Below, in pieces: positions 1 to 64,000 of a stretch of 64,000 nucleotides of DNA (its first letter is position 1; each line of letters opens with the position of its first letter). The position numbers were made by a program, and so were the translations under genes. The stretch comes from Pedobacter sp. SYSU D00535. Its GTDB lineage: Bacteria > Bacteroidota > Bacteroidia > Sphingobacteriales > Sphingobacteriaceae. The stretch lies in assembly GCF_017355855.1 (NCBI RefSeq), contig NZ_JAFEWD010000001.1:186001-250000 (forward strand), written 5' to 3'. Under the pieces are notes generated by a model that worked only from the letters and a program-made list of their open reading frames with translations, had not been told where the DNA came from and made no database searches.

Positions 1-2
1 TC

Positions 3-671
3 GAAATCTGCAAGAACATCATTAAGGATTTTGAAGCCACCAATCCGAAGAAAAAGTACAAAACCGACCTGGAGGTTTTTATCCAGGAGTCGAAGCTGGA
101 AGACTTTTTCAACGAGCACGGTGAGACTATTTTTGTTTCGACCATCCACAAAGCGAAGGGCAAAGAATTCGACCATGTCTTTATGCTGCTAGAGAATTTT
201 GACATCGTGACGGACGCAGCGAAGCGCCAGTTATACGTGGGTATGACCCGGGCAAAACAGAACCTCAGCATCCACCTCAATGGCAACTATCTGGATACCC
301 TTTCAGCAGAAAACTTGGAAAGAGTCAGTGACAGCGGGACCTATTTGCCACCCGCCGAAATAACGATGCAACTTAGCTATAAAGATATCTGGCTCGACTA
401 TTTCATTAGCAAGCAGCAACTCATCTCGCAGCTGACTAGTGGAGAGTCGCTGATGCTAAACGGCGGCGAATGTTTGAATTCAAAGGGGCAGTGCGTTCTG
501 AAATTTTCCCAGAAGTTCCTGGATCAGATTGAGATGATGAAAGAGAAGAACTATGTGCCTAAAAGGGCTAGGGTGAATTTTATTGTATATTGGATTAAAG
601 AAGGAAGCACCCAGGAGGTTAAGGTTATTCTGCCAGAGCTTCACTTTGAGAAGGTACGGGGTAGTGTTTGA
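3..671 (+). CDS. C-terminal part of a UvrD/PcrA-type superfamily 1 helicase (5' end outside window)
   Basis: The reading frame is open from the left edge, so the start and the Walker A motif lie outside the window; about 222 residues are visible. Residues 46-60 contain STIHKAKGKEFDHV, which matches SF1 helicase motif V. Residues 77-86 contain LYVGMTRAK, which matches motif VI with its arginine finger. These are the signatures of the UvrD C-terminal ATPase lobe, so the protein should unwind DNA using ATP in the cytoplasm. The roughly 130 residues after motif VI do not resemble the usual PcrA tail. In Bacteroidota a long RecQ-family helicase with a UvrD-like C-terminal region exists and would also fit, but that cannot be decided from this fragment. 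No neighbour explains its role. Confidence 0.8.
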   Translation, partial: EICKNIIKDFEATNPKKKYKTDLEVFIQESKLEDFFNEHGETIFVSTIHKAKGKEFDHVFMLLENFDIVTDAAKRQLYVGMTRAKQNLSIHLNGNYLDTLSAENLERVSDSGTYLPPAEITMQLSYKDIWLDYFISKQQLISQLTSGESLMLNGGECLNSKGQCVLKFSQKFLDQIEMMKEKNYVPKRARVNFIVYWIKEGSTQEVKVILPELHFEKVRGSV

Positions 672-722
672 ATCGGCAGAGGCTCGATGGCATTTTAGCC
701 TCTGGTAGAAAAAATTTTCTAT

Positions 723-1469
723 ATGAAATTAAGTCTGTTTTTATTCCTTCTTGTACTAAGCAACAGTTGCCTGGCCCAATACTATAGCAGGGCCTTCGAT
801 GAACTAAAGACGTGCCGCACCATTCAGGAGGTTCAGGCGACCGTTCGTAAGTTACAAAGAGACGTAACTGAAGAAAGAATTAGCAGATCGATGGGATTCG
901 GATACCATTATACCTACTATGAATTTTCCCTGAGACCTGGCAACCGTTTGCAGAACTTCAGATTGTACCTGGTTTCGGAAAATGATACGCTCAGATTGGC
1001 AAAGTTAGAGGGCATGCATTGGAGGGGCCATGTATCAGAAAAGGACTTTTTGGTAAAAGACACAAAGAGTATCTTCGAGTTTTTGCACCAGCACCATAAA
1101 GTCTATAAGAGTAGCCTGACTATTAAGCGATTCGAAAAAGAGATAACCAATCAGCTTACCTACACTTTTGGTTGTGGTCTTGACGGATCGGATTACGCTA
1201 AAGAAGCTCGCTTGATGAAGAAGTATGTAGCTTCGAGTAACCAAAAGAAGCTCCTTAGCTGGTTGCGTTCTACTAATACGGAGTTGCAAGCTTATGCTGC
1301 CACTGGCTTAATACAGCTGAAGAACCAAGGACTTGAGCTGGGGCAGGAGCAGCAAAGAGCGTTAGATCATTTGACTAAGCTTAATCCGCCGGTTTTAACT
1401 TGCGCTGGTTGCATATATGGATTGACTAGGAGTGTTAGGGAGGTCTTGGGCATCGATGGAAATGATTAG
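723..1469 (+). CDS. Secreted protein of unknown function
   Basis: A 248-residue protein begins with a clear signal peptide: a hydrophobic core LFLFLLVLSN, then cleavage expected after LAQ near residue 19. I do not recognise the family. The first half of the mature part is mixed and rich in aromatic residues. The second half (about residues 150-245) looks helical and carries several cysteines, including a CAGC motif near residue 228, and its pattern of short amphipathic helices is faintly HEAT-like. It stands alone, 51 bp after the helicase stop, and is followed by a repeat-filled gap. Export through Sec to the periplasm or beyond is inferred from the signal peptide; no enzymatic motif is visible. 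Confidence 0.6.
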   Translation: MKLSLFLFLLVLSNSCLAQYYSRAFDELKTCRTIQEVQATVRKLQRDVTEERISRSMGFGYHYTYYEFSLRPGNRLQNFRLYLVSENDTLRLAKLEGMHWRGHVSEKDFLVKDTKSIFEFLHQHHKVYKSSLTIKRFEKEITNQLTYTFGCGLDGSDYAKEARLMKKYVASSNQKKLLSWLRSTNTELQAYAATGLIQLKNQGLELGQEQQRALDHLTKLNPPVLTCAGCIYGLTRSVREVLGIDGND

Positions 1470-1754
1470 GAGTGATTCCAGTACTTCATACCGAGGTGCT
1501 TCACGGCAACAGGAACCAGGGCGAGGCACATAGCTTAGTTAGATGTCCAAAATTTGATCCTTGCTGTTCGAGATGTTCTGCAAGGCATCTCGAACTTACG
1601 ATAAAAAGGGATTTGTAATCCCTTTGCTAACCGAGCATTGAATAAATCAGCTGCTGGTTTGAATTAGCAATTGCACCCCTGCTTTTTTCCGAGTCTGTCC
1701 AAAATTTGATTCCCTAAAATAGTGTGATTCTTCCCCTTGCTCACCTGGTATTTT
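1470..1754. other. Gene-free gap carrying palindromic repeats
   Basis: I see no credible gene between the secreted protein and the convergent plug-domain gene. The gap contains two perfect hairpins (1566-1595 and 1605-1625) flanked by a 15-base direct repeat at 1544-1558 and 1696-1710. A phrase near 1487-1500 (acttcataccgaggtgctt) recurs with small changes near 3140-3162. Confidence 0.7.
1544..1710. repeat. Palindromic repeat unit, copy 1, bounded by 15-base direct repeats
   Basis: The unit starts and ends with TGTCCAAAATTTGAT (1544-1558 and 1696-1710). Inside are two perfect stem-loops. The first, 1566-1595, has arms GTTCGAGATG and CATCTCGAAC around a 10-base loop. The second, 1605-1625, has arms AAAGGGATT and AATCCCTTT around the loop TGT. 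The first hairpin and the bases after the second recur at 3503-3532, 3713-3800 and, decayed, 5663-5691. The layout resembles non-autonomous REP-like mobile repeats, but no transposase is present here. Confidence 0.75.
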
Positions 1755-2924
1755 CTACATATTCAGCTTATTCATGTCCAAAGTTGTAGCAGATGGCGTG
1801 TAACCCCTTACCTTAAACACCTGCCTGTTAGCAGGAAGGTAATTTACTTCGCCGCCCCGCCGGGTATAAATTGCCAGGCCGCCGCCACCACCACCCCCAG
1901 GAGCGCCAAAGAAGGGTGGGGGATATGCTTTTACGATTGCTATATCTGGGATGGGTATATTAGCGATCTCCTGAGCGGACACCCTTATCTCATTGATGAA
2001 AAAGGTTACGGGTGAACCCCGCCAACGGGCTGTCCCCCCATTGAAACCTCCAGGTGTTATTTGTAAACCTGCAACCCTTCCCTGCAGATAGCTGAAAATA
2101 TCTGGAAAGGCTACCGCATGAGGATCTTCCATAATACTGATCAGCCGTTCGTTGCCCGACTGAAATAATCCGCTAACATATTCTTCATTAAACTGTTGGG
2201 CCGGACTTTTGGCGGTAGCCGTTACTACCACTGCCTGCAGTTCAATACCTGGGCCTGCAAAACTAGCTTCCGGAGCTTTGACGGGCTGGTCCAGACTTAG
2301 CCGCATAGCTGATGAAGGCGTGCCGAGATAAAATACTTTGCCCGCCACCGCTAAGGGTTTATAGGTGGAATCGAGTAGCGTACTGATACGGATGTTGAGC
2401 GGCCGCTTAGTGTTTCCCGGATCCGAAAAGGCCATCAGTGCATTGTCTTCAAATAGCCAGTTATTGATGGAAAACGTGCCGTTCTGTGATACGCGAACTT
2501 CCTGTTCGTCCCAATCCCCTGTTTTTGTAAGTAGCATAGCTTGTATACTGCCAATTTTCTTTGCGTCCTGTATTTCGCCTCTCACTTCGAAGAAGCGTTG
2601 TTGCAAACCTGCCAGTAGCGTGTATTTGCCTCTTGCCAGCGAATCAGGTAGATACAAGGCACCAGAGGCCTGTCCGTTGATCATGGGCCAGCGGAGCTGC
2701 GTACGTAGTCCTTGTTCGTTTTCGATAATGAGTTCCAAAGTTGCCAGCGACTGGTTTATTACCCGTCCGCTACTATCTTTGTAGTCAACCTTTACAATTA
2801 ACGAATCACCAGGTTGTAATACGTTCTTATTCAGTTGTATATCCAGCCGGTGCCCGTTTGGCTGTGCCTGTACGATACTCGTCATCAGTAGACAGGCAAA
2901 AAGGGATAAAATCACGCTTTTCAT
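1755..2924 (-). CDS. Secreted TonB-receptor plug-domain protein lacking a beta-barrel
   Basis: The 389-residue protein starts with a signal peptide (MKSVILSLFACLLMTSIVQA). Residues about 25-115 look like an extracellular Ig-like or MG2-type domain (LQPGDSLIVKVDYKD). From about residue 230 it reads like the start of a SusC-type receptor: a LQAVVVTA linker, then a plug-like stretch with LQGRVAGLQITPG and IAIVKAYPPPFFG. It ends soon after a seven-glycine run and a GLAIYTRRGG segment typical of plug ends. No barrel of 500-700 residues follows; the stop comes at residue 390 and the downstream DNA is repeat-filled. Related plug-only proteins occur in Bacteroidota. A role as an accessory to other TonB receptors is inference. 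The gene is monocistronic and convergent with the previous gene. Confidence 0.7.
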   Translation of the reverse strand: MKSVILSLFACLLMTSIVQAQPNGHRLDIQLNKNVLQPGDSLIVKVDYKDSSGRVINQSLATLELIIENEQGLRTQLRWPMINGQASGALYLPDSLARGKYTLLAGLQQRFFEVRGEIQDAKKIGSIQAMLLTKTGDWDEQEVRVSQNGTFSINNWLFEDNALMAFSDPGNTKRPLNIRISTLLDSTYKPLAVAGKVFYLGTPSSAMRLSLDQPVKAPEASFAGPGIELQAVVVTATAKSPAQQFNEEYVSGLFQSGNERLISIMEDPHAVAFPDIFSYLQGRVAGLQITPGGFNGGTARWRGSPVTFFINEIRVSAQEIANIPIPDIAIVKAYPPPFFGAPGGGGGGGLAIYTRRGGEVNYLPANRQVFKVRGYTPSATTLDMNKLNM

Positions 2925-3329
2925 GTAAATAAATTAAACAAAATTGAAGCCAGCAAGCGCTGACGAAACAGAAAAGAAGAATAAAACCAAAGGGGAGCGT
3001 TTTCGAAACGGCTAAGCATCAGAACACTGCCTTTGTATGATTAATGAACGGGAAAGGTGAATAAAAATTTTAAGAATTACAGAAAAACCTTCCTGATCTT
3101 ATTATCTCATTATAAAAGCAGATAGGGTATATTAGGTCAGTACTTCATACGCAGGTGCTTAATTTCTACTGTAATGGTCCTGCCGGAGCTGGAGTGCATT
3201 AATTAACCTTCTGAAATGTCCTGGGTTGTCCGTAGTCTGTCGCAATGGATTTGTGGGTAAAAGACTAAAGATTGGTAAATGGAAAAGTTTTCAAACTCGT
3301 GAAGCCGGCGCAGCGGTATTATCCACCTC

Positions 3330-3460
3330 CGCCTATCGGCACCTCCGCCAGCGGAGGACAGCGCTAATGATCCTCCTTTGCAAACAGAAGTATCTCTGCT
3401 TTTCAACCAAAGCTTTCTTAGGTTAACAGCTATCCCGGAGGTATGAACCGGGGCGAAGTA
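3330..3460. repeat. Direct repeat, copy A
   Basis: This stretch contains CACCTCCGCC, the palindrome 3342-3357, and then a run around atcctcctttgcaaa, gaagtatctctgctttt and ggttaacagctat. It matches 3880-4030 in the same order and orientation, with scattered substitutions and one 20-30-base difference in the middle. Confidence 0.75.
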
Positions 3461-3502
3461 AATCGGTGGATTAATCCTCCAGTGGCACTGGGCGATGCTG
3501 CT

Positions 3503-3532
3503 GTTCGAGATGTTCTGCAAGGCATCTCGAAC
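3503..3532. repeat. GTTCGAGATG palindrome, copy 2
   Basis: Perfect 10-base arms GTTCGAGATG and CATCTCGAAC enclose the loop TTCTGCAAGG, base for base the same as 1566-1595. The second hairpin that follows copy 1 survives here only as a fragment (gggatttgtaa). Confidence 0.8.
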
Positions 3533-3666
3533 TAAAGGATGAATAGGGATTTGTAACGCCAGCGAGAATGGCCCTTGCAATAAGCAATAGCGGTCCTATA
3601 ACTTTCGGTAGACATCTTCAATGGACGGACAATACTTAATGACAGCAGCAGCTGCAGCAGAGCTGT

Positions 3667-3800
3667 CCTCCGCTGGCGGAGGTGGCGCAGCCGGAGGTGG
3701 TTGAACCTTGCTGTTCGAAATATTCTGCAAAGCATCCCAAACTTTAGATAAAAAGGGATTTGCAATCCCTTTGCTGACTGAGCATAAAATAAACCAGCCG
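3667..3800. repeat. Composite palindromic repeat, copy 3
   Basis: A CCTCCGC-TG-GCGGAGG palindrome (3667-3682) is followed by a decayed GTTCGAGATG hairpin (3713-3742). Next comes a perfect hairpin, AAAGGGATT-TGC-AATCCCTTT (3752-3772), then a tail (gagcat, aaataaaccagc, cgctggtttgaat, agcaattg) that matches the tail of copy 1 at 1640-1675. Confidence 0.75.
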
Positions 3801-3879
3801 CTGGTTTGAATAGCAATTGAACCTAGTAAATTAATAGACACCAAATCATAAACAACATGAACATAAAAACCACCTCCGC

Positions 3880-4030
3880 CTGTCGGCTCCTTCCCGAAAC
3901 TTACATTCGGAACAGGCTCGCCAGCGGAGGACAGCATTGATGATCCTCCTTTGCAAATCGAAGTATCTCTGCTTTTTAACCAGCGTTCTCTTGGGTTAGC
4001 AGCTATTTTAGAGACAGGAACCGAGGCGAT
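3880..4030. repeat. Direct repeat, copy B
   Basis: Second copy of the segment at 3330-3460, carrying the half-palindrome gccagcggaggacagc and the phrase gatcctcctttgcaaa followed by gaagtatctctgctttt. A third, short remnant (cagcggaggacag) lies at 5586-5598. Confidence 0.7.
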
Positions 4031-4051
4031 CGCTAATCACCTCATCCCTAA

Positions 4052-4073
4052 CCCTTCTCCTCAAGGAGAAGGG
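4052..4073. repeat. CCCTTCTCC-TCAA-GGAGAAGGG hairpin
   Basis: A perfect 9-base stem with loop TCAA. It lies about 110 bases beyond the stop of the Hsp70-like gene on the minus strand. There is no T-run on either side, so it looks more like a repeat than an intrinsic terminator. Confidence 0.6.
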
Positions 4074-4186
4074 AACCACGGCGGTGCTACCGGATCTGAG
4101 GTGCCTTGGTGAACCTTAATCTGCCGCAAGTATCAGCCTTGATTGTGGGAGGCCTAGTTGTGCCCAGGACGAGCATTTTAGGATTG

Positions 4187-5452
4187 CTACTCCTTAAATA
4201 AGTAACCGCTGTAAGCCAGACCTTCGGCCACACTGATGAAATTATCTCCGGTGTGTATTGTACAATCCGGAAATTTAGTTTGGAAAAGTGTTTGAACTGC
4301 CTTCACCATCGAGCTTCCGCCGGTAAGGAACAGACTATCTATTTCCGCTGTTGCGATATTGTACGTTTTGAGGAACTGATCAAGGTAGCTGGATATTTTC
4401 GCTATATCTTTTTGTACTACTTTGTTGTAATCATCAAGTGTGATCTTTTCATCGATTTCGATACCCATATTGGAGTACTGAAAGGGAAAAGTGTCCGCCT
4501 CCGAAAGGCCGATTTTGGTTTTCTCAATGGACTTGAATACGGCGTAGCCCAGGTTATGGTCTACAAGGGTAAGCAGGTTCCTGAACTTCCTGTCGTTTTT
4601 GGAGTAATGGTAATATTCCTCCATACTTCTCCTGATTTTCAGACTGTTAAAAAAGTTCATCTTATCCCAGGTGCAGATGTTTTCGAACAAGGACATCGGC
4701 ACCTTGAGCAGCTTTCCCGGTGTTGCTTCGTATAGGGTGTCCTTGCCAAAATAAGGGGTTCCTTTAGTCCACATGAAGGAAGAATCAAAGCTGTCCCCTC
4801 CGATATAGATACCGCCGCTGGCAATCATATCGTTGCGACGATCGGTTGACCCTGCTTTCTTCGGGTCGAGCTCTAGAAAGGTAAAGTCTGTTGTCCCTCC
4901 ACCTAAGTCGGCAACCAACACTTTCTCCCGCTTCTTTATGGTTCTTTCGTATGCAAATGCAGCACCGATAGGCTCAAACTGGAAACGTACATCGCTGAAG
5001 CCAGCCATTGCTACCGCTTTACTAAGCCTCGTCTGCGCCAGGCTGTCTTTCGCTGCATTATCATCATCAAAAAACACGGGGCGACCTACCACTGCTTTCC
5101 GGCAGTCTACTCCGGTAATGGCATCTGCCTTACGTTTCAAGTCCTTCAGAATCAGAGCCACCAGGTCGGAGGCATTATAGCGCCTGCCATTTATCCGGGT
5201 TTCAGTAAAACTCGGCCTCGACAAAATCTGCTTGACCGATTTGATAAACCGGCCCTGCATTTCCTCTTCCAGGTAGGCTGAAATGGCCTTTTCTCCAATC
5301 ACTGGATCATCGCTTCCGGAAAACGAATGTGCAGGAAAATAGATAAGCGAAGGAACTCTGATGGTCTCAATAATCGCCTCTTTGTCCTCATCATAGATGC
5401 ACAGTACCGAGTTGGTGGTGCCGAAATCCAATCCGTAAAGAAAGTTGCTCAT
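4187..5452 (-). CDS. Hsp70-family protein, YegD-like, without substrate-binding domain
   Basis: The chosen start, ATG at 5452, gives MSNFLYGLDFGTTNSV, placing the phosphate-1 loop at the N-terminus as in the family; the longer frame adds 27 residues unlike any Hsp70. The product is about 421 residues. Other ATPase motifs are VADLGGGTTDF (phosphate 2) and LFLTGGSSMVK (adenosine site). The order, length and end (TGDNFISVAEGLAYSGYLF) resemble E. coli YegD, an Hsp70 homologue with only the nucleotide-binding fold. It should bind and hydrolyse ATP in the cytoplasm; the client is unknown. There is no DnaJ or GrpE neighbour. It is monocistronic and flanked by repeats. Confidence 0.85.
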   Translation of the reverse strand: MSNFLYGLDFGTTNSVLCIYDEDKEAIIETIRVPSLIYFPAHSFSGSDDPVIGEKAISAYLEEEMQGRFIKSVKQILSRPSFTETRINGRRYNASDLVALILKDLKRKADAITGVDCRKAVVGRPVFFDDDNAAKDSLAQTRLSKAVAMAGFSDVRFQFEPIGAAFAYERTIKKREKVLVADLGGGTTDFTFLELDPKKAGSTDRRNDMIASGGIYIGGDSFDSSFMWTKGTPYFGKDTLYEATPGKLLKVPMSLFENICTWDKMNFFNSLKIRRSMEEYYHYSKNDRKFRNLLTLVDHNLGYAVFKSIEKTKIGLSEADTFPFQYSNMGIEIDEKITLDDYNKVVQKDIAKISSYLDQFLKTYNIATAEIDSLFLTGGSSMVKAVQTLFQTKFPDCTIHTGDNFISVAEGLAYSGYLFKE

Positions 5453-5574
5453 AGTTAAAAAAGAGGCTCGTGCCGCAAACGAATTAAAAATGGATCGCAA
5501 AGGTAGGTTTTTCCGAATTATGAGGGGTAGCAAGTTTAGACGAAGGTAATAATGTCCCGAAAACTACCTTAGGG

Positions 5575-5695
5575 ACAGGATCCTCAGCGGAGGACAGTCT
5601 TGGACAACTTCCTACCACCGCTTCGGTTCGTCTCCTCAGGAAAGAGATAAGACATCCGTGCTGTTCAAAATGTTCTGCAAGCCATCTAGTTGCGT
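5575..5695. repeat. Decayed palindromic repeat, copy 4
   Basis: Between the Hsp70 and histidine-kinase genes lie the fragment cagcggaggacag (5586-5598), a degenerate ggttcgtctcctcaggaaag (near 5625-5645) and a degenerate copy of the GTTCGAGATG palindrome (5663-5691). All look like eroded versions of elements that are intact elsewhere in the window. Confidence 0.55.
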
Positions 5696-5708
5696 TCTCG
5701 GCTATAAG

Positions 5709-7673
5709 TTAGCGTTGGGTATGCGGTAGTCTGAACCAAAAGGAACTTCCTTCGCCTTCAACGCTGTCGACACCTATCTCGCCCTTATGATATTTGACGA
5801 TCTCTGAGCAGAGATAGAGGCCAATCCCAAAACCTGAAATGTGCCTGATACTGCTGTCGTTCACCCGAAAGAAACGGTCGAATAGCTTGTCTATATACTC
5901 CGGCTTGATGCCGATCCCCTGGTCGTTCACTCGCACTTCTACCCACTTGCCTGCTTCTTTGCAGGTTACCTCAACCTGGCTCTCCTTAGGTGAATATTTT
6001 ATCGCATTGCTCAAGAAATTATGAATCACCTGACCGAGTTTATCTCTATCCGCTTTAATTAGCAATGGCGGGCATGGACTAAAAATAAGTTTATGACTGT
6101 TAGACAACAGACTAAAATCATCCAGGTGCTCCTTAATTAATCCCGACAACTCAAATTGCGTCTCGTTCAGATGAACTTTTCCGTTCTCAAGGCGGGACAC
6201 GTCCAAAAATCCCTGAATGAGTTTTTCCATTTTTGTCACCTGAAGAAGTGACTTACTAATGAGATTTTCAGTAACTGTATCGCCGAATTGTGCCAACTTG
6301 CGATCGCTCAATTGCAGCAGCGCCTTCACTGAAGTTAAAGGAGTTTTAAGCTCATGGCTTACCATGCTGATAAAGTCGTTTTTCCGTTGGTCCTGCAGTT
6401 TTCTTTCCGTAATATCATCGAAAATAACCGCAACCTGGTTTGGTGCCCCACCTTCCATTCTGGAGGCATAAACGCTGAACCATCTATCGAGAGATTTGGA
6501 ATACCTCTCGAAGCGTAAAGGTTTCCCGGTTTCGGCCACCTTACTATATTGATCTATCCAAAACTGTTCTCCGCTGTTAACCAGACTTCTGAATGTTTTG
6601 CCGGTCGCGGCTGTCATGCCCGTCTGGCGCTCAAAAACATGATTGATTAAAAGATACAGAAGGTCTGCAGGCTGGTTTTGCTCATCGTAAAGCACCTCGA
6701 GAATACAAAATCCCTGGTCGATGTTATCAAACAGGGTCCTAAATTTATTCTCCGAGAGTCGGAGGGTTTCTTCTGCAATAGATCGCTGGACAGCGTCCCA
6801 GGTGCGTTCTGCCGCCTCTCGTGTTAGATAAATCTCGTCCTCAGTCCAGTTCCTTGGGTTCCGGTCGTGAACATACATGGCAGCAACGAAGCGGCTTTCT
6901 TTCAAAAGTGATACAGTTAGCACCGAACGGAACTGTAAGGCGGTGAATGCTGCCTGCATTTCTGGCGAAGCTGTTCGCGGATCGGTTAGCATATCATCAA
7001 TGACCAGGTTAACTCCTGTTCGAAGTGCCTCCAGAACATCAGCACCGAAGCCACTAAGATCGTGTACGCCAAGATGTGGTGGTACAGTTCCATCAGTCCA
7101 GTTATGTTCAGTTTTAAACCAACGCTGCTCCTTTTGGTCCACATCGCCATATCCAACTCTTGAAGCCTTTAGATGTTCTCCCAAAATTCTAGCAGCTTCC
7201 TTTTGAATTTCTCCCGGATTGGAGAGCTTCCGCAATCTATCACTGAGTTTTAAAAGAAAAGCCTGTTTGTTTTCAGCCTTGCGCAACTTTTCCTGCCCCA
7301 GGACATACTCCGTGACATCAGTTGCAGTTGTCAGGACTCCGTAAATCTCTCCCTGGCTATTGAAGCGCGGCTTGAAACAGACATTCAGGTATCGGTAGCC
7401 GCTTTCAGAATCCTTAATGCTAAGTTGAGTTTCGAGCCGGCTTTCGATATCCGACAATTGATAGAGTTGATTCAACTGCTGCGTAAGAGCGCTCCGGCTC
7501 TCGCTGCATACCAGATCACTTATAGGCGTTTTACTGATGATTGCTTGCGCCCCCAAAAGGGCAAGCATCTGCGCATTTGCTGCGACGACAATATGATCAG
7601 GTCCTGTGAGCACACAGGCACCGATCGGAAGACAGTCTACAAAGGCCTTTTCTTCAGAATTTACTTCGATCAT
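5709..7673 (-). CDS. Soluble PAS-GAF-PAS hybrid sensor histidine kinase
   Basis: The 654-residue protein has no membrane segment. Residues 9-125 form a PAS domain ending in TDVTEYVLGQEKL. Residues about 140-300 form a GAF domain. Residues about 305-425 form a second PAS domain ending in FDDITERKLQ. The HisKA box is FISMVSHELKTPLTSVK with the phosphorylated His at 440. The ATPase domain shows the N box (LGQVIHNFLSNAIKYS), G1 (VNDQGIGIK) and G2 (GFGIGLYLCSEIV). It should sense a cytoplasmic signal and phosphorylate a response regulator, but no regulator gene is adjacent. A perfect -7 motif TAACTTTG on the minus strand (7685-7692) sits only a few bases before the ATG. Confidence 0.92.
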   Translation of the reverse strand: MIEVNSEEKAFVDCLPIGACVLTGPDHIVVAANAQMLALLGAQAIISKTPISDLVCSESRSALTQQLNQLYQLSDIESRLETQLSIKDSESGYRYLNVCFKPRFNSQGEIYGVLTTATDVTEYVLGQEKLRKAENKQAFLLKLSDRLRKLSNPGEIQKEAARILGEHLKASRVGYGDVDQKEQRWFKTEHNWTDGTVPPHLGVHDLSGFGADVLEALRTGVNLVIDDMLTDPRTASPEMQAAFTALQFRSVLTVSLLKESRFVAAMYVHDRNPRNWTEDEIYLTREAAERTWDAVQRSIAEETLRLSENKFRTLFDNIDQGFCILEVLYDEQNQPADLLYLLINHVFERQTGMTAATGKTFRSLVNSGEQFWIDQYSKVAETGKPLRFERYSKSLDRWFSVYASRMEGGAPNQVAVIFDDITERKLQDQRKNDFISMVSHELKTPLTSVKALLQLSDRKLAQFGDTVTENLISKSLLQVTKMEKLIQGFLDVSRLENGKVHLNETQFELSGLIKEHLDDFSLLSNSHKLIFSPCPPLLIKADRDKLGQVIHNFLSNAIKYSPKESQVEVTCKEAGKWVEVRVNDQGIGIKPEYIDKLFDRFFRVNDSSIRHISGFGIGLYLCSEIVKYHKGEIGVDSVEGEGSSFWFRLPHTQR

Positions 7674-7902
7674 ATTTTCAATTTCAAAGTTATCCTATTT
7701 ACAGCCTATTATAAATTTTTTTCATGGAAAACAATTGATGGAAGCAGCGGTCCTGCCTGAAGGGCTTATGACGGCGTATTTGCTGTTGGAGATGTTCCTC
7801 CTTGGCTTCAAGATTAGTGGCTATCCGGCGCTTCAAGAGCACAAGCGAAGACGTTGCGGGAGTGTGGGAATGGGCAGCATACTCCATTTTGGCTGGTTTG
7901 CT

Positions 7903-7910
7903 TAAATTTG
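7903..7910 (+). promoter_or_regulatory. Candidate -7 element TAAATTTG
   Basis: Matches the Bacteroidota TAnnTTTG pattern, 52 bases before the ATG at 7962. No TTG lies at the usual 17-23-base distance upstream, so this is only a weak candidate. Confidence 0.35.
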
Positions 7911-7961
7911 TATTTTAACGCTCTAAAACTTATCGCAAAAAACAACCGGTCCATTACCTCC

Positions 7962-9524
7962 ATGTGTATTACACGCAATATTTTTATAGTATTTCTTCTT
8001 AGCGCTTTTACTGCCTCAGCTCAGTCGGACGTCATAATATCCAGTACCTCAAAGGACGTGGGTGTTAATTTTATTACTCAAAAAGCCATAAAGGCGACTG
8101 AGTATAATTTCCCCGAACGTATCGATGACATCACGGTGGATAGTTTACGGCAAACCTTGTTGTTAACCTTAAGGGGGATTCGAAATGAAAAATGGTTGGA
8201 TAACAGAGGGATGGGGATGCTTTATGACCCCATCGGCAAGCAGCTAAAGTGGTCTAAAAAGCTGTCATTCCAAACACAAAGTCTGGCTCAATATGGGGGC
8301 ATAACGATTTATAGCTCCGCAGGCAAAAGCTATTGTCTTGACAATGAAAGCGGCGCCCCCTTGTGGGAGATAAAAAGCAGTTTGATTTTTGTCGACACGA
8401 AGCAGAATATAGGCCTTGGATATAAACTAAGTACGAAACCGAAGGAACTAAATACCGTTCAGGGTATCGACCTGAGCAGTGGTATGGTTAAGTGGGAGAG
8501 AACGATCGGTCGAGAATACGGCTGGAATGACGTGCTGTATCTTAACGATTCCTCAATATTGGTAGTAGCAGCAGGATTGCACAGTATTAACCTGAAAACA
8601 GGAAAGGGTTGGGATTACAGTACAATAACCGGGGAGTTTGATCATACAGCTTCAGCTGCAGGAACAGTTCTGGGTGTGGCTGCCGGCCTCCTCACTGGTA
8701 CTTATTCGGTGGCTACAGGACACAATGTTATTAGAGATCTTGTTTCGAATGTTCTCATAGAAAAGGAGGATATCTATTTTGCTTCAAAGCAAACGATAAC
8801 GAAGATCAGCAAGGACGGGAAATTGCAGTGGAGAACGACTTTGCCGGAGGGGAGCGGTAGTAAGTCAGTAATCTTTAAACAGGGCAGCAGTATAGGTATA
8901 ATCAACCTCGGGTACGGAATTATCGGAAATCGCAGGGTAAGTATAGGTGCTCCCTTCATTGCATCTTACAGCACTGAGAACGGGACGGAACTATTTGTTA
9001 CTCCGGTTGGTGAAGGGCAGAAGAAGTATATCAAGTCGTATAAACAGTTAAATGATCACGTAATCTTGCTGTTTAATGATCATGTTTCGCGGTATTCGAT
9101 GAAAACCGGGCTGATCCTCAAAAAGCTTGCGTTTGACACGAAGGATCTTGGAGAGCTCGAATATTTTATTGGGAACCAGGTGTTTGTTCCCCAAGGCGAT
9201 GAATTTAAAAGTTTAGTCGAAACAGCACCTGATAAAACTATCCTCTTCACAAAAAATGGTAAACTGATTGCTGTAGACGGCGACTTAGGCGGGAGTTCAG
9301 AGATAGATGGAAAGGATCTGTACATCCGCTATTTAAGGGAGAACGGACTAAGCTTTATAGCGAAGGATAGAAAGACCTTCGTACTAGACGGGCAGGGTAA
9401 AAAAGTTGGGGAACTTGATCTTGGCAGAGGATCGCTCTTTTTGCAGCAGCGGATTTATTTTCTTGAACGATCCCGTTTGATAGAAGTTGATTTAGCTGAT
9501 TTTCTTTCTCGAACAACTCATTAA
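7962..9524 (+). CDS. Exported PQQ-type beta-propeller protein
   Basis: The ATG at 7962 puts a signal peptide (MCITRNIFIVFLLSAFTASA) at the N-terminus; an upstream in-frame ATG at 7854 would bury it. The 520-residue protein shows repeated blades of the PQQ/BamB kind, e.g. CLDNESGAPLWEIKSS, DLSSGMVKWERTIG and SKDGKLQWRTTLPEG, where a dipeptide such as LW or KW precedes a polar strand. A glycine-alanine hydrophobic stretch (about residues 228-252, AGTVLGVAAGLLTG) interrupts the propeller and is unusual. There is no quinoprotein active-site motif, so this is probably a binding or scaffold propeller rather than a dehydrogenase. It is a single gene, divergent from the histidine kinase, with a 288-bp shared upstream region. 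Confidence 0.65.
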   Translation: MCITRNIFIVFLLSAFTASAQSDVIISSTSKDVGVNFITQKAIKATEYNFPERIDDITVDSLRQTLLLTLRGIRNEKWLDNRGMGMLYDPIGKQLKWSKKLSFQTQSLAQYGGITIYSSAGKSYCLDNESGAPLWEIKSSLIFVDTKQNIGLGYKLSTKPKELNTVQGIDLSSGMVKWERTIGREYGWNDVLYLNDSSILVVAAGLHSINLKTGKGWDYSTITGEFDHTASAAGTVLGVAAGLLTGTYSVATGHNVIRDLVSNVLIEKEDIYFASKQTITKISKDGKLQWRTTLPEGSGSKSVIFKQGSSIGIINLGYGIIGNRRVSIGAPFIASYSTENGTELFVTPVGEGQKKYIKSYKQLNDHVILLFNDHVSRYSMKTGLILKKLAFDTKDLGELEYFIGNQVFVPQGDEFKSLVETAPDKTILFTKNGKLIAVDGDLGGSSEIDGKDLYIRYLRENGLSFIAKDRKTFVLDGQGKKVGELDLGRGSLFLQQRIYFLERSRLIEVDLADFLSRTTH

Positions 9525-9541
9525 AATTCTCCGCCGACTGG

Positions 9542-9659
9542 TTCGTGTCCTCGCGAAATAGGGCTCTTCGGAATTTGTAATTCCGAAGCCGTATAATAGG
9601 ATTTTTAATCCCATTTAATTTGTCCTGTTTGCCGCCGCCCTGGTTCGTGTCCTCACGAA
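9542..9659. repeat. Cluster of TTCGTG and CTTCGGAATT palindromes
   Basis: The cluster has an imperfect TTCGTG-TCCT-CGCGAA (9542-9557), a perfect 10-base stem CTTCGGAATT with loop TGT (9566-9588), a small GGATT-TTT-AATCC hairpin near 9599-9611, and a perfect TTCGTG-TCCT-CACGAA (9644-9659). The same order recurs at 11003-11128. Confidence 0.8.
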
Positions 9660-9694
9660 ACAGACAATTTCCAGCTCTGGAATTTTTTATTATC

Positions 9695-9901
9695 CTACCG
9701 CCAACCCAAGCCGGGAGCAACATGCTCCAGAGTAGAAGACAATACATGCACATTGTAAGCGACACCGAGGGTGTTTGGGAACGATCAACAAGACGAAATC
9801 TGCTTCCTGTATCGCTTCATCCTTAGCCAGCTCCTCGATCAGCTTATCCGGTTCTGCTGCATAGCTTTTCCTAAAGACGGCCCGCTGACCTGTTCTATCT
9901 A
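9695..9901 (-). pseudogene. Broken duplicate of the 3' end of the LLM oxidoreductase gene
   Basis: The sequence matches 11163-11369 closely: the frame still reads AVFRKSYAAEPDKLIEEL and AKDEAIQEAD, as in the intact gene. A one-base insertion after the gtttgg near 9778 shifts the frame, so the last 30 residues no longer match, and a base is missing near 9891. There is no start codon of its own. The similarity continues upstream on the plus strand to 9563 (matching 11035), so repeat and gene end were copied together as one block of about 335 bases. The copy ends abruptly at a half CTTCGGAATT repeat. Confidence 0.9.
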
Positions 9902-10103
9902 GCTCTTCGGAATTTGCAAATTGTGTAAACCCGACACCCACTTAACACTACCTTCGAGCCTCCACTGTTAGCAGCTTGTCCCCCTCAAGCGTGGCACATC
10001 ATGATTGAATTGCCGGGGATTGCGATACCAGAAACACAAGCACAATCAGAAAATCAATACGGGTATGGCAACCCTCCGTTGCCGAAAGCATCAGCAGGAT
10101 GTA

Positions 10104-10481
10104 CTAGTACGCCTGCTTTTCTTTCTGCAGCTTGTGATAATAGATGTAGGATCCGAACACAAGCACCAGGCCCACGAGCATAAATGCCAGGTTTGCAATT
10201 GGAGTTCCAATCATTAGGAACGCGTAGATGGCGCCTATCAGGTCAAATGCGAATCCGGCGTAGGCCCATTCTTTTACCCTGGGGAAGCCCGGTACCAGCA
10301 GCGCGATACTGCCCAGTATCTTGGCCACTGCCAGCAGCTGCAGTACGTTATACGGGTAACCTATAGCCTTCATCATCGCTTCTCCCTGAGGGTTAGGCAT
10401 AAAGCTGGTTACTGCCGACATGAGCATCATGGCAATTAGCAGTACCGTAAAAATCCAGTAAATAATTTTGGTCTTTTTCAT
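10104..10481 (-). CDS. DoxX-like small integral membrane protein
   Basis: I chose the ATG at 10481; the frame extends three codons further only from a TTG. The product has 125 residues with four hydrophobic segments: IIYWIFTVLLIAMMLMSAV, then around LLAVAKILGSIALLVPG, AGFAFDLIGAIYAFLMIG and LAFMLVGLVLVFGSYIYY. The motif KILGSIALL..P.F...KEWAYAGF is typical of the DoxX-like family in Bacteroidota. The biochemical role is not established for this subgroup; some family members are linked to quinone or redox functions. The gene is monocistronic. A perfect TACATTTG motif on the minus strand (10521-10528) could be its -7 element. Confidence 0.75.
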   Translation of the reverse strand: MKKTKIIYWIFTVLLIAMMLMSAVTSFMPNPQGEAMMKAIGYPYNVLQLLAVAKILGSIALLVPGFPRVKEWAYAGFAFDLIGAIYAFLMIGTPIANLAFMLVGLVLVFGSYIYYHKLQKEKQAY

Positions 10482-10520
10482 GTTGATCAATTGTGTTAAG
10501 CGGTAGTTTTATCCGATGAA

Positions 10521-10528
10521 CAAATGTA
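10521..10528 (-). promoter_or_regulatory. Candidate -7 element for the DoxX gene
   Basis: Reads TACATTTG on the minus strand, matching TAnnTTTG, 40 bases before the ATG. No TTG is seen at the expected upstream distance, so confidence is limited. Confidence 0.4.
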
Positions 10529-10681
10529 TTCGTCTTCAATTGTGTTTATGGGTTGTAATTGCGACAAGTTAAGGGGGGATGGCGACATGGGCCATTGGGC
10601 TTTGTGACGGATTCACAAACTGGAAAACGACATTTCCGGTAACATTAGAGATAAATAGTTCTCTTATATAAAAGATTTATA

Positions 10682-10840
10682 ATGAAGAACGATCATAAAA
10701 TAGGTAGGTGGATGGCTATAGGTATTGGGGTGGGTGCTGCGATAGGGGTTGCAATTAATAACATTGCAGTTGGAATTGGCGCCGGTACGGCAATTGGGAT
10801 ACTAATAGGCTTACTTGCCTCAAAACGAAATGTAAATTGA
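10682..10840 (+). CDS. Small glycine-zipper membrane protein (52 residues)
   Basis: The ATG at 10682 opens a 52-residue frame ending in TGA at 10838. After a charged start (MKNDHKIGRWM) comes AIGIGVGAAIGVAIN, then NIAVGIGAGTAIGILIGLL and a basic tail SKRN. The G-x-G and A-x-G spacing is that of glycine-zipper membrane helices, making two tightly packed segments. It would insert in the inner membrane; the function is unknown. Similar very short glycine-zipper proteins are common in Bacteroidota. The A-rich, SD-free upstream region (ataaaagatttata) is normal for the phylum. It lies alone between DoxX and a repeat cluster. Confidence 0.6.
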   Translation: MKNDHKIGRWMAIGIGVGAAIGVAINNIAVGIGAGTAIGILIGLLASKRNVN

Positions 10841-10898
10841 TCAAGACACCAGGGATAGAGCACTATCTTGCACTGTTCTTAAAAATCCGCCGCCGCGG

Positions 10899-11128
10899 TT
10901 CGTGTCCTCACGAAACTGGCAAAATTCAAACTATCGGTTCGTGGAGACACGAACCGAGGCGAAAAGTGTTGCATAATAACAGGCTGAATACCGCCGCCCT
11001 GGTTCGTGTCCTCACGAAAAATGGCAAAATTAGCGCTCTTCGGAATTTGTAATTCCGAAGCCGTATCATAGGATTTTTAATCCGACTTAATCTGTCCTGT
11101 TTGCCGCCCTGGTTCGTGTCCTCACGAA
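10899..11128. repeat. Four TTCGTG palindromes plus one CTTCGGAATT palindrome
   Basis: Perfect hairpins lie at 10899-10914, 10935-10956 (a stronger 9-base stem CGGTTCGTG with loop GAGA), 11003-11018 and 11113-11128. A CTTCGGAATT-TGT-AATTCCGAAG hairpin lies at 11038-11060. The spacers between them are short and share ccgccg phrases. The cluster abuts the 3' end of the LLM oxidoreductase gene. Confidence 0.85.
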
Positions 11129-11162
11129 ACAGACAATTTTCAGCGCTCGAATATTTATCATT

Positions 11163-12185
11163 CTACCGCCAACCCAAGCCGGGAGCAACATGCTCCAGGA
11201 TCGAAGACAATACATGCACGTTATAATCGACACCGAGGGTGTTTGGAATGGTTAACAAGACGGTATCTGCTTCCTGTATCGCTTCATCTTTAGCCAGCTC
11301 CTCGATCAGCTTATCCGGTTCTGCTGCATAGCTTTTCCCAAAGACGGCCCGCTGACCTGGTTCTATATAGCCGAAAGAGTCGGCCGCTTTGCCTTGTCCG
11401 CCAAAGTAATACCTATCGTCATCCGTTACCAGTGCGAAAATAGAGCGACTTACCGAAACCCTGGCTTCCCGTTGATGTCCAGCTTTTTTCCAGGCTTCTT
11501 TAAACGCCCGGATTTGTTCGGCCTGCTGCACGTGGAAGGGTTTGCCGCCCTCATCGAATTTTAGCGTAGAGCTTTGGAGGTGCATTCCGTTTTCCGCTGC
11601 CCAGATAGCTGTTGCATTCGAGGCAGCTCCCCACCAGATCCGCTCCCGCAGATCTTCGGAATGTGGCTCCAAACGCAGCAATCCTGGTGGATTCGGAAAC
11701 ATGGGGTAGGGGTTCGGCTCAGCAAATCCCTCACCTTCTAATTTATCCAGGAACTCCAGCGCTTTCTTGCGCCCCATATCTGCATCTGTTTCACCCGGCG
11801 CGGGTTGGTAGCCAAAATAGCTCCATCCGTCGATCACCTGTTCGGGCGAACCTCTGCTGATGCCTAGCTGTAAACGTCCTCCCGAGATCAGGTCGGCAGC
11901 ACTGGCATCTTCCACCATATACAGTGGGTTTTCATACCGCATGTCGATCACGCCGGTGCCGATTTCAATTTTACTTGTCTTAGCGCCAATGGCGGCCAGC
12001 AAAGGAAAGGGCGATGCCAGCTGACGTGCGAAATGGTGTACACGGAAATAGGCGCCATCTAAACCGATTTCTTCTGCAGCAACTGCAAGATCAATCGACT
12101 GCAACAGGGTATCTGCCGCTGTACGGGTTTTATAGGAGGGATGATCGGACCAGTGTCCGAACGATAGAAATCCAATTTTTTTCAT
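11163..12185 (-). CDS. LLM-class (luciferase-like) flavin-dependent oxidoreductase
   Basis: The ATG at 12185 gives MKKIGFLSFGHW, the usual start of this family; the 45 residues upstream in frame are not family-like. The product has 340 residues, a normal length. The bacterial-luciferase barrel is shown by the N-terminal GFLSFGHW strand, by FRVHHFARQLASPFPLLAAIG and by the IEIGTGVIDMRYENP strand, followed by GRLQLGISRGSPEQV. It should bind FMN and oxidise an unknown small substrate in the cytoplasm, using a reductase made elsewhere. It is monocistronic. Its last 207 bases were copied to 9695-9901. Confidence 0.88.
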   Translation of the reverse strand: MKKIGFLSFGHWSDHPSYKTRTAADTLLQSIDLAVAAEEIGLDGAYFRVHHFARQLASPFPLLAAIGAKTSKIEIGTGVIDMRYENPLYMVEDASAADLISGGRLQLGISRGSPEQVIDGWSYFGYQPAPGETDADMGRKKALEFLDKLEGEGFAEPNPYPMFPNPPGLLRLEPHSEDLRERIWWGAASNATAIWAAENGMHLQSSTLKFDEGGKPFHVQQAEQIRAFKEAWKKAGHQREARVSVSRSIFALVTDDDRYYFGGQGKAADSFGYIEPGQRAVFGKSYAAEPDKLIEELAKDEAIQEADTVLLTIPNTLGVDYNVHVLSSILEHVAPGLGWR

Positions 12186-12488
12186 CAGATACAAATTTAA
12201 AAGATGGGGCGACTTGTAGTGGCGGTGGATGAAATTTGATATTGGGATGGCAGTCGCTGAAGCTGAAGGTTTACTGACAATGCGGGCGTGCAGTAAGACC
12301 GCCACCACTGTCTTCGTCATTCGAACGAAAGAGGGATCTATAGGGACCTGACTGGGGCAGAACTGCCATCACACTATATGAAAGGCTTTCCTACGACCGA
12401 AACGCACTGATCCCATCCTTGAATGGGACCAGTGCGTTTCGCGCTTCAAAAAGTTCCTTGAAAAATCTCAGATCAGGTGCTCTTTACT
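12186..12488. other. Intergenic region with one long hairpin
   Basis: About 300 bases between two minus-strand genes. Apart from the hairpin at 12399-12440 I see no gene or repeat. Confidence 0.5.
12399..12440 (-). terminator. Long hairpin after the hemerythrin gene, possible terminator
   Basis: The 18-base arms start with GAAACGCACTG and pair with CAGTGCGTTTC at a single mismatch, around the 6-base loop CCTTGA. It lies about 50 bases after the stop of the minus-strand hemerythrin gene. No T-run follows on that strand, so termination is likely but not certain. Confidence 0.5.
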
Positions 12489-13133
12489 TCAGTGATCGTC
12501 AACCCTAAAGCCGTTTTTGTTCGCCAGAGCAACAAAAGCATTAAATATTGTTTCAGATACCCGCCCCCTTATTCCCTGGAGCCAGGAGTCTGCTTCCGAT
12601 TCACTGATCGATTTCAAAATCCAGTCTACTTCGACAAGCAGATGGCTCGAAAGATCGGGGCCAACAATGGCCCCTTTCATATCTGCAATTTCCTGATCTG
12701 AAAATTTCTCCCAGAGTAGCTGATTGACTTTTTCCTCTTCTTTTTCCATGTGCTGCAGATGAAAGGCGAGGTACCTGTTAAATGCCCGGCAGATCTGCAG
12801 TCCGAGCGTTTGCCACTTGTGTGGATGGTCTGCTGCTTTCAGATCCTCAAGTAATTTAAGCAGCTGCTCGTTCAAAGCTTCGCCATATAAGTGATCCTTT
12901 TCCAGCTCCTCCATCAATTTGCTATGGTATGCTGCAATCGGCGGAAAAATATAGCGATCCTCGTGGAAGGAATGCCTGGAAATAAGCTCCAGAACTTCAG
13001 TCAGTTTCGAGGAGACATCCGCCCGCTGAGATGTGGAGCGGAAGTCAGTTTTTTGAAGTTCCATTCCTGTATCGAATAGCATTCCTCTAAGGCCTTTATG
13101 GATGTAATAAAAGGTATTATAGCGCTGTTGCAT
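12489..13133 (-). CDS. Hemerythrin HHE-domain protein
   Basis: The 214-residue protein has conserved metal-ligand candidates in the spacing of HHE proteins: His12, the H-S-F-H-E-D cluster at 54-59, EKDH at 78-81, and FHLQHMEKEEE at 124-134. Such four-helix bundles bind a di-iron centre and may sense or store oxygen, NO or iron. The C-terminal 70 residues (WILKSISESEADSWLQGIRG) extend past the bundle. It begins 31 bp after the DUF5602-like lipoprotein gene on the same strand, so the two are probably cotranscribed. Confidence 0.78.
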   Translation of the reverse strand: MQQRYNTFYYIHKGLRGMLFDTGMELQKTDFRSTSQRADVSSKLTEVLELISRHSFHEDRYIFPPIAAYHSKLMEELEKDHLYGEALNEQLLKLLEDLKAADHPHKWQTLGLQICRAFNRYLAFHLQHMEKEEEKVNQLLWEKFSDQEIADMKGAIVGPDLSSHLLVEVDWILKSISESEADSWLQGIRGRVSETIFNAFVALANKNGFRVDDH

Positions 13134-13164
13134 CGGGCTCGTCGTTGTACAGAAATTACGTAAT

Positions 13165-13944
13165 TCACTTCAGGTGGAAATCTTCAAGTACGATCAGGTA
13201 CACCTTTTTACCCGCCTCATACTTTACCCGATAACGGGAGGGATAATGAACTCCCGTTTTCGAGAAAGTTGCTGGTTGAGCAATTTGACCTACGGAATCC
13301 GGTCGGGATTGAAGGTATGCTAAGGTGACCATAGGCTCGTAAAAAGTCACTCGCCTGTCGTATGTACCATATAAAAAGGTTTGAGTAAAGGTACCACCCA
13401 TAGACGAAGGATCGACCCAATGCTTCCCCATTTGCGGGACGCCACCTGGTATTGGGACATAGTTTGCTGGCATAAATTGTGCTTCCGGCAGCAACTCAAT
13501 CTTAGGATCGTCCGGCCCTATCGCAAAGCGCTCCTGCTCTGACATCATATAAAAGTGAATGTCAAAGTGGGGCTTGTCAAAGACGTTCTCAGGGGGATGT
13601 CCATGCGGGTTCCAATCGAGTGTGATATGATCAAACGGAGTCAAATGCTTTTGGGAGGGCAGTTTGAGCGAATAGGAAGGAGCTTCGGCATGGGCCGCAT
13701 GAAGATGACTTCCATCCGGCAGATTCTCCAGCGCCTGCTCTGTAAGCTGCACACCTACGGCCGTAGGTTTACCCGTCACATCAATGGTGATGAAGGCTTT
13801 TGCTTTTCCATTACCAACGGCTACTTCCTCTCCAAAATAGGTTCCTGAAGGGTCACTTGTCTCGTCTTTCTTACAGCTTCCAAGCGTGGAACCGAGGAAA
13901 ATAAAGGCAAAAAGAGTTCCCTTAAACAATGTTCTTGTTTTCAT
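13165..13944 (-). CDS. Lipoprotein, DUF5602/TTHB210-like
   Basis: The signal peptide runs MKTRTLFKGTLFAFIFLGST and the lipobox LGSC puts the lipidated Cys at residue 24, so the protein is anchored in a membrane. The 259-residue protein has a His-rich central part (SHLHAAHAEAP, HPPENVFDKPHFDIHFYMM). This, with DHITLDWNPHGHPP, resembles the DUF5602 or TTHB210-like domain known from Thermus and many Bacteroidota. No enzymatic role is established for that domain, and the histidines might bind metal. It is first in a likely two-gene operon with the hemerythrin protein. Confidence 0.65.
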   Translation of the reverse strand: MKTRTLFKGTLFAFIFLGSTLGSCKKDETSDPSGTYFGEEVAVGNGKAKAFITIDVTGKPTAVGVQLTEQALENLPDGSHLHAAHAEAPSYSLKLPSQKHLTPFDHITLDWNPHGHPPENVFDKPHFDIHFYMMSEQERFAIGPDDPKIELLPEAQFMPANYVPIPGGVPQMGKHWVDPSSMGGTFTQTFLYGTYDRRVTFYEPMVTLAYLQSRPDSVGQIAQPATFSKTGVHYPSRYRVKYEAGKKVYLIVLEDFHLK

Positions 13945-14060
13945 TTTTTTTATAAATATTTAGTAATGAGCTAATAAAGCAGGTGGCACTAAGGCACAGC
14001 TTCATTCAGAATAGTTAGCAATAAGCCGATATCGTCAAACCGCTAATTCAGGTTAATCAA

Positions 14061-14534
14061 TTATACCATTTCGACGCCGTAGTCTTTCAGCGTGTTGATG
14101 TTATGATAGACAACTTCTGCAGGAGGCGGGCCTTGCATGGCAGGTAGGGGTTTCATGTCTTCTGCCGGAGCGCTATTATCCCAGAACCATTGGTCCAAGC
14201 CCGCTGGACTGATCCACATCAGCACTTTAGCTACATCTGTTTTCACCTGGAAGGTGTGACTTACCTCTTTCGGCAGATAAACATAATCTCCGGCAGCTGC
14301 CTCGAAAAACTGTTCGCCGATCTTAAAGGTGATTTTGCCCTCAAGAAGGTAATACGCCTCGTCTTCATGAGAATGGATGTGTTCAGGAGGTTCGGCACCT
14401 GGCTGCACGTCAATCTTTAAAAGTGCGTGAGCGTTTCCGGTTTCTTCGCCTTTAACAAGGAAGTGAAAAAGTGCTCCTGGAATTGCTCTTGAGTTTCCAG
14501 GCTTCGGTTGATTTAAAAATCCTGTAAGTTTCAT
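14061..14534 (-). CDS. Cupin-domain protein
   Basis: The 157-residue protein is a single double-stranded beta-helix. Cupin motif 1 is PPEHIHSHEDEAYYLLEG (residues about 49-66), with the His, His and Glu metal ligands and the conserved glycine. Motif 2 is AGDYVYLPKEVSHTF (about 81-95), with the third His. The C-terminal QWFWDNSAPA segment is seen in many Bacteroidota cupins of the quercetin-dioxygenase-like group. The substrate is unknown and it may be a metal-dependent dioxygenase or binding protein. It is divergent from the MarR gene at 14621, and an operator-like palindrome overlaps its promoter, so that regulator probably represses it. Confidence 0.85.
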   Translation of the reverse strand: MKLTGFLNQPKPGNSRAIPGALFHFLVKGEETGNAHALLKIDVQPGAEPPEHIHSHEDEAYYLLEGKITFKIGEQFFEAAAGDYVYLPKEVSHTFQVKTDVAKVLMWISPAGLDQWFWDNSAPAEDMKPLPAMQGPPPAEVVYHNINTLKDYGVEMV

Positions 14535-14552
14535 ACTATTTTCTTATTTTTG

Positions 14553-14567
14553 GTAAGTTTAACTTAC
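14553..14567. promoter_or_regulatory. Palindromic operator between cupin and MarR genes
   Basis: GTAAGTT-T-AACTTAC is a perfect 7+7 palindrome. It lies directly downstream of the minus-strand -7 element of the cupin gene, where the transcript should begin. This is where a MarR dimer would block transcription. That it is bound by the adjacent MarR protein is inference. Confidence 0.7.
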
Positions 14568-14569
14568 TA

Positions 14570-14602
14570 CAAAGGTAAGGCAAACTGACTATTTGTTGCA
14601 AA
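14570..14602 (-). promoter_or_regulatory. Consensus promoter of the cupin gene
   Basis: On the minus strand the -33 element TTTG (14599-14602) is followed after 21 bases by TACCTTTG (14570-14577), an exact match to TAnnTTTG. Confidence 0.7.
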
Positions 14603-14620
14603 TCTTTTTTAATAAAAAAA

Positions 14621-15055
14621 ATGAACAATCAAAAAAACTCCGGGGCCTACTTTCGGGAGTTGCTGGATGAACTTATTGAAAATCTGCATAATAAATTGGC
14701 CGAGGAGGGATATGAAGAGATCAGGCCCTCGCATGGTACCGTATTTCAATATATACGAGAAGCTGGTTCCCGGATCACGGAATTAGCCAGCGAAGGAAAA
14801 ATTACCAAGCAGTCGATGAGTGCTATTGTGTACGAACTGGAAGAGAAAGGTTATTTGATGCGAAAGCCAGACAGCTCGGATAAGCGGGCCGTTCTATTTG
14901 TCCTGACAGAGAAGGGAAAGCAGGTAAAGGCTCTTGGACAGTCAATCAATTCGCAATTTGAAAAAAAGTGGGAAGTTAAGCTGGGAAAGAAAAAGTATGC
15001 AGACTTCAGGCGATGTTTGGAAATACTGTGTGATGAGCCGGAGGGGAGCGTGTAG
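14621..15055 (+). CDS. MarR-family transcriptional regulator
   Basis: The 144-residue protein has the winged-helix order of MarR: a helical start (SGAYFRELLDELIENL), a recognition region (SRITELASEGKITKQSMSAI), then the wing YLMRKPDSSDKRAVLFVLTE with the conserved D-x-R, and a long C-terminal dimer helix. It should bind DNA as a dimer and lose affinity on ligand binding. It is divergent from the cupin gene, with only 86 bp between the starts and a perfect palindrome in that gap. It probably controls the cupin and itself. Confidence 0.88.
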   Translation: MNNQKNSGAYFRELLDELIENLHNKLAEEGYEEIRPSHGTVFQYIREAGSRITELASEGKITKQSMSAIVYELEEKGYLMRKPDSSDKRAVLFVLTEKGKQVKALGQSINSQFEKKWEVKLGKKKYADFRRCLEILCDEPEGSV

Positions 15056-15458
15056 ACGAGTGATTTAAGGCTTTTGGGATTCCGTCAATCCTGCTAGATA
15101 TGCCAGCTTAGGAAAAACAGGGAGGATAGCATCAGAAGCCGGCCATCATTCAACACCTGCGCGAGTAGGTAAGTACCTCTCTTGCGGGCAGTAGGGGGGA
15201 GGCGGATATCGTACAGATTCACTTAAGGAGGAACCTATGCATCTTTAATCTGAAAGCTCTCTTCTGAGGTCGGAACGACAAAGCAAGTAAACTGTCGCGT
15301 CTTGCACTATCGCTACCCTTGTTATTCCCAAACTTGGGGGGATTTAGGCTTATTATAGGAGAGCAGCCCTACCCAAATAAATTTGCCAGCAATCGATTAG
15401 CCTTAATAGTCAGAACAAAGGAAATTTTTATATTAGAACCTTAAACTTATCACAATTC
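15056..15458. other. Intergenic, no gene recognised
   Basis: About 400 bases precede the M48 gene. A TAAATTTG motif at 15378-15385 fits a -7 element but has no matching -33. I see no repeat or small gene. Confidence 0.4.
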
Positions 15459-17573
15459 ATGCAACATCTCTTTCCGCCCAGGCCGGCCGGTATCGATGAG
15501 GAATTAACACATCCCAGTCCGGCATTTAAAAAAGAAGTAGTAAAGGTTTTTTTCCTCTGTATCGTATTCCTTTTATGGTATTTGGTATTGCTGGCAACAA
15601 CGGTGGGCATTGCCTTCTTAATCGGCTTCCTTGCAGTTACACTCTTTCTTCATGTGGGTCATTTCGCGACGGCAATGCTTGCCCTCGGCGCCATCATTAT
15701 GGGACTGATGCTAATCTATTTTATGCTGAAGGCCTTAGTAGTAAAAAAGGGAGAGCCAATCCCTACTGTAGGGGAAGTAACAAAAGAATCGGAGCCGGTA
15801 TTTTTTGAATTTATCAAGCAGGTTTGTCTTGAGACGAAAGCTCCCTTTCCCAGGAAAATATACCTGGTGAATGACATCAACGCATTTGTGAGCTATCATT
15901 CCACTTTCTTGAGCTTGTTCTTGCCCACGCGAAAAGATTTGTATATCGGCCTGGGCCTGGTGAACTCCTCGACCATCAGCGAACTCAAGGCAGTAGTAGC
16001 GCATGAATTTGGGCACTTCTCACAGGGGAGTATGCGTTTTGGTAGCTACGTATATCATTTCAATCAGATCATCTATAAAATTGTAAATGATAATCCGAAC
16101 TACAATGCCCTGATCGAGCGATGGGCCGGCTATAGCAGCTACTTCGCCATTTTTGCCCATCTCAACTTTGCAATTATCAGAGGAATACGCTGGCTGATGG
16201 CCCGGTTCTACGGAGTGTTGAACAAGGGCTATATGGGTCTTTCCCGGCAAATGGAATTTCATGCAGATGCAGTGGCAGCTCGTGTCTCCGGCTCGGCTCC
16301 CCTTATCTCATCGCTGTACCGCTTCGATCTGGCAACTGTAAGCTATGATCATCTGCTGAGCTATTACAATGATTTAATTAAAGAAAATTTAAAGGCCGAC
16401 AATCTTTACACCCACCACCTAAAGCTGATGCAATTACTGGCCACTCATCAGGCAGTGGAAATAAAAAACGGATTTCCGATGATTGATGGTAGTACGATTA
16501 ATCAGATGGGCCGAAGCAGAATCACGGTTAAAGATCAATGGGCCTCGCATCCCACGGTCGAGGAGCGGGAGGCAGCTTTGCTGCGGTACGGCATTGCATC
16601 AGAAAATGTAAGTATGCCTGCCTGGGACTTATTTTCCGAAGCTGAAGAGCTTCAAAAACGCGTAACATCGTCTCTTTATGAGGGTGTCAGTTTTTCAGGC
16701 GAACCTCTGCTTTTGTCTGACGAGGACTTTGAAGAGAGGTATCAGGAGTTTTTGCGTGTAAACAGCTTTCAACCTGTATACAAAGGGTACTATGACAGCA
16801 GGTATATCGACCGTTTTGATCTCTCTCTTACTGACTACCTCCCCGAAGATCTCCCTTTCGAAGTACTATTTTCTGAGGAATATCTTCAGATTCCGAAATT
16901 ACTATCCTCGTTGGAGAATGACATGGCTGCACTCGAATCGATCGTGATGGAAGGTTCAGACTATAAGAGTTTTGATTTTGACGGGCAACGCTACCCCGTG
17001 CATGATGCCGGGATGGTTAAAATGTACATGGAAAAAGAGTTGAAACAGACTGGCGAAGAATTGAAGAAGCATGACCAGGAGATTTTCTACGTGGCCCGGA
17101 GAAGTGCTGTTTTCCTTGGAACGGAGCATGAACTGGAAGCGGCTTTCCTGGATATGTTTGCTCAGACAGAAGCTACAGAACAGGATATTAAGTTCTTCCA
17201 GGAGTTGTTTCAGGAAGTGAGCAAAGCTTATACTCAATTGCCATTTGCAGCCATCCAAGAATTGGTGGCTAGAATACTCGAGAAGGAAAAGCTACTTAAG
17301 AATCGACTCGAGGAAATACTCGCTGACGAAAAGATCCTCCGGCTAGCCTCCTTGAAAGAGGATCTGGAACTGGCCCGGCGGTTTTGTGATAGTCAGCATT
17401 TGTATTTCGCAGATAACGGGTATCGCAATGATGAGTTGGATCTGCTTAATGACGCGAGCAGGGCCTTTCTGAACCTTAGCACACGCTATTCCTTTGAAGT
17501 TAAAAAGCTTGCATTGGAGTGTCAGCTAAGATTACTTAAGCCGAAGGGGGCGGGAGTCCAGGTCGATTATTAG
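15459..17573 (+). CDS. Membrane-bound M48-family zinc metalloprotease
   Basis: The 704-residue protein has two or three membrane helices near the N-terminus (VFFLCIVFLLWYLVLLATT at about 30-48, then about 50-95). The zinc site HEFGH is at residues 182-186 and the third ligand is in QMEFHAD (Glu266, with Asp270). This is the arrangement of M48 (HtpX/Ste24-like) proteases, with the active site on the cytoplasmic side in HtpX. The C-terminal 400 residues are long for the family and mainly helical (LELARRF, ELVARILEKEKLLK); their role is unknown. Expected function is degradation of damaged membrane proteins. It is a single gene. Confidence 0.88.
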   Translation: MQHLFPPRPAGIDEELTHPSPAFKKEVVKVFFLCIVFLLWYLVLLATTVGIAFLIGFLAVTLFLHVGHFATAMLALGAIIMGLMLIYFMLKALVVKKGEPIPTVGEVTKESEPVFFEFIKQVCLETKAPFPRKIYLVNDINAFVSYHSTFLSLFLPTRKDLYIGLGLVNSSTISELKAVVAHEFGHFSQGSMRFGSYVYHFNQIIYKIVNDNPNYNALIERWAGYSSYFAIFAHLNFAIIRGIRWLMARFYGVLNKGYMGLSRQMEFHADAVAARVSGSAPLISSLYRFDLATVSYDHLLSYYNDLIKENLKADNLYTHHLKLMQLLATHQAVEIKNGFPMIDGSTINQMGRSRITVKDQWASHPTVEEREAALLRYGIASENVSMPAWDLFSEAEELQKRVTSSLYEGVSFSGEPLLLSDEDFEERYQEFLRVNSFQPVYKGYYDSRYIDRFDLSLTDYLPEDLPFEVLFSEEYLQIPKLLSSLENDMAALESIVMEGSDYKSFDFDGQRYPVHDAGMVKMYMEKELKQTGEELKKHDQEIFYVARRSAVFLGTEHELEAAFLDMFAQTEATEQDIKFFQELFQEVSKAYTQLPFAAIQELVARILEKEKLLKNRLEEILADEKILRLASLKEDLELARRFCDSQHLYFADNGYRNDELDLLNDASRAFLNLSTRYSFEVKKLALECQLRLLKPKGAGVQVDY

Positions 17574-17752
17574 GGCTGCGGGATAAAAGGCGACCTGCAT
17601 GGCAGTTGCACCTCCTAATCCCACAGGCAATTACTCTTTATTCATGAATGCAATTTTAGCACAATTAGTATCCCTTTGTGCATATGGCAAACCTTTTTTT
17701 AATCCCATAGGTAAGCCTTGAAGCTTTATTTATACTTATTTTCGCCCCCGAT

Positions 17753-18742
17753 ATGGGCACTGCCGTCAATTTAAGCTTAAAACACCTGTTTCTGGTGCTT
17801 CTCATTGTTCTGATTTGGGGAACTAATTTCATTGCTGTTTATGTGGGATTAAAAACTTTTCCTCCCTTCCTGTTGTCTGCTGTACGCTTCGGACTTTCAG
17901 CCTTGCCCTGGGTGTTTTTCCTGCCTAAACCGCATGCCCCCTTAAAGTTTATTTTAGGTTACGGAGTGTTCAACTTCGCCATGCAATTCGGATTTCTCTT
18001 TACCGGCATTCACCTCGGTTTGTCTCCCGGACTTGCTTCGCTTCTTCTCCAGATTTCCGTGTTCTTTTCAATGGGACTGGCTTTTTTGTTCTTTAAGGAG
18101 AAACCGAGCGTTCTGAAAGTTGCTGGTTCATTGATATCCTTCATTGGTATTGGCATTGTTGCTACGCATATTGACGCCGACGCTACTTTTATCGGACTAG
18201 TACTTACGCTGCTAGCTGCGTTCGCCTGGGCTGCCGGGAATATGTTTACCAAAAAAGTGAATGCTCAATCGCCACTGTCGCTGGTGGTCTGGGGAAACCT
18301 GATTGCATTTCCTTTTATGGTGCTTCTCTCTTTGGTTGTGGAAGGGCCCGCTGTAATTAAAGACTCGTTGCAGCATACCTCCTGGGAAACAATTGCTGCC
18401 GTTTCATATATCGTTTATATTTCCACTCATATTGGTTATGGTGCGTGGGGACTTCTGTTAAAGTCATACGCTGCCTCAGCGGTAGTTCCTTTTACGCTCC
18501 TGATTCCGGTTGTCGGTTTTTTCAGTTCAGCTGTAGTTTTGGGTGAAGACTTACCCTCATGGAAGCTCTTTGCCTCTTTATTTATTATGGGAGGACTTGT
18601 TTTTGGTCTGCTTGAGCGGCAAGTCCGGAGACTATTACCGATTAAGACGAATTTAACAGAGGCGGTTGGGCAGGAAAATCCGGCGGACGAGGAAGATACA
18701 AACCTCAACAGGCCAATTTGCAGTGACGTAGGCAAGGGCTAG
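17753..18742 (+). CDS. EamA-family (DMT superfamily) exporter
   Basis: The 329-residue protein has ten hydrophobic segments in two EamA halves: the first from LFLVLLIVLIWGTNF, the second from LVLTLLAAFAWAAGN. The motif IWGTNFIAVYVGLKTFPPF is the classic EamA/RhaT opening. The end is a polar tail of about 35 residues after the last helix. Members export metabolites or amino acids across the inner membrane; some in this subgroup resemble E. coli EamA (Cys/O-acetylserine exporter), but the substrate cannot be read from the sequence. Gene order gives no clue. A weak hairpin (18745-18769) follows. Confidence 0.9.
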   Translation: MGTAVNLSLKHLFLVLLIVLIWGTNFIAVYVGLKTFPPFLLSAVRFGLSALPWVFFLPKPHAPLKFILGYGVFNFAMQFGFLFTGIHLGLSPGLASLLLQISVFFSMGLAFLFFKEKPSVLKVAGSLISFIGIGIVATHIDADATFIGLVLTLLAAFAWAAGNMFTKKVNAQSPLSLVVWGNLIAFPFMVLLSLVVEGPAVIKDSLQHTSWETIAAVSYIVYISTHIGYGAWGLLLKSYAASAVVPFTLLIPVVGFFSSAVVLGEDLPSWKLFASLFIMGGLVFGLLERQVRRLLPIKTNLTEAVGQENPADEEDTNLNRPICSDVGKG

Positions 18743-18744
18743 GG

Positions 18745-18769
18745 GACTGGCGATTGGAATCGACCAGTC
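18745..18769 (+). terminator. Weak hairpin after the EamA gene
   Basis: GACTGG pairs with CCAGTC, with an inner GATT/AATC pairing. There is no T-run, so termination is uncertain. Confidence 0.3.
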
Positions 18770-19005
18770 GGACCAACTGGTGGCAATGCACCAAGGACGC
18801 TACAATTAGTATTTGATGAGCGATTGGTGTTTTTAAGTTATCGCATCTTATTTCTTAACATCGGCTGAGCCATCCCTCAGGTAGACACAAATTATCCCTT
18901 CAAGCTAACCTTTTTGCTTTGCTAACAGGGGAGGACGTGCGACGCTAATGGACACAAGATTGCCTGTTCGAGGAATCCGAGCAGGCTTGGTCGCAGGTCC
19001 GATAA

Positions 19006-20508
19006 TTAGGATCCACCTGAACTAGTTGTACCAAGAGGTAGCAGTACAACAAAGGTGGTGCCGGCTCCCTCATTGCTTTCTACCCAGATTTTTCCGCCAT
19101 GTTGATTAATTATCTCGGAAGATACATATAATCCAATTCCCAGGCCCTGAGTGTCATTCTTAGAAAGTTCCTCAATTCTGTAGAACTTATCAAATACCTT
19201 GTCGTAATTGGTTTGCTTGATGCCAATACCAAAATCTTTGACGCGCAGATAGCAATTACTATCCCTTTCCTCACAGGAAATCTCTACCCTGTTGGCCTTG
19301 GGAGAGTACTTTACTGCGTTGCTTATAAGGTTTACAACTACCTGTTCGATTCTTCCTGTATCGATATTGGCAACGATATTAGGTTGAGTCTCTAAAAAGA
19401 TCGTGTGGGAAGGGTACAATAACTGGCTGGAGCGCACGATGTCCTGAAGCATTTGTGAGATTTCTGTAGGCTGCTTCTGAATCATGAGCTTTCCCGCTTG
19501 AATTTTGGATACGTCCAACAGATCAAATATGAGCTTGGTCAGCTTGTCGGAGAAGTTATCTGCTTTTGTCAGGAATTTTTTTGCCTGTTCCCTTTGGCCG
19601 CTTTCAAATCCTTTTAAAGCAAGCTGCAGGTAGGCCTTCAGATTGGTTAGGGGCGTTTTTAATTCATGACTTGCTATGCTGAGAAAGTCTTTATTTCGCT
19701 GGTCCTCCTGCTTACTCCTTTCAAGCTCAAGTTCCTTTTGTACTAAGGCCTGCTCACGCCGCTTCTTTTCGGAAATGTCACTCATAAAGGCAATAAAGTG
19801 CCAGGCGTTATTTACTTTGACATTCGAAATACTCAAGCTTATTGGAAATTCCTGCTGGGCCTTATTAATTGCGGGCACCTCGATCGTCTTGTTCAAGACA
19901 GGGCCCTGTCCCGTTTTAAGAAAGTGCTGCATACCGCGATGATGCGCTTCGCGGAATTCCAACGGGATAATAAATTGGGCGAGCGGCTGGTTCAGAACCT
20001 CTTCCCGGGTATAACCAAAAATTTCAGTGGCTTTTAAGTTCCATTCAGAGACGCGCTGATGCTCGTCGATAATTACTACAGCATCCGGGGCGTTTTGCAA
20101 AAACTGCGTCGTTTTGTAGAGTTGATCTTTCTGAATTTTTTCTTGCTCACGTTTGAGGGTGATGTCACGAAAAACACCCCTGGTGTGAAGTAGTTTACCC
20201 TCACTGAAGAATGGCCTTAGGTGCCCCTCCAAAACAATACTATTGCCATTACTGGAAATGAATGTTACACCGATGTTCTCCTGGTTTTTCTGAGCGATGC
20301 AAGCATTGCGATAGTATAGGTATAGGGGTTTATCTTCGTCGGAGATGAAATCATAGATAGACCTGCCTTTTACCTCCTCGCTGGTATAACCAAGTTTGCT
20401 GAGCCAGGCAGGGTTAACCATTTCGACTATACCATCGGCATCCACAAAATGTATCAGATCGCTTGTGTTATTGAAGAGGTCTTTGAAGTAAGAATTTGCT
20501 GAACCCAC
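19006..20508 (-). CDS. Soluble PAS-PAS sensor histidine kinase
   Basis: No in-frame ATG precedes the first PAS domain, so I take GTG at 20508 as start (500 residues); an ATT three codons upstream is the only nearby alternative. PAS 1 covers about 5-120 and ends in FRDITLKREQEK. PAS 2 covers about 130-250 and ends in SDISEKKRREQ. A short coiled region leads to the HisKA box FLSIASHELKTPLTNLK with His281. The ATPase domain has VVNLISNAVKYSPKA, VKDFGIGIK and GLGIGLYVSSEII. It is cytoplasmic with no partner regulator nearby. The first codons lie inside a dispersed repeat also found at 22835-22941. Confidence 0.9.
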   Translation of the reverse strand: MGSANSYFKDLFNNTSDLIHFVDADGIVEMVNPAWLSKLGYTSEEVKGRSIYDFISDEDKPLYLYYRNACIAQKNQENIGVTFISSNGNSIVLEGHLRPFFSEGKLLHTRGVFRDITLKREQEKIQKDQLYKTTQFLQNAPDAVVIIDEHQRVSEWNLKATEIFGYTREEVLNQPLAQFIIPLEFREAHHRGMQHFLKTGQGPVLNKTIEVPAINKAQQEFPISLSISNVKVNNAWHFIAFMSDISEKKRREQALVQKELELERSKQEDQRNKDFLSIASHELKTPLTNLKAYLQLALKGFESGQREQAKKFLTKADNFSDKLTKLIFDLLDVSKIQAGKLMIQKQPTEISQMLQDIVRSSQLLYPSHTIFLETQPNIVANIDTGRIEQVVVNLISNAVKYSPKANRVEISCEERDSNCYLRVKDFGIGIKQTNYDKVFDKFYRIEELSKNDTQGLGIGLYVSSEIINQHGGKIWVESNEGAGTTFVVLLPLGTTSSGGS

Positions 20509-20588
20509 GTTCCGAATGTAGATATTTATACAGCAAAAGTCTTAATAAAGTTGAACTTTCAGCGAGGTTTGATCCCATTCTCCCTCGA
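20485..20588. repeat. Dispersed repeat, copy 1, overlapping the histidine-kinase start
   Basis: It shares gaagtaag, atttgctgaaccc and cgttcc in the same order with 22835-22862, and further on a looser match (aaagttgaactttcagc against aaaattgagctttcagc). Read on the plus strand both copies give the peptide start LNPRS, which suggests they descend from one element. Confidence 0.65.
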
Positions 20589-20776
20589 TTTTTTTCCATT
20601 GAAGCAAAGGACATAAAGAGGAACAACTACTTACTGAAACCAGTGCTCGAGAGCAGTAGCTTTGCCTCCAGATATGGTGGCCGTCTGGTTCTCCCCCGGA
20701 GATTCAGATCAGTATGTTCCAGGTTTGACAAAACAAGTTCCTAAGCTGTTGTTTGTAAGGAGTAGGTAATCGTGTT

Positions 20777-21202
20777 ATGTTGAATTATGATTTGAAGCGC
20801 TTTCATCAGGCACAGGAACCTGTGTACCTAAAAGCGCTGCAAGAGATACGCAATGGCAAAAAGGAGACGCACTGGATGTGGTACATGTTCCCGCAATTAG
20901 CAGGCTTAGGATATAGTGAAACGGCAAAGTTTTACGCGATAGCTGACTTAGAGGAAGCTACTTGCTTCCTGAAGGACCACGTTTTAGCCCAACGACTAGA
21001 GGCGTTATGTCAGGCATTGCTGGAAGTTGAAGGCAAGTCGGCCCAGGAGATATTCGGTACTCCTGACGATCTGAAGTTAAGATCCTCTATGACGCTGTTC
21101 AATGCGGTCACGAATAGCAGTCCACTCTTCCAGCAAGTGTTAGATCATTACTTTGACGGAAAAAAAGACGAAAAGACGCTGCGTCTCCTCGGATTCGCAT
21201 AG
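20777..21202 (+). CDS. DUF1810-family protein
   Basis: The 141-residue protein matches the DUF1810 pattern: FHQAQEPVYLKALQEIRNGKK, then HWMWYMFPQLAGLGYSETAKFYAI, then the middle LRSSMTLFNAV and the end DEKTLRLLGF. The family is small, soluble and widespread in bacteria, and no reaction is established for it. The upstream region is repeat sequence shared with the divergent histidine kinase. No operon partner is seen. Confidence 0.85.
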   Translation: MLNYDLKRFHQAQEPVYLKALQEIRNGKKETHWMWYMFPQLAGLGYSETAKFYAIADLEEATCFLKDHVLAQRLEALCQALLEVEGKSAQEIFGTPDDLKLRSSMTLFNAVTNSSPLFQQVLDHYFDGKKDEKTLRLLGFA

Positions 21203-21355
21203 ATCGCGTTCAGCAGAATGGAGAGCAGTTTTTGTCGCTCAGATCCTGGCTGCTTTTACCAGGTCTTCTCTCTAAGGGCAAGCTGTAACTATCTGTTGCC
21301 GTTAGCATCTTATTGATACTGCAGAATAAAAGATTTGCAGCATATTGATGTAAGT

Positions 21356-22750
21356 ATGTCGATACGCCCACTTTTAAAGATCCTGTTATTACTGATACTT
21401 TCAGATCAAGTCTATGGTCAGTCTCAGATTATAAACGATATCACTCAGTTAAATCCGATACGGGTGCAGTCGGTAATTTGTCCAACTACAACTAAAGAGA
21501 TAGCAGAGGCTGTAAAAGGGTACAGGCGCCCCATCTCGATCGGCGGCGGTAGGTACAGCATGGGCGGACAAACGGCCACGGAGCAGGCTTTGCAAATTGA
21601 CATGAGGAACTTCGATGCAATCAAAAGCTTCTCGCCGGAAAAAAGAGAGATCACCGTACAGGCGGGTATTACCTGGAGAAAGATTCAGGAACATATCGAC
21701 CCTCATAACTTGTCTGTAAAAATTATGCAGACCTACGCCAACTTTACTGTCGGTGGCTCCCTGAGCGTAAACGTACACGGGCGTTACCTGGGGCAGGGGC
21801 CGCTTATTTTATCGGTGAAGGAAATCAAACTGGTAGTTGCAGATGGCACGTTGATTACGGCAAGCCCGGCACAGCACCCCGAGCTGTTCTATGGGGCCAT
21901 TGGAGGATATGGGGCCCTGGGCGTCATCACCGAAGCTACACTCTACCTGACTGAAAATGTTAAGGTGGAAAGGACCGACCATGTCCTTCCGCTTAGCCAG
22001 TACAAAGAACACTTTCTCAGTCAGTTAAAGCCCGATAGCACCATCATTTTCCATAATGCGGACATTTACCCCCGCAGGTACAAGAAGCTACGCGAAATCT
22101 CCTATAGGCAAACGGATAAGCCTCTTACAATACCGCACCGGCTAAAATCTCAACATCAGCGGTACCGGTTTAACCGGGTAGTGTTCAAAGTTATTTCCGG
22201 GTACCCTGGTGGCAAATGGCTGCGTCAGCACCTCATAGACCCTATACTTTATAAGGGTCAACCGGTAGAATGGCGCAACTATGAAGCAAGTTATGATGTG
22301 TTTGAGCTGGAGCCACGCTCACGGAAACGGTCAACTTATGTGCTGCAGGAGTATTTCGTTCCGGTTGAAAACTTTGATGCCTTTTATCCTGTGATGGTCG
22401 ATATCCTGAAGAAAAACCGTGTTAATGTGATCAACATTTCCATCCGGCATGCTAAGCAAGATCCCGGCTCTCTGCTTGCCTGGGCAAGGACAGATGTATT
22501 CGCTTTTGTGATTTATTATAAGCAAGGTACACGACCTGAAGCTAAAGAGAAAGTAACGGTTTGGACGCGACAACTAGTTGATGCCGCAATCGCCTCTGAA
22601 GGTGCTTACTATCTGCCCTACCAGATTCATGCCTCCGAGGAACAGTTTAGAAAGGCTTACCCCAACGCGGAGACCTTCTTTGAATTGAAAAAACAGGTAG
22701 ACCCTAATTACAAATTCCGAAATAAACTTTGGGATGCTTACTATAGATAA
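21356..22750 (+). CDS. Exported FAD-binding oxidoreductase (VAO/aldonolactone oxidase type)
   Basis: The ATG at 21356 gives a signal peptide (MSIRPLLKILLLLILSDQVYG); the longer frame starts only at a TTG. The 464-residue protein has the FAD_binding_4 fold: TTTKEIAEAV, then GGGRYSMGGQ at about residues 63-72, then ITVQAGITWRKIQEHI, NFTVGGSLSVNVHG and GALGVITEATLYLTE. These fit sugar-lactone or alditol oxidases. The position where covalent members have His (GGGHS) is Arg-Tyr here, so FAD is probably non-covalent. The C-terminal part (about 300-464) resembles the ALO-type cap. An exported, flavin-loaded form would need Tat or pre-loaded export, but no twin-Arg is seen. Confidence 0.82.
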   Translation: MSIRPLLKILLLLILSDQVYGQSQIINDITQLNPIRVQSVICPTTTKEIAEAVKGYRRPISIGGGRYSMGGQTATEQALQIDMRNFDAIKSFSPEKREITVQAGITWRKIQEHIDPHNLSVKIMQTYANFTVGGSLSVNVHGRYLGQGPLILSVKEIKLVVADGTLITASPAQHPELFYGAIGGYGALGVITEATLYLTENVKVERTDHVLPLSQYKEHFLSQLKPDSTIIFHNADIYPRRYKKLREISYRQTDKPLTIPHRLKSQHQRYRFNRVVFKVISGYPGGKWLRQHLIDPILYKGQPVEWRNYEASYDVFELEPRSRKRSTYVLQEYFVPVENFDAFYPVMVDILKKNRVNVINISIRHAKQDPGSLLAWARTDVFAFVIYYKQGTRPEAKEKVTVWTRQLVDAAIASEGAYYLPYQIHASEEQFRKAYPNAETFFELKKQVDPNYKFRNKLWDAYYR

Positions 22751-23219
22751 TAGGAAGGATGCTAACACGGATAGAGAAAATACCAACATGCAAGGAAGAT
22801 CGTAGCGTCTTTTTTGAGCAATTCAGCTAACACAGAAGTAAGCATTTGCTGAACCCGCGTTCCAACTGTAACTATCAAACAGTTAAAAACTTCCCTAAAA
22901 TTGAGCTTTCAGCACCGGTTGTTTCCTTTCTCGCCGATCGACCCCGTACCAATGGAGCCTCCTTTACACTTTTCAATGTTAAGTTCTCGTTTCCCATTTC
23001 CCTGATCAAACTACCACTTTTAAAGCAAAGGTAACTTGCCTTTAACCCGAGGTTTTCAAACGCTGGGTATCCTTGCAATGCTTTTCCGGGGGTGCAATAA
23101 CAAAGAAAGCAGTAGACGATAAGTCGAAACATCCGCCAATTCTTTGAACAAGTCCGTGCGCTTGTTCGCCGCCCATAACAGCAGCAACAGCAATCGATTA
23201 TTGGATTTAAAACCTCAAT
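22751..23219. other. Upstream region of SusC locus 1 with a repeat copy
   Basis: 469 bases without a credible gene. The first part holds repeat copy 2 (22835-22941). The rest is the leader of the SusC gene. I could not find an exact TAnnTTTG promoter here. Confidence 0.5.
22835..22941. repeat. Dispersed repeat, copy 2
   Basis: Matches 20485-20588 in order and orientation, with strongest identity in the first 28 bases (gaagtaag, atttgctgaaccc, cgttcc). Confidence 0.65.
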
Positions 23220-26200
23220 ATGAATCAATTAGTACTATTTAAACAGTTTGCCAGGACGAGTATAGTAGGTATTGCTATTGTTCTGAACAGTCTGACGACG
23301 GGGGCTAGCACCCTTACGTTTACCCCGATACCTGCCGCTGATCAGCGAATCGGAACGATTCGGGGGCGGGTGACAGACGCAAAAGGCCAGCCTCTCTCTG
23401 GCGCTTCTGTCCGGATCATCGGTCAACAGCTGGGTGCTTCAGCAGATGGTGACGGGAGATTTACGCTCAATGTGCCTGCGGGTACACATATTCTTGAGGC
23501 TTCCTTCATCTCCTTCAAGGCAGAACGTAAAACGCTTAGCATTAAGGATGGTGAAAGTCTTAGTGTCAATTTCGTTCTCGTGGAAGAGAATAACTCGCTG
23601 AATGAGGTGGTAGTAGTGGGCTACGGGCAGCAGCGGAAAGCAAATTTAACCGGAGCCGTGGATCAGGTAAGCGCGGAGGCTTTACAAAACAGGCCTATTT
23701 CAAATATCTCCCAGGGACTGGTAGGATTGGTCCCTAACCTGAATATCAGAATGTTGGATGGGAAGCCTACGCAATCTCCCGGATTTAATATCAGAGGTAC
23801 CACCTCGATAGGGCAGGGAGGGAATGCACTGATACTGATAGATGGAGTGGAAGGGGATCCGCAGATGATTAATCCGAATGATATCGAAAGTATTTCGGTG
23901 CTGAAGGATGCTGCTTCGGCTTCCATTTATGGGGCACGTGCCGCCTTTGGTGTGATATTGATTACTACTAAAACTCCTTTAAAGGGCAGGACGGCGGTGA
24001 ATTATTCCACGAATTTCTCATGGAATTCGCCAACTACCGTTCCCGACAACATTACAGAATCCTATCCCTGGGCAAAGGGTTTTAGCGATGCCTGGTCGCG
24101 CTGGAACGACAATGGCAATACGCTCACTGCGGTAAACAAAACTTTGCCCTTTTCGCCTGCCTACCTGGCAGAAATTAAAAGGAGGTGGGAAGACCCAACA
24201 CTACCGCGGGTGGAGATCAACCCAGTTACGAAGGAATATCAGTACTACTACAGTACCGACTGGTACAAGGAGCTGTACAAGAATAGTTTCCTTTCCCAGG
24301 AGCACAACCTTTCTTTCTCGGGAGGAGGAGAGAAGAGTGCATTTTATGTGAGCGGCCGGTATAGAGGGCAGGACGGCTTATTTCGTTATAACTCGGATAA
24401 CTTCGGCGTGTATAACCTGCGTGCCAAAGGTAGTATTGACCTGACGCAGTGGCTCCAGCTGGAAAACAATATGGAGTACTCTTCCATGAAGTACCACCAG
24501 CCGCTGAACGTGGGTGAAGGAAGTGGCATCTGGAGGAATATGGCGGATGAGGGGCACCCCCTGGCTCCGTTGCAAAACCCCGACGGCTCTCTCTCTTTTT
24601 CGGCTGCCTATACAGTCGGCGATTATTATATCGGAAGAAACGCCATCGACAATTCGCGACGCTTGTTGCGAAACAGAACTTCGGCAACTGCACGTTTTTT
24701 TGATAAGAATCTTACCATTCGCGGCGATTTTACCTTCCAGAATAATGACGAGGGAGCGCAACAAAATAGGGTGCAAGTGCCCTATAGTCGTTATCAGGGG
24801 GTGACCGGCTTTACCGGTACGAACACCAATGATTTGATGGAGGCAAGAAGAACGAACGAATACATAGCAACGAACGTTTACGCCGATTACAGTACCTTTC
24901 TGAATAGTGCCCACAACTTCAAATTTTTAGCCGGGTTTAACTATGAGCAATCGCTTTCGAGAAATCTTCAGGCACAACGAAACGGTGTGGTATACTCGGA
25001 AGCGGACGATTTAAACCTGGCACTTGGTCAAAGCATTGTGACCGGTGGAGGGTACCAGAAATGGGCCATTGCGGGCGGATTTTTCCGGGTTAATTATAAC
25101 TTTCGTGAGCGCTACCTGCTGGAGTTTAATGGCCGTTACGACGGTTCTTCCAAGTTTCCTGCAGACGAGCAATGGGCCTTCTTTCCCTCGGTATCGGCAG
25201 GCTGGCGATTGTCGGAAGAGCCCTTTTGGAACGTTAGTCCGGCTGTCCTGAACGATATCAAGCTTCGGGCATCCTACGGCTCCCTCGGTAACGGGAATGT
25301 GAGGCCTTATGCCTTTACCGAAAGTTTTAGAATCAGCCAATCTGAACGTATTATCAACGGCGTTCGTCCCCAACAAACCGGGCAGCCCGGCGTAATTCCT
25401 GCTGGTTTAACCTGGGAAACCGCTACTACCGGAAATATTGGACTCGACCTTTCTGCGCTAAACAACAGGCTCCAATTCGTGGGTGACGTGTATCGCCGCT
25501 GGACTACAGACATGTTCACTGTTGGTCCAACCGTGCCGGCGGTATATGGTACGACCGTTCCCCTTGGAAACTATGCGGATCTGGAAACTACCGGTTGGGA
25601 AATTTCCCTTAATTGGGCCGATGATTTCTCGCTGGGCAAGAAGCCATTTGGCTATGGGCTAAAGGTGATGCTGTCTGACTATACCTCCATTATCACCAAG
25701 TACAACAATAAGGACATGCTGCTGACCGATCATTACACCGGAAAGCGCATTGGCGAAATTTGGGGCTATCAGGTGGAAGGTTTGTTCCGTTCCGCCGAGG
25801 AGATTGCTAATTCGCCCTCTCAGGCAAATATCCCCAACACCAATACGAGAAAAAATTATGTGGGCGACCTGAAGTTCCGAAATCTCGACGGAGATAATGT
25901 GATCTACCACGGCGAAAATAAGGTCGGAAATTCCGGCGACAAAACTATCATCGGTAATTCGGAACCTCGGTATATGTTTGGCTTCAACCTGTCGGGTGAT
26001 TATGGCGGCTTCTTCTTATCGGCCTTCTTTCAGGGCGTGATGAAACAAGACTGGTACCCTGCCGCTGAATCCCGCTTCTGGGGGCAGTACAACCGCCCTT
26101 ACAACAGTTATCCAAGCTGGCACGAGGATAATATGTTCCGGGAGGAACTTGGGAATTTTGACGCCTATCTTCCAAGGCTGGTAGGGTATGTGGCACAGGG

Positions 26201-26510
26201 AACAGGCCGGGCACTCCAGGTTCCGAATGACCGTTACCTGCAAAACGCAGCTTATGTACGACTGCGCAACCTGCAGTTCGGATATACGCTCCCTAAACGC
26301 CTTGCAGCAAAGATCAGTGCGAGCAACGCCCGACTGTACCTGTCGGCGGAAAACCTCTGGACCTGGTCGCCGATGTATAAATGGACGAAGGATACCGACG
26401 TAACCAGTATTTACGGCTCCGACCGCGACCTAAGTGGCGGGAACAGCGGTGATGGCTATAATTATCCCATGCTCAAAGCGGTATCATTTGGGCTGACTGT
26501 TAATTTTTAA
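23220..26510 (+). CDS. SusC/RagA-type TonB-linked outer-membrane receptor, locus 1
   Basis: The 1096-residue protein has a signal segment (about 1-30), then a carboxypeptidase-regulatory-like Ig domain from GTIRGRVTDAKGQPLSGASV to about 120. The SusC linker EVVVVGYGQQRKANLTGAV follows, then a TonB plug with NISQGLVGLVPNLNIR, INPNDIESISVLKDAASASIYG and ITTKTPLKG, then a long beta-barrel ending in SFGLTVNF. It has no STN domain, unlike the receptor at 41896. It imports oligomers across the outer membrane using TonB energy together with the SusD lipoprotein, which begins 11 bp later. The substrate is unknown. Confidence 0.95.
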   Translation: MNQLVLFKQFARTSIVGIAIVLNSLTTGASTLTFTPIPAADQRIGTIRGRVTDAKGQPLSGASVRIIGQQLGASADGDGRFTLNVPAGTHILEASFISFKAERKTLSIKDGESLSVNFVLVEENNSLNEVVVVGYGQQRKANLTGAVDQVSAEALQNRPISNISQGLVGLVPNLNIRMLDGKPTQSPGFNIRGTTSIGQGGNALILIDGVEGDPQMINPNDIESISVLKDAASASIYGARAAFGVILITTKTPLKGRTAVNYSTNFSWNSPTTVPDNITESYPWAKGFSDAWSRWNDNGNTLTAVNKTLPFSPAYLAEIKRRWEDPTLPRVEINPVTKEYQYYYSTDWYKELYKNSFLSQEHNLSFSGGGEKSAFYVSGRYRGQDGLFRYNSDNFGVYNLRAKGSIDLTQWLQLENNMEYSSMKYHQPLNVGEGSGIWRNMADEGHPLAPLQNPDGSLSFSAAYTVGDYYIGRNAIDNSRRLLRNRTSATARFFDKNLTIRGDFTFQNNDEGAQQNRVQVPYSRYQGVTGFTGTNTNDLMEARRTNEYIATNVYADYSTFLNSAHNFKFLAGFNYEQSLSRNLQAQRNGVVYSEADDLNLALGQSIVTGGGYQKWAIAGGFFRVNYNFRERYLLEFNGRYDGSSKFPADEQWAFFPSVSAGWRLSEEPFWNVSPAVLNDIKLRASYGSLGNGNVRPYAFTESFRISQSERIINGVRPQQTGQPGVIPAGLTWETATTGNIGLDLSALNNRLQFVGDVYRRWTTDMFTVGPTVPAVYGTTVPLGNYADLETTGWEISLNWADDFSLGKKPFGYGLKVMLSDYTSIITKYNNKDMLLTDHYTGKRIGEIWGYQVEGLFRSAEEIANSPSQANIPNTNTRKNYVGDLKFRNLDGDNVIYHGENKVGNSGDKTIIGNSEPRYMFGFNLSGDYGGFFLSAFFQGVMKQDWYPAAESRFWGQYNRPYNSYPSWHEDNMFREELGNFDAYLPRLVGYVAQGTGRALQVPNDRYLQNAAYVRLRNLQFGYTLPKRLAAKISASNARLYLSAENLWTWSPMYKWTKDTDVTSIYGSDRDLSGGNSGDGYNYPMLKAVSFGLTVNF

Positions 26511-26520
26511 TCCGAGAGAA

Positions 26521-28287
26521 ATGAAGATATTTTATTCCATATTGATGGCGCTAAGCATCTTATCGCTATCCTCCTGCGAACTTAACGAGGTGCCGGTAGA
26601 TACGGCGACAAACCAAGCCATCTTTGGCTCTGAAAGTGGCATGGACCTGTACGTAAACTCGTTCTATAATATCTTGCCGAACCCCGATGTAGGGGTATTT
26701 CAGGGCGACGACGTTTCTGATATCGTTGCCAGAAACGGCGTGGATAACCTACTCTCGCCAAATGCACTTAGTCCAATTACCAGCTCCGGATGGAACTGGT
26801 CTGACCTCCGCAACATCAACTACTTTATTGAGAATGCGGAAAAAAGTAGCGTGGCTAATAAGAACAACTACCTTGGCTTAGCACGTTTCTTCCGTGCCTT
26901 GTTCTACTTTGACAAAGTAAAGCGGTTCGGAGACGTACCATGGATTGACAGAACCATCGAGGTTTCTGATAGTCCGACCTTGATGGGGCCACGGAACAGT
27001 CGCTTCGAAGTGATGGACAAGGTGCTTGCTGATCTCGATTTTGCGATTGAAAATATCTCCCTTACTGCTGACCCCAGCTGCACACGGATCACCAAAAATG
27101 TGGCGAGGGCTTACAAGACAAGGATCTGCCTCTACGAAGCCTCTTTCCGGAAATACCACACCTCCTACAATCAGCAATCCGCGGCAGCGCGCTGGTATAA
27201 TGAGGTCGTTCAAGCTGCAAATAACATCAGCGGATTCAGCCTTCACCAGGCTGCTTCGCCAGACAGGTCTTACCGCGAGCTTTTTATTGCGAGAACACCC
27301 TACGCGGACGAGACTATTCTGGTAGTGGTGCTTAGCGCCAATCTGCAGGTTTACAGCTCTGCTAATCGCAGATTTATCAGTCCCACCTATGGCAACCGCC
27401 CCAGCCTTACGCGCCGTTTTGTAAATACTTATCTTAAACTCGATGGAACCCCCTTCACGGCCGATCCTGCTTACGCTACCACACAGTTTGTAGACGAAGT
27501 AAAGAACCGCGACCTCCGCCTGAAACAGACGATACGTGCTGAAGACTACCGCCGTACCGAAAACGGAGTTCCCGTTATAGCTCCTCCCAACTTTAGTCAA
27601 ACTTTCACAGGTTACCAGCCTATCAAGTGGACGTATGACGAACGGTTCCCATATGATGATGAGAGCAGGAATGACAACGCCCATGTGATCATGCGCTGGG
27701 GCGAAGTACTGTTGAACAAAGCGGAAGCATTGGCAGAGCTCGGGCGGATGACAAATGCTGACTGGGCTTCCACCATCGGAGCCCTGCGAAGACGGGCAGG
27801 CATCACCGGACCGACATTAACCAACATGCCAACTGTTGCGGATCCATACATGGTAAACTTCTACCGGGGCAAGTTTACCGATCCGGTATTGCTGGAAGTA
27901 TTGCGCGACCGGGCGATCGAGCTGGGATTTGAAGGTCTGCGCCCAAGCGATCTGATAAGATGGCGGCTCGGAGAACTGTTCGAAGAGGCTCCTATGAACG
28001 GCATCTATGTGCCTGCCCTCGGGGAGTATGACCTTAACGGAGATGGCATCAAAGATGTTTATTTCTACCAGGGAACAAAACCGACCTCCAGCTCGCCTGG
28101 AATTGCATTTGTAGATGTGAGTCCTTCCTCAGCAGCAGGAAGACTGCAGTTGTCGAACGGCACCTCTGGAGAAGTAGTGTTTAACCCGGGGGTACGTGAT
28201 TGGGAAGACAAGAAGTACTTATACCCAATCCCTCAGAACGACCGTACGATGAACCCCGCCCTTGGACAAAACACCGGATGGGAGTAA
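26521..28287 (+). CDS. SusD/RagB-type substrate-binding lipoprotein, locus 1
   Basis: The 588-residue protein has the signal MKIFYSILMALSILSLSSC with Cys19 as lipid anchor, then the SusD-typical NEVPVDTATNQAIFGSESGMD. Later come LGLARFFRALFYFDKVKRFGDVPW (TPR-like core), VARAYKTRICLYEAS and the conserved C-terminal VLLEVLRDRAIELGFEGLRPSDLIRW. It ends YLYPIPQNDRTMNPALGQNTGW. A GDYDLNGDGIKD-like loop (EYDLNGDGIKDVYFYQ) is an EF-hand-like Ca-binding candidate. It is a surface lid for the SusC partner 11 bp upstream. Confidence 0.95.
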   Translation: MKIFYSILMALSILSLSSCELNEVPVDTATNQAIFGSESGMDLYVNSFYNILPNPDVGVFQGDDVSDIVARNGVDNLLSPNALSPITSSGWNWSDLRNINYFIENAEKSSVANKNNYLGLARFFRALFYFDKVKRFGDVPWIDRTIEVSDSPTLMGPRNSRFEVMDKVLADLDFAIENISLTADPSCTRITKNVARAYKTRICLYEASFRKYHTSYNQQSAAARWYNEVVQAANNISGFSLHQAASPDRSYRELFIARTPYADETILVVVLSANLQVYSSANRRFISPTYGNRPSLTRRFVNTYLKLDGTPFTADPAYATTQFVDEVKNRDLRLKQTIRAEDYRRTENGVPVIAPPNFSQTFTGYQPIKWTYDERFPYDDESRNDNAHVIMRWGEVLLNKAEALAELGRMTNADWASTIGALRRRAGITGPTLTNMPTVADPYMVNFYRGKFTDPVLLEVLRDRAIELGFEGLRPSDLIRWRLGELFEEAPMNGIYVPALGEYDLNGDGIKDVYFYQGTKPTSSSPGIAFVDVSPSSAAGRLQLSNGTSGEVVFNPGVRDWEDKKYLYPIPQNDRTMNPALGQNTGWE

Positions 28288-28367
28288 CAGGCAGGTAATT
28301 AGATTAGAATATGCTAAACGACAAGATGGAACGCTCAAATTTTTGTAATCTTTACTATATATCAGAA

Positions 28368-29219
28368 ATGAAACCACCTATTTTCTTAATCTTTTCTTTG
28401 CTGCTGCTGGCTTCAAGCCTCTTTGCGCAAACAAAAAATACTGCCGGGATAAAAGTGGCCAGCTACAACCTGCGCATGGATACGCCGAAAGACAGCATGA
28501 ATGCATGGCCCCTTCGAAAGGAAAATGTAAAACTCCTTATTCAATACCACGGCTTTGATATTGTAGGAACGCAGGAAGGCTTTCACCACCAGGTAACTGC
28601 CCTTACCGAAATCCCTTACTTTGCCTATTTCGGTGCAGGCCGGGACGACGGCAAGCAGGCAGGTGAGCACTCGGCGATCGTTTATCGGAAGGATCGTTTT
28701 GCACTGCTTGATTCCGGAAACTTCTGGCTTAGGGAAAATCCTGAGCAACCTGGAAAAGGTTGGGACGCTACCTGCTGCAACAGAATTTGCTCCTGGGTGA
28801 AGCTTAGAGATAAGAGTTCTAAAAAAGACTTCTACGTTTTCAACGCACATTTCGATCATCAGGGGGTTGTTGCACGCAGGGAATCCGGAAAGTTAATGGT
28901 TTCGAAGATTAAAGAGATCGCGAAAAACAGTCCTGTGATTTGTATGGGCGACTTTAATTCTACGCCTGAAACTGAACAAATTAGGACGCTGGCAGCTACA
29001 CTTCAGGATAGTTACACTGTCACTAAGCTGCCGCCGTACGGACCTGTAGGAACATTCAACGGCTTCCAGCTTTCCGCTCCAATGAAACACCGGATAGATT
29101 ACATTTTTGTTAATAAGGACTTCGAAGTGTCAAAATACGCGGTCCTTACTGATTTAAAGGATCAACGCTATCCCTCAGATCACCTTCCGGTAGTAGCAAC
29201 ACTCGACTTTGTCCGTTAA
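28368..29219 (+). CDS. Secreted endonuclease/exonuclease/phosphatase-family hydrolase
   Basis: The ATG at 28368 gives a signal peptide (MKPPIFLIFSLLLLASSLFA); the longer frame would hide it. The 283-residue protein shows the EEP motifs in order: KVASYNLRMD, DIVGTQEGFHHQ (catalytic Glu), HSAIVYRKDRF, FNAHFDHQG (His), VICMGDFNSTPET (Asp and Asn) and the last motif YPSDHLPVVATL (Asp-His). These are metal-dependent phosphodiesterases or phosphatases. Export and position right after SusCD (81 bp) suggest it processes an imported or surface phospho-compound, but the substrate is unknown. A perfect terminator-like hairpin ends the unit. Confidence 0.9.
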   Translation: MKPPIFLIFSLLLLASSLFAQTKNTAGIKVASYNLRMDTPKDSMNAWPLRKENVKLLIQYHGFDIVGTQEGFHHQVTALTEIPYFAYFGAGRDDGKQAGEHSAIVYRKDRFALLDSGNFWLRENPEQPGKGWDATCCNRICSWVKLRDKSSKKDFYVFNAHFDHQGVVARRESGKLMVSKIKEIAKNSPVICMGDFNSTPETEQIRTLAATLQDSYTVTKLPPYGPVGTFNGFQLSAPMKHRIDYIFVNKDFEVSKYAVLTDLKDQRYPSDHLPVVATLDFVR

Positions 29220-29252
29220 GGCTTCTTTTGTTGCAACATGGTTGATAGACCC

Positions 29253-29292
29253 AAAAAGCTCTCTGGAATTGTTTAATTCCAGGGAGCTTTTT
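29253..29292 (+). terminator. Hairpin terminator after SusCD locus 1
   Basis: Arms AAAAAGCTC-T-CTGGAATT and AATTCCAG-G-GAGCTTTTT around loop GTTT. The outer A/T pairs give a T-run on both strands, so it should work in either direction. Confidence 0.8.
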
Positions 29293-29382
29293 GAGGTTTA
29301 ACCGAGTCTGCTCAGCTACCGCCCCTTCTGGTCTGATTCGTCCGGATCGAAATGCTCGGAATAAAAATACTTTCGCTCTTCG

Positions 29383-29423
29383 CATGGAAGAAAAGGAGTT
29401 TTATCGCAGACATATTTTAGCAG
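29383..29423 (+). pseudogene. Short fragment resembling the 3' end of the gene at 38286
   Basis: The stretch can be read MEEKEFYRRHIL, very close to IEEKEFLRRHIF at the end of the membrane protein at 38286-38729. The DNA also matches at most positions over about 40 bases. No further similarity is evident on either side, so it could be a tiny decayed remnant or a chance shared motif. Confidence 0.35.
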
Positions 29424-29588
29424 ACCAACGACTGTGTGATTCAGAGGTAAAAATGCGAGTTAGATACGGCTGGGAGAGCTCCAGCTTATGCAAAACATGA
29501 CGAGCGCTAAGGAAATCTTGCCACACGGAAACCTCAGTAATTTCCCAAAAACAAAAACAATGCTTTTGAGACGAAGGTTCACATTTCC

Positions 29589-30938
29589 ATGAATGTATTA
29601 ACAACACAATCAGGACTCATTGCTGCCTGTCTACTTACTGTAAGCTTAACGGTAAGTTGCGGCGGGTCGGATAAAAAACAAATAAAAAGCGGTGCAGATA
29701 CTGTAGCCACTATAGCCCTGGCGACAGGTGAAATTACCCTACCGGAGCCTGACACCACAGCCTCAAAAACAAAATACTCCGAAATCATCGGCTGGCCGGA
29801 GGGCAGGACGCCTGTAGCACCCGAGGGATTTAGCGTCACTCGTTATGCCGACGGCTTCCAGAGTCCCCGCTGGATTTACCAGGCACCCAACGGCGACATC
29901 TTTATCGCGGAAGCGGCAACCGAACACACCCTGAAGAAAAGGGCTAAAGATATGGTGACGGGTAAGGCTAAATCGCAACAACAGGAGGGCAGTGCTAATC
30001 GTATCACCCTGCTAAGAGACGCGAACCAGGACGGTAAGCCGGAGCTCAAAACAATCTTTCTGACTGGTTTGAAGCAACCTTTGGGGATGCTGATCCTCAA
30101 CAACTCCTTTTACGTGGCCAATACCAACGGTGTGGTTCAGTATCCCTATACTCCCGGGCAGACCAGGATGACAGCGAAGGGAAAAAAGATTCTGGAGCTG
30201 ACCGCAGATGGCTACAATAACCATTGGACGAGGAATCTCATTGCAAGTCCCGATGGCTCGAAGATCTATGTTTCAGTAGGTTCAGCCTCCAATTACGGAG
30301 AGCATGGAATGGAGCATGAGATCCGGCGGGCCAATATCCTGGAGATAAACCGCGACGGTACGCAGGAGAAAGTGTTTGCCAGCGGACTCCGCAACCCGGT
30401 GGGGATGGATTGGTACCCCGGCAGCAATACACTTTGGACTGCCGTGAACGAACGGGACGGACTTGGAGACGAGCTGGTGCCGGATTACCTGACGAGTGTA
30501 AAGGAGGGTGGCTTTTATGGCTGGCCATATGCCTACTTTGGCCAAAACGAAGACCCAAGGCTGAAAGGAGTACGACCCGACCTGGTCAAAAAAACGATCG
30601 TACCGGACGTAGCGCTGGGCTCGCATACCGCTTCATTGGGTTTGGCTTTCTATGATCAGAAGGCATTCCCTAATAAATATCATAATGGAGCGTTCATCGG
30701 ACAGCACGGCTCCTGGAACCACTCGCAGCTGGTTGGCTATAAAGTTGTATTTGTTCCCTTTAGGAACGGAAGGCCCGCTGGCAAACCTGAGGATTTCCTC
30801 ACAGGATTTGTCGCCAATCAGGAAGACGGTAAAGTCTACGGACGTCCGGTTGGAGTCGCCGTTCTCCGGGATGGCTCCCTACTCGTCGCCGACGATGCTT
30901 CAAATGTTATCTGGAGAGTAGCGGCAGAAAAAAAATAA
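29589..30938 (+). CDS. Sorbosone-dehydrogenase-like PQQ/beta-propeller lipoprotein
   Basis: The 449-residue protein has a signal with lipobox TVSC (Cys24), then a six-bladed propeller typical of the PQQ sorbosone/glucose dehydrogenase family: EGFSVTRYADGFQSPRWI, then RITLLRDANQDGKPELKTIF, GLKQPLGMLI, SASNYGEHG, RANILEINRDG, FASGLRNPVGMDW and the end DGSLLVADDASNVIWRVA. The expected role is membrane-anchored oxidation of a sugar or sugar derivative with PQQ, but no PQQ synthesis genes are here. It stands between SusCD loci 1 and 2. Confidence 0.85.
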   Translation: MNVLTTQSGLIAACLLTVSLTVSCGGSDKKQIKSGADTVATIALATGEITLPEPDTTASKTKYSEIIGWPEGRTPVAPEGFSVTRYADGFQSPRWIYQAPNGDIFIAEAATEHTLKKRAKDMVTGKAKSQQQEGSANRITLLRDANQDGKPELKTIFLTGLKQPLGMLILNNSFYVANTNGVVQYPYTPGQTRMTAKGKKILELTADGYNNHWTRNLIASPDGSKIYVSVGSASNYGEHGMEHEIRRANILEINRDGTQEKVFASGLRNPVGMDWYPGSNTLWTAVNERDGLGDELVPDYLTSVKEGGFYGWPYAYFGQNEDPRLKGVRPDLVKKTIVPDVALGSHTASLGLAFYDQKAFPNKYHNGAFIGQHGSWNHSQLVGYKVVFVPFRNGRPAGKPEDFLTGFVANQEDGKVYGRPVGVAVLRDGSLLVADDASNVIWRVAAEKK

Positions 30939-30951
30939 GGGGTCACACCGT

Positions 30952-30988
30952 CGATAGTACCTTATCGGATCCCGTTTTTTTTTACGGG
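30952..30988 (+). terminator. Weak terminator after the sorbosone-dehydrogenase-like gene
   Basis: CGATA and TATCG arms, then nine consecutive T and a CCCGT/ACGGG pair around them. The stem is short, so confidence is low. Confidence 0.35.
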
Positions 30989-31050
30989 CGCAAGTAGACG
31001 CCTGTTGAAGGAACTGCCGTACTGAGTAGAGCAAAGCTAATGAAACTTAT

Positions 31051-31074
31051 CCTCCCGGCATCTTAACCGGGAGG
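31051..31074. repeat. CCTCCCGG hairpin
   Basis: Perfect 8-base arms CCTCCCGG and CCGGGAGG around an 8-base loop, about 500 bases before the SusC ATG. No T-run follows. Function unknown. Confidence 0.4.
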
Positions 31075-31578
31075 CAATTCCGGGAAGCTGGCGAAGCTGG
31101 AGGTCATTCACCCAAACAGGAAGCCCAGCAACGATGAGCAGTGTCACCTCTGCTCGTCCTGAACTAAAAAGCGAAGGAGGAAGTCTTTTTACGGTTCAGA
31201 TGAATAGTAGGAACTGTAACCGCTCTTAATCACTTAAGGTATTACCCTAATTTCTCACTTACCCCGCCTACTTTACACACTTTAAGTAAACTTATCAGCC
31301 TGTCTAACAGGAGAAGCAGTTATTGCTATTTTCGGGCTTTCTCACCTGGAAACAAAAACCACTCATTTAAAACAGAAATCAGTTTCGGTGGTAGTATTAT
31401 TAGAGCTCAACATAACCAAGATAAACCTAATTCCTGATTATTGTTTGACCCATCTGTCCTTTTTATAGTTCTCTCTATTTGAAAAACAACACGTTAAAGA
31501 AAGGAGGTGATTGATTAGTATACCTGTTATTAATTCCTTTTCTGCTATAACATCTAATTACCAATAAAAATTCTGGCT

Positions 31579-34500
31579 ATGGAAACAAAACGACTTTTTC
31601 AAGTATTTCCGGTACACCAAGTTCCCTGGAACGTATTCATTTTAGTCCTCGCTCTTTCACTCTCCTCAGGCGGCAGCTTGCTCGCCTCTAACCCACCAAC
31701 TATTCTTATAACCTCAAAAGCTGACATCACCGTAAGTGGTACCGTTACCTCTGAAACAGGAGAAACTCTGCCTGGCGTTTCAGTCAGGGTAAAAGGAGGT
31801 TCTGCAGGAACGAGCACGGACGCCAATGGGCGATTTTCTTTAACGGTTGATGAAAATGCGATCCTTATTTTTTCCTATATCGGCTTTACCACACAGGAAG
31901 TGTCTGTCGCCGGGCGCTCCTCTATCAACGTGGTTCTGGTAGAATCCAGTACTGACCTCCAGGAAGTAGTTGTTATAGGCTATCAGACCGTGAGGCGGCA
32001 GGATGTAACCGGCGCCACCGGGACGGTGAACACCCGGCAGACGGAGCGGTTGGTATCACGCTCCCTTCCGGAGAACCTGCAGGGAATGGCCGCTGGCGTT
32101 AACGTTCGCACGGGCGGTTCGCCTGGTCAGGAAGCAGTAGTGAACATTCGTGGGATCGGGACCTTCGGGAATACCAGTCCCTTGTACGTTATTGACGGGA
32201 TGTTTTCTGATCCCAATACAACCATTAATCCCAATGATGTAGAGAGCATTCAGATTCTGAAGGATGCTTCGGCTGCGGCAATTTACGGCTCGAGGGCGGC
32301 AAATGGCGTAGTCCTCATCACTACCAAGAAAGGAAGGGAAGGGGCTCCGCAGATTACCGTCAGCACCAGGAACAGTATTTCCGAGATTCCCAGAAGATAT
32401 GACATGATGAATGCTGCCGAGTATGTAGCTACCAATACCCGCGCATTTAATGCCTCCGGGGAGCCCTTACAGCCGGGTATTGCCGCTTATAACGGCGCCG
32501 TCAATACTAACTGGGCCGATGAAATCCTTCGGACCGGCGCAGTACAGGATTATAATGCCACTATTTCCGGCGGAGGAGCCAACTCGAGGTACCTGCTGTC
32601 AGGGGGGTACTTTAAAGATAAAGGAACCTTAATAGGCAGGGATTTCGATCGCGGTTCTTTCCGGATTAACACGGAAGCGACCAGGGGCAAATTTAAATTC
32701 GGGGAGAACATTGGAATTTCAACCTCTACTCTTCGTACTCCTTTCCAGGGAGGCTTTGCGGAAGGGAATCCCTGGTATGACGTTTGGAGCAGCATCCCCA
32801 TCCTGCCCGTCAGAAGCGATGCGTTCGTAAGTACCGGGAATCCAGGAGGTTGGGGATATGGTTCTACAGAGTTTGTAAACACGTTTTCAAGGAATCAGGT
32901 CGCAATCGCTGACATTACTTCGATCAAAAACAACTTCGCCAAGCTCTTGGGAAACGCGTTTTTACAGTATGATATTTTGGAAGGTCTTACCTATAAATTC
33001 AACGCCGGACTTGAAACCAGTTTTGATAAGTCGCAGGCTCTGCGGAAAGAAGGTTCCTGGTATCAGAACCAGTCGCCCGACTTGAGCCGGCTCACCGATA
33101 CCCGCTCCCAGTACCTGAGTTACCTCTTTGAGCACACATTGAACTTTAGCTTAACGAGGAGTCGTCACACACTGAACGGGGTGGTCGGCTACACGGAGCA
33201 AACCAATCAGCGCGACAATACCATTGGCAGCGGATCGAGACTGTCTCAGTTCGGCGGCAATTACTTCACCACCTTAAATACCACCAGCGGAGTTCCTGGC
33301 GACAGGACCGCCTCTGGTACCCGGTTTAGATCGTACCTGACCTCATTCCTCGGTCGACTGAACTATAACTTCGCCGACAGGTACCTTGCCACCTTTACGT
33401 TCCGAACCGACAAGGATTCGAGATTTTCACCTGAAAACAGAATCGGTACTTTCCCATCTGTCGCCCTCGCATGGCGCCTCTCCAACGAGAATTTCTTTAA
33501 GGTGGACTGGATTTCGGATCTGAAAATCCGAGGATCATGGGGGATGCTGGGCGTAAACACGTTGTCAGAATATCAGTATTTTGCTTTCCTTAACCAGGGT
33601 CCCAGCGCAGTGTTTGGTCCAGACCAGCAAACCTTTCCAGGAGCAACACAGGCACGCCTTGCTTACGAAGATCTGAAATGGGAGGAGAAAGAAACGACGA
33701 ACCTGGGTCTGGATGCCACCATACTCGATAACCGTTTAACGCTGGCTATCGATGTATTCCGGTCGATTTCAAGAGATGTATTGGTAGGGCAGCCCTTGCC
33801 ACGTTACCTGGGCAACCTGCAGGGCGACCCCATTGTGAATTTCGCCTCTGTACGTAACCAGGGACTTGAGTTTGAAGCAGGTTTTCGCCCCAGAACTAGT
33901 CCCGCCGGGTTCACGTGGGATTTAGGAGCCAATTTTAGCATCATCAGAAATGAAGTACTTGGCTTCGGAAACCTCGGTGTTGATCCCATAACCGGGCAGC
34001 CCCGCACCTACATCACGTCAGGGAACACGCGCACCCAGATAGGACGCTCCATTGGTGACTTCTTTGTATTAAGGACCAACGGTATCTTTCAGAATCAGCA
34101 GGAAATTGCCGCTCACCGGGCGCAACAGGCTTATGCCCAACCTGGCGACATCCGGTACAGGAATCTGGTGGATGGCGGAACGAATGATGATATCAATGAC
34201 GCCGACCGGGCTTTTGCCGGTTCCCCCTGGCCGAAGTTCACCACTGGACTCCAGTTCAATTCATCTTTCAAGAATTTCACGCTGGGATTACAACTCTACG
34301 GTGCTTTTGGGCAGAAGATCTATAACGATGTACGAAGGGAACTGGACAGCTTCGGAAACTCGAATTACCGCAGGGACATTGATCCCTGGACGCCTGAAAA
34401 TCCCAACGCAGAAGATCCTCGACTGGGATATCAGTTTGCTGCTGGTAACGCCAATCGTGGTCTGAACGAAAATGCCCGCGACGATTCTGACAGATGGATA

Positions 34501-34782
34501 GAAGATGGTTCTTTCTTACGGCTGCGGAATCTGGAGCTCGGCTATCTCATTCCCGAGAGATTGGTCAGCCGGGCCGGTGTCCGGAATCTCAGGATCTATG
34601 TAAGTGCGCAGAACCTGTTCACGCTCACCAAGTACACTGGTCTGGATCCCGATATTGTTGGAGCGAATGCAAACTCTAATTCGATTGATAACCCTCCAAG
34701 AACCACGTTGGAACCAGGTGTAGACACAGGGAACTACCCGGCTTCGAGGATCATATCGTTCGGTTTAAACGCGGGGTTTTAA
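31579..34782 (+). CDS. SusC/RagA-type TonB-linked outer-membrane receptor, locus 2
   Basis: The 1067-residue protein has an atypical signal segment (about 1-35), then the regulatory-like domain ITVSGTVTSETGETLPGVSV, then EVVVIGYQTVRRQDVTGATG and a plug with LPENLQGMAAGVNVR and INPNDVESIQILKDASAAAIYG. The barrel ends GDPIVN..., ASRIISFGLNAGF. There is no STN domain. In the plug-barrel hinge the pattern matches SusC proteins that pair with SusD. It should import oligosaccharides with the SusD protein 20 bp downstream; the GH43 enzyme after that suggests an arabinose- or xylose-containing polymer. Confidence 0.95.
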   Translation: METKRLFQVFPVHQVPWNVFILVLALSLSSGGSLLASNPPTILITSKADITVSGTVTSETGETLPGVSVRVKGGSAGTSTDANGRFSLTVDENAILIFSYIGFTTQEVSVAGRSSINVVLVESSTDLQEVVVIGYQTVRRQDVTGATGTVNTRQTERLVSRSLPENLQGMAAGVNVRTGGSPGQEAVVNIRGIGTFGNTSPLYVIDGMFSDPNTTINPNDVESIQILKDASAAAIYGSRAANGVVLITTKKGREGAPQITVSTRNSISEIPRRYDMMNAAEYVATNTRAFNASGEPLQPGIAAYNGAVNTNWADEILRTGAVQDYNATISGGGANSRYLLSGGYFKDKGTLIGRDFDRGSFRINTEATRGKFKFGENIGISTSTLRTPFQGGFAEGNPWYDVWSSIPILPVRSDAFVSTGNPGGWGYGSTEFVNTFSRNQVAIADITSIKNNFAKLLGNAFLQYDILEGLTYKFNAGLETSFDKSQALRKEGSWYQNQSPDLSRLTDTRSQYLSYLFEHTLNFSLTRSRHTLNGVVGYTEQTNQRDNTIGSGSRLSQFGGNYFTTLNTTSGVPGDRTASGTRFRSYLTSFLGRLNYNFADRYLATFTFRTDKDSRFSPENRIGTFPSVALAWRLSNENFFKVDWISDLKIRGSWGMLGVNTLSEYQYFAFLNQGPSAVFGPDQQTFPGATQARLAYEDLKWEEKETTNLGLDATILDNRLTLAIDVFRSISRDVLVGQPLPRYLGNLQGDPIVNFASVRNQGLEFEAGFRPRTSPAGFTWDLGANFSIIRNEVLGFGNLGVDPITGQPRTYITSGNTRTQIGRSIGDFFVLRTNGIFQNQQEIAAHRAQQAYAQPGDIRYRNLVDGGTNDDINDADRAFAGSPWPKFTTGLQFNSSFKNFTLGLQLYGAFGQKIYNDVRRELDSFGNSNYRRDIDPWTPENPNAEDPRLGYQFAAGNANRGLNENARDDSDRWIEDGSFLRLRNLELGYLIPERLVSRAGVRNLRIYVSAQNLFTLTKYTGLDPDIVGANANSNSIDNPPRTTLEPGVDTGNYPASRIISFGLNAGF

Positions 34783-34802
34783 CTCCCTAATGGAAATCGG
34801 TT

Positions 34803-36335
34803 ATGAAAAGATTAATAATACTATCTCTAATACTTATTGCCCAGCTTGGCTGTAAGAGAGATTTTGACGAGATAAACCCCAACGCCCCTACGATAGCGAG
34901 TTTCTGGAAGACTTCGGACGACGCGGTACGAGGTGTAAATGCGGTCTACGGTACTTTCTATCGCACACCAGCGCTCTACTCACGCTGGATGTATTACCAC
35001 GGAACGCTCAAGTCTGATGAAGGATTTGGTTCAGGCGGAGACGGAGGACTGAACAATTTGATGCGCTTTAATCAAACGAATTACGACGATCCCTTAACTG
35101 CCCTGACCTGGGAAACGCTGTTTGTAGGCGTCTTCCGGGCTAACCAGGTAATTGCCAATGTTCCGGTTATACCTATGGATGAAGGCTTGAAGAACCGCGT
35201 AATTGCAGAGGCGAAGTTTCTAAGAGCCCTGTTTTATTTCAACCTCGCCTTATACTATGGCAGGCCCCCGCTGCTTCTTGCACCCTCTACAACCAACGAT
35301 ACCCCTCCAAACGCGACTACAGCCGAAGTCTACGCGCAGGTGGCCAAAGATCTCACGGAAGCTATTCCTGATCTACCAACTACCTACGCCGGAAACGACC
35401 TGGGAAGGGCCACGAGGGGTGCCGCTTATGCTTTACTGGGCAAGACCTATCTGCAACAGAAATTGTATCAGCCTGCGCTTGATGCATTTGCCTGGCTTGT
35501 AACTGGCCCGGGCAGCACTCTCTACCGCCTGACACCCAATTACAGAGATAACTTTGTGATAACCAGAGAGAACAATGAAGAGTCGGTATTTGAAGTTCAG
35601 TTCAACATAAACCTGACCGAGAATACAGACGATGACGTCGATGAAAGCCGGGTGAACAACACAGGAACCTCCATTTCGCAGTTTTTTGCTCCTCCAGGTG
35701 TTGGTTTTAACGATGGCGCCGCCAGGCGGTGGTTAATAAACGAATTCTTACAGGAAACGACGGCAACAGGCGGAAGGGACCCCAGGTTGGAAGCTTCATT
35801 TATTTTTGATTTTACTAATCCTGCAGGTCCGGCTGCAACCATGGTATACGGACAAAGCTTTGCAAGTCGATACGGCAATGGTCCAAATGCAAATGGCGTA
35901 TGGTTTCGGAAGCTATTGAATGATCATTGGAAGAATGAGGAAGGCTTCAGGTCGCCAAACAACTACCGCTTGATCAGGTATGCAGATGTTTTACTGATGT
36001 ATGCTGAATGTCTGAACGGACTGAATCGCACTCCCGAAGCCTATGCCTTTGTGGATGAAGTGCGTACACGTGCAGGCTTGCGCCGTCTGAGTGTTACCCG
36101 TCCGGGCCTTAACGCGCAGCAGTTTTTGGCACAGCTGAAACATGAACGGATAACGGAGTTGGCAGGAGAGGGCTGGCGCTGGGCCGACTTACAACGCTGG
36201 GGCGATCTTAGTCCCGCTCTGGCTGCCCGCGATCCCGAATTTGCGAATTTTGTGGTTGGGAAACATGAATTATATCCGATCCCACAAACAGATATTGACC
36301 TCAATCCCAATCTGACCCAAAATCCCAATTACTAA
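34803..36335 (+). CDS. SusD/RagB-type substrate-binding lipoprotein, locus 2
   Basis: The 510-residue protein has MKRLIILSLILIAQLGC with Cys17, then KRDFDEINPNAPTIASFW. Family-typical segments follow: AEAKFLRALFYFNLALYYGR, GAAYALLGKTYLQQK, RYADVLLMYAECLNG and the C-terminal ELAGEGWRWADLQRWG, then LYPIPQTDIDLNPNLTQNPNY. It forms the binding lid of the SusC receptor 20 bp upstream. The terminator-like hairpin at 36340-36373 lies right after its stop, partly separating it from the GH43 gene. Confidence 0.95.
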   Translation: MKRLIILSLILIAQLGCKRDFDEINPNAPTIASFWKTSDDAVRGVNAVYGTFYRTPALYSRWMYYHGTLKSDEGFGSGGDGGLNNLMRFNQTNYDDPLTALTWETLFVGVFRANQVIANVPVIPMDEGLKNRVIAEAKFLRALFYFNLALYYGRPPLLLAPSTTNDTPPNATTAEVYAQVAKDLTEAIPDLPTTYAGNDLGRATRGAAYALLGKTYLQQKLYQPALDAFAWLVTGPGSTLYRLTPNYRDNFVITRENNEESVFEVQFNINLTENTDDDVDESRVNNTGTSISQFFAPPGVGFNDGAARRWLINEFLQETTATGGRDPRLEASFIFDFTNPAGPAATMVYGQSFASRYGNGPNANGVWFRKLLNDHWKNEEGFRSPNNYRLIRYADVLLMYAECLNGLNRTPEAYAFVDEVRTRAGLRRLSVTRPGLNAQQFLAQLKHERITELAGEGWRWADLQRWGDLSPALAARDPEFANFVVGKHELYPIPQTDIDLNPNLTQNPNY

Positions 36336-36339
36336 GAGC

Positions 36340-36373
36340 AGCCGTCTCCTGCACATTATGCCGGGAGACGGCT
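36340..36373 (+). terminator. Hairpin after SusD locus 2
   Basis: Arms AGCCGTCTCC and GGAGACGGCT form a perfect 10-base stem, with a short T-rich tail. It may act as a partial terminator or as an mRNA-stability element between SusD and GH43. Confidence 0.6.
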
Positions 36374-36403
36374 CTTCTGTTTAAATAAACGGAAGGACTA
36401 TTT

Positions 36404-37486
36404 ATGATCATAGCTGATAACTTAAAACGCCGATCAATGTATACCTTGAGTCTCTTCTTTTTTCTTGTGGTATCAGTGACAGAAATCCATTGCGGAAAAT
36501 CAGGTGGTGCAGAAGGGGAAGCACCTGCACCGGTGATCGAGCAGTTTACCAATCCCTTGCAGAACGGTGCAGATCCCTGGGTATATCAACACGGTGACAC
36601 CTATTACTATTTGCAGACTACCGGAAATTCTGTGAGGATATGGAAGACGGACGCCATCTCAGAACTGGCTTCTGCGCCCTCAACAGTAGTATTTAGTCCG
36701 CTGGACGGCGCTCCTAATTCGCGCAACCTCTGGGCACCTGAATTACACCACCTCGACAATAAGTGGTATATCTATTATACTGCGGGCGATGGTCAGGACA
36801 CCACTCAACGTACCTGGGTACTTGAAAACAGTAGCGTTGACCCGACCTTGGGAAACTGGATAGACAAAGGTCGCATCTATAATGCAAGTGCCGATTTTTG
36901 GGCTATAGATGGAACGGTCATGGAGTACCAGGGGAGACGGTATTTTATTTGGAGCGGCCGCCCACGAGCTGCTATCGATCTTACACAGAATATCTATATA
37001 TCTGAAATGGTCAATCCCTGGTCGCTTAAAGGGGAGACTATAATGATCAGCCAGCCAGAATTCGATTGGGAAAGGAACGGGTTTGGAGTAAATGAAGGGC
37101 CGCAAGTATTAAAAGGGCCGCAGAACACATATTTTTTGACCTACTCCGCCAGCTACTGTGCTACAGACGACTACGTCATGGGGATGCTGAGCCTGAAGCC
37201 CGGAGGTGATCCTTTGCAACGAACCGACTGGATAAAGAAAAGTGCGCCGGTATTTGTCAAAAAGCCACAAAACAATGCCTATGGTCCTGGCCATAATTCA
37301 TTCTTCAAGTCGCCGGATGGGAGAGAGAACTGGCTCATCTATCACGCTAATTCAAACACAGGAGAGGGCTGCGGCAATCAACGAAATATCCGGATACAAA
37401 AGTTCAGCTTCCATGCCGATGGAACTCCCAATTTCGGAGAACCGGTTGCCACGGGGTTGAAAATTGCCAAACCATCGGGAGAGTAA
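36404..37486 (+). CDS. GH43-family glycosidase lipoprotein, likely arabinofuranosidase or xylosidase
   Basis: The ATG at 36404 gives a charged N-region (NLKRR) and a lipobox-like EIHC with Cys30; an alternative ATG at 36437 would remove the charges. The 360-residue protein shows the five-bladed GH43 pattern. The catalytic base is Asp57 in NGADPWV. The pKa-modulating Asp169 is in DFWAIDGTV. The acid Glu231 is in GVNEGPQ. Other fits are NLWAPELHHLDNKWYIYYTA and GPGHNSFFKSPDG. It should cleave arabinosyl or xylosyl side chains. It follows SusCD locus 2 by 69 bp with a hairpin between. Confidence 0.88.
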   Translation: MIIADNLKRRSMYTLSLFFFLVVSVTEIHCGKSGGAEGEAPAPVIEQFTNPLQNGADPWVYQHGDTYYYLQTTGNSVRIWKTDAISELASAPSTVVFSPLDGAPNSRNLWAPELHHLDNKWYIYYTAGDGQDTTQRTWVLENSSVDPTLGNWIDKGRIYNASADFWAIDGTVMEYQGRRYFIWSGRPRAAIDLTQNIYISEMVNPWSLKGETIMISQPEFDWERNGFGVNEGPQVLKGPQNTYFLTYSASYCATDDYVMGMLSLKPGGDPLQRTDWIKKSAPVFVKKPQNNAYGPGHNSFFKSPDGRENWLIYHANSNTGEGCGNQRNIRIQKFSFHADGTPNFGEPVATGLKIAKPSGE

Positions 37487-37666
37487 CATCACCACCTAAG
37501 CGATGGGGTGTTGTGTGAAGGTAGTAGGGTTTGCCAAGACCTGAACTCCTGCCTCCCATTTTGAACTTGGCGACTGTCGCGAGGTGTTCTCTTTCAGTCT
37601 GAAATACACAAAATAAAAACATTATCCCTCTAGAGCGATTAATAAAGCTGGTAATTTATTTGAATC

Positions 37667-38086
37667 ATGCTCTATTTACGAAAAACTCTCATTTTATTAT
37701 TTGTATCAGTATTCGCTTTAACGTCTTGTAAAAAAGATGATGATGGCCCCGCTACCAGTAACCTGCTGGAACAAGGCAGATGGCGGGTAGCTTTATTCGC
37801 TCAGGGGGGAGTTGACAAGGCAGCCTTTTTCAACGACTATGAGTTTCGCTTCGGCGATAATGGTGTAGTGACAGCCAGCAAATCGGGCGCAAGCACTGTA
37901 ACCGGAAGCTGGATCGTCAACGACGAGGATGATGACGAGATCGAGGTAATCTTCAACTTTGGTTCCACTACGGGCTTTAATGGGTTGAATGAAGACTGGA
38001 AAGTGGTCGAAAGAACAAGTTCGAGAGTTCGCTTTGAACACAGTCGCAGCAACGGCACTGACCTCCTGACGTTGGAAAGATTCTAA
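37667..38086 (+). CDS. Small lipoprotein, lipocalin-like
   Basis: The 139-residue protein has the signal MLYLRKTLILLFVSVFALTSC, with Cys21 followed by KKDDDGP, a common Bacteroidota lipoprotein start. The mature part has short beta-strands with G.W and Y.F motifs (GRWRVALF, NDYEFRFGDNGVVTA, GSWIVNDED, EIEVIFNF), like lipocalin-like domains common in this phylum. Ligand and role are unknown. A strong terminator follows at once. Confidence 0.6.
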   Translation: MLYLRKTLILLFVSVFALTSCKKDDDGPATSNLLEQGRWRVALFAQGGVDKAAFFNDYEFRFGDNGVVTASKSGASTVTGSWIVNDEDDDEIEVIFNFGSTTGFNGLNEDWKVVERTSSRVRFEHSRSNGTDLLTLERF

Positions 38087-38091
38087 CTATC

Positions 38092-38120
38092 CGATACCGG
38101 TTGCTCGCCAGCCGGTATCG
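38092..38120 (+). terminator. Intrinsic terminator after the lipocalin-like gene
   Basis: CGATACCGG pairs perfectly with CCGGTATCG, followed by TTTTTCTT. A classic Rho-independent terminator. Confidence 0.85.
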
Positions 38121-38285
38121 TTTTTCTTCTATCACCATTTCCTCCCGACACCTATTCCAGGAAGTTTTTTCCTATAGTTAACAATTCGCTTTACAATTGG
38201 CAGGCAGCGTTAACTGGCCTTGTTTTTAATGGTATTTTTATCAGGAATTAAGGAGCGACCACTACCTCGTCCTGACTATCTACCT

Positions 38286-38729
38286 ATGAAAAACCTTTTC
38301 AAACTATTTGCCTCCTTTTTGTTGTTGGTCAACGGCATCTGTGCGATGTATATTGGCTGGGAGTTGGTTTTATATCCCGACGGCAGTACGCTGCAGCTTC
38401 CACTAAGTTTGTTGAGCAACTCACCTTTCCAAGACTACTTGTTACCGGGTATCTTTTTATTTACGACTAATGGGCTTTTCAGCTTCTTTGTCCTCGGAAC
38501 AATGCTCGTGTGGCCGCGCAACTCGCCTAAGCTGATCATTTTTCAAGGAATCGTTCTGACGATTTCGATGTTAGCACAAAGCCTGTACCGGGGGGAGCTT
38601 AATTTCCTTCAGCTACTTTACCTCTTCAGCGGACTATTATTGATTCTTTCCGGCTTTGTAATTAAACGAATAGAAGAAAAGGAGTTTTTGCGCAGGCATA
38701 TCTTTAGTAGAACGCACAGCCTGGCCTGA
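38286..38729 (+). CDS. Small membrane protein, four helices, unknown family
   Basis: I prefer ATG at 38286 (MKNLFKLFASFLLLVNG), giving 147 residues. The frame is open back to a TTG at 38220, with another ATG at 38229, but those additions lack a membrane signal. Hydrophobic segments fall near 5-27, 45-75, 80-100 and 110-130, each separated by short loops. The last charged stretch is IEEKEFLRRHIFSRTHSLA, in the cytoplasm if the N-terminus is inside. Function unknown. Confidence 0.6.
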   Translation: MKNLFKLFASFLLLVNGICAMYIGWELVLYPDGSTLQLPLSLLSNSPFQDYLLPGIFLFTTNGLFSFFVLGTMLVWPRNSPKLIIFQGIVLTISMLAQSLYRGELNFLQLLYLFSGLLLILSGFVIKRIEEKEFLRRHIFSRTHSLA

Positions 38730-38918
38730 GCGATAGGACGACAACACCCAGGTTTGCCTGCACCAATCAGCAGAAGCTAAAATAACAAGAATAGGTCTAT
38801 TACTCAGGACGCGAGCAAGGCTAGCCACTTCGAAGCAAACGAGCCATAATACCTCGGGTTGCCCTTGAAAAACATTCCTATTTGGTTTGGGTTCTTGAGT
38901 AAGAATGACCAACTACCC

Positions 38919-39740
38919 ATGACAGGAAGAAAGAATGTTTTACAGTCGGTTGCCCGCACCGGTTTTTTTACCAAGGGGCTCGTTTATTGTCTGATCGGGC
39001 TGCTCGCCTTTATGTCGGCGTTTGGGCTTAAGGGACAGCGGGTGGAGGACAGCGACCGTTCAGGGGTTTTCAATCTTATTCTCGACCAACCGCTGGGGAA
39101 AGTTATTCTGAGCTTGATTGCTGCCGGATTACTCTGCTATAGTGGCTGGCGTCTCCTGCAGGCCTTCCTAGATACGGAACAGAAGGGAAACGATATGAAG
39201 GGACTAGGAAGCAGGGCAGCCTATTTATTCAGCGCACTCAGTTATCTTTTGTTCGCAGTACTGGCTGCGTCATCGGTCCTTGGATCTGGAGGGAAAAGCT
39301 CGGGAGGAGGTTCCTCTGGACAAACGCTTGCACAAAAAGTACTGGAGCAACCCGGGGGGCAGTGGTGGTTACTATTGATAGCCTTGTTTTTTGTAGGATT
39401 GGGGCTACACCAGCTATGGTATGGCAATTCCGAAAAATATAAAAAATCGCTGGACGTAAGAGCGCTCGATGAGAAAGCCTCTGCATCATTACTGAGGGCG
39501 GGCAAGATCGGGCACATCGCCCGCGGAATCGTATGGCTGATCATCGCCTTTTTCTTTTTCAAGGCAGGGATCCATCAAAATGCTGCCGAGGCCGGAGATA
39601 CAACCAATGTATTCCGCTTTGTCTATGACAGTCCCTACGGGAAATACCTCCTTGCTGCTTTAGGCGCAGGCTTGGTTTGCTATGGCGTCATGAACTTTAT
39701 TCGTGCAGTTTTTGAGCGGCTGAATACAGGACGAACCTGA
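38919..39740 (+). CDS. DUF1206-family membrane protein
   Basis: ATG at 38919 (MTGRKNVLQSVARTGFF) is chosen over a TTG 20 codons upstream. The 273-residue protein has three repeats, each a pair of hydrophobic helices with an ARTGFFTKGLVYCLIG / LGSRAAYLFSALSYLL / AGKIGHIARGIVWLII pattern. This is typical of DUF1206 proteins. They are inner-membrane proteins of unknown role, often stress-linked. A low-complexity GGKSSGGGSSG linker separates repeats two and three. Confidence 0.82.
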   Translation: MTGRKNVLQSVARTGFFTKGLVYCLIGLLAFMSAFGLKGQRVEDSDRSGVFNLILDQPLGKVILSLIAAGLLCYSGWRLLQAFLDTEQKGNDMKGLGSRAAYLFSALSYLLFAVLAASSVLGSGGKSSGGGSSGQTLAQKVLEQPGGQWWLLLIALFFVGLGLHQLWYGNSEKYKKSLDVRALDEKASASLLRAGKIGHIARGIVWLIIAFFFFKAGIHQNAAEAGDTTNVFRFVYDSPYGKYLLAALGAGLVCYGVMNFIRAVFERLNTGRT

Positions 39741-39900
39741 GGGTGGGAGAGTGTGTTACTAAGGCTAAGTAATTCCTGTGGTTCCTTTCGTTGCATTCGT
39801 GCAGATTGCAGGCACTGAACTAAGGCGAATTGATGTCTGGTGCGAGCTTTATTGAGCAAAATCAAAAAACAGAAAAGATATAATTGATGCTAGTCTGTAA

Positions 39901-39908
39901 TATTTTTG
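39901..39908 (+). promoter_or_regulatory. Candidate -7 element before the ECF sigma gene
   Basis: TATTTTTG matches TAnnTTTG, 46 bases before the GTG start. The nearest TTG is only 14 bases upstream, shorter than usual. Confidence 0.35.
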
Positions 39909-39953
39909 CTATATTTAGGTACCCCATTAACCAATTGTAATACGAATATTCAG

Positions 39954-40547
39954 GTGCGTAACTCTAAAGTAATAGGTGATGACGATCAGGCTCTGTGGAG
40001 TAGCTACAGAGGTGGAAATGCTACAGCCTATAATGCGCTCATAAGGAAGTATTCTAATCTATTATTCCGCTATGGTATTCGCTTCGTTCCTGACAGAGAC
40101 TTCGTAAAAGATTGTATCCAGGACGTGTTTTTTGAGCTGTGGAACCGTAGAGAAGCTATTAATCCGACCGGCTCCGTCAAATCTTATCTCCTGAAGGCGT
40201 TACGATTAAGAATCTTCAGGGAAAAGGCTAAATGGACAACATCAGAGACATTGGACGACGACTATTGTTTCGAGATTGAGTTCAACGTGGAAAGTAAGCT
40301 CATCGAAAGTCAGACGACCGAAGAAATGAGATTAAGAATGGCCGATGCTTTGAATAAACTTCCTAAAAGGCAAAAAGAAATTTTATACCTCCGCTTTTAC
40401 GAGGGCCTGGACCATGAACGAATTTCCCAGGTAATGGGCTTAAATAAGCAGTCTTCCTATAACCTGCTCCACGAAGCAATCATGCAATTGAAACATATCT
40501 GGGTTGGACAATTGGTTACACCCGCCCTTTTTATACTGATTATGTAA
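39954..40547 (+). CDS. ECF RNA polymerase sigma-70 factor
   Basis: I take GTG at 39954; the frame is open to a TTG at 39906 but the extra 16 residues are not conserved-looking. The 197-residue protein has sigma region 2 (ALIRKYSNLLFRYGIRF, then DFVKDCIQDVFFELWNRRE) and region 4 (LNKLPKRQKEILYLRFYEGLDHERISQVMGL, a helix-turn-helix). This is the Bacteroidota ECF type linked to SusC receptors. It should direct transcription of the downstream SusC/SusD genes when released by the FecR anti-sigma factor encoded 116 bp downstream. Confidence 0.9.
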   Translation: MRNSKVIGDDDQALWSSYRGGNATAYNALIRKYSNLLFRYGIRFVPDRDFVKDCIQDVFFELWNRREAINPTGSVKSYLLKALRLRIFREKAKWTTSETLDDDYCFEIEFNVESKLIESQTTEEMRLRMADALNKLPKRQKEILYLRFYEGLDHERISQVMGLNKQSSYNLLHEAIMQLKHIWVGQLVTPALFILIM

Positions 40548-40663
40548 ATTAAATTTATTGGCAATCAGCTATTTATAATATTTTTTATTTTTTTTCTCTC
40601 TTCTACCAGTAGATTCTCGCACTTTCTGAATAATACTTTTAGCTAACCCCTAAAAGCCTAAAT

Positions 40664-41752
40664 GTGAAAGAGTATACCGATTATGAACTGATAGATTTTA
40701 TATCAGATGATTCCTTTGTAGACTGGGTTACTAATGACCCTTCCAGCCAAGATGACTTTTGGTCGCAATGGCCGTTGAAGTATCCGCACAAAGCCGACAT
40801 CTACCATCAGGCAATTGAGCTGGTATCCTCCTTACATGTCAAGCCCGTTACTGCCCTGAGTGAGACAGAGATCACGGAGCTAGTTCAGCAAATTGAACGT
40901 AAAATACATGAAGCAAGTATTGAGGAAACGAACGTCAGACAGCTTCCCTGGTATCAGAAGAGCTGGATGAAGATGGCAGCTGCCGTTTTAGTGATAGCAA
41001 CTGTGGGGACGATGCTCTATAGGGGCTATGTCGAGTCAGTCCATCCGAAAGTGGCAACCAAGGTTTCTCCCTACAGGGAAGTATCCAATCCGGGTATCAT
41101 TCGTCTGCCCGATAATAGCACGGTCATTTTAAGGCCTGGAAGTAAAATCAGGTACGCTGACAGCTTCACTTCTTCCAAAAGAGAGGTATATCTGGAAGGA
41201 GAGGCCTTTTTTGAAGTTACAAAAGATGCTCGCCGACCCTTCATTGTAAGAACCGAAGAACTGATTACCAAGGTGCTAGGTACCAGCTTTTCCGTGAAAG
41301 CCTATAAGAACGATAAAGCCTTCAGTGTAAAAGTGAACACCGGAAAAGTTTCTGTCTTTGCGAAAAAGACAGGCTCAGAGAAGGAGTTTCTGTCGCAGAA
41401 CCTGGAAAGCGGCGGCGTGCTGATCACCCCCAACCAGGAGGTAACATTTCATCGCCAGGAGACCCGCCTGGTTAAAAAGAGACTTGAAATTCCGACAGAC
41501 CTCTCCATCGAGGTAGCTGAAGAGAAGCTGGAGTTCGTGGATACACCATTTTCTCAGGTGATTACTGCGATCAATAAGGCCTACGATATCCAGATAAAAT
41601 ACGACGAAGAGAAAATAGGCAACTGTCCGTTAACGGCGTCCCTCTCGAGGCAGCAATTGTATGAAAAGCTTGACTTAATCTGCCGTGCGGTGGAGGCCAG
41701 CTACAGTATTGAGAATGGAAATATAGTAATCAAGGGAAAAGGCTGTAATTAA
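40664..41752 (+). CDS. FecR-type anti-sigma factor
   Basis: The start is GTG at 40664; an ATG overlaps it out of frame (ATG TGA) and cannot be used. The 362-residue protein has a cytoplasmic N-terminal region, one membrane helix (MKMAAAVLVIATVGTMLY, about 103-120), then the periplasmic FecR domain (NPGIIRLPDNSTVILRPGSK, VYLEGEAFFEVTKD and VLGTSFSVKAYKN). The C-terminal DUF4974 is LEFVDTPFSQVITAINKAYD to the end. It senses the signalling domain of the SusC receptor downstream and controls the sigma factor upstream. Confidence 0.92.
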   Translation: MKEYTDYELIDFISDDSFVDWVTNDPSSQDDFWSQWPLKYPHKADIYHQAIELVSSLHVKPVTALSETEITELVQQIERKIHEASIEETNVRQLPWYQKSWMKMAAAVLVIATVGTMLYRGYVESVHPKVATKVSPYREVSNPGIIRLPDNSTVILRPGSKIRYADSFTSSKREVYLEGEAFFEVTKDARRPFIVRTEELITKVLGTSFSVKAYKNDKAFSVKVNTGKVSVFAKKTGSEKEFLSQNLESGGVLITPNQEVTFHRQETRLVKKRLEIPTDLSIEVAEEKLEFVDTPFSQVITAINKAYDIQIKYDEEKIGNCPLTASLSRQQLYEKLDLICRAVEASYSIENGNIVIKGKGCN

Positions 41753-41793
41753 CCAACCAAAAAAAATATATGAGATAGAGACAACTAAAAAAA

Positions 41794-41859
41794 CCGGCAG
41801 TGCTGGAACACTACCGGAAAGAACTTCGCCCATCTTCTGCTTGCAACGTTAGAATGGGC
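41794..41859 (+). other. Two consecutive stem-loops in the leader of SusC locus 3
   Basis: CCGG-C-AGTG pairs with CACT-A-CCGG (41794-41817, one mismatch) and GCCCAT with ATGGGC (41828-41859). They lie between the FecR stop and the SusC ATG. No T-run follows, so they are more likely a leader structure or a remnant terminator than a strong terminator. Confidence 0.45.
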
Positions 41860-41895
41860 TTTATTGAACTAACTAATAATTCAACCTCTTAAATT

Positions 41896-44800
41896 ATGAA
41901 AAAAAAACGTTTACATGTACTTATCATGCAAATTACTTTTCTCCAGATAGCTATCAGTCTCTCCCTGATGGCGAGTGCTATAGCGAAAGATAGTAAAGCA
42001 CAACTGGCGTTAAAAACCAGCGTGACCATTGATGTTAAGTCCGAAAAGTTTAGTAAAGTACTAACTTCACTTGAGCAGCAATCCAAGATTTCGTTTATAT
42101 ACAGTTCAGCAATTATTAACTCAGACCGGCGCGTCTCGATATCGGTCGTGAACAAGTCCCTCGAGACCGTATTGAAAGAACTACTGCCCCCCCTGAACCT
42201 AAGCTACCAGGCCTCGGGAGATGTAGTACTGATAACAAGAAGATCAAAAGACAAGTCCGAAATAGCGTCCGCTCCACTGTCCATCGTGCGGGTTACGGGA
42301 AGGGTAACTGACGAAAAAGGGGAAGCATTGCCGGGGGTAAGTGTAAGGGTAGTGGGAACCAATTCGGGTACCGTTACGGATATAAATGGTGTTTATTCGA
42401 TATCCGTGCCGGATGGAGCTTCAATAACCTTTAGTTATATAGGCTTTCAAAGTCAGACGGTTGCAGCTAAAGAAGGTACGCTAAATATTGTGATGAAACT
42501 GGATGAGCTGGGCACCAAGTTAAATGAGGTAGTGGTTGTAGGCTATGGAACTCAGAAACGTTCGGACATCACCGGATCGGTAGCTTCAGTACCTAAGGAG
42601 CGCCTGTCTAAATTGCCTGTCAACAACGTAATGCAGGCCATTCAGGGAGCCGTTGCCAATGTAACCGTCAATCAGGCTTCATCCATACCGGGTGATGCTC
42701 CCTCTGTTCAGGTGCGAGGTAGAAATTCAATCACTGCCTCATCTTCTCCATTCATTGTAGTAGACGGGATTCCCCTGACGAAAACAGATGGATCTATCAA
42801 CGATATCAATCCTAATGACATTGAATCTGTCGAAATCCTGAAGGATCCATCCTCTGTAGCTATCTACGGGGTGAACGGATCGAACGGAGTGATTCTTATT
42901 ACGACGAAACGGGGTACAACCGGTAAACCAGTAATCCGCTACAGTACTTACGCAGGCGTAGAAAATGCAACGGATGTCCTCGAGGGTGTGTCGGGTGAAG
43001 AAATGCTCGCCAGGTACAAAGAGTATGCACGCATTAACCAGCTTCCTTTGTACAATGGAGGTCCTGTCAGAAACGAATATGAATTTGAAAACTATCAGAA
43101 TGGTGTTACTACGGACTGGATAGACGCTGTTATGCGACAGGGCGTGAACCAAAATCATAATTTAAGCGTCAGCGGCGGCAGCGAAACCGCAAAATACTAT
43201 GTGTCGGGGGATTACATGTCCCAAAAGGGAGTAATACTGGGATATGATTATAAGCGATATGGCTTCCGCGTAAATACAGATATCAAGCCTACCAGTTACA
43301 TCACCGTCGGTACCTCTTCCTTTATGACCTACCATAATCGGGATGGCGGTCGCGCTCATCTTCAAAATGCCATGGCCATGAGTCCTTATGCGAGAATGTA
43401 TGAGGCTGATGGGAGGCTTACACAACATCCGATGAGAGGAGAACAGCTATGGGCCAATCCTTTGCTTCCTACGACCATTAATCCGCTAAGACGCTCCTTC
43501 AATATGACCTTGAACGGCTATGGGGAGTTAAACCTCGGAGAGCTAGTGAAGCCGCTCAACGGGCTGAAGTATCGGTTCAACGGAGGTTATACTTATTTTC
43601 CGGGACGTGAGAATTTGTACGAAGGAAAGTCGGTCTATAATATGACCGGTTTTGCCAGATTGATTAACACGGAATCTCAAACGTACACCCTGGAGAACAT
43701 CCTTACCTATAACAAAGACATCGGTAAACACCACTTTGACTTCACGGGCTTATATGCTGCTAAACAAAAGTATTATCAGAGCGTTACGGCCGAAGGTTCT
43801 AACTTCCCAAATGACGATTTGGAATGGGGTAATATCAACGGTGCCGCTACGCAGGTAACCCGTTCTTTTGCAGATAAGTATAACACGATTTCTCAGATGG
43901 GTCGGCTAAACTATGGTTTTGACAGCAGGTATTTGCTAACCCTTACAGTACGCAGGGATGGTTCTTCCGTATTCGGGCGGAATAACAAGTACGGTACCTT
44001 CCCGGCAGCAGCTGTAGCCTGGAATATTCATAATGAATCATTTATGAAGCCTTTGGGAAATGCTGTGAGCAATTTGAAGCTGCGGGTGTCTTATGGTCTG
44101 GCAGGTAACGAAGCAATTAATATTTATGAATCCTTGGCCCTGTTGAATACGAATGGCTTGGCAATGGGAGGTCAGTCGAGAACTGCTCTTGAAACACGAG
44201 CCCTTATGGGTAATGCCAATCTCCAGTGGGAAAAGGCCAGAAGTTTCAATACCGGTTTAGATTTCGGCTTCCTGAACAACCGCATAAGCGGATCTGTCGA
44301 TGTATATAAAACAAACACCTATGACTTGCTGCTGAATCAAGCGCTGGCAAGAATAACTGGTTATGAGCGTGTTATTTCGAATATTGGTAAGTTATCTAAT
44401 AGTGGTGTGGATTTGACTTTAAATAGCCGAAACTTCACGAAGAAAGATTTTACCTGGTCGACAACCGCTGTATTTGCTACCAATAGAAATAAAATTGTTA
44501 GTCTTTATGGCGACGGGCGGGACGATATAGGGAACAGCTGGTTTCTAGGCCAGCCCGTAGGCGTAATCTACGATTATACTTACCTGGGTATTTGGCAACA
44601 GGATGAAATCGATCAAGGATTGCACACCAACTGGGATGCCAACGCCAAGGCTGGTGATGTGAAGTTGGCAGACATCAATAAAGATGGTAAGATAGATGCC
44701 ACAAACGACAGGACGATTCTTGGACAAACATCACCAAAATGGACCGGGGGGCTCACCAATACATTTACTTACAAAAACTTCTCGCTGAACGTCTTCATCA

Positions 44801-45210
44801 ATACGGTGCAGGGTGTTTTAAGAAATAACTCACAGATCAATGCTGCTTCAGATGAAATGGGGCGCCGGAATGCTCCTGCCGTCATTGGTTATTGGACGCC
44901 TGAAAATAAAAGCAATGAGTGGCGTTCCTTGCATAACCAGTCAAACAGATATAATTATCGATTCGCTTCGGATGCCAGCTTCACCCGGTTAAAAGACGTA
45001 ACGCTAAGTTATGATTTACCGAAGTCGCTAATGACGAGAATTGGAATTAGTGGTATTCAGGTGTACGCAAGTGGTCGTAACCTGTACACCTGGACGAACT
45101 GGATAGGGTGGGATCCTGAAGCTCGTGATATTAACCGGGGCTCGGAGAACGACAATTTAAACTATCCAATGGTAAGAAGCTTTGTATTTGGCGCTAACGT
45201 TAATTTTTAA
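41896..45210 (+). CDS. SusC/RagA-type receptor with STN signalling domain, locus 3
   Basis: The 1104-residue protein begins with a signal segment (about 1-35). The STN (secretin/TonB short N-terminal) domain follows at about 45-115: TIDVKSEKFSKVLTSLEQQS, FIYSSAIINSDRRVSISVVN and KELLPPLNLSYQASGDVVLI. The regulatory-like domain begins RVTGRVTDEKGEALPGVSV, followed by EVVVVGYGTQKRSDITGSV, the plug (DINPNDIESVEILKDPSSVAIYG) and a barrel ending FVFGANVNF. STN domains contact FecR, so import triggers sigma release. It is the only receptor here with this domain. SusD starts 17 bp later. Confidence 0.96.
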   Translation: MKKKRLHVLIMQITFLQIAISLSLMASAIAKDSKAQLALKTSVTIDVKSEKFSKVLTSLEQQSKISFIYSSAIINSDRRVSISVVNKSLETVLKELLPPLNLSYQASGDVVLITRRSKDKSEIASAPLSIVRVTGRVTDEKGEALPGVSVRVVGTNSGTVTDINGVYSISVPDGASITFSYIGFQSQTVAAKEGTLNIVMKLDELGTKLNEVVVVGYGTQKRSDITGSVASVPKERLSKLPVNNVMQAIQGAVANVTVNQASSIPGDAPSVQVRGRNSITASSSPFIVVDGIPLTKTDGSINDINPNDIESVEILKDPSSVAIYGVNGSNGVILITTKRGTTGKPVIRYSTYAGVENATDVLEGVSGEEMLARYKEYARINQLPLYNGGPVRNEYEFENYQNGVTTDWIDAVMRQGVNQNHNLSVSGGSETAKYYVSGDYMSQKGVILGYDYKRYGFRVNTDIKPTSYITVGTSSFMTYHNRDGGRAHLQNAMAMSPYARMYEADGRLTQHPMRGEQLWANPLLPTTINPLRRSFNMTLNGYGELNLGELVKPLNGLKYRFNGGYTYFPGRENLYEGKSVYNMTGFARLINTESQTYTLENILTYNKDIGKHHFDFTGLYAAKQKYYQSVTAEGSNFPNDDLEWGNINGAATQVTRSFADKYNTISQMGRLNYGFDSRYLLTLTVRRDGSSVFGRNNKYGTFPAAAVAWNIHNESFMKPLGNAVSNLKLRVSYGLAGNEAINIYESLALLNTNGLAMGGQSRTALETRALMGNANLQWEKARSFNTGLDFGFLNNRISGSVDVYKTNTYDLLLNQALARITGYERVISNIGKLSNSGVDLTLNSRNFTKKDFTWSTTAVFATNRNKIVSLYGDGRDDIGNSWFLGQPVGVIYDYTYLGIWQQDEIDQGLHTNWDANAKAGDVKLADINKDGKIDATNDRTILGQTSPKWTGGLTNTFTYKNFSLNVFINTVQGVLRNNSQINAASDEMGRRNAPAVIGYWTPENKSNEWRSLHNQSNRYNYRFASDASFTRLKDVTLSYDLPKSLMTRIGISGIQVYASGRNLYTWTNWIGWDPEARDINRGSENDNLNYPMVRSFVFGANVNF

Positions 45211-45227
45211 TCCTAAAGACATTTATT

Positions 45228-46943
45228 ATGAAATATACAACATATATATGTGCTGTTCTTGCTGGCGCAACCATGACAGTGACGTCCTGCAAAGAAGATT
45301 TTCTGGAAGAAAGGCCCTACTCTAATTATAGTACTGGAAACATTAGCAACTCTACGATCGAAGCACAACTCGTCGGCTTGCACCGAAATTACGCCGACCT
45401 CTGGGGACAAAGCGGAGAGCAAGGATTTACATCGGCATGGCAGATCGGCATGGATATCACCAGCGCCGGGGCCACTCAGGGTGTAGAGAATGGCTTTTAT
45501 CAGTATGCCACTTTAAATGCAGAGAATGCCGCTGTTAGTTACCTGTGGTCAAGGTGTTACCGGTTCATCAACAATGCCAACATCATTATCGCAGCAGCAG
45601 GAGACAACAATAAGCCAGCAAACGCAGAGGCTCGCTTTTTTAGGGCGTACGCCTATAACATCCTGGTCACCTTGTGGGGCGATGTGCCGCTATTGACTGA
45701 ACCTATCACGGTTCCGACCTTTAACCTTACCCGTCAGAAGGTGGTAGACATCGATAAAGTAATTGATGAAGATTTGACCTACGCTGTAGCCAACCTTCCT
45801 GATGCCGGCAAGGCTCCAACGGAGAGCCGGATTAATAAGGATATTGCACGTCAGTTAGCAGCAGAAGCTTATTTGCGAATGGGTATGCGCGACAATTCCT
45901 ATTTTGCCAAATCCGAACAAATGTCTACAGACATTATCAACAACACCAGGTATAAACTGATCGAAGCGAGATATGGAAAGTTTTTAGGCGAGGGGGGAGA
46001 TTACTACCGGGATATGTTCCGTTTTGGTAACCAGCGTTACTCGCAGGGAAATACTGAAGCGATCTGGACCTTCGAAATGGAATACAATCGGAACGTACCA
46101 AATGGAACTATTAACTCGCCTCAGCAACGCCGGGTTTGGCAGCCGGGGTACCATAACTGGTCGGAGATGGTGAATGCAGACTCCTTAGGCGGTCGTGGAA
46201 ACGGACGTCTGCGTCTGAGTAACTTTATGAAGTATACAGTTTGGAAAGGTCTGGAAGGTGATATTCGTAACAGTAATTACAATATCCGCCGTACCACCAA
46301 TTATAACAAACCAGGGGTGAGCACATTGATCGGCATTGATAAAGACGGGTTTCGGGTAGCGGCGAACTCTCCTCTGGCTGTAAGTACAAGAACGATAAAA
46401 ACAGGAGATAAAGTCATTCCATTCCGTGCTGACAGCCTGGTAACCTGGTATCCGTATCCTACTAAATGGGGCGGTTATGATCCAACCGACGACTTTGGCT
46501 TTGCGGTAGTGAAAGACTGGCCGGTAATGCGTTTGGGTGAAACTTACCTGTTACGTGCCGAAGCGCGCTTCCGTCAGAATAACAATGCAGGAGCAGCCGA
46601 CGACATCAATAAATTACGCGATCGGGCTTTCAAACAGGCACGAATCACACAGGGCAACCCAAACCTCGGAAAAGTAAGTGCAGCAGACATTAACATCGAT
46701 TTTATTCTTGACGAGCGTGCACGTGAATTGATTGCAGAAGAAAATCGTCGTATGACACTGGTGCGTACCGGTAAACTAAAAGATCGGATCGCTAAGAACG
46801 GAGACACCGGTCCGGCGGATAAAGTCACTACCGGCTTCCAGGATTACAACGTGCTGTTACCGATCCCACTGAGTGAAATTCTTCTTAATAACAAGGGAGG
46901 ACAATCTTCTTTAATTCAAAATACCGGCTACGGTCAAAATTAG
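45228..46943 (+). CDS. SusD/RagB-type substrate-binding lipoprotein, locus 3
   Basis: The 571-residue protein has MKYTTYICAVLAGATMTVTSC with Cys21, then KEDFLEERPYSNYSTGNI. SusD-typical segments are EARFFRAYAYNILVTLWGDVP, IARQLAAEAYLRMG, GETYLLRAEARFRQNN and FILDERARELIAEENRRMTLVR. It ends LLPIPLSEILLNNKGGQSSL. The sequence SusC-SusD with ECF sigma and FecR upstream is a complete regulated uptake unit. A perfect terminator follows. Confidence 0.95.
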   Translation: MKYTTYICAVLAGATMTVTSCKEDFLEERPYSNYSTGNISNSTIEAQLVGLHRNYADLWGQSGEQGFTSAWQIGMDITSAGATQGVENGFYQYATLNAENAAVSYLWSRCYRFINNANIIIAAAGDNNKPANAEARFFRAYAYNILVTLWGDVPLLTEPITVPTFNLTRQKVVDIDKVIDEDLTYAVANLPDAGKAPTESRINKDIARQLAAEAYLRMGMRDNSYFAKSEQMSTDIINNTRYKLIEARYGKFLGEGGDYYRDMFRFGNQRYSQGNTEAIWTFEMEYNRNVPNGTINSPQQRRVWQPGYHNWSEMVNADSLGGRGNGRLRLSNFMKYTVWKGLEGDIRNSNYNIRRTTNYNKPGVSTLIGIDKDGFRVAANSPLAVSTRTIKTGDKVIPFRADSLVTWYPYPTKWGGYDPTDDFGFAVVKDWPVMRLGETYLLRAEARFRQNNNAGAADDINKLRDRAFKQARITQGNPNLGKVSAADINIDFILDERARELIAEENRRMTLVRTGKLKDRIAKNGDTGPADKVTTGFQDYNVLLPIPLSEILLNNKGGQSSLIQNTGYGQN

Positions 46944-46957
46944 TACTAAGCACATCA

Positions 46958-46992
46958 AAAGAAGCCGCTTCATGATTTGAAGCGGCTTCTTT
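46958..46992 (+). terminator. Perfect intrinsic terminator after SusCD locus 3
   Basis: 15-base arms AAAGAAGCCGCTTCA and TGAAGCGGCTTCTTT pair perfectly around loop TGATT. The outer T-run is part of the stem, so it can act in both directions. Confidence 0.9.
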
Positions 46993-47261
46993 GGTTAATG
47001 ATCACTCTAAGTTGCGATAACCACAAATGAGTTTCAAAGAAAATGGCTAATCCTTAAATAGCTTTTTATACCACAGCCACTTCCTTTGTCCTCCTGAATT
47101 CGTTTCAGGATCCCTTGCTTATCGTTACGTTGCCAATTCATCTGATATATTCGCAAGATCAAGGTGTCATGCTACTGGAACCTTACCACTAGCAATCCCT
47201 GTTGCACGGCCGACTTGGCTCAACGCTTTGCACCTAAAACTTCCCGGAATAAATACTACCA

Positions 47262-47293
47262 TTGAAAAATGTAACTAAGCTTTTTTAACTTTG
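47262..47293 (+). promoter_or_regulatory. Consensus promoter of the His-rich/TonB/lipoprotein unit
   Basis: TTG (47262-47264), 21 bases, then TAACTTTG (47286-47293), an exact TAnnTTTG. The transcript would start near 47300, leaving about 60 bases before the ATG at 47362. Confidence 0.7.
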
Positions 47294-47361
47294 CGATTAC
47301 ATAAAAAATCCCTTTTTAATCATTTTTTAACCTTAGAATCCTACTTTTGTCCCATTGACAG

Positions 47362-47709
47362 ATGATTCTATCCAGAAGTTTCCATAAATACACTGCATTC
47401 TTCCTGCTGCTGATATTCTCGGCGGTGCAGGTTATTCAGTGCCTGCACCACCATGCAGAGGAGAATCATGCTGCGTTTTCTGTAAAAGATGATCATCATT
47501 CCTCTGGTGCGCAGTTCCACATAGCGGATGTGAAATGTGAACTTTGTGACTATTTGCGCGATCATCAGCCACGTTGCTTCTTCCCGAAACAGCCGCCGTT
47601 CGATGTCGTCTTTAACATTCCGCCCCGAACACCTTCCGCTTCATTTACCGAGAGTTTGTTCGAACGTGCCGTCCATACCTGGACGAATAAAGGCCCCCCT
47701 GTAAGTTAA
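47362..47709 (+). CDS. Small exported His/Cys-rich protein
   Basis: The 115-residue protein has one hydrophobic segment (YTAFFLLLIFSAVQVIQC, about 10-27), then a strikingly His-rich stretch: LHHHAEENHAAF, KDDHHSSGAQFHIADVKCELCDYLRDHQPRC. The CxxC (CELC) and multiple His residues are candidate metal ligands. It has no catalytic domain that I recognise. It is first in a unit with a TonB receptor and a His-rich lipoprotein, all on +. I infer a periplasmic metal-handling role; the metal is unknown. Confidence 0.6.
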   Translation: MILSRSFHKYTAFFLLLIFSAVQVIQCLHHHAEENHAAFSVKDDHHSSGAQFHIADVKCELCDYLRDHQPRCFFPKQPPFDVVFNIPPRTPSASFTESLFERAVHTWTNKGPPVS

Positions 47710-47817
47710 TTCTTCTTCTCGCAGGTTTCCCTGTGATACCTAGTTCATCAGACTCATCGTCTTTTGAACTGCCTACGCGTTTTACCACGCTTTTCTCACG
47801 CTTTTAATTTTTATTCT

Positions 47818-50118
47818 ATGAGGTATCGGGTATATAGTATTATTACCCTCGTATGCCTTGCCGTGCAGACATTTGCACAGCAGGCAGATTGCCGCTTCCC
47901 GGTGGAAGGGCTCGTTATCGATTCGGTCTCCAGGGAAGCTGTTCCTGGTGCTTCTATCCGCATGGATGCAGGTAACAAAACATCCTTTAGTGACGAGCAC
48001 GGTCATTTCAGTTTCAACAGGGGCTGTAGCGGAAAGGCTGTACTCACCGTGACTGCCCTTGGATATCAGCCCTATCGGAAAGAACTGGTGATCGGCGGGC
48101 CCCTGGAGCTAACCCTGCAACTACAGCCTACTCGGTTGAACTTGCAGGAAGTGGAGGTAAGGGCTAGAAAACCCGCTGCTCCAGGAGTGAACGCAAATAC
48201 GACCGTATCGGGACAGCAACTTGAGCAGACAAAAGGCGGCACGCTAGCGGATGTATTGAAGAGCGTACCAGGTGTTAGTACGTTGCAGGCCGGGGCAACG
48301 ATCACAAAACCGGTAATACAGGGACTTCACAGCAACCGCCTCCTCATTTTAAATAACGGCATTCGGCAGGAGGGACAACAATGGGGGATGGAACATGCTC
48401 CTGAAATTGACCCTTTTGTTGCACAGTCGGTCACGGTGGTCAAGGGAGCAGAGGGGATCCGGTTCGGGCCCGAAGCAATTGGAGGCGTGATCCTGGTAAA
48501 GCCTTCAGCCCTTCCAAAGCAAGGAGGTCTACAGGGTGAGCTGAACCTTACTGGCTCGAGCAATGGAGCTGCGGGGGCGGTGTCGGGACGTATAGAGGGA
48601 GGACTTGGCAACGTTCCGGGTTTCGGCTGGCGCCTGCAAGGCACAGGAAGGGCCTCGGGAAATGGCAGCACGGCCGACTATTACCTCGATAATACCGGAG
48701 TACGGGAGCTCAATTTTTCTGGTGCATTGGGATATTCGCGGAAGAAAGTGGAGGCCGACCTTTATTTCAGCCATTTCAACACTGAAATTGGAATATTTCG
48801 CGGATCGCATGTGGGAGATACGGCTGACATCACAGCTCTTATCAGTCACGGGAGGCCTTTTAATGAAGTGGACTTTAGCTACCAGGTAGACGCACCGCGT
48901 CAGCGCGTCGCCCACAGCCTGCTGAAATTAGAAAGCCATTTCCACCTCAGCAGCAACAGCCACATCGACCTCATCTACGGGCTCCAGCAAAATAAACGGC
49001 AGGAATATGATATCCGGCGGGGGGGAAGGAGCAGCATCCCTTCTCTCGACCTGACGCTCATCACGCAGACACTCGACCTCTTCCTAGAGAGCATGAATAG
49101 TAGAGGGTGGAAACACACGGTCGGGCTGAACGGACTGGTACAGGTCAATAATAACACCCCAGGTACTTCGGTGATTCCCCTCATCCCCAATTATGACACC
49201 TATAATGCGGGCGTGTATTATATCGGAAAACTTTCGCAAAACAACTACCAACTGGAGGCAGGAGCCCGGTACGACCACAAGTACCTGGACGCGCTTGGGT
49301 ATGATAAAGACCAGAATTTATATGGGGGGACTCGGACCTTTCATAGTCTGTCGTTCAGCCTGGGAGGCGTCATCTACTTTTCTCCTGGCTGGAGCTTGCG
49401 CTCTAATCTCGCTTCTGCCTGGCGGCCGCCCGTCGTCAGCGAGCTGTTTAGCAACGGACTTCATCACGGCTCTGCCAGCTATGAGATAGGCGATGAGACA
49501 CTGGAAAGTGAAAAGAGCTATAAATGGATCTCGACCCTCGAACATCAAAGTGACAGGCTCCGCTTTGATCTGAGTCTTTTCCTCAACCGTATTGACAACT
49601 ACATCTACCTGAAGCCTTCAGGAACATTTTATCAAAGTATCCGTGGAGTATTTCCGGAGTTTTACTACAGCCAGACAAAAGCACTTCTTACGGGTGGCGA
49701 TATAGGACTGAGCTATAACCTGACAAAAGCGCTGGAGTACGAGTTGAAGGGTGCTCTTGTGCGGGCAAAAGACCTCCGTACGGAAGGCTACCTGCCCTGG
49801 ATCCCTTCGGATAGGCTCGAGAATAGCTTAGCTTATAGGTGGGCTGGCCGGGAGAGTTTCGTCAAATTCTCACACCTGTTGGTTGCTCGCCAAAATCGTT
49901 ACGAGTCAGGGAGCGATTATGCCGCTCCTCCTGCCGGCTACCAGTTGCTCGGTTTAGAAGCCGGCACTTCTTTTCTTTTCGGAAAGACCCGCGTACTTCT
50001 GAATACCAGCATCTCCAACTTGGGCAACACCCTTTATAAGGACTATATGAACCGGTTCAGGTATTACGCTCACGACCAGGGGCGGAATATCACCGTCCGC
50101 GGAATCCTCAAATTTTAA
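47818..50118 (+). CDS. TonB-dependent outer-membrane receptor, likely metal-uptake type
   Basis: The ATG at 47818 starts the signal peptide MRYRVYSIITLVCLAVQTFA; the frame reaches a TTG at 47764 without a signal. The 766-residue protein has a carboxypeptidase-regulatory-like domain (FPVEGLVIDSVSREAVPGAS, about 28-100), then a plug with GGTLADVLKSVPGVSTLQAG, IQGLHSNRLLILNNGIRQEG, DPFVAQSVTVVKGAEGIRFG and GGVILVKPSALP. A barrel of about 500 residues ends NITVRGILKF. It is not SusC-like: it is shorter, has no SusD, and its plug resembles ZnuD/siderophore-type receptors. The flanking His-rich genes point to a transition metal. Confidence 0.88.
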   Translation: MRYRVYSIITLVCLAVQTFAQQADCRFPVEGLVIDSVSREAVPGASIRMDAGNKTSFSDEHGHFSFNRGCSGKAVLTVTALGYQPYRKELVIGGPLELTLQLQPTRLNLQEVEVRARKPAAPGVNANTTVSGQQLEQTKGGTLADVLKSVPGVSTLQAGATITKPVIQGLHSNRLLILNNGIRQEGQQWGMEHAPEIDPFVAQSVTVVKGAEGIRFGPEAIGGVILVKPSALPKQGGLQGELNLTGSSNGAAGAVSGRIEGGLGNVPGFGWRLQGTGRASGNGSTADYYLDNTGVRELNFSGALGYSRKKVEADLYFSHFNTEIGIFRGSHVGDTADITALISHGRPFNEVDFSYQVDAPRQRVAHSLLKLESHFHLSSNSHIDLIYGLQQNKRQEYDIRRGGRSSIPSLDLTLITQTLDLFLESMNSRGWKHTVGLNGLVQVNNNTPGTSVIPLIPNYDTYNAGVYYIGKLSQNNYQLEAGARYDHKYLDALGYDKDQNLYGGTRTFHSLSFSLGGVIYFSPGWSLRSNLASAWRPPVVSELFSNGLHHGSASYEIGDETLESEKSYKWISTLEHQSDRLRFDLSLFLNRIDNYIYLKPSGTFYQSIRGVFPEFYYSQTKALLTGGDIGLSYNLTKALEYELKGALVRAKDLRTEGYLPWIPSDRLENSLAYRWAGRESFVKFSHLLVARQNRYESGSDYAAPPAGYQLLGLEAGTSFLFGKTRVLLNTSISNLGNTLYKDYMNRFRYYAHDQGRNITVRGILKF

Positions 50119-50131
50119 TAGTAATCAATCC

Positions 50132-50752
50132 ATGTTTAACCCTATAATTTTTAAAATGATGACAATGAGTAAAATGTACAGAATGGCTGCCACTACCTTG
50201 GCCGCTGCACTTGTTCTTAGTTTCAACGCTTGTAAAAAAGACGATCCCGAGCCGGAAGTTCCACAGGAAGAGTTCAAGAGCGTCGTGTTTAATTTTATCG
50301 AGCTGGAAGCCCACGGGGACCATTATCACGAGACCCACGATACCGTACAGGTTATTTTTGGACAAGATGGAAATGCAACTAAAAGTCACTATGACTTACA
50401 TGCTGATGCGGTCTACAGGCTAAAGATAGTCGCCTACGATTTCGCTGGGCGCGAGATGCAGGATGAGTTCGTGGAAGAAGCCGACGAGCATCAGCTCTTT
50501 ATCACGGGAGCTCAGGAAGGGGTGCTGGATTATGTGTATGAAGATGCTAACGTGGGCGTTACCGGCCGTCTATCGACCCTTAAGCCTTCCAATGGCTCTA
50601 TGACTTTAACTGCTGTACTACGACACGGACTGGATAAATCCAAGACAACGGCGGCAGATTGGGACGATGCAAATCACGCACGTTTCGGAGGCTCAGCGGA
50701 CTTTACACTGAAGTTTCCGCTCCATGTAGTAGAGGGAGATCACGATCATTAA
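50132..50752 (+). CDS. His-rich lipoprotein of the metal-uptake unit
   Basis: The first ATG (50132) gives a long N-region; ATGs at 50156-50165 (MSKMYRMAATTLAAALVLS) would give a standard lipoprotein signal, so the true start is uncertain. Cys34 follows LSFNA and is followed by KKDDPEPEVP. The 206-residue protein has His clusters ELEAHGDHYHETHD and the C-terminal end VVEGDHDH. I do not recognise a named domain. It begins 13 bp after the receptor stop, so it should be cotranscribed and could capture metal at the surface or hand it to the periplasm. Confidence 0.65.
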   Translation: MFNPIIFKMMTMSKMYRMAATTLAAALVLSFNACKKDDPEPEVPQEEFKSVVFNFIELEAHGDHYHETHDTVQVIFGQDGNATKSHYDLHADAVYRLKIVAYDFAGREMQDEFVEEADEHQLFITGAQEGVLDYVYEDANVGVTGRLSTLKPSNGSMTLTAVLRHGLDKSKTTAADWDDANHARFGGSADFTLKFPLHVVEGDHDH

Positions 50753-50759
50753 TGTGTTT

Positions 50760-50789
50760 AATAGGGCCTGTTCGATTGCAGGCCCTATT
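50760..50789 (+). terminator. Intrinsic terminator after the metal-uptake unit
   Basis: AATAGGGCCTG and CAGGCCCTATT pair perfectly around an 8-base loop, followed by TATTT. A clear end to the three-gene unit. Confidence 0.82.
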
Positions 50790-50823
50790 TATTTCATAGG
50801 CCCTAGTACCTTCCATTAAGTTC

Positions 50824-50852
50824 TTGATTCAGCTGCGCAATTACTATCTTTC
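50824..50852 (+). promoter_or_regulatory. Likely promoter of the DUF5060 gene
   Basis: TTG (50824-50826), 18 bases, then TATCTTTC (50845-50852), one base off TAnnTTTG. It lies 20 bases before the ATG at 50872. Confidence 0.5.
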
Positions 50853-50871
50853 GGGGCCAATTGAATCATAC

Positions 50872-52617
50872 ATGAACCTTCAGTCATTGAAAGAAAACTT
50901 GATCCTTAAGTCCTTGATGGTCGCGGGGATCGTCACGCTAATTTCTTCTGCAGGATATGCTATCCCTGCGGGCAACATCAGTGTCAAGAATACGGATAGA
51001 ACCGCCGCCGGAGAGGTTGCAGCCTCCAACAAGGTGGGTCGTTACCGTACCTTTGAAGCAACTATCCGCAATAACAAAAATTACGCTAATAAATTTACCG
51101 ATGTCGAGCTACTGGTTCAGTACCAGGCGCCCTCTGGCCGCTTAATCGATTTCAGAGGCTTTTTCGATGGGGATGGTACGGGTTCTGGAAACATGAGCAC
51201 GGGTAATGTCTGGAAAATCCGCTTTATGCCTGACGAGCCCGGCCAGTGGCGTTACGTCTACCGCTGGTCGGATGGAACCAAGGGCGGTAGAGGAAGCTTC
51301 ACGTGCACCAGAGAAGGGGAGGGGAAAGGCGTTTTGCAAGCCTACGCCAAAAACCCGCGATGGTTTGCTTACAACGGCACAGAACCGGTGTGGCTTAAAT
51401 CCTATTATGAAACAGGACATGGATCCATTGGACAGGACTTTAACTGGATCGTTGATAATGTGTATAGCAAGTTCAAGGAACATGGCTATAACCACCTCCA
51501 GGTAAACTGGCTGCTTTCACTTTGCTGTTTCAAACAGTACTACCTGGACGGACCCGCGCCGGAGACCCTCAATCTTAGCCTATACGAGGAGGGAAAAGCG
51601 TCGACCACGATGAACCTGGATGTTTGGAGACGTATGGAACAACACATGTCCTGGCTCAACAATAACGACATCAACGTCCACATGTTCCTTGGTGTGGACG
51701 GCAGTCGCAATGAAGGACCGGCCTGGGAGAAGCTTTCACCTGAAGAAAAAGAGTTTTTTGTGCGTTATATGACCGCACGGCTCGCTCCTTACGCAAATCT
51801 TGCCGGCTGGAACTTTGTATGGGAGGTAGATGGAAACAGGGAAAGTCATGAATTGGGCTTGGCCCGTTTGCTCCAGAAGTACGATGTGTTCAACCATTTG
51901 CGCACCTACGAAGACGAATTCCCCCGGGAGAATCATTATAATCTACCAGAATACAGTTTTGCCGCTGTCGAAAACCACCAGATTGCATCGTCCGAAAAGA
52001 GCGAAGAGCGTAATCTGTGGCGAGATGCCTGGACCCACCACATGGCATGCCTCTTAGGTTATGAAGGTAAGCCTGTCTTCATGTCGGAAGGTAATGCCCT
52101 CTGGCGTCGCTTCTGGCATGAAAGAGTGAACGCAACTCAGGATGACTTGCGCCGTTCTGCCTGGGCTTGTGCCACCGCTGGCGCCTCCTTTACCTGGAAC
52201 GGCCATGCCAAAGAGTATGAACTGTATGCAGGGGGAGAATCAGGACTGCCCTTTAATGATAAGAACCCCTTTACTGCCTCGGAGAGAGCAGTCGACATCC
52301 TTGCTGAAGTAATGCGGAAAGATGTGCAGTTTGAGCGGATGCAGCCCAACGATGAGCTGTTGGCCGAACATCAAACACTCCGTGTTTATGCACTTGCTGA
52401 ACCAGGGAAACAATACCTCGTATTCGCTCCGCAGGGAGAGCATTTTGCTTTAAAGTTGGAGAAGGGAACTTATAGGAAAAATAGTTGGATCGATACAAAG
52501 ACAGGCCGCCGTATAGAAGCGGCTCCTCTTTCTGCTGAAGGGCCCGAGAAACCAGTAAAATTTGTGACTCCGGATGCGAGCACTGACTGGGTATTAATTC
52601 TAAAGACCAAAGAATAG
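50872..52617 (+). CDS. Exported DUF5060-domain glycosidase-like protein
   Basis: The ATG at 50872 (MNLQSLKENLILKSLMVAGI) gives a signal segment; the frame reaches a TTG at 50824 without one. The 581-residue protein has an N-terminal DUF5060 beta-sandwich (GRYRTFEATIRN to WRYVYRWSD, about 40-130), then a TIM-barrel region: PRWFAYNGTEPVWLKSYYETGHG, NHLQVNWLLSL, MFLGVDGSRNEGP, WNFVWEVDGNRE and GKPVFMSEGNALW. This is similar to DUF4038-type putative glycoside hydrolases. Conserved acidic residues (e.g. Glu in WEVDGN and SEGN) are candidates for catalysis. Substrate unknown. Single gene. Confidence 0.78.
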   Translation: MNLQSLKENLILKSLMVAGIVTLISSAGYAIPAGNISVKNTDRTAAGEVAASNKVGRYRTFEATIRNNKNYANKFTDVELLVQYQAPSGRLIDFRGFFDGDGTGSGNMSTGNVWKIRFMPDEPGQWRYVYRWSDGTKGGRGSFTCTREGEGKGVLQAYAKNPRWFAYNGTEPVWLKSYYETGHGSIGQDFNWIVDNVYSKFKEHGYNHLQVNWLLSLCCFKQYYLDGPAPETLNLSLYEEGKASTTMNLDVWRRMEQHMSWLNNNDINVHMFLGVDGSRNEGPAWEKLSPEEKEFFVRYMTARLAPYANLAGWNFVWEVDGNRESHELGLARLLQKYDVFNHLRTYEDEFPRENHYNLPEYSFAAVENHQIASSEKSEERNLWRDAWTHHMACLLGYEGKPVFMSEGNALWRRFWHERVNATQDDLRRSAWACATAGASFTWNGHAKEYELYAGGESGLPFNDKNPFTASERAVDILAEVMRKDVQFERMQPNDELLAEHQTLRVYALAEPGKQYLVFAPQGEHFALKLEKGTYRKNSWIDTKTGRRIEAAPLSAEGPEKPVKFVTPDASTDWVLILKTKE

Positions 52618-52790
52618 AGTCATTTTTGCTGATTCGTCAATTACATTCGGGCTCCTGGTTATTTTCCAAAGAACAAGAGCCTTGAGTGCCCTTGTTGTGC
52701 AATAGGGTCGGTGTGCTTCTAACTGAAGAGACTGAAAGAAAGCGCTAGAAAGCTTGATATAATTTGCAGATTTATACGTAAATACATACC

Positions 52791-53153
52791 ATGAACGATG
52801 TAAATAGTCACGATAGCCGTATAGCAAAAATGATCTTCGGCTCGGTGTATCCTTTATATCTGACGAAGGTGGAGAAGAAAGGCAGAACGAAGCAGGAATT
52901 AGATCAGGTATTAGAATGGCTAACGGGTTTCAACCCAGAGAAGATTCAGGAGCTTGTGGCCAAAAGAGTCACTTTTGAAGAGTTTTTTCAGCGTGCTACC
53001 CTAAACCCTAACGCCGGGCTCATCACAGGAAATATTTGTGGTTACCGGGTGGAAGAAATTCAAAATCCGTTGACGCAGCAGGTAAGGTATCTGGACAAGC
53101 TGGTGGATGAATTAGCGAAGGGTCGGAAAATGGAGAAGATTCTGCGGTCCTGA
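52791..53153 (+). CDS. DUF2200-family protein
   Basis: The 120-residue soluble protein matches DUF2200: RIAKMIFGSVYPLYLTKVEKKGRTKQEL, then the middle VLEWLTGFN and the end CGYRVEEIQNPLTQQVRYLDKLVDELAKG. Members are widespread and cytoplasmic, with no established function. The ATG has an A/T-rich leader and no SD. Single gene. Confidence 0.88.
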   Translation: MNDVNSHDSRIAKMIFGSVYPLYLTKVEKKGRTKQELDQVLEWLTGFNPEKIQELVAKRVTFEEFFQRATLNPNAGLITGNICGYRVEEIQNPLTQQVRYLDKLVDELAKGRKMEKILRS

Positions 53154-53324
53154 AGGTGATGTCTCTGAAGATGCGATGCACCGGCCAGCTTACCCTCTGC
53201 ACAAGAGCCGGGGTGTTTTCTCCTCAAGCAAGGTCCTGAAAAGAACCAGCTATCGCAAATATTACAGTGGCGAGAAAGCTGTTTCCGGAAAGAATCCCGT
53301 TCTTTATGCCTTAAAGTATTTTGA

Positions 53325-53657
53325 ATGAAAACAGTTTCCTTAATGTGTTTAGCTGCCATATTTTTGTCAGCCTGTGGGTCGAAATCTAATGAAAATGGAA
53401 CTGTAACAAATCCTGCCGGAACGCGGGCTGCCACCGACCGACCCTTGAACCCGCCTCATGGCACGCCGGGCCATACTTGTGCAGTGCCCGATGGTGCTCC
53501 TATACCCGAAGGTATTCAACCCTCTTTACAGAATAGCGCTCCCCTGAACCAGGAGGCGCCACGTATGCCTGTAGAAGCAAACAAAACAACAAATATTAAT
53601 CCTGCACACGGACTGCCGGGACATCGGTGCGATCTGGCTGTAGGTGCACCGCTTTAA
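53325..53657 (+). CDS. Lipoprotein with two NPxHGxPGHxC motifs
   Basis: The 110-residue protein has MKTVSLMCLAAIFLSAC with Cys17, then a low-complexity linker. It carries the motif NPPHGTPGHTC at residues 42-52 and NPAHGLPGHRC at 92-102, each followed by a short xxVxxGAP tail. The repeats are exactly 50 residues apart and the second ends the protein. This motif recurs in other Bacteroidota proteins in my memory, but I know no proven function. The His-Gly-x-Pro-Gly-His-x-Cys order suggests a metal or heme ligand site. Single gene. Confidence 0.68.
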   Translation: MKTVSLMCLAAIFLSACGSKSNENGTVTNPAGTRAATDRPLNPPHGTPGHTCAVPDGAPIPEGIQPSLQNSAPLNQEAPRMPVEANKTTNINPAHGLPGHRCDLAVGAPL

Positions 53658-53662
53658 ACTAT

Positions 53663-53698
53663 GGTTGCCTTTGGATGCTAAAGTGCCCGCAGGCAACC
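53663..53698 (+). terminator. Hairpin after the NPxHGxPGHxC lipoprotein
   Basis: GGTTGCCT and AGGCAACC form a perfect 8-base stem, but the loop is about 20 bases and no T-run follows, so it is a weak candidate. Confidence 0.4.
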
Positions 53699-53811
53699 AA
53701 TAGCTGAACTACCTTGATATTTTGCTGCAAAGACAGACTCACGTTCTGACTGAAAGGTTACTTAGATTAAATTTCCTAAACAGCCAGCCGCACTTGCTGT
53801 TGTTCATCTTC

Positions 53812-55218
53812 ATGATAGGAAAATTTATAGCGAGCAACTTGTTCATTTTTATATTTACTAGCCATGTTTTTTCGCAATCGCCAGTAGCTCAATTTGAGAA
53901 GCGCGTGATCCTTGCCGGCTTGCAGGATCCCTGGGAAATTGTGTACGGTCCTGACAACTACTTATGGATAACGGAGGCGAAAAGTTATACCGTTAGTAGG
54001 ATCAATCCCAAAGATGGCAAGAAAAGTGAGATTCTAAATCTCAACAGTGATCGAAAGTTCAGCGGGAAACCTTGGCCGCAGGGTGGTTTAATGGGAATGG
54101 CGCTACATCCTCAATTGCTTTCCGGTAAGCCTTTTGTCTACCTGGCTTACGTTCATCGGCTTCTGGAGACCAAACCCAATTTCGGAGGTAACTACTTTCA
54201 GACGAAGCTGGTGCGCTACACCTGGAACCCTGAGAAACAACTATTGACAGAGCCCGTCACAATTTGTGATACAATTCCTGGTAGTAATGATCATAACGGA
54301 GGGCGCCTGTTAATTGCAGATGAGGGAGGAAAGGAGTATTTATTTTATACAGTCGGGGATATGGGAGCAGGACAATTTGATAATGGAAACAGGCCGAACC
54401 GCGCCCAAGATATTAACTACTATCAGGGTAAGGTCCTCCGTTTCAATACAGAGGCTAACCTGGATCAGTCTGACGAAAACCGCTGGATTCCTGCCGCTAA
54501 TCCTTTCAAAAATGCCGTATGGACACTTGGTCACCGGAATCCTCAGGGACTTGCTTTTGCGCTGATCGGAGGAGTCCCCAGACTCTATGCCTCAGAACAC
54601 GGACCTTTTTCGGATGACGAGCTGAACCTGCTCGAGAAAGGTTCCAACTACGGCCATCCGCTGGTTATCGGTACAAACGACGGCAATTATGATGGGCTCG
54701 CCGCCGGCGTCAGCGACCGTGAGGGTTTGCCAGGTAAATGGAATACAAGCTATCCTTTGATTAACAGCGAGGCCGAACAGGCGAAGAAAATAGGGAATAG
54801 ATACCGCGACCCGCTTCGATCCTTCTACCCGAACTCCCCACAGTTTCTCAACAAACTATTTACAGCTGTACTACAGGGAGCGGAGAAACCGGAGTGGTCC
54901 TCTGAAGCACCCTCAAGCCTTTCGATCTACACATCGGATGCAATTCCAGGATGGAAATACTCCTTGCTGATGCCCTCATTAAAGAACGGTAGATTAATTC
55001 GCATGAAACTGGATCAGACTGGCAGCAAAGTAGAAGGCCGGGAAGAACATCTTTTTCAATCCAATAACCGCTATCGCGACTTGGCTATTTCTCCGGACGG
55101 AACCACGCTTTATCTCATTACCGACAAAAGTGCGGTTACTTCAGGACCAACAAAGGAAGACCCCCAAGGCAGCGCCGAAAAGGGCGCAATCATAGAATTT
55201 AAGTGGAAAGGCAGGTAG
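53812..55218 (+). CDS. PQQ-dependent glucose/sorbosone dehydrogenase
   Basis: The ATG at 53812 starts a signal peptide (MIGKFIASNLFIFIFTSHVFS); an upstream start would bury it. The 468-residue protein matches the soluble quinoprotein glucose dehydrogenase family in order: LQDPWEIVYGPDNYLWITEA, then GGLMGMALHP, GSNDHNGGRLLI (His base), GKVLRFNTEA, TLGHRNPQGLAF (Arg) and SEHGPFSDDELNLLEKGSNYG. It should oxidise a sugar in the periplasm with PQQ. There is no PQQ synthesis gene nearby. Length is close to the family norm (about 480). Single gene. Confidence 0.88.
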   Translation: MIGKFIASNLFIFIFTSHVFSQSPVAQFEKRVILAGLQDPWEIVYGPDNYLWITEAKSYTVSRINPKDGKKSEILNLNSDRKFSGKPWPQGGLMGMALHPQLLSGKPFVYLAYVHRLLETKPNFGGNYFQTKLVRYTWNPEKQLLTEPVTICDTIPGSNDHNGGRLLIADEGGKEYLFYTVGDMGAGQFDNGNRPNRAQDINYYQGKVLRFNTEANLDQSDENRWIPAANPFKNAVWTLGHRNPQGLAFALIGGVPRLYASEHGPFSDDELNLLEKGSNYGHPLVIGTNDGNYDGLAAGVSDREGLPGKWNTSYPLINSEAEQAKKIGNRYRDPLRSFYPNSPQFLNKLFTAVLQGAEKPEWSSEAPSSLSIYTSDAIPGWKYSLLMPSLKNGRLIRMKLDQTGSKVEGREEHLFQSNNRYRDLAISPDGTTLYLITDKSAVTSGPTKEDPQGSAEKGAIIEFKWKGR

Positions 55219-55484
55219 CTTGGATAAGCCGAGAAAAATGGGGAGTGACCTATCGTAATGCTATCCAGCCTTTACCTGTTCTTCCAGTGAAAGCGCTTCG
55301 TTTCATTATAATAAGCATTTTTATACCCAAAAAGCCTAGTCTGTTGCAGACATCCATGCCTCTTTTTTTGCTGGCTGATAAGTGTTGTAAATAATCCCGG
55401 GTTTACCCAATTTGTTACTTTTCTGTCATTTCAGCCACTCTTAACCTTTTCTTAACTCGTAAAATAAATTCTTTTTTCATTTTT

Positions 55485-55498
55485 GTTGACTTATCAAC
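55485..55498. promoter_or_regulatory. Palindrome upstream of the MarR/RND operon
   Basis: GTTGA-CTTA-TCAAC, only 7 bases before the MarR ATG at 55505. A position over the translation start region fits autorepression by MarR. The -7-like CATTTTTG (one mismatch to TAnnTTTG) overlaps its left edge. Confidence 0.45.
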
Positions 55499-55504
55499 TA
55501 TTGC

Positions 55505-55939
55505 ATGAGCAACAGAAATATTTCACTCGGTTTTCTGGTAGGTTTTACACGGCGACTCATCTTGAAAAAGATGAATGAGGCCTTGTCCGAAAATCAAATA
55601 CCTCTTACCCTCGAACAATTCCTATTTCTCGCCACAATAAAGGACAATGAAGGTGATCTTACCCAGCAGGATCTGGCCAATCTTACCTGTAAGGACAAGT
55701 CGGCCATCCTCCGCACCATCGACATCCTGGAATCGAAAGGTTTGGTTGAACGCAAGCTAGACACAACCGACCGCAGAAAGAACTTTATCGTGATGACTGA
55801 AAATTGCAGACGCTTATTCGACCGCATTCAGGAAATCGAGAAGAGCACCTTCGATCAGCTGAGACAAGATATCAGCGAGGATGATTACCAGGTGATGGAG
55901 AAGGTGCTGCTGCAAATACAAAAAAACGCTTCAAAATAA
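55505..55939 (+). CDS. MarR-family regulator of the RND operon
   Basis: The 144-residue winged-helix protein has LEQFLFLATIKDNEGDLTQQDLANLT, the recognition segment CKDKSAILRTIDILESKGLVER and the wing KLDTTDRRKNFIVMTE with the MarR D-R-R signature. It begins the unit and is followed by the RND adaptor 26 bp later. It probably represses the operon until a drug-like ligand binds. Confidence 0.9.
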   Translation: MSNRNISLGFLVGFTRRLILKKMNEALSENQIPLTLEQFLFLATIKDNEGDLTQQDLANLTCKDKSAILRTIDILESKGLVERKLDTTDRRKNFIVMTENCRRLFDRIQEIEKSTFDQLRQDISEDDYQVMEKVLLQIQKNASK

Positions 55940-55965
55940 TTCCCAAATACAAATTACTCAACACA

Positions 55966-57138
55966 ATGAAAAAGCCACATCGCATAGCCTATGGACTACT
56001 AGTGCTGTTCCCCATCCTGATGACCGCCTGCAAAGGAAAAGGCGCGGCAGGAGCGGGCCCGGGTGCAGATCCAAATGCTGTGAAACCCTACCAGGTAATA
56101 GAACTCAGTCCCCGCACAGCCGAATTACATAACGAGTTTCCCGTAACTATTGAAGGACAGCAGACGGTCGAAATTCGACCACGCGTCACCGGATATATTG
56201 AAAAAATCTTTGTTGACGAAGGCGCTGTAGTGAAGAAGGGGCAGACCCTTTTCCAGGTGAACTCTGATCAATTTGAGCAGGACGTTCGCTCTGCTGCTGC
56301 CAATGTAAGAGCAGCGCAGGCAAGTGTGAATACGGCACAAATGGAAGTAAATAAAGTTCGTCCCCTGGTCGAGAAGGACATTATCAGTAAGTACGAACTG
56401 GAAACTGCCCAGTACCGGCTTCAGTCGAGCAGAGCTGCACTTGCTCAAGCCCAGGCGGCTTTGCAGAATGCACGTACCAACCTTAGCTATGCCTATGTAA
56501 AAAGTCCGGCAAACGGCGTTATTGGTCGCATTCCCTATAAAATTGGGGCATTGGTTAACAGCAGCATTACTGAACCACTGACTACGGTTGCGAACGTCAG
56601 CAACGTTTTCGCCTACTTCTCGCTGAACGAGAAGCAAATCCTTGCATTATCCCGGAATACAGAAGGCACAAGTTTAGAGGCAAAGCTAAAAAGGATGCCG
56701 ACCGTGAGGTTGATCCTTCCAGATGGAACGCTTTATTCCCAACCGGGCAAAATCGAAGCGGCAAGCGGACTGGTGAATACGCAAACGGGTTCACTTACTT
56801 TGAAGGCGACCTTTGCCAACCCCTTGGGACTGCTTCGAAGCGGAGGTACAGGAACAATCCGTATTCCGGAAACGATCCCTGGTGCACTGCTGGTTCCTCA
56901 AAAAGCTACTTATGAGATACAGGGTAAACGCTTTGTCTACGTGCTAACACCAGAGGCAAAAGTAGTTTCCGCTGCGATTACCGTAAATCCTTCAGACGAC
57001 GGCCAGAACTTTGTGGTTCAGGAAGGCCTCAGGACCGGAGATAAAATAGTAATCGAAGGAATTGCGGGTCTTAGAGACAGCCTGCAGATCAAACCAGTAC
57101 CTGTCAACGCTGACAGTGTTCTTACCCGACTTAAGTAA
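55966..57138 (+). CDS. RND efflux periplasmic adaptor (MFP)
   Basis: The 390-residue protein has a lipobox LMTAC (Cys22) after a signal. The membrane-fusion order is a barrel-like N-terminal part, the lipoyl half-motif RPRVTGYIEKIFVDEGAVVKK, a long coiled coil (AAANVRAAQASVNTAQ to LQNARTNLSYAY), the second lipoyl half SPANGVIGRIPYKIG, and a beta-barrel and membrane-proximal domain to the end. It bridges the pump and the outer-membrane channel. It is first after the regulator and 42 bp before the pump. Confidence 0.94.
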   Translation: MKKPHRIAYGLLVLFPILMTACKGKGAAGAGPGADPNAVKPYQVIELSPRTAELHNEFPVTIEGQQTVEIRPRVTGYIEKIFVDEGAVVKKGQTLFQVNSDQFEQDVRSAAANVRAAQASVNTAQMEVNKVRPLVEKDIISKYELETAQYRLQSSRAALAQAQAALQNARTNLSYAYVKSPANGVIGRIPYKIGALVNSSITEPLTTVANVSNVFAYFSLNEKQILALSRNTEGTSLEAKLKRMPTVRLILPDGTLYSQPGKIEAASGLVNTQTGSLTLKATFANPLGLLRSGGTGTIRIPETIPGALLVPQKATYEIQGKRFVYVLTPEAKVVSAAITVNPSDDGQNFVVQEGLRTGDKIVIEGIAGLRDSLQIKPVPVNADSVLTRLK

Positions 57139-57180
57139 CGAGTGACAATCATCTATTGAAAAGATCCTAATAAAGAAATT

Positions 57181-60100
57181 ATGTTTCAACGGTTTATAGA
57201 AAGGCCGGTGCTTTCTACGGTGATATCTATTATCATCGTCATCCTGGGAGTACTCGGTCTCATAAGTCTTCCTATTTCTCAGTACCCGGAGATCGCTCCG
57301 CCAACGGTAGTCGTTTCCGCTTCCTACCAGGGAGCAAATGCCGACGTGGTAATGAACAGCGTGGTAATTCCGCTGGAGGAGCAGATAAATGGGGTAGAGG
57401 ATATGACCTACATGACCTCTACCGCGGGTAATGACGGTTCCGCGACTATTACTGTATTTTTTAAGCTTGGAACAAACCCCGATCTAGCAGCCGTAAACGT
57501 GCAGAACCGGGTGTCAAGAGCTACAAGCCTACTTCCACAGGAGGTAACACGGGCAGGGGTAACCACCACCAAACGGCAGAGCAGTAACGTACTGATTTTC
57601 TCCTTATACAGTGATGATCCTGCTTATGATCAGATCTTCCTGCAGAACTACGCCAGTATCAACCTGATTCCGCAAATCAAGCGTATTACGGGTGTGGGAG
57701 ACGCTACTGTTTTCGGGCAGTTGGAGTATTCAATGCGTATTTGGCTGCGGCCGGATGTGATGGCGAATTACAAACTGGTTCCTTCGGATATTAGCGCGGC
57801 GTTAGCAGAACAAAACATTGAAGCGGCGCCAGGTCAGTTTGGCGAGCAGGGAGGGCAGTCCTTCCAGTATGTGATCAAATACCGCGGCCGTCTAAAGAGT
57901 GCGGAGGAGTTCGGAAATATGGTGATCCGCTCCGACGAAAAGGGGCAGATCCTTCGGCTGAAAGATATCGCACGCGTCGAACTCGGCGCTTTAAGTTACG
58001 CCAGCAACACCCGCACGAATGGTAAGCCCTCTATTGGCGTAGCCATCAACCAAACAGCGGGATCGAACGCGAAAGAGGTAATTGAAGGAGGTTTGCAAGT
58101 GTTGGAAAACGCTTCCAAAACCTTCCCGAAAGGGATTCACTACGTGCCTCTAATCAACGTCAACGACTTCCTGGACGCATCCATCGAAAAAGTGATCCAC
58201 ACCCTGATCGAAGCCTTTATCCTGGTATTTATCGTGGTGTTTATTTTCCTACAGGATTTCCGCTCGACGCTCATTCCGGCCATTGCTGTGCCGGTTGCCA
58301 TTGTCGGTACGTTCTTTTTCCTGGGCCTTTTCGGCTTTACCATCAACTTGCTTACGCTTTTCGCGATGGTACTTGCCATCGGTATTGTGGTCGATGACGC
58401 CATTGTCGTCGTCGAGGCGGTCCATGCGAAGCTGGATCATGGCTATACCTCTGCAAGAAAGGCAACTGTAGATGCGATGGGAGAGATCTCGGGAGCCATC
58501 ATCTCCATTACACTGGTGATGGCGGCCGTATTTATCCCGGTCAGCTTTATCCAGGGTTCGGCAGGTGTTTTCTATAAACAATTTGGATTAACGCTCGCTA
58601 TCGCCATCATTCTGTCGGCGGTGAACGCGCTGACTCTGAGTCCGGCACTCTGCGCCCTCTTCCTCAAACCTCATCAACCCGGAGAACATAAAAAGGAAGG
58701 TTTCCTGCAGCGCTTTTATAAAGCTTTTAACGCCGCATTTGATGTCACTACGCGTAAATACCGACGGTCGGTTAATTTCCTGATCAACAAAAAGTGGATT
58801 GCGATTGGAGGTATTGCGCTTTTTGCCGGGATCTACTTTATCCTGAACAAAACTACTCCTACAGGTTTCGTTCCTAATGAGGATATGGGGGTAATTATGT
58901 CGGATATCAGTCTTCCACCTTCAGCTTCTACGGAACGGACTGCTGAAATTACTATCGAAATTGAAAAGATTGCCCGGTCGATTCCGGAAGTCGAAAATAT
59001 CCTTCGGATCAACGGCCGTGGCATGATCAGTGGTTCCGGCAGTAACTACGGAATGGTGATCATGCGGCTTAAAGACTGGGGCGACCGGAAAGAGAAAGGT
59101 CAGGATGTTCAAGCCATCATCGGGCAGCTATTTGCAAAAACAGCGGGCATCAAAGACGCGAAGATTATATTTTTTGCTCCGCCTACCATTCAGGGATTTG
59201 GTACCACAGGCGGTTTTGAGTTTCAGCTTCAGGATCGTAGCGGCGGGGATATTGCTAAGTTTACGAAGGTAAGTAACGACTTTTTGGGCGCCCTTAATCA
59301 ACGTCCGGAGATTCAATTTGCTTCCACCTCTTTCAACCCCAATTTCCCTCAATTTCAAATCGATGTAAACATTGCAAAGGTGAAGGAGGCTGGTTTGACG
59401 GTTAACGACGTGCTTAATACGATGCAGGGATATTATGGTGGTGTATACGCATCTAACTTTAACCAGTTTGGTAAACAGTACCGGGTGATGTACCAGGCAG
59501 AGCCTGCTTTCCGTGCTAACCCCTCCGGCTTAAACAATGTATACGTACGAAATGCTCAGGGAACCATGGCGCCGATCAGCGAATTCATTACGCTGCAGCG
59601 GGTTTATGGACCACAGTCCATTTCCAGGTTCAACCTGTTTACCTCTATGTCGGTAAATGGATCACCGAAACCGGGATTCAGTTCCGGGGATGCAATTCGG
59701 GCGGTAGAAGAAGTTGCGGCACAAACGCTTCCCGCCGGGTACGGATACGAATTCTCGGGGATGACACGGGAAGAGCTATCTGCCGGAGGGCAAACAACCT
59801 TTATCTTCCTGCTGGTAGTGGTGTTTGTGTTCTTCCTGCTAAGTGCACAATATGAAAGTTACATTCTGCCGTTCGCGGTACTGCTTTCACTACCGATCGG
59901 GCTAGCCGGAGCATTTATTTTTGCCTCTTTATTTGGGATCACCAATAACATCTATCTGCAGATCACTTTGATCATGCTGGTGGGACTCTTGGCAAAAAAT
60001 GCGATCCTGATTGTAGAGTTTGCGCTCGAACGCCGACGTCATGGCCGTCCGATTATTGATGCTGCCTTAGAGGGAGCACAAGCTCGTTTGAGGCCAATTC

Positions 60101-60339
60101 TGATGACCTCTTTCGCCTTTATTTTGGGACTGGTTCCATTAATGCTAACGGCGGGTGCCGGTGCTGCCGGAAACAGGTCGATCGGTACAGGAGCAGTAGG
60201 AGGGATGCTGATTGGTACGGTGTTCGGTGTGTTCGTAATTCCGGTACTGTTTGTCATCTTCCAGACATTGCAGGAGAGGATCAGCGGACCAGCACATCCG
60301 GTTCACGTGGAGGACGATCAGCCTATAGATTCCAACTAA
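57181..60339 (+). CDS. RND multidrug efflux pump (HAE1/AcrB type)
   Basis: The 1052-residue protein starts MFQRFIERPVLSTVISIIIV. It has 12 membrane segments and two large periplasmic loops. The hallmark TM4 motif is GIVVDDAIVVVEAV (paired Asp for proton relay). Other family marks are LPISQYPEIAPPTV, MTSTAGNDGSATITVFF and AKNAILIVEFALE. It exports drugs or other toxic compounds, driven by protons. It lies between the adaptor and the TolC-like channel, in one operon. Confidence 0.97.
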   Translation: MFQRFIERPVLSTVISIIIVILGVLGLISLPISQYPEIAPPTVVVSASYQGANADVVMNSVVIPLEEQINGVEDMTYMTSTAGNDGSATITVFFKLGTNPDLAAVNVQNRVSRATSLLPQEVTRAGVTTTKRQSSNVLIFSLYSDDPAYDQIFLQNYASINLIPQIKRITGVGDATVFGQLEYSMRIWLRPDVMANYKLVPSDISAALAEQNIEAAPGQFGEQGGQSFQYVIKYRGRLKSAEEFGNMVIRSDEKGQILRLKDIARVELGALSYASNTRTNGKPSIGVAINQTAGSNAKEVIEGGLQVLENASKTFPKGIHYVPLINVNDFLDASIEKVIHTLIEAFILVFIVVFIFLQDFRSTLIPAIAVPVAIVGTFFFLGLFGFTINLLTLFAMVLAIGIVVDDAIVVVEAVHAKLDHGYTSARKATVDAMGEISGAIISITLVMAAVFIPVSFIQGSAGVFYKQFGLTLAIAIILSAVNALTLSPALCALFLKPHQPGEHKKEGFLQRFYKAFNAAFDVTTRKYRRSVNFLINKKWIAIGGIALFAGIYFILNKTTPTGFVPNEDMGVIMSDISLPPSASTERTAEITIEIEKIARSIPEVENILRINGRGMISGSGSNYGMVIMRLKDWGDRKEKGQDVQAIIGQLFAKTAGIKDAKIIFFAPPTIQGFGTTGGFEFQLQDRSGGDIAKFTKVSNDFLGALNQRPEIQFASTSFNPNFPQFQIDVNIAKVKEAGLTVNDVLNTMQGYYGGVYASNFNQFGKQYRVMYQAEPAFRANPSGLNNVYVRNAQGTMAPISEFITLQRVYGPQSISRFNLFTSMSVNGSPKPGFSSGDAIRAVEEVAAQTLPAGYGYEFSGMTREELSAGGQTTFIFLLVVVFVFFLLSAQYESYILPFAVLLSLPIGLAGAFIFASLFGITNNIYLQITLIMLVGLLAKNAILIVEFALERRRHGRPIIDAALEGAQARLRPILMTSFAFILGLVPLMLTAGAGAAGNRSIGTGAVGGMLIGTVFGVFVIPVLFVIFQTLQERISGPAHPVHVEDDQPIDSN

Positions 60340-60363
60340 GAAATCAGAAACAAAAAGAGTATC

Positions 60364-61758
60364 ATGAATACCCGAACATATATAAACAGGGCTTTACTAT
60401 TTGGCGGCCTGCTGCTGCTGGTAGCTTCTTGCCGCATCGGCAAGAATTATCAGCGGCCCGACTTGAATACAGAGAACCTTTACAGGGATGTAAATAGCAC
60501 AGATACCACGAATATTGGTGCGATGCAATGGTCGCAGGTTTTTGGCGACGCTTTACTTCAGGAGCTGATCAGGGAAGGTCTTGAGAAAAATCTGGACCTG
60601 AAGATTGCCTATACTCGCATTGAACAGTCAGAGGCCTACTTCAGACAGAGCCGCGCTGCCTTCCTGCCTTCAGTAAATGCGAATGCAAGTGCTACCGTGA
60701 ACAGGCTGTCAAACGCACAGGGCCGGCAGTTCCTCAACAACACCCGGATTTATCAGCTGGGATTGAGTTCGAGCTGGGAGGCCGACATCTGGGGACGATT
60801 AAGAAGTAGCAAGCGTGCCAGTTTAGCCACTCTTTTGGGTAGCGAAGCCTATGCACGGGCGGTAAAAACAAGTATCGTCAGTGGTGTTGCCAACTACTAT
60901 TATCAGCTTCTGGCGCTGGATCAGCAACTGGCCATCACCGAGCAGACTGTAAAAAACTGGACGGAGATCGTGGAAACGATGAAAACGCTAAAGGAAGCTG
61001 CTCTCGTTACCGGAGCGGCGGTGGTGCAAAGTGAGGCAAGCCGATACGCAGCAGAAGTGACTATTCCGGATCTTAGACTTCGCATCCGCGAGACGGAAAA
61101 TGCGCTGAATATCCTGCTGGGAAGAAATCCGGGCGCTGTAAGGCGTAACCGTTTATCGGAACAAACGCTGCCTTCCCAGCTAGAGGTAGGTGTTCCCGCC
61201 CAGCTGTTAGCGCTTCGTCCGGATGTGCAGCAGGCGGAGTATAACTTCCGCTACTTTTTCGAAAATACGAATGTTGCCAGAAGCTATTTCTATCCTGCAC
61301 TTACCATTACAGCAAATGGCGGGTTTTCCAACATTGCCCTGACGGACTTCTTTAGCAGCAATTCCGTCTTTGGGAACCTGGTAGGTGGTTTAGCGCAGCC
61401 TATTTTTAACAGACGGATTAACAAAACCCGATTGGAGGTAGCAAGAGCACAGCAGACCGAGGCCTTGCTGAACTTCGAACGCTCCCTGCTAAATGCGGGA
61501 CAAGAAGTATCAGACGCACTGGCATCTTTTGAAGCATCGAAAGAGAAAACAACAACGAGGACCAATCAATTGGCCGCCTTGCAGAAGTCGGTGGAATTTA
61601 GCCAGGAGTTGCTGAAGTATGGCCGCTCTAACTATACTGAAGTGCTGAACGCGCGCCAGAGCTTGTTGGGTGCTGAATTAGCGAGGGTGAACGACCAGCT
61701 TCAGGGTCTGCAGTCGATGGTGGAGCTGTATCGCTCGCTCGGCGGCGGATGGAAATAA
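60364..61758 (+). CDS. TolC/NodT-type outer-membrane efflux channel
   Basis: The 464-residue protein has a lipobox VASC (Cys23). It shows two OEP repeats of long helical segments: NLDLKIAYTRIEQSEAYFRQSRAAFLPSV, ALDQQLAITEQTVKNWTEIVETMK and RPDVQQAEYNFRYFF, then TLEVARAQQTEALLNFE-like helices and the final KSVEFSQELLKYGRSNYTEVLNARQSL. It completes a three-part RND system. A hairpin follows and ends the operon. Confidence 0.95.
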   Translation: MNTRTYINRALLFGGLLLLVASCRIGKNYQRPDLNTENLYRDVNSTDTTNIGAMQWSQVFGDALLQELIREGLEKNLDLKIAYTRIEQSEAYFRQSRAAFLPSVNANASATVNRLSNAQGRQFLNNTRIYQLGLSSSWEADIWGRLRSSKRASLATLLGSEAYARAVKTSIVSGVANYYYQLLALDQQLAITEQTVKNWTEIVETMKTLKEAALVTGAAVVQSEASRYAAEVTIPDLRLRIRETENALNILLGRNPGAVRRNRLSEQTLPSQLEVGVPAQLLALRPDVQQAEYNFRYFFENTNVARSYFYPALTITANGGFSNIALTDFFSSNSVFGNLVGGLAQPIFNRRINKTRLEVARAQQTEALLNFERSLLNAGQEVSDALASFEASKEKTTTRTNQLAALQKSVEFSQELLKYGRSNYTEVLNARQSLLGAELARVNDQLQGLQSMVELYRSLGGGWK

Positions 61759-61767
61759 AAGAAAAAA

Positions 61768-61786
61768 CCTGGTCTGAGGGGCCAGG
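61768..61786 (+). terminator. Bidirectional terminator between the RND operon and DUF5686
   Basis: CCTGG pairs with CCAGG, with an A-run on the left (61762-61767) and CTTTTTCTTTT on the right. It can serve both convergent genes. Confidence 0.75.
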
Positions 61787-61808
61787 CTTTTTCTTTTACC
61801 TGATTTCC

Positions 61809-64000
61809 TTAGTTTTTAAATTGGAACAAGGTAGCAATACCGATACGCAGCCCCAATTCATTAAAGTCTCTATCCCTGAAAGAGGCAGCAGCTTCAATCC
61901 GGAAAACCCGGAAAACATTGTCGAGCGCATAGCCTACCTCATAATAATGGGGCGAGGACGAGGTTTTCAGATAACTGACGAAGAGGTTTTCTTTCAATCC
62001 CATAAATCGTATCTCCGGAATCCGGGTCAGAAGTAACTTGCGGGCTTTGTAGTAGGTATGTGCGCTAACATACAACTTATTAGTGCTGTAGATATAATAA
62101 TCGAGGAGACGAAACGAATCCGCGGGCTTCAGACTAGTAAGTATGGTTCGGTTTCCGTCGAAGTGCTGATAGTCCATAAAAAAAGTGCTTTTGCTAGACA
62201 GGAAACTACCTCCAGCCACTTCAAATTGCACTGCGCTCCCGGCGCCTACACTGAAGGAATGATTCAGTCCGACCTTGAGGTGATCATAATCAACCTCGCT
62301 GTTTAGAACGTCAGCAATTCCTTTCCTGAAACCCAGAAAAAGCTCAGGAGAACCTTCCAGCTCCGCTCGCTTCTTGCCGTTCACTACCCGGTATTTTTGA
62401 ATGGGACGATAGCTTAAGTCGAAAGCTAAAGTCAGCGCACCGTGTTGCGGGAAGGAAGTATTTGAGCGCTCGATGTTCAGCGGGGCGTTGGGCGTAAAGG
62501 CCCTCTTGTCGCGGTAAAAGAGGCTGTAATTTGCGGTGTTAAAGAGTTCATTTCGTCGTGCCCATTCCAGAGAGGTGTTCAGCTGAAAGAATGGGGAGGG
62601 CTTGTACTGAAATGCGGCATTGACGTAATTTTTTTCGAAGATCTTCATGAAATTGCGGCGATAAAGCAGTGTACTGGCTGTGTTTACCCAGGGATGGATG
62701 GGATTTTCAGGATTAAACTGCTGAACGAAGCTGCCGCCTTCAACACTCCACCTGTGGCTGGTTCCTCTAAGAAAACTCAGGGCAGCCTTTCCGTATAATG
62801 ACTCACTTGAAGTTCCATAACGAACCGCGGGCTCCAATAGAACAGATCGGACACTATCGAGCTGGACTTTCAAATCTCCGCTGAGGTTAAAATTAAAGCC
62901 TTCGACTGTGTTATAATAGAATTGAGTAATGCTTGGATTAATAGAAACGGTACTACTTTTTGAAAGGCGATAGCGATCGCCGAAAAGCAAATCTTTGGGA
63001 CCGAACTTTGCTTTTTTTGCGCGGGCAGCCAAAGTGGAGTCCTTAAGCTGTTTTACTGCTTCAACTTTTGCTAAAGAGTCGTCCCTTTTATATCCCTGTT
63101 GTTCTTTCAAGGTAAGAGGCAGCGGCCTAATGCTATCCCAATAAGCTGAATCTCGCTTAGCAGCTTCCTTATCTATAGAAAAACTGTGGTCGCTGAGCAC
63201 TTCCGGTTTCTTGTTATTCTGCGTAAGCTGCTCTTTTTCGTACTCTTCAAGTGCTTTCAGATATTCTTTCCGGGTGAGTGGCTCGTCAGAGTTCAGGATA
63301 TCCAGACTGTTTTTTTTTCCAGGTTCCTTTACTGTCAGCTCTACCGGCACCTCCTCCACTTTCTCGTCAATCAGCGCTGTCCTGGTAAGGAGATCCGGGT
63401 TCAGTTCCACTTTAAAATTATTGCAGGAAACCAGGTACCGGTACTCGCCCGCAAACCCCAATGCTTTGCCCGAAAATACATACTGGTGGGTAACAGGCAT
63501 CCAGAGGGCCTTTGCCACCTCCGAGTAGTTTTGTTTCATGTGTATCGGAAAACCCATCAGGTAGGCGGAAAGATCAAGGCTATGAATTGCCCAATAATCA
63601 TCGATGATATAAATTGTCCCCTGAAACACGTTATCTCCTTTCGACCGTGGAGTAACGCGGATTTTAAAGATAGAAAGCTCTCCCTCGTTAAAGCTTCCCA
63701 AGTATTCAAATTTATAGTAAGCGAAGGCCGAGCCGGCGAGAGGGGAAACGAAAGCCGCTACACGGTCGCTATAAAAGCTTTGGTTAATAAACGTGGCGGG
63801 CGATGCAGTTGGAGCTTGATTGCTTCCGATTGTTCGGACCGAAATAACTTTTTCCTCTACTTTATTAGGTCTCGTGAATTTTATCCTGCTTACTGATTCA
63901 GTCGTATAAGCCTCGTCCAGCTTTACACCTTCCTTTTTTATTTTATTCTTCAGAAAAAAAGGCACCTTATCCAATTCGCCCGTCCCCCTGATATAGGCCG
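61809..64000 (-). CDS. DUF5686-family outer-membrane protein (5' end outside window)
   Basis: The frame is open to the right edge (residues before the TTG at 63974 read AYIRGTGEL), so the start is missing. About 730 residues are visible. The first part matches the DUF5686 family: SVSRIKFTRPNKVEEKVI, QSFYSDRVAAFVSPLAGSAFAYYKFEYLG, KGDNVFQGTIYIIDDYWAIHSLDL and PVTHQYVF. The last 350 residues look like an outer-membrane barrel and end LRIGIATLFQFKN. The N-terminal carboxypeptidase-regulatory-like domain would lie outside. Function is unknown; the family is common in Bacteroidota and is probably surface-exposed. It is convergent with the RND operon. Confidence 0.85.
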   Translation of the reverse strand, partial: AYIRGTGELDKVPFFLKNKIKKEGVKLDEAYTTESVSRIKFTRPNKVEEKVISVRTIGSNQAPTASPATFINQSFYSDRVAAFVSPLAGSAFAYYKFEYLGSFNEGELSIFKIRVTPRSKGDNVFQGTIYIIDDYWAIHSLDLSAYLMGFPIHMKQNYSEVAKALWMPVTHQYVFSGKALGFAGEYRYLVSCNNFKVELNPDLLTRTALIDEKVEEVPVELTVKEPGKKNSLDILNSDEPLTRKEYLKALEEYEKEQLTQNNKKPEVLSDHSFSIDKEAAKRDSAYWDSIRPLPLTLKEQQGYKRDDSLAKVEAVKQLKDSTLAARAKKAKFGPKDLLFGDRYRLSKSSTVSINPSITQFYYNTVEGFNFNLSGDLKVQLDSVRSVLLEPAVRYGTSSESLYGKAALSFLRGTSHRWSVEGGSFVQQFNPENPIHPWVNTASTLLYRRNFMKIFEKNYVNAAFQYKPSPFFQLNTSLEWARRNELFNTANYSLFYRDKRAFTPNAPLNIERSNTSFPQHGALTLAFDLSYRPIQKYRVVNGKKRAELEGSPELFLGFRKGIADVLNSEVDYDHLKVGLNHSFSVGAGSAVQFEVAGGSFLSSKSTFFMDYQHFDGNRTILTSLKPADSFRLLDYYIYSTNKLYVSAHTYYKARKLLLTRIPEIRFMGLKENLFVSYLKTSSSPHYYEVGYALDNVFRVFRIEAAASFRDRDFNELGLRIGIATLFQFKN

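Follow-up and report, generated by a model that had tools for sequence, protein, structure and literature searches.

A candidate zinc-uptake operon headed by a putative metal-sensing leader peptide in Desertivirga

A soil bacterium of the genus Desertivirga (Sphingobacteriaceae) carries a compact unit in which a promoter, a small His/Cys-rich open reading frame (ORF), a TonB-dependent receptor, a His-rich lipoprotein, and a terminator follow one another. These genes probably form an operon for zinc uptake, with a leader peptide in front that senses metal by itself. The original prediction held that the small protein captures the metal taken up by the receptor; judged from its sequence, however, its most likely role is regulatory, as a leader peptide encoded by an upstream ORF (uORF). 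It is read as a nascent-chain sensor, or arrest leader, because only an HxH pair, a CxxC motif, and a C-terminal [R/K][G/A/D]PP are kept, with a fixed spacing between CxxC and the terminal prolines, and because it is always the first gene. This pattern argues against metal capture, which is no longer the best reading of the small ORF. An apparent metal-binding partner becomes a probable nascent-chain metal sensor, and control by copper-type leaders would extend to zinc-type receptors in Bacteroidota. Little work has been done on zinc regulation in this phylum, for which the leader is also a candidate sensor of metal starvation.

Layout and boundaries of the unit

All five predicted elements were found at their expected places in the window, the 64-kb stretch of DNA analyzed here (Table 1). 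The promoter is one of only two matches to TTG-N17-23-TAnnTTTG on the forward strand of the entire window; another TAnnTTTG, at 47342, has no upstream TTG. For the receptor, the ATG at 47818 is preferred as the start codon over the TTG at 47764. The SusC/SusD pair upstream (41896-46943) is a separate unit with its own stem-loop terminator, placed by inspection at about 46960-46993. Conservation of gene order had been suggested as a check, and the order leader, receptor, lipoprotein is indeed kept in relatives within the family, so the unit lies far beyond chance. Some lineages have the receptor and lipoprotein without a leader.

Table 1. Features of the unit in window coordinates
Feature	Position	Strand	Basis or remark
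Bacteroidota-type promoter, TTG-N21-TAACTTTG	47262..47293	+	Motif scan of whole window
115-aa leader peptide (uORF), proposed metal-sensing arrest peptide	47362..47709	+	ORF, homologue alignment
HxH (H29, H31)	47446..47454	+	Invariant, 35 homologues
CxxC (CELC)	47536..47547	+	C59 invariant, C62 at least 90% (35 homologues)
NKGPP arrest-like motif (N109-P113)	47686..47700	+	Stop codon two residues further on
Leader-receptor gap, three predicted RNA hairpins	47720..47790 (47720-47735, 47743-47769, 47777-47790)	+	
ZnuD-like TonB-dependent receptor, N-terminal carboxypeptidase-regulatory-like domain	47818..50118	+	
His-rich lipoprotein ending GDHDH	50132..50752	+	
Intrinsic terminator, stem-loop with 12-pair stem	50760..50789	+	

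The receptor-lipoprotein pair and the candidate metal

Pfam recognizes both a plug and a barrel domain in the receptor, which has no partner of the SusD type at the locus. Its nearest solved structure is ZnuD of Neisseria meningitidis (E 4e-22), with OprC further away, and the homology covers both plug and barrel. Three of the four ZnuD zinc ligands, D99, H100, and H499, align with Glu, His, and His in the receptor, and the fourth, E340, falls outside the alignment (PMC4557270, PDB 4RDR). Among 70 receptors compared, 67 have [ED]H at the position of D99/H100. The prediction of a non-SusC, metal-type receptor is thus supported, and by its best matches the receptor does not group with the cobalamin, peptide, or sugar families that had been named against it. 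Yet the receptor is no simple ZnuD: it has the additional N-terminal domain, carries Glu for Asp at one ligand, lacks the His-rich loop 3, scores far under the cut-off of the NCBIfam ZnuD model NF038289 (116.8 bits against 950, with 175.3 for a paralogue in the same genome), and is accompanied by a lipoprotein and a leader.

The lipoprotein has its lipobox Cys at C34, and the ensuing CKKDDP is an optimal match to the C-X-K-(D/E)2-X surface-export signal of Bacteroidota lipoproteins, with K36 invariant in 37 homologues. Histidines 61, 64, 66, 86, 120, 165, 198, 204, and 206 are conserved in 73-95% of these homologues. The expectation of a His-conserved partner beside the receptor was therefore upheld within Sphingobacteriaceae, but it is limited by lineage, as the Cyclobacteriaceae version lacks the C-terminal His-rich part. 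The protein is predicted to form a beta-sandwich, for which a fold search returned generic Ig-like sandwiches, none at E < 0.001. The putative pairing of a TonB receptor with a surface-type lipoprotein recalls the BtuB-BtuG and SusCD pairs of Bacteroides, although the lipoprotein is unrelated to theirs and a metal would take the place of a vitamin or sugar (PMC10404256).

Zinc, Cu, and Ni had been named as candidates, of which zinc is best supported and appears to be the favored ligand. It is favored because other leaders in the same genome precede a second ZnuD-like receptor, which carries a His-rich loop, and an AztD-like zinc chaperone adjoining a Fur-family gene. Scores for this Fur-family regulator are much the same whether it is compared with PerR, Zur, or Fur, and in other lineages a Fur-family gene adjoins the receptor itself. 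Alternatively, the same leader mechanism might sense copper, or both copper and zinc, and control its import, as in the CruR-CrtA system. CxxC is suited to Cu(I), copper is the metal linked to most of the CutF/CruR-like leaders that have been studied, the characterized relatives being copper-responsive, and the receptor does score, weakly, against a copper-receptor model. Nevertheless, copper seems unlikely, given that the receptor is nearer to ZnuD than to OprC and has matching residues at the three alignable ZnuD ligands, that another leader precedes the zinc chaperone, that the invariant HxH supplies a second ligand pair, and that the genes seen beside the unit include none for copper, such as PepSY_TM or PCuAC.

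Conservation of the leader

The 115-residue leader contains HHH and CELC and ends in TNKGPPVS; a hydrophobic N-terminal segment, recognized by eye in the aligned rows, is a putative export signal. Across 35 aligned homologues, with a mean identity of 20%, only H29, H31, C59, and the two prolines are invariant, and C62 is conserved in at least 90%. The distance from CxxC to PP is held at 45-51 residues (sd 1.8, n = 91 leaders; 50 in the window), whereas that from HxH to CxxC drifts between 8 and 69 (sd 9.0). Among 109 unique leaders, 78 end in R(G/A/D)PP and 31 in NK(G/A/D)PP, with Asn directly before Lys in all 31. In two other Desertivirga, the codons for NKGPP have changed only synonymously, in leaders that are just 46-49% identical overall.

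The C-terminal motif is also specific to leaders. In 80 receptor-upstream regions, [KR][AGSDT]PP closes 64 sense ORFs, compared with 0 of 119 antisense ORFs. Of 298 ORFs in the window and 20 further neighborhoods, 20 carry the motif, every one a leader, and RGPP, RAPP, KGPP, and KAPP are absent from 78,897 residues of larger proteins in the same regions. Leaders were present in 53 of 198 sampled Bacteroidota genomes. They are encoded first, on the same strand, and are separated by a gap from a metal-related gene, which is a TonB receptor at 29 of 31 leader loci read across the phylum.

These observations weigh against the notion that the small protein is a periplasmic metal-binding partner, for capture or as a chaperone, with a C-terminal PP that is structural or docks a partner. 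The putative export signal, HxH, CxxC, and the metal-uptake context are all compatible with such a role. It is nonetheless improbable: the chain is unconserved outside HxH, CxxC, and PP, one spacing is fixed while others drift, the ORF comes first with a gap after it, and neighboring proteins lack the motif. In addition, the analogous CruR protein was undetected (PMC9426467), and CutF is degraded once exported (PMC9973294).

The putative arrest motif and a proposed mechanism

Read as a regulatory leader, the protein has known counterparts. An ending of this kind, in both R(G/A/D)PP and NK(G/A/D)PP forms, marks by sequence the RAPP/RGPP ribosome-arrest peptides, among them CruR, the DUF2946 uORF of the CruR-BfrG/CrtA-BP2921 operon of Bordetella pertussis (PMC9426467). 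Like CruR, which is exported, the present protein is a small leader with CxxC and a C-terminal xPP, carries a putative export signal, and is encoded first, with a long structured gap between it and a TonB receptor; in CruR the distance from C93 to P141 is 48 residues (PMC9426467), close to that in the window. By contrast, the present leader belongs to Bacteroidota, has an invariant HxH, ends in NKGPP in place of RAPP, and precedes a ZnuD-like rather than a copper receptor, with a lipoprotein instead of a PepSY_TM protein. It does not match Pfam DUF2946 (PF11162) even at E 1; two of the 35 homologues match at E 0.01, and one of these passes the gathering threshold (26.2 against 23.7 bits). NCBIfam gave no convincing names for the leaders. 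By analogy, the window leader is proposed to work like CruR, albeit outside DUF2946. CutF of Rhodobacter capsulatus is an exported leader that also has a Cys motif and a proline-rich end (CxxC-PP spacing 45), but it activates a copper oxidase, CutO, under metal excess; the survey of CutF-like proteins lists many Bacteroidota leaders, with TonB among the commonest neighbor classes, and its main account describes neither zinc linkage nor the Lys variant (PMC9973294). The original prediction could not name the system. CruR/CutF-like leaders before TonB receptors are in fact known, but the zinc-linked, Lys-type branch of Bacteroidota is undescribed in the open-access literature searched, in which neither a zinc arrest leader nor a Bacteroidota CruR was found.

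In the proposed mechanism, the uORF would be translated first and its signal sequence would begin export. NKGPP, on reaching the peptidyl-transferase center, would stall the ribosome, with CxxC about 50 residues away, beyond the exit tunnel, and HxH further out. When metal is scarce, the stall would last and the mRNA downstream, with its structured gap, would stay in a state that lets the receptor and lipoprotein be transcribed or translated; when it is ample, the nascent chain would bind it through HxH/CxxC, the stall would be relieved, the ribosome would depart, and receptor expression would fall. The same direction has been proposed for copper and CruR in Bordetella. The surface lipoprotein may scavenge Zn2+ and pass it to the receptor for import.

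ApdA, ApdP, ApcA, and SecM, which are exported, are also small uORF products with [R/K][A/G]PP close to the C-terminus, but these monitor protein export and need Arg, which is irreplaceable in ApdA, ApdP, and ApcA (PMC10951233, PMC12992588); the window leader has Lys after Asn. Because Lys replaces this Arg, NKGPP may arrest weakly, or on Bacteroidota ribosomes only. A bolder suggestion, offered tentatively and with the balance tilted somewhat against it, is that NK[G/A/D]PP is a new arginine-independent Bacteroidota arrest motif, with Asn-Lys standing for Arg, and that the nascent chains bearing it sense zinc and control ZnuD-like receptors, which would make them the first zinc-responsive arrest peptides. 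The need for Arg in tested peptides could also mean that NKxPP leaders are decaying remnants without arrest and that a Fur-family repressor alone governs the operon, as might also be read from lineages in which the leader has been lost and the receptor has a Fur-family gene as its neighbor. Such decay is hard to credit, however, given the strict conservation of NK[GAD]PP and its preceding Asn, the purely synonymous change in Desertivirga, and the retention of HxH, CxxC, and spacing in the same proteins. Because LRGPP and NKGPP replace each other in nature at the same locus, the requirements of the ribosome for RAPP-type arrest can be examined with variants that already exist.

Under arrest by the leader, the downstream step could be Rho action, intrinsic attenuation, or start occlusion. 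Neither the C-terminal KGPP nor the structured 108-nt gap had figured in the original prediction. This gap is more structured than shuffled sequences (z = -5.2), and for its predicted hairpins three genus members and one MAG were at hand, too few for covariation. No terminator-like hairpin of an intrinsic attenuator was found in the window gap. Modeling of a stalled ribosome in 61 regions left start-codon accessibility without net change (0.50 against 0.50), and a start-codon-opening switch was rejected. Many relatives have shorter gaps, of 31-45 nt, that lack structure, and the mean stability across 61 regions is z -1.8 relative to shuffles. Terminator-like hairpins with weak U-tracts occur in 10 of 59 gaps, compared with 1.1 expected.

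Organization and distribution of the locus

When the sequence was re-examined, all five elements of the original prediction (promoter, small ORF, TonB receptor, His-rich lipoprotein and terminator) were present as described. Because the upstream SusC/SusD pair closes with its own stem-loop, the locus forms a transcription unit of its own. The order of small ORF, receptor and lipoprotein proved to be real and old, being conserved in most of 20 fully read neighbourhoods. The lipoprotein is present in 46 of 151 Sphingobacteriaceae genomes, and in family genomes the closest relatives of the window receptor adjoin its gene. The receptor-lipoprotein pair extends to named genomes of Mucilaginibacter, Olivibacter, Sphingobacterium, Taibaiella, Edaphocola, Belliella, Algoriphagus and Echinicola.

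Features of the locus and of related leader copies (window positions unless a locus is named)
Feature	Position	Remarks
Stem-loop of SusC/SusD pair	near 46960-46993	
Whole locus	47262-50789 (+)	
Second TAnnTTTG box	47342	20 nt 5' of leader start; no TTG upstream
Small ORF (leader), 115 aa	47362-47709	end NKGPP
TonB receptor	47818-50118	
His-rich lipoprotein	50132-50752	
Small lipoprotein	53325-53657	
Second own-genome leader	L204 2389-5164 (G000:C2)	end LRGPPAH; before second ZnuD-like receptor with long His/Glu loop, HGHHHDEEEHEEEEEEHHE
Third own-genome leader	L203 5806-8271 (G000:C11)	end GNSPP; before AztD-like lipoprotein, divergent from Fur-family gene
Second D. xinjiangensis copy	L068 7668-9305	degenerate N-terminal receptor remnant flanked by a second NKGPP leader and a second His-rich lipoprotein

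The small ORF as a probable leader peptide

The most likely reading of the small ORF is that it encodes a leader peptide. Its 35 aligned homologues share a mean identity of 20%, and H29, H31, C59 and P112-P113 are exceptionless among them, with C62 in at least 90%. Between Desertivirga species, leader identity is only 46-49%, and the codon changes in TNKGPP are all synonymous. Sequence 5' of ZnuD-like receptors was scanned in 80 regions: 64 sense ORFs carry [KR][AGSDT]PP within 10 residues of the stop, versus none of 119 antisense ORFs. The neighbourhoods and the window together contain 298 ORFs; the 20 that carry the motif are all such leaders, and the larger proteins of the same regions (78,897 residues) lack the four-letter motifs.

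Across 109 unique leaders, the HxH-to-CxxC distance spans 8 to 69, and the CxxC-to-PP distance is 45-51 residues (n = 91). If a metal site had to sit just outside the ribosome as the PP codons are decoded, a constant distance to the last codons would be expected. The corresponding spacing is 48 in CruR, where it matters (PMC9426467), and 45 in CutF (PMC9973294); these two already define this kind of leader. The group is linked to CruR through one leader homologue that scores above the Pfam DUF2946 cut-off, and the Pfam search gave no match at cut-off for the window leader. By analogy, the latter is best read as probably working like CruR, yet not classed as DUF2946. Many Bacteroidota CutF-like leaders and their TonB neighbours were already counted in one survey (PMC9973294), and another found RAPP/RGPP leaders ahead of TonB genes in Gram-negative groups generally.

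The leader model matches 53 of 198 Bacteroidota genomes, and a TonB receptor comes next on the same strand in 29 of 31 loci read. The window's genome holds three leaders, including the window copy; a polysaccharide-deacetylase-type lipoprotein follows the second receptor, and the end of the third leader has neither Arg nor Lys. In three leaders (L115, L119 and L111), CxxC is lost or replaced by a CC pair (HCCK) and the NKAPP end is retained. For another leader (L183), the NCBIfam model LIC10965 of Leptospira gave a weak match (E = 2e-5), a hint that spirochaetes may have similar leaders.

Candidate arrest motif and downstream step

Lys takes the place of Arg in 31 of the 109 leaders, that of the window among them. 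Asn precedes Lys in all 31, and precedes Arg just once. In B. subtilis, replacement of Arg, hence also by Lys, always impaired arrest by ApdA, ApdP and ApcA, and for ApdP this held in E. coli too (PMC10951233, PMC12992588). Either Asn-Lys stands in for Arg on Bacteroidota ribosomes, or arrest in Lys-type leaders is weak. No description of the NKxPP motif or of a zinc-linked leader branch was found in the open-access literature.

Three hairpins are predicted in the 108-nt leader-receptor gap (z = -5.2). Folding gave z < -2 in 29 of 61 gaps and no such structure in short ones, and modelling a stalled ribosome in the 61 gap regions left the start codon no more accessible. For the downstream step, Rho-dependent termination of the CruR kind would be as likely.

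Receptor, metal and lipoprotein

The closest solved relative of the window receptor is ZnuD, whose zinc ligands are D99, H100, E340 and H499 (PMC4557270). With a chain offset of 14, and in an alignment that leaves out the E340 region, E-H of GMEHAP matches D99 and H100, and the first H of NGLHHG matches H499; [ED]H occurs in 67 of 70 receptors read. The own-genome AztD-like protein matches the model and structures of AztD, a zinc chaperone, but under the curated cut-off. One type of Fur-family gene lies directly 5' of the receptor in two genomes, and at 12 of the loci from named genomes it stands beside or downstream of related receptors; NCBIfam models do not separate Zur from PerR or Fur here. 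Overall, zinc is the more probable metal, ahead of copper.

The Fur-family gene type found at the third own-genome leader also occurs next to leaders in two further genomes of the family (L051, L066). At loci L239-L254, which come from genomes and MAGs of marine Flavobacteriales, a Fur-family gene sits just downstream of the receptor-lipoprotein pair, and no leader was found.

The histidines of the lipoprotein are conserved within the family, but the His-rich end is missing from Cyclobacteriaceae versions. In the AlphaFold model, the lipoprotein folds with high confidence into a beta-sandwich (pLDDT 90), and a structure search with this model returned no specific solved relative. Its CKKDDP fits C-X-K-(D/E)2-X, the optimal surface-export signal established in Capnocytophaga, and K36 is invariant among homologues. 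We infer that the lipoprotein is a surface zinc scavenger partnering the receptor. The separate small lipoprotein in the window carries two HG(T/L)PGH(T/R)C repeats, possibly metal-binding.
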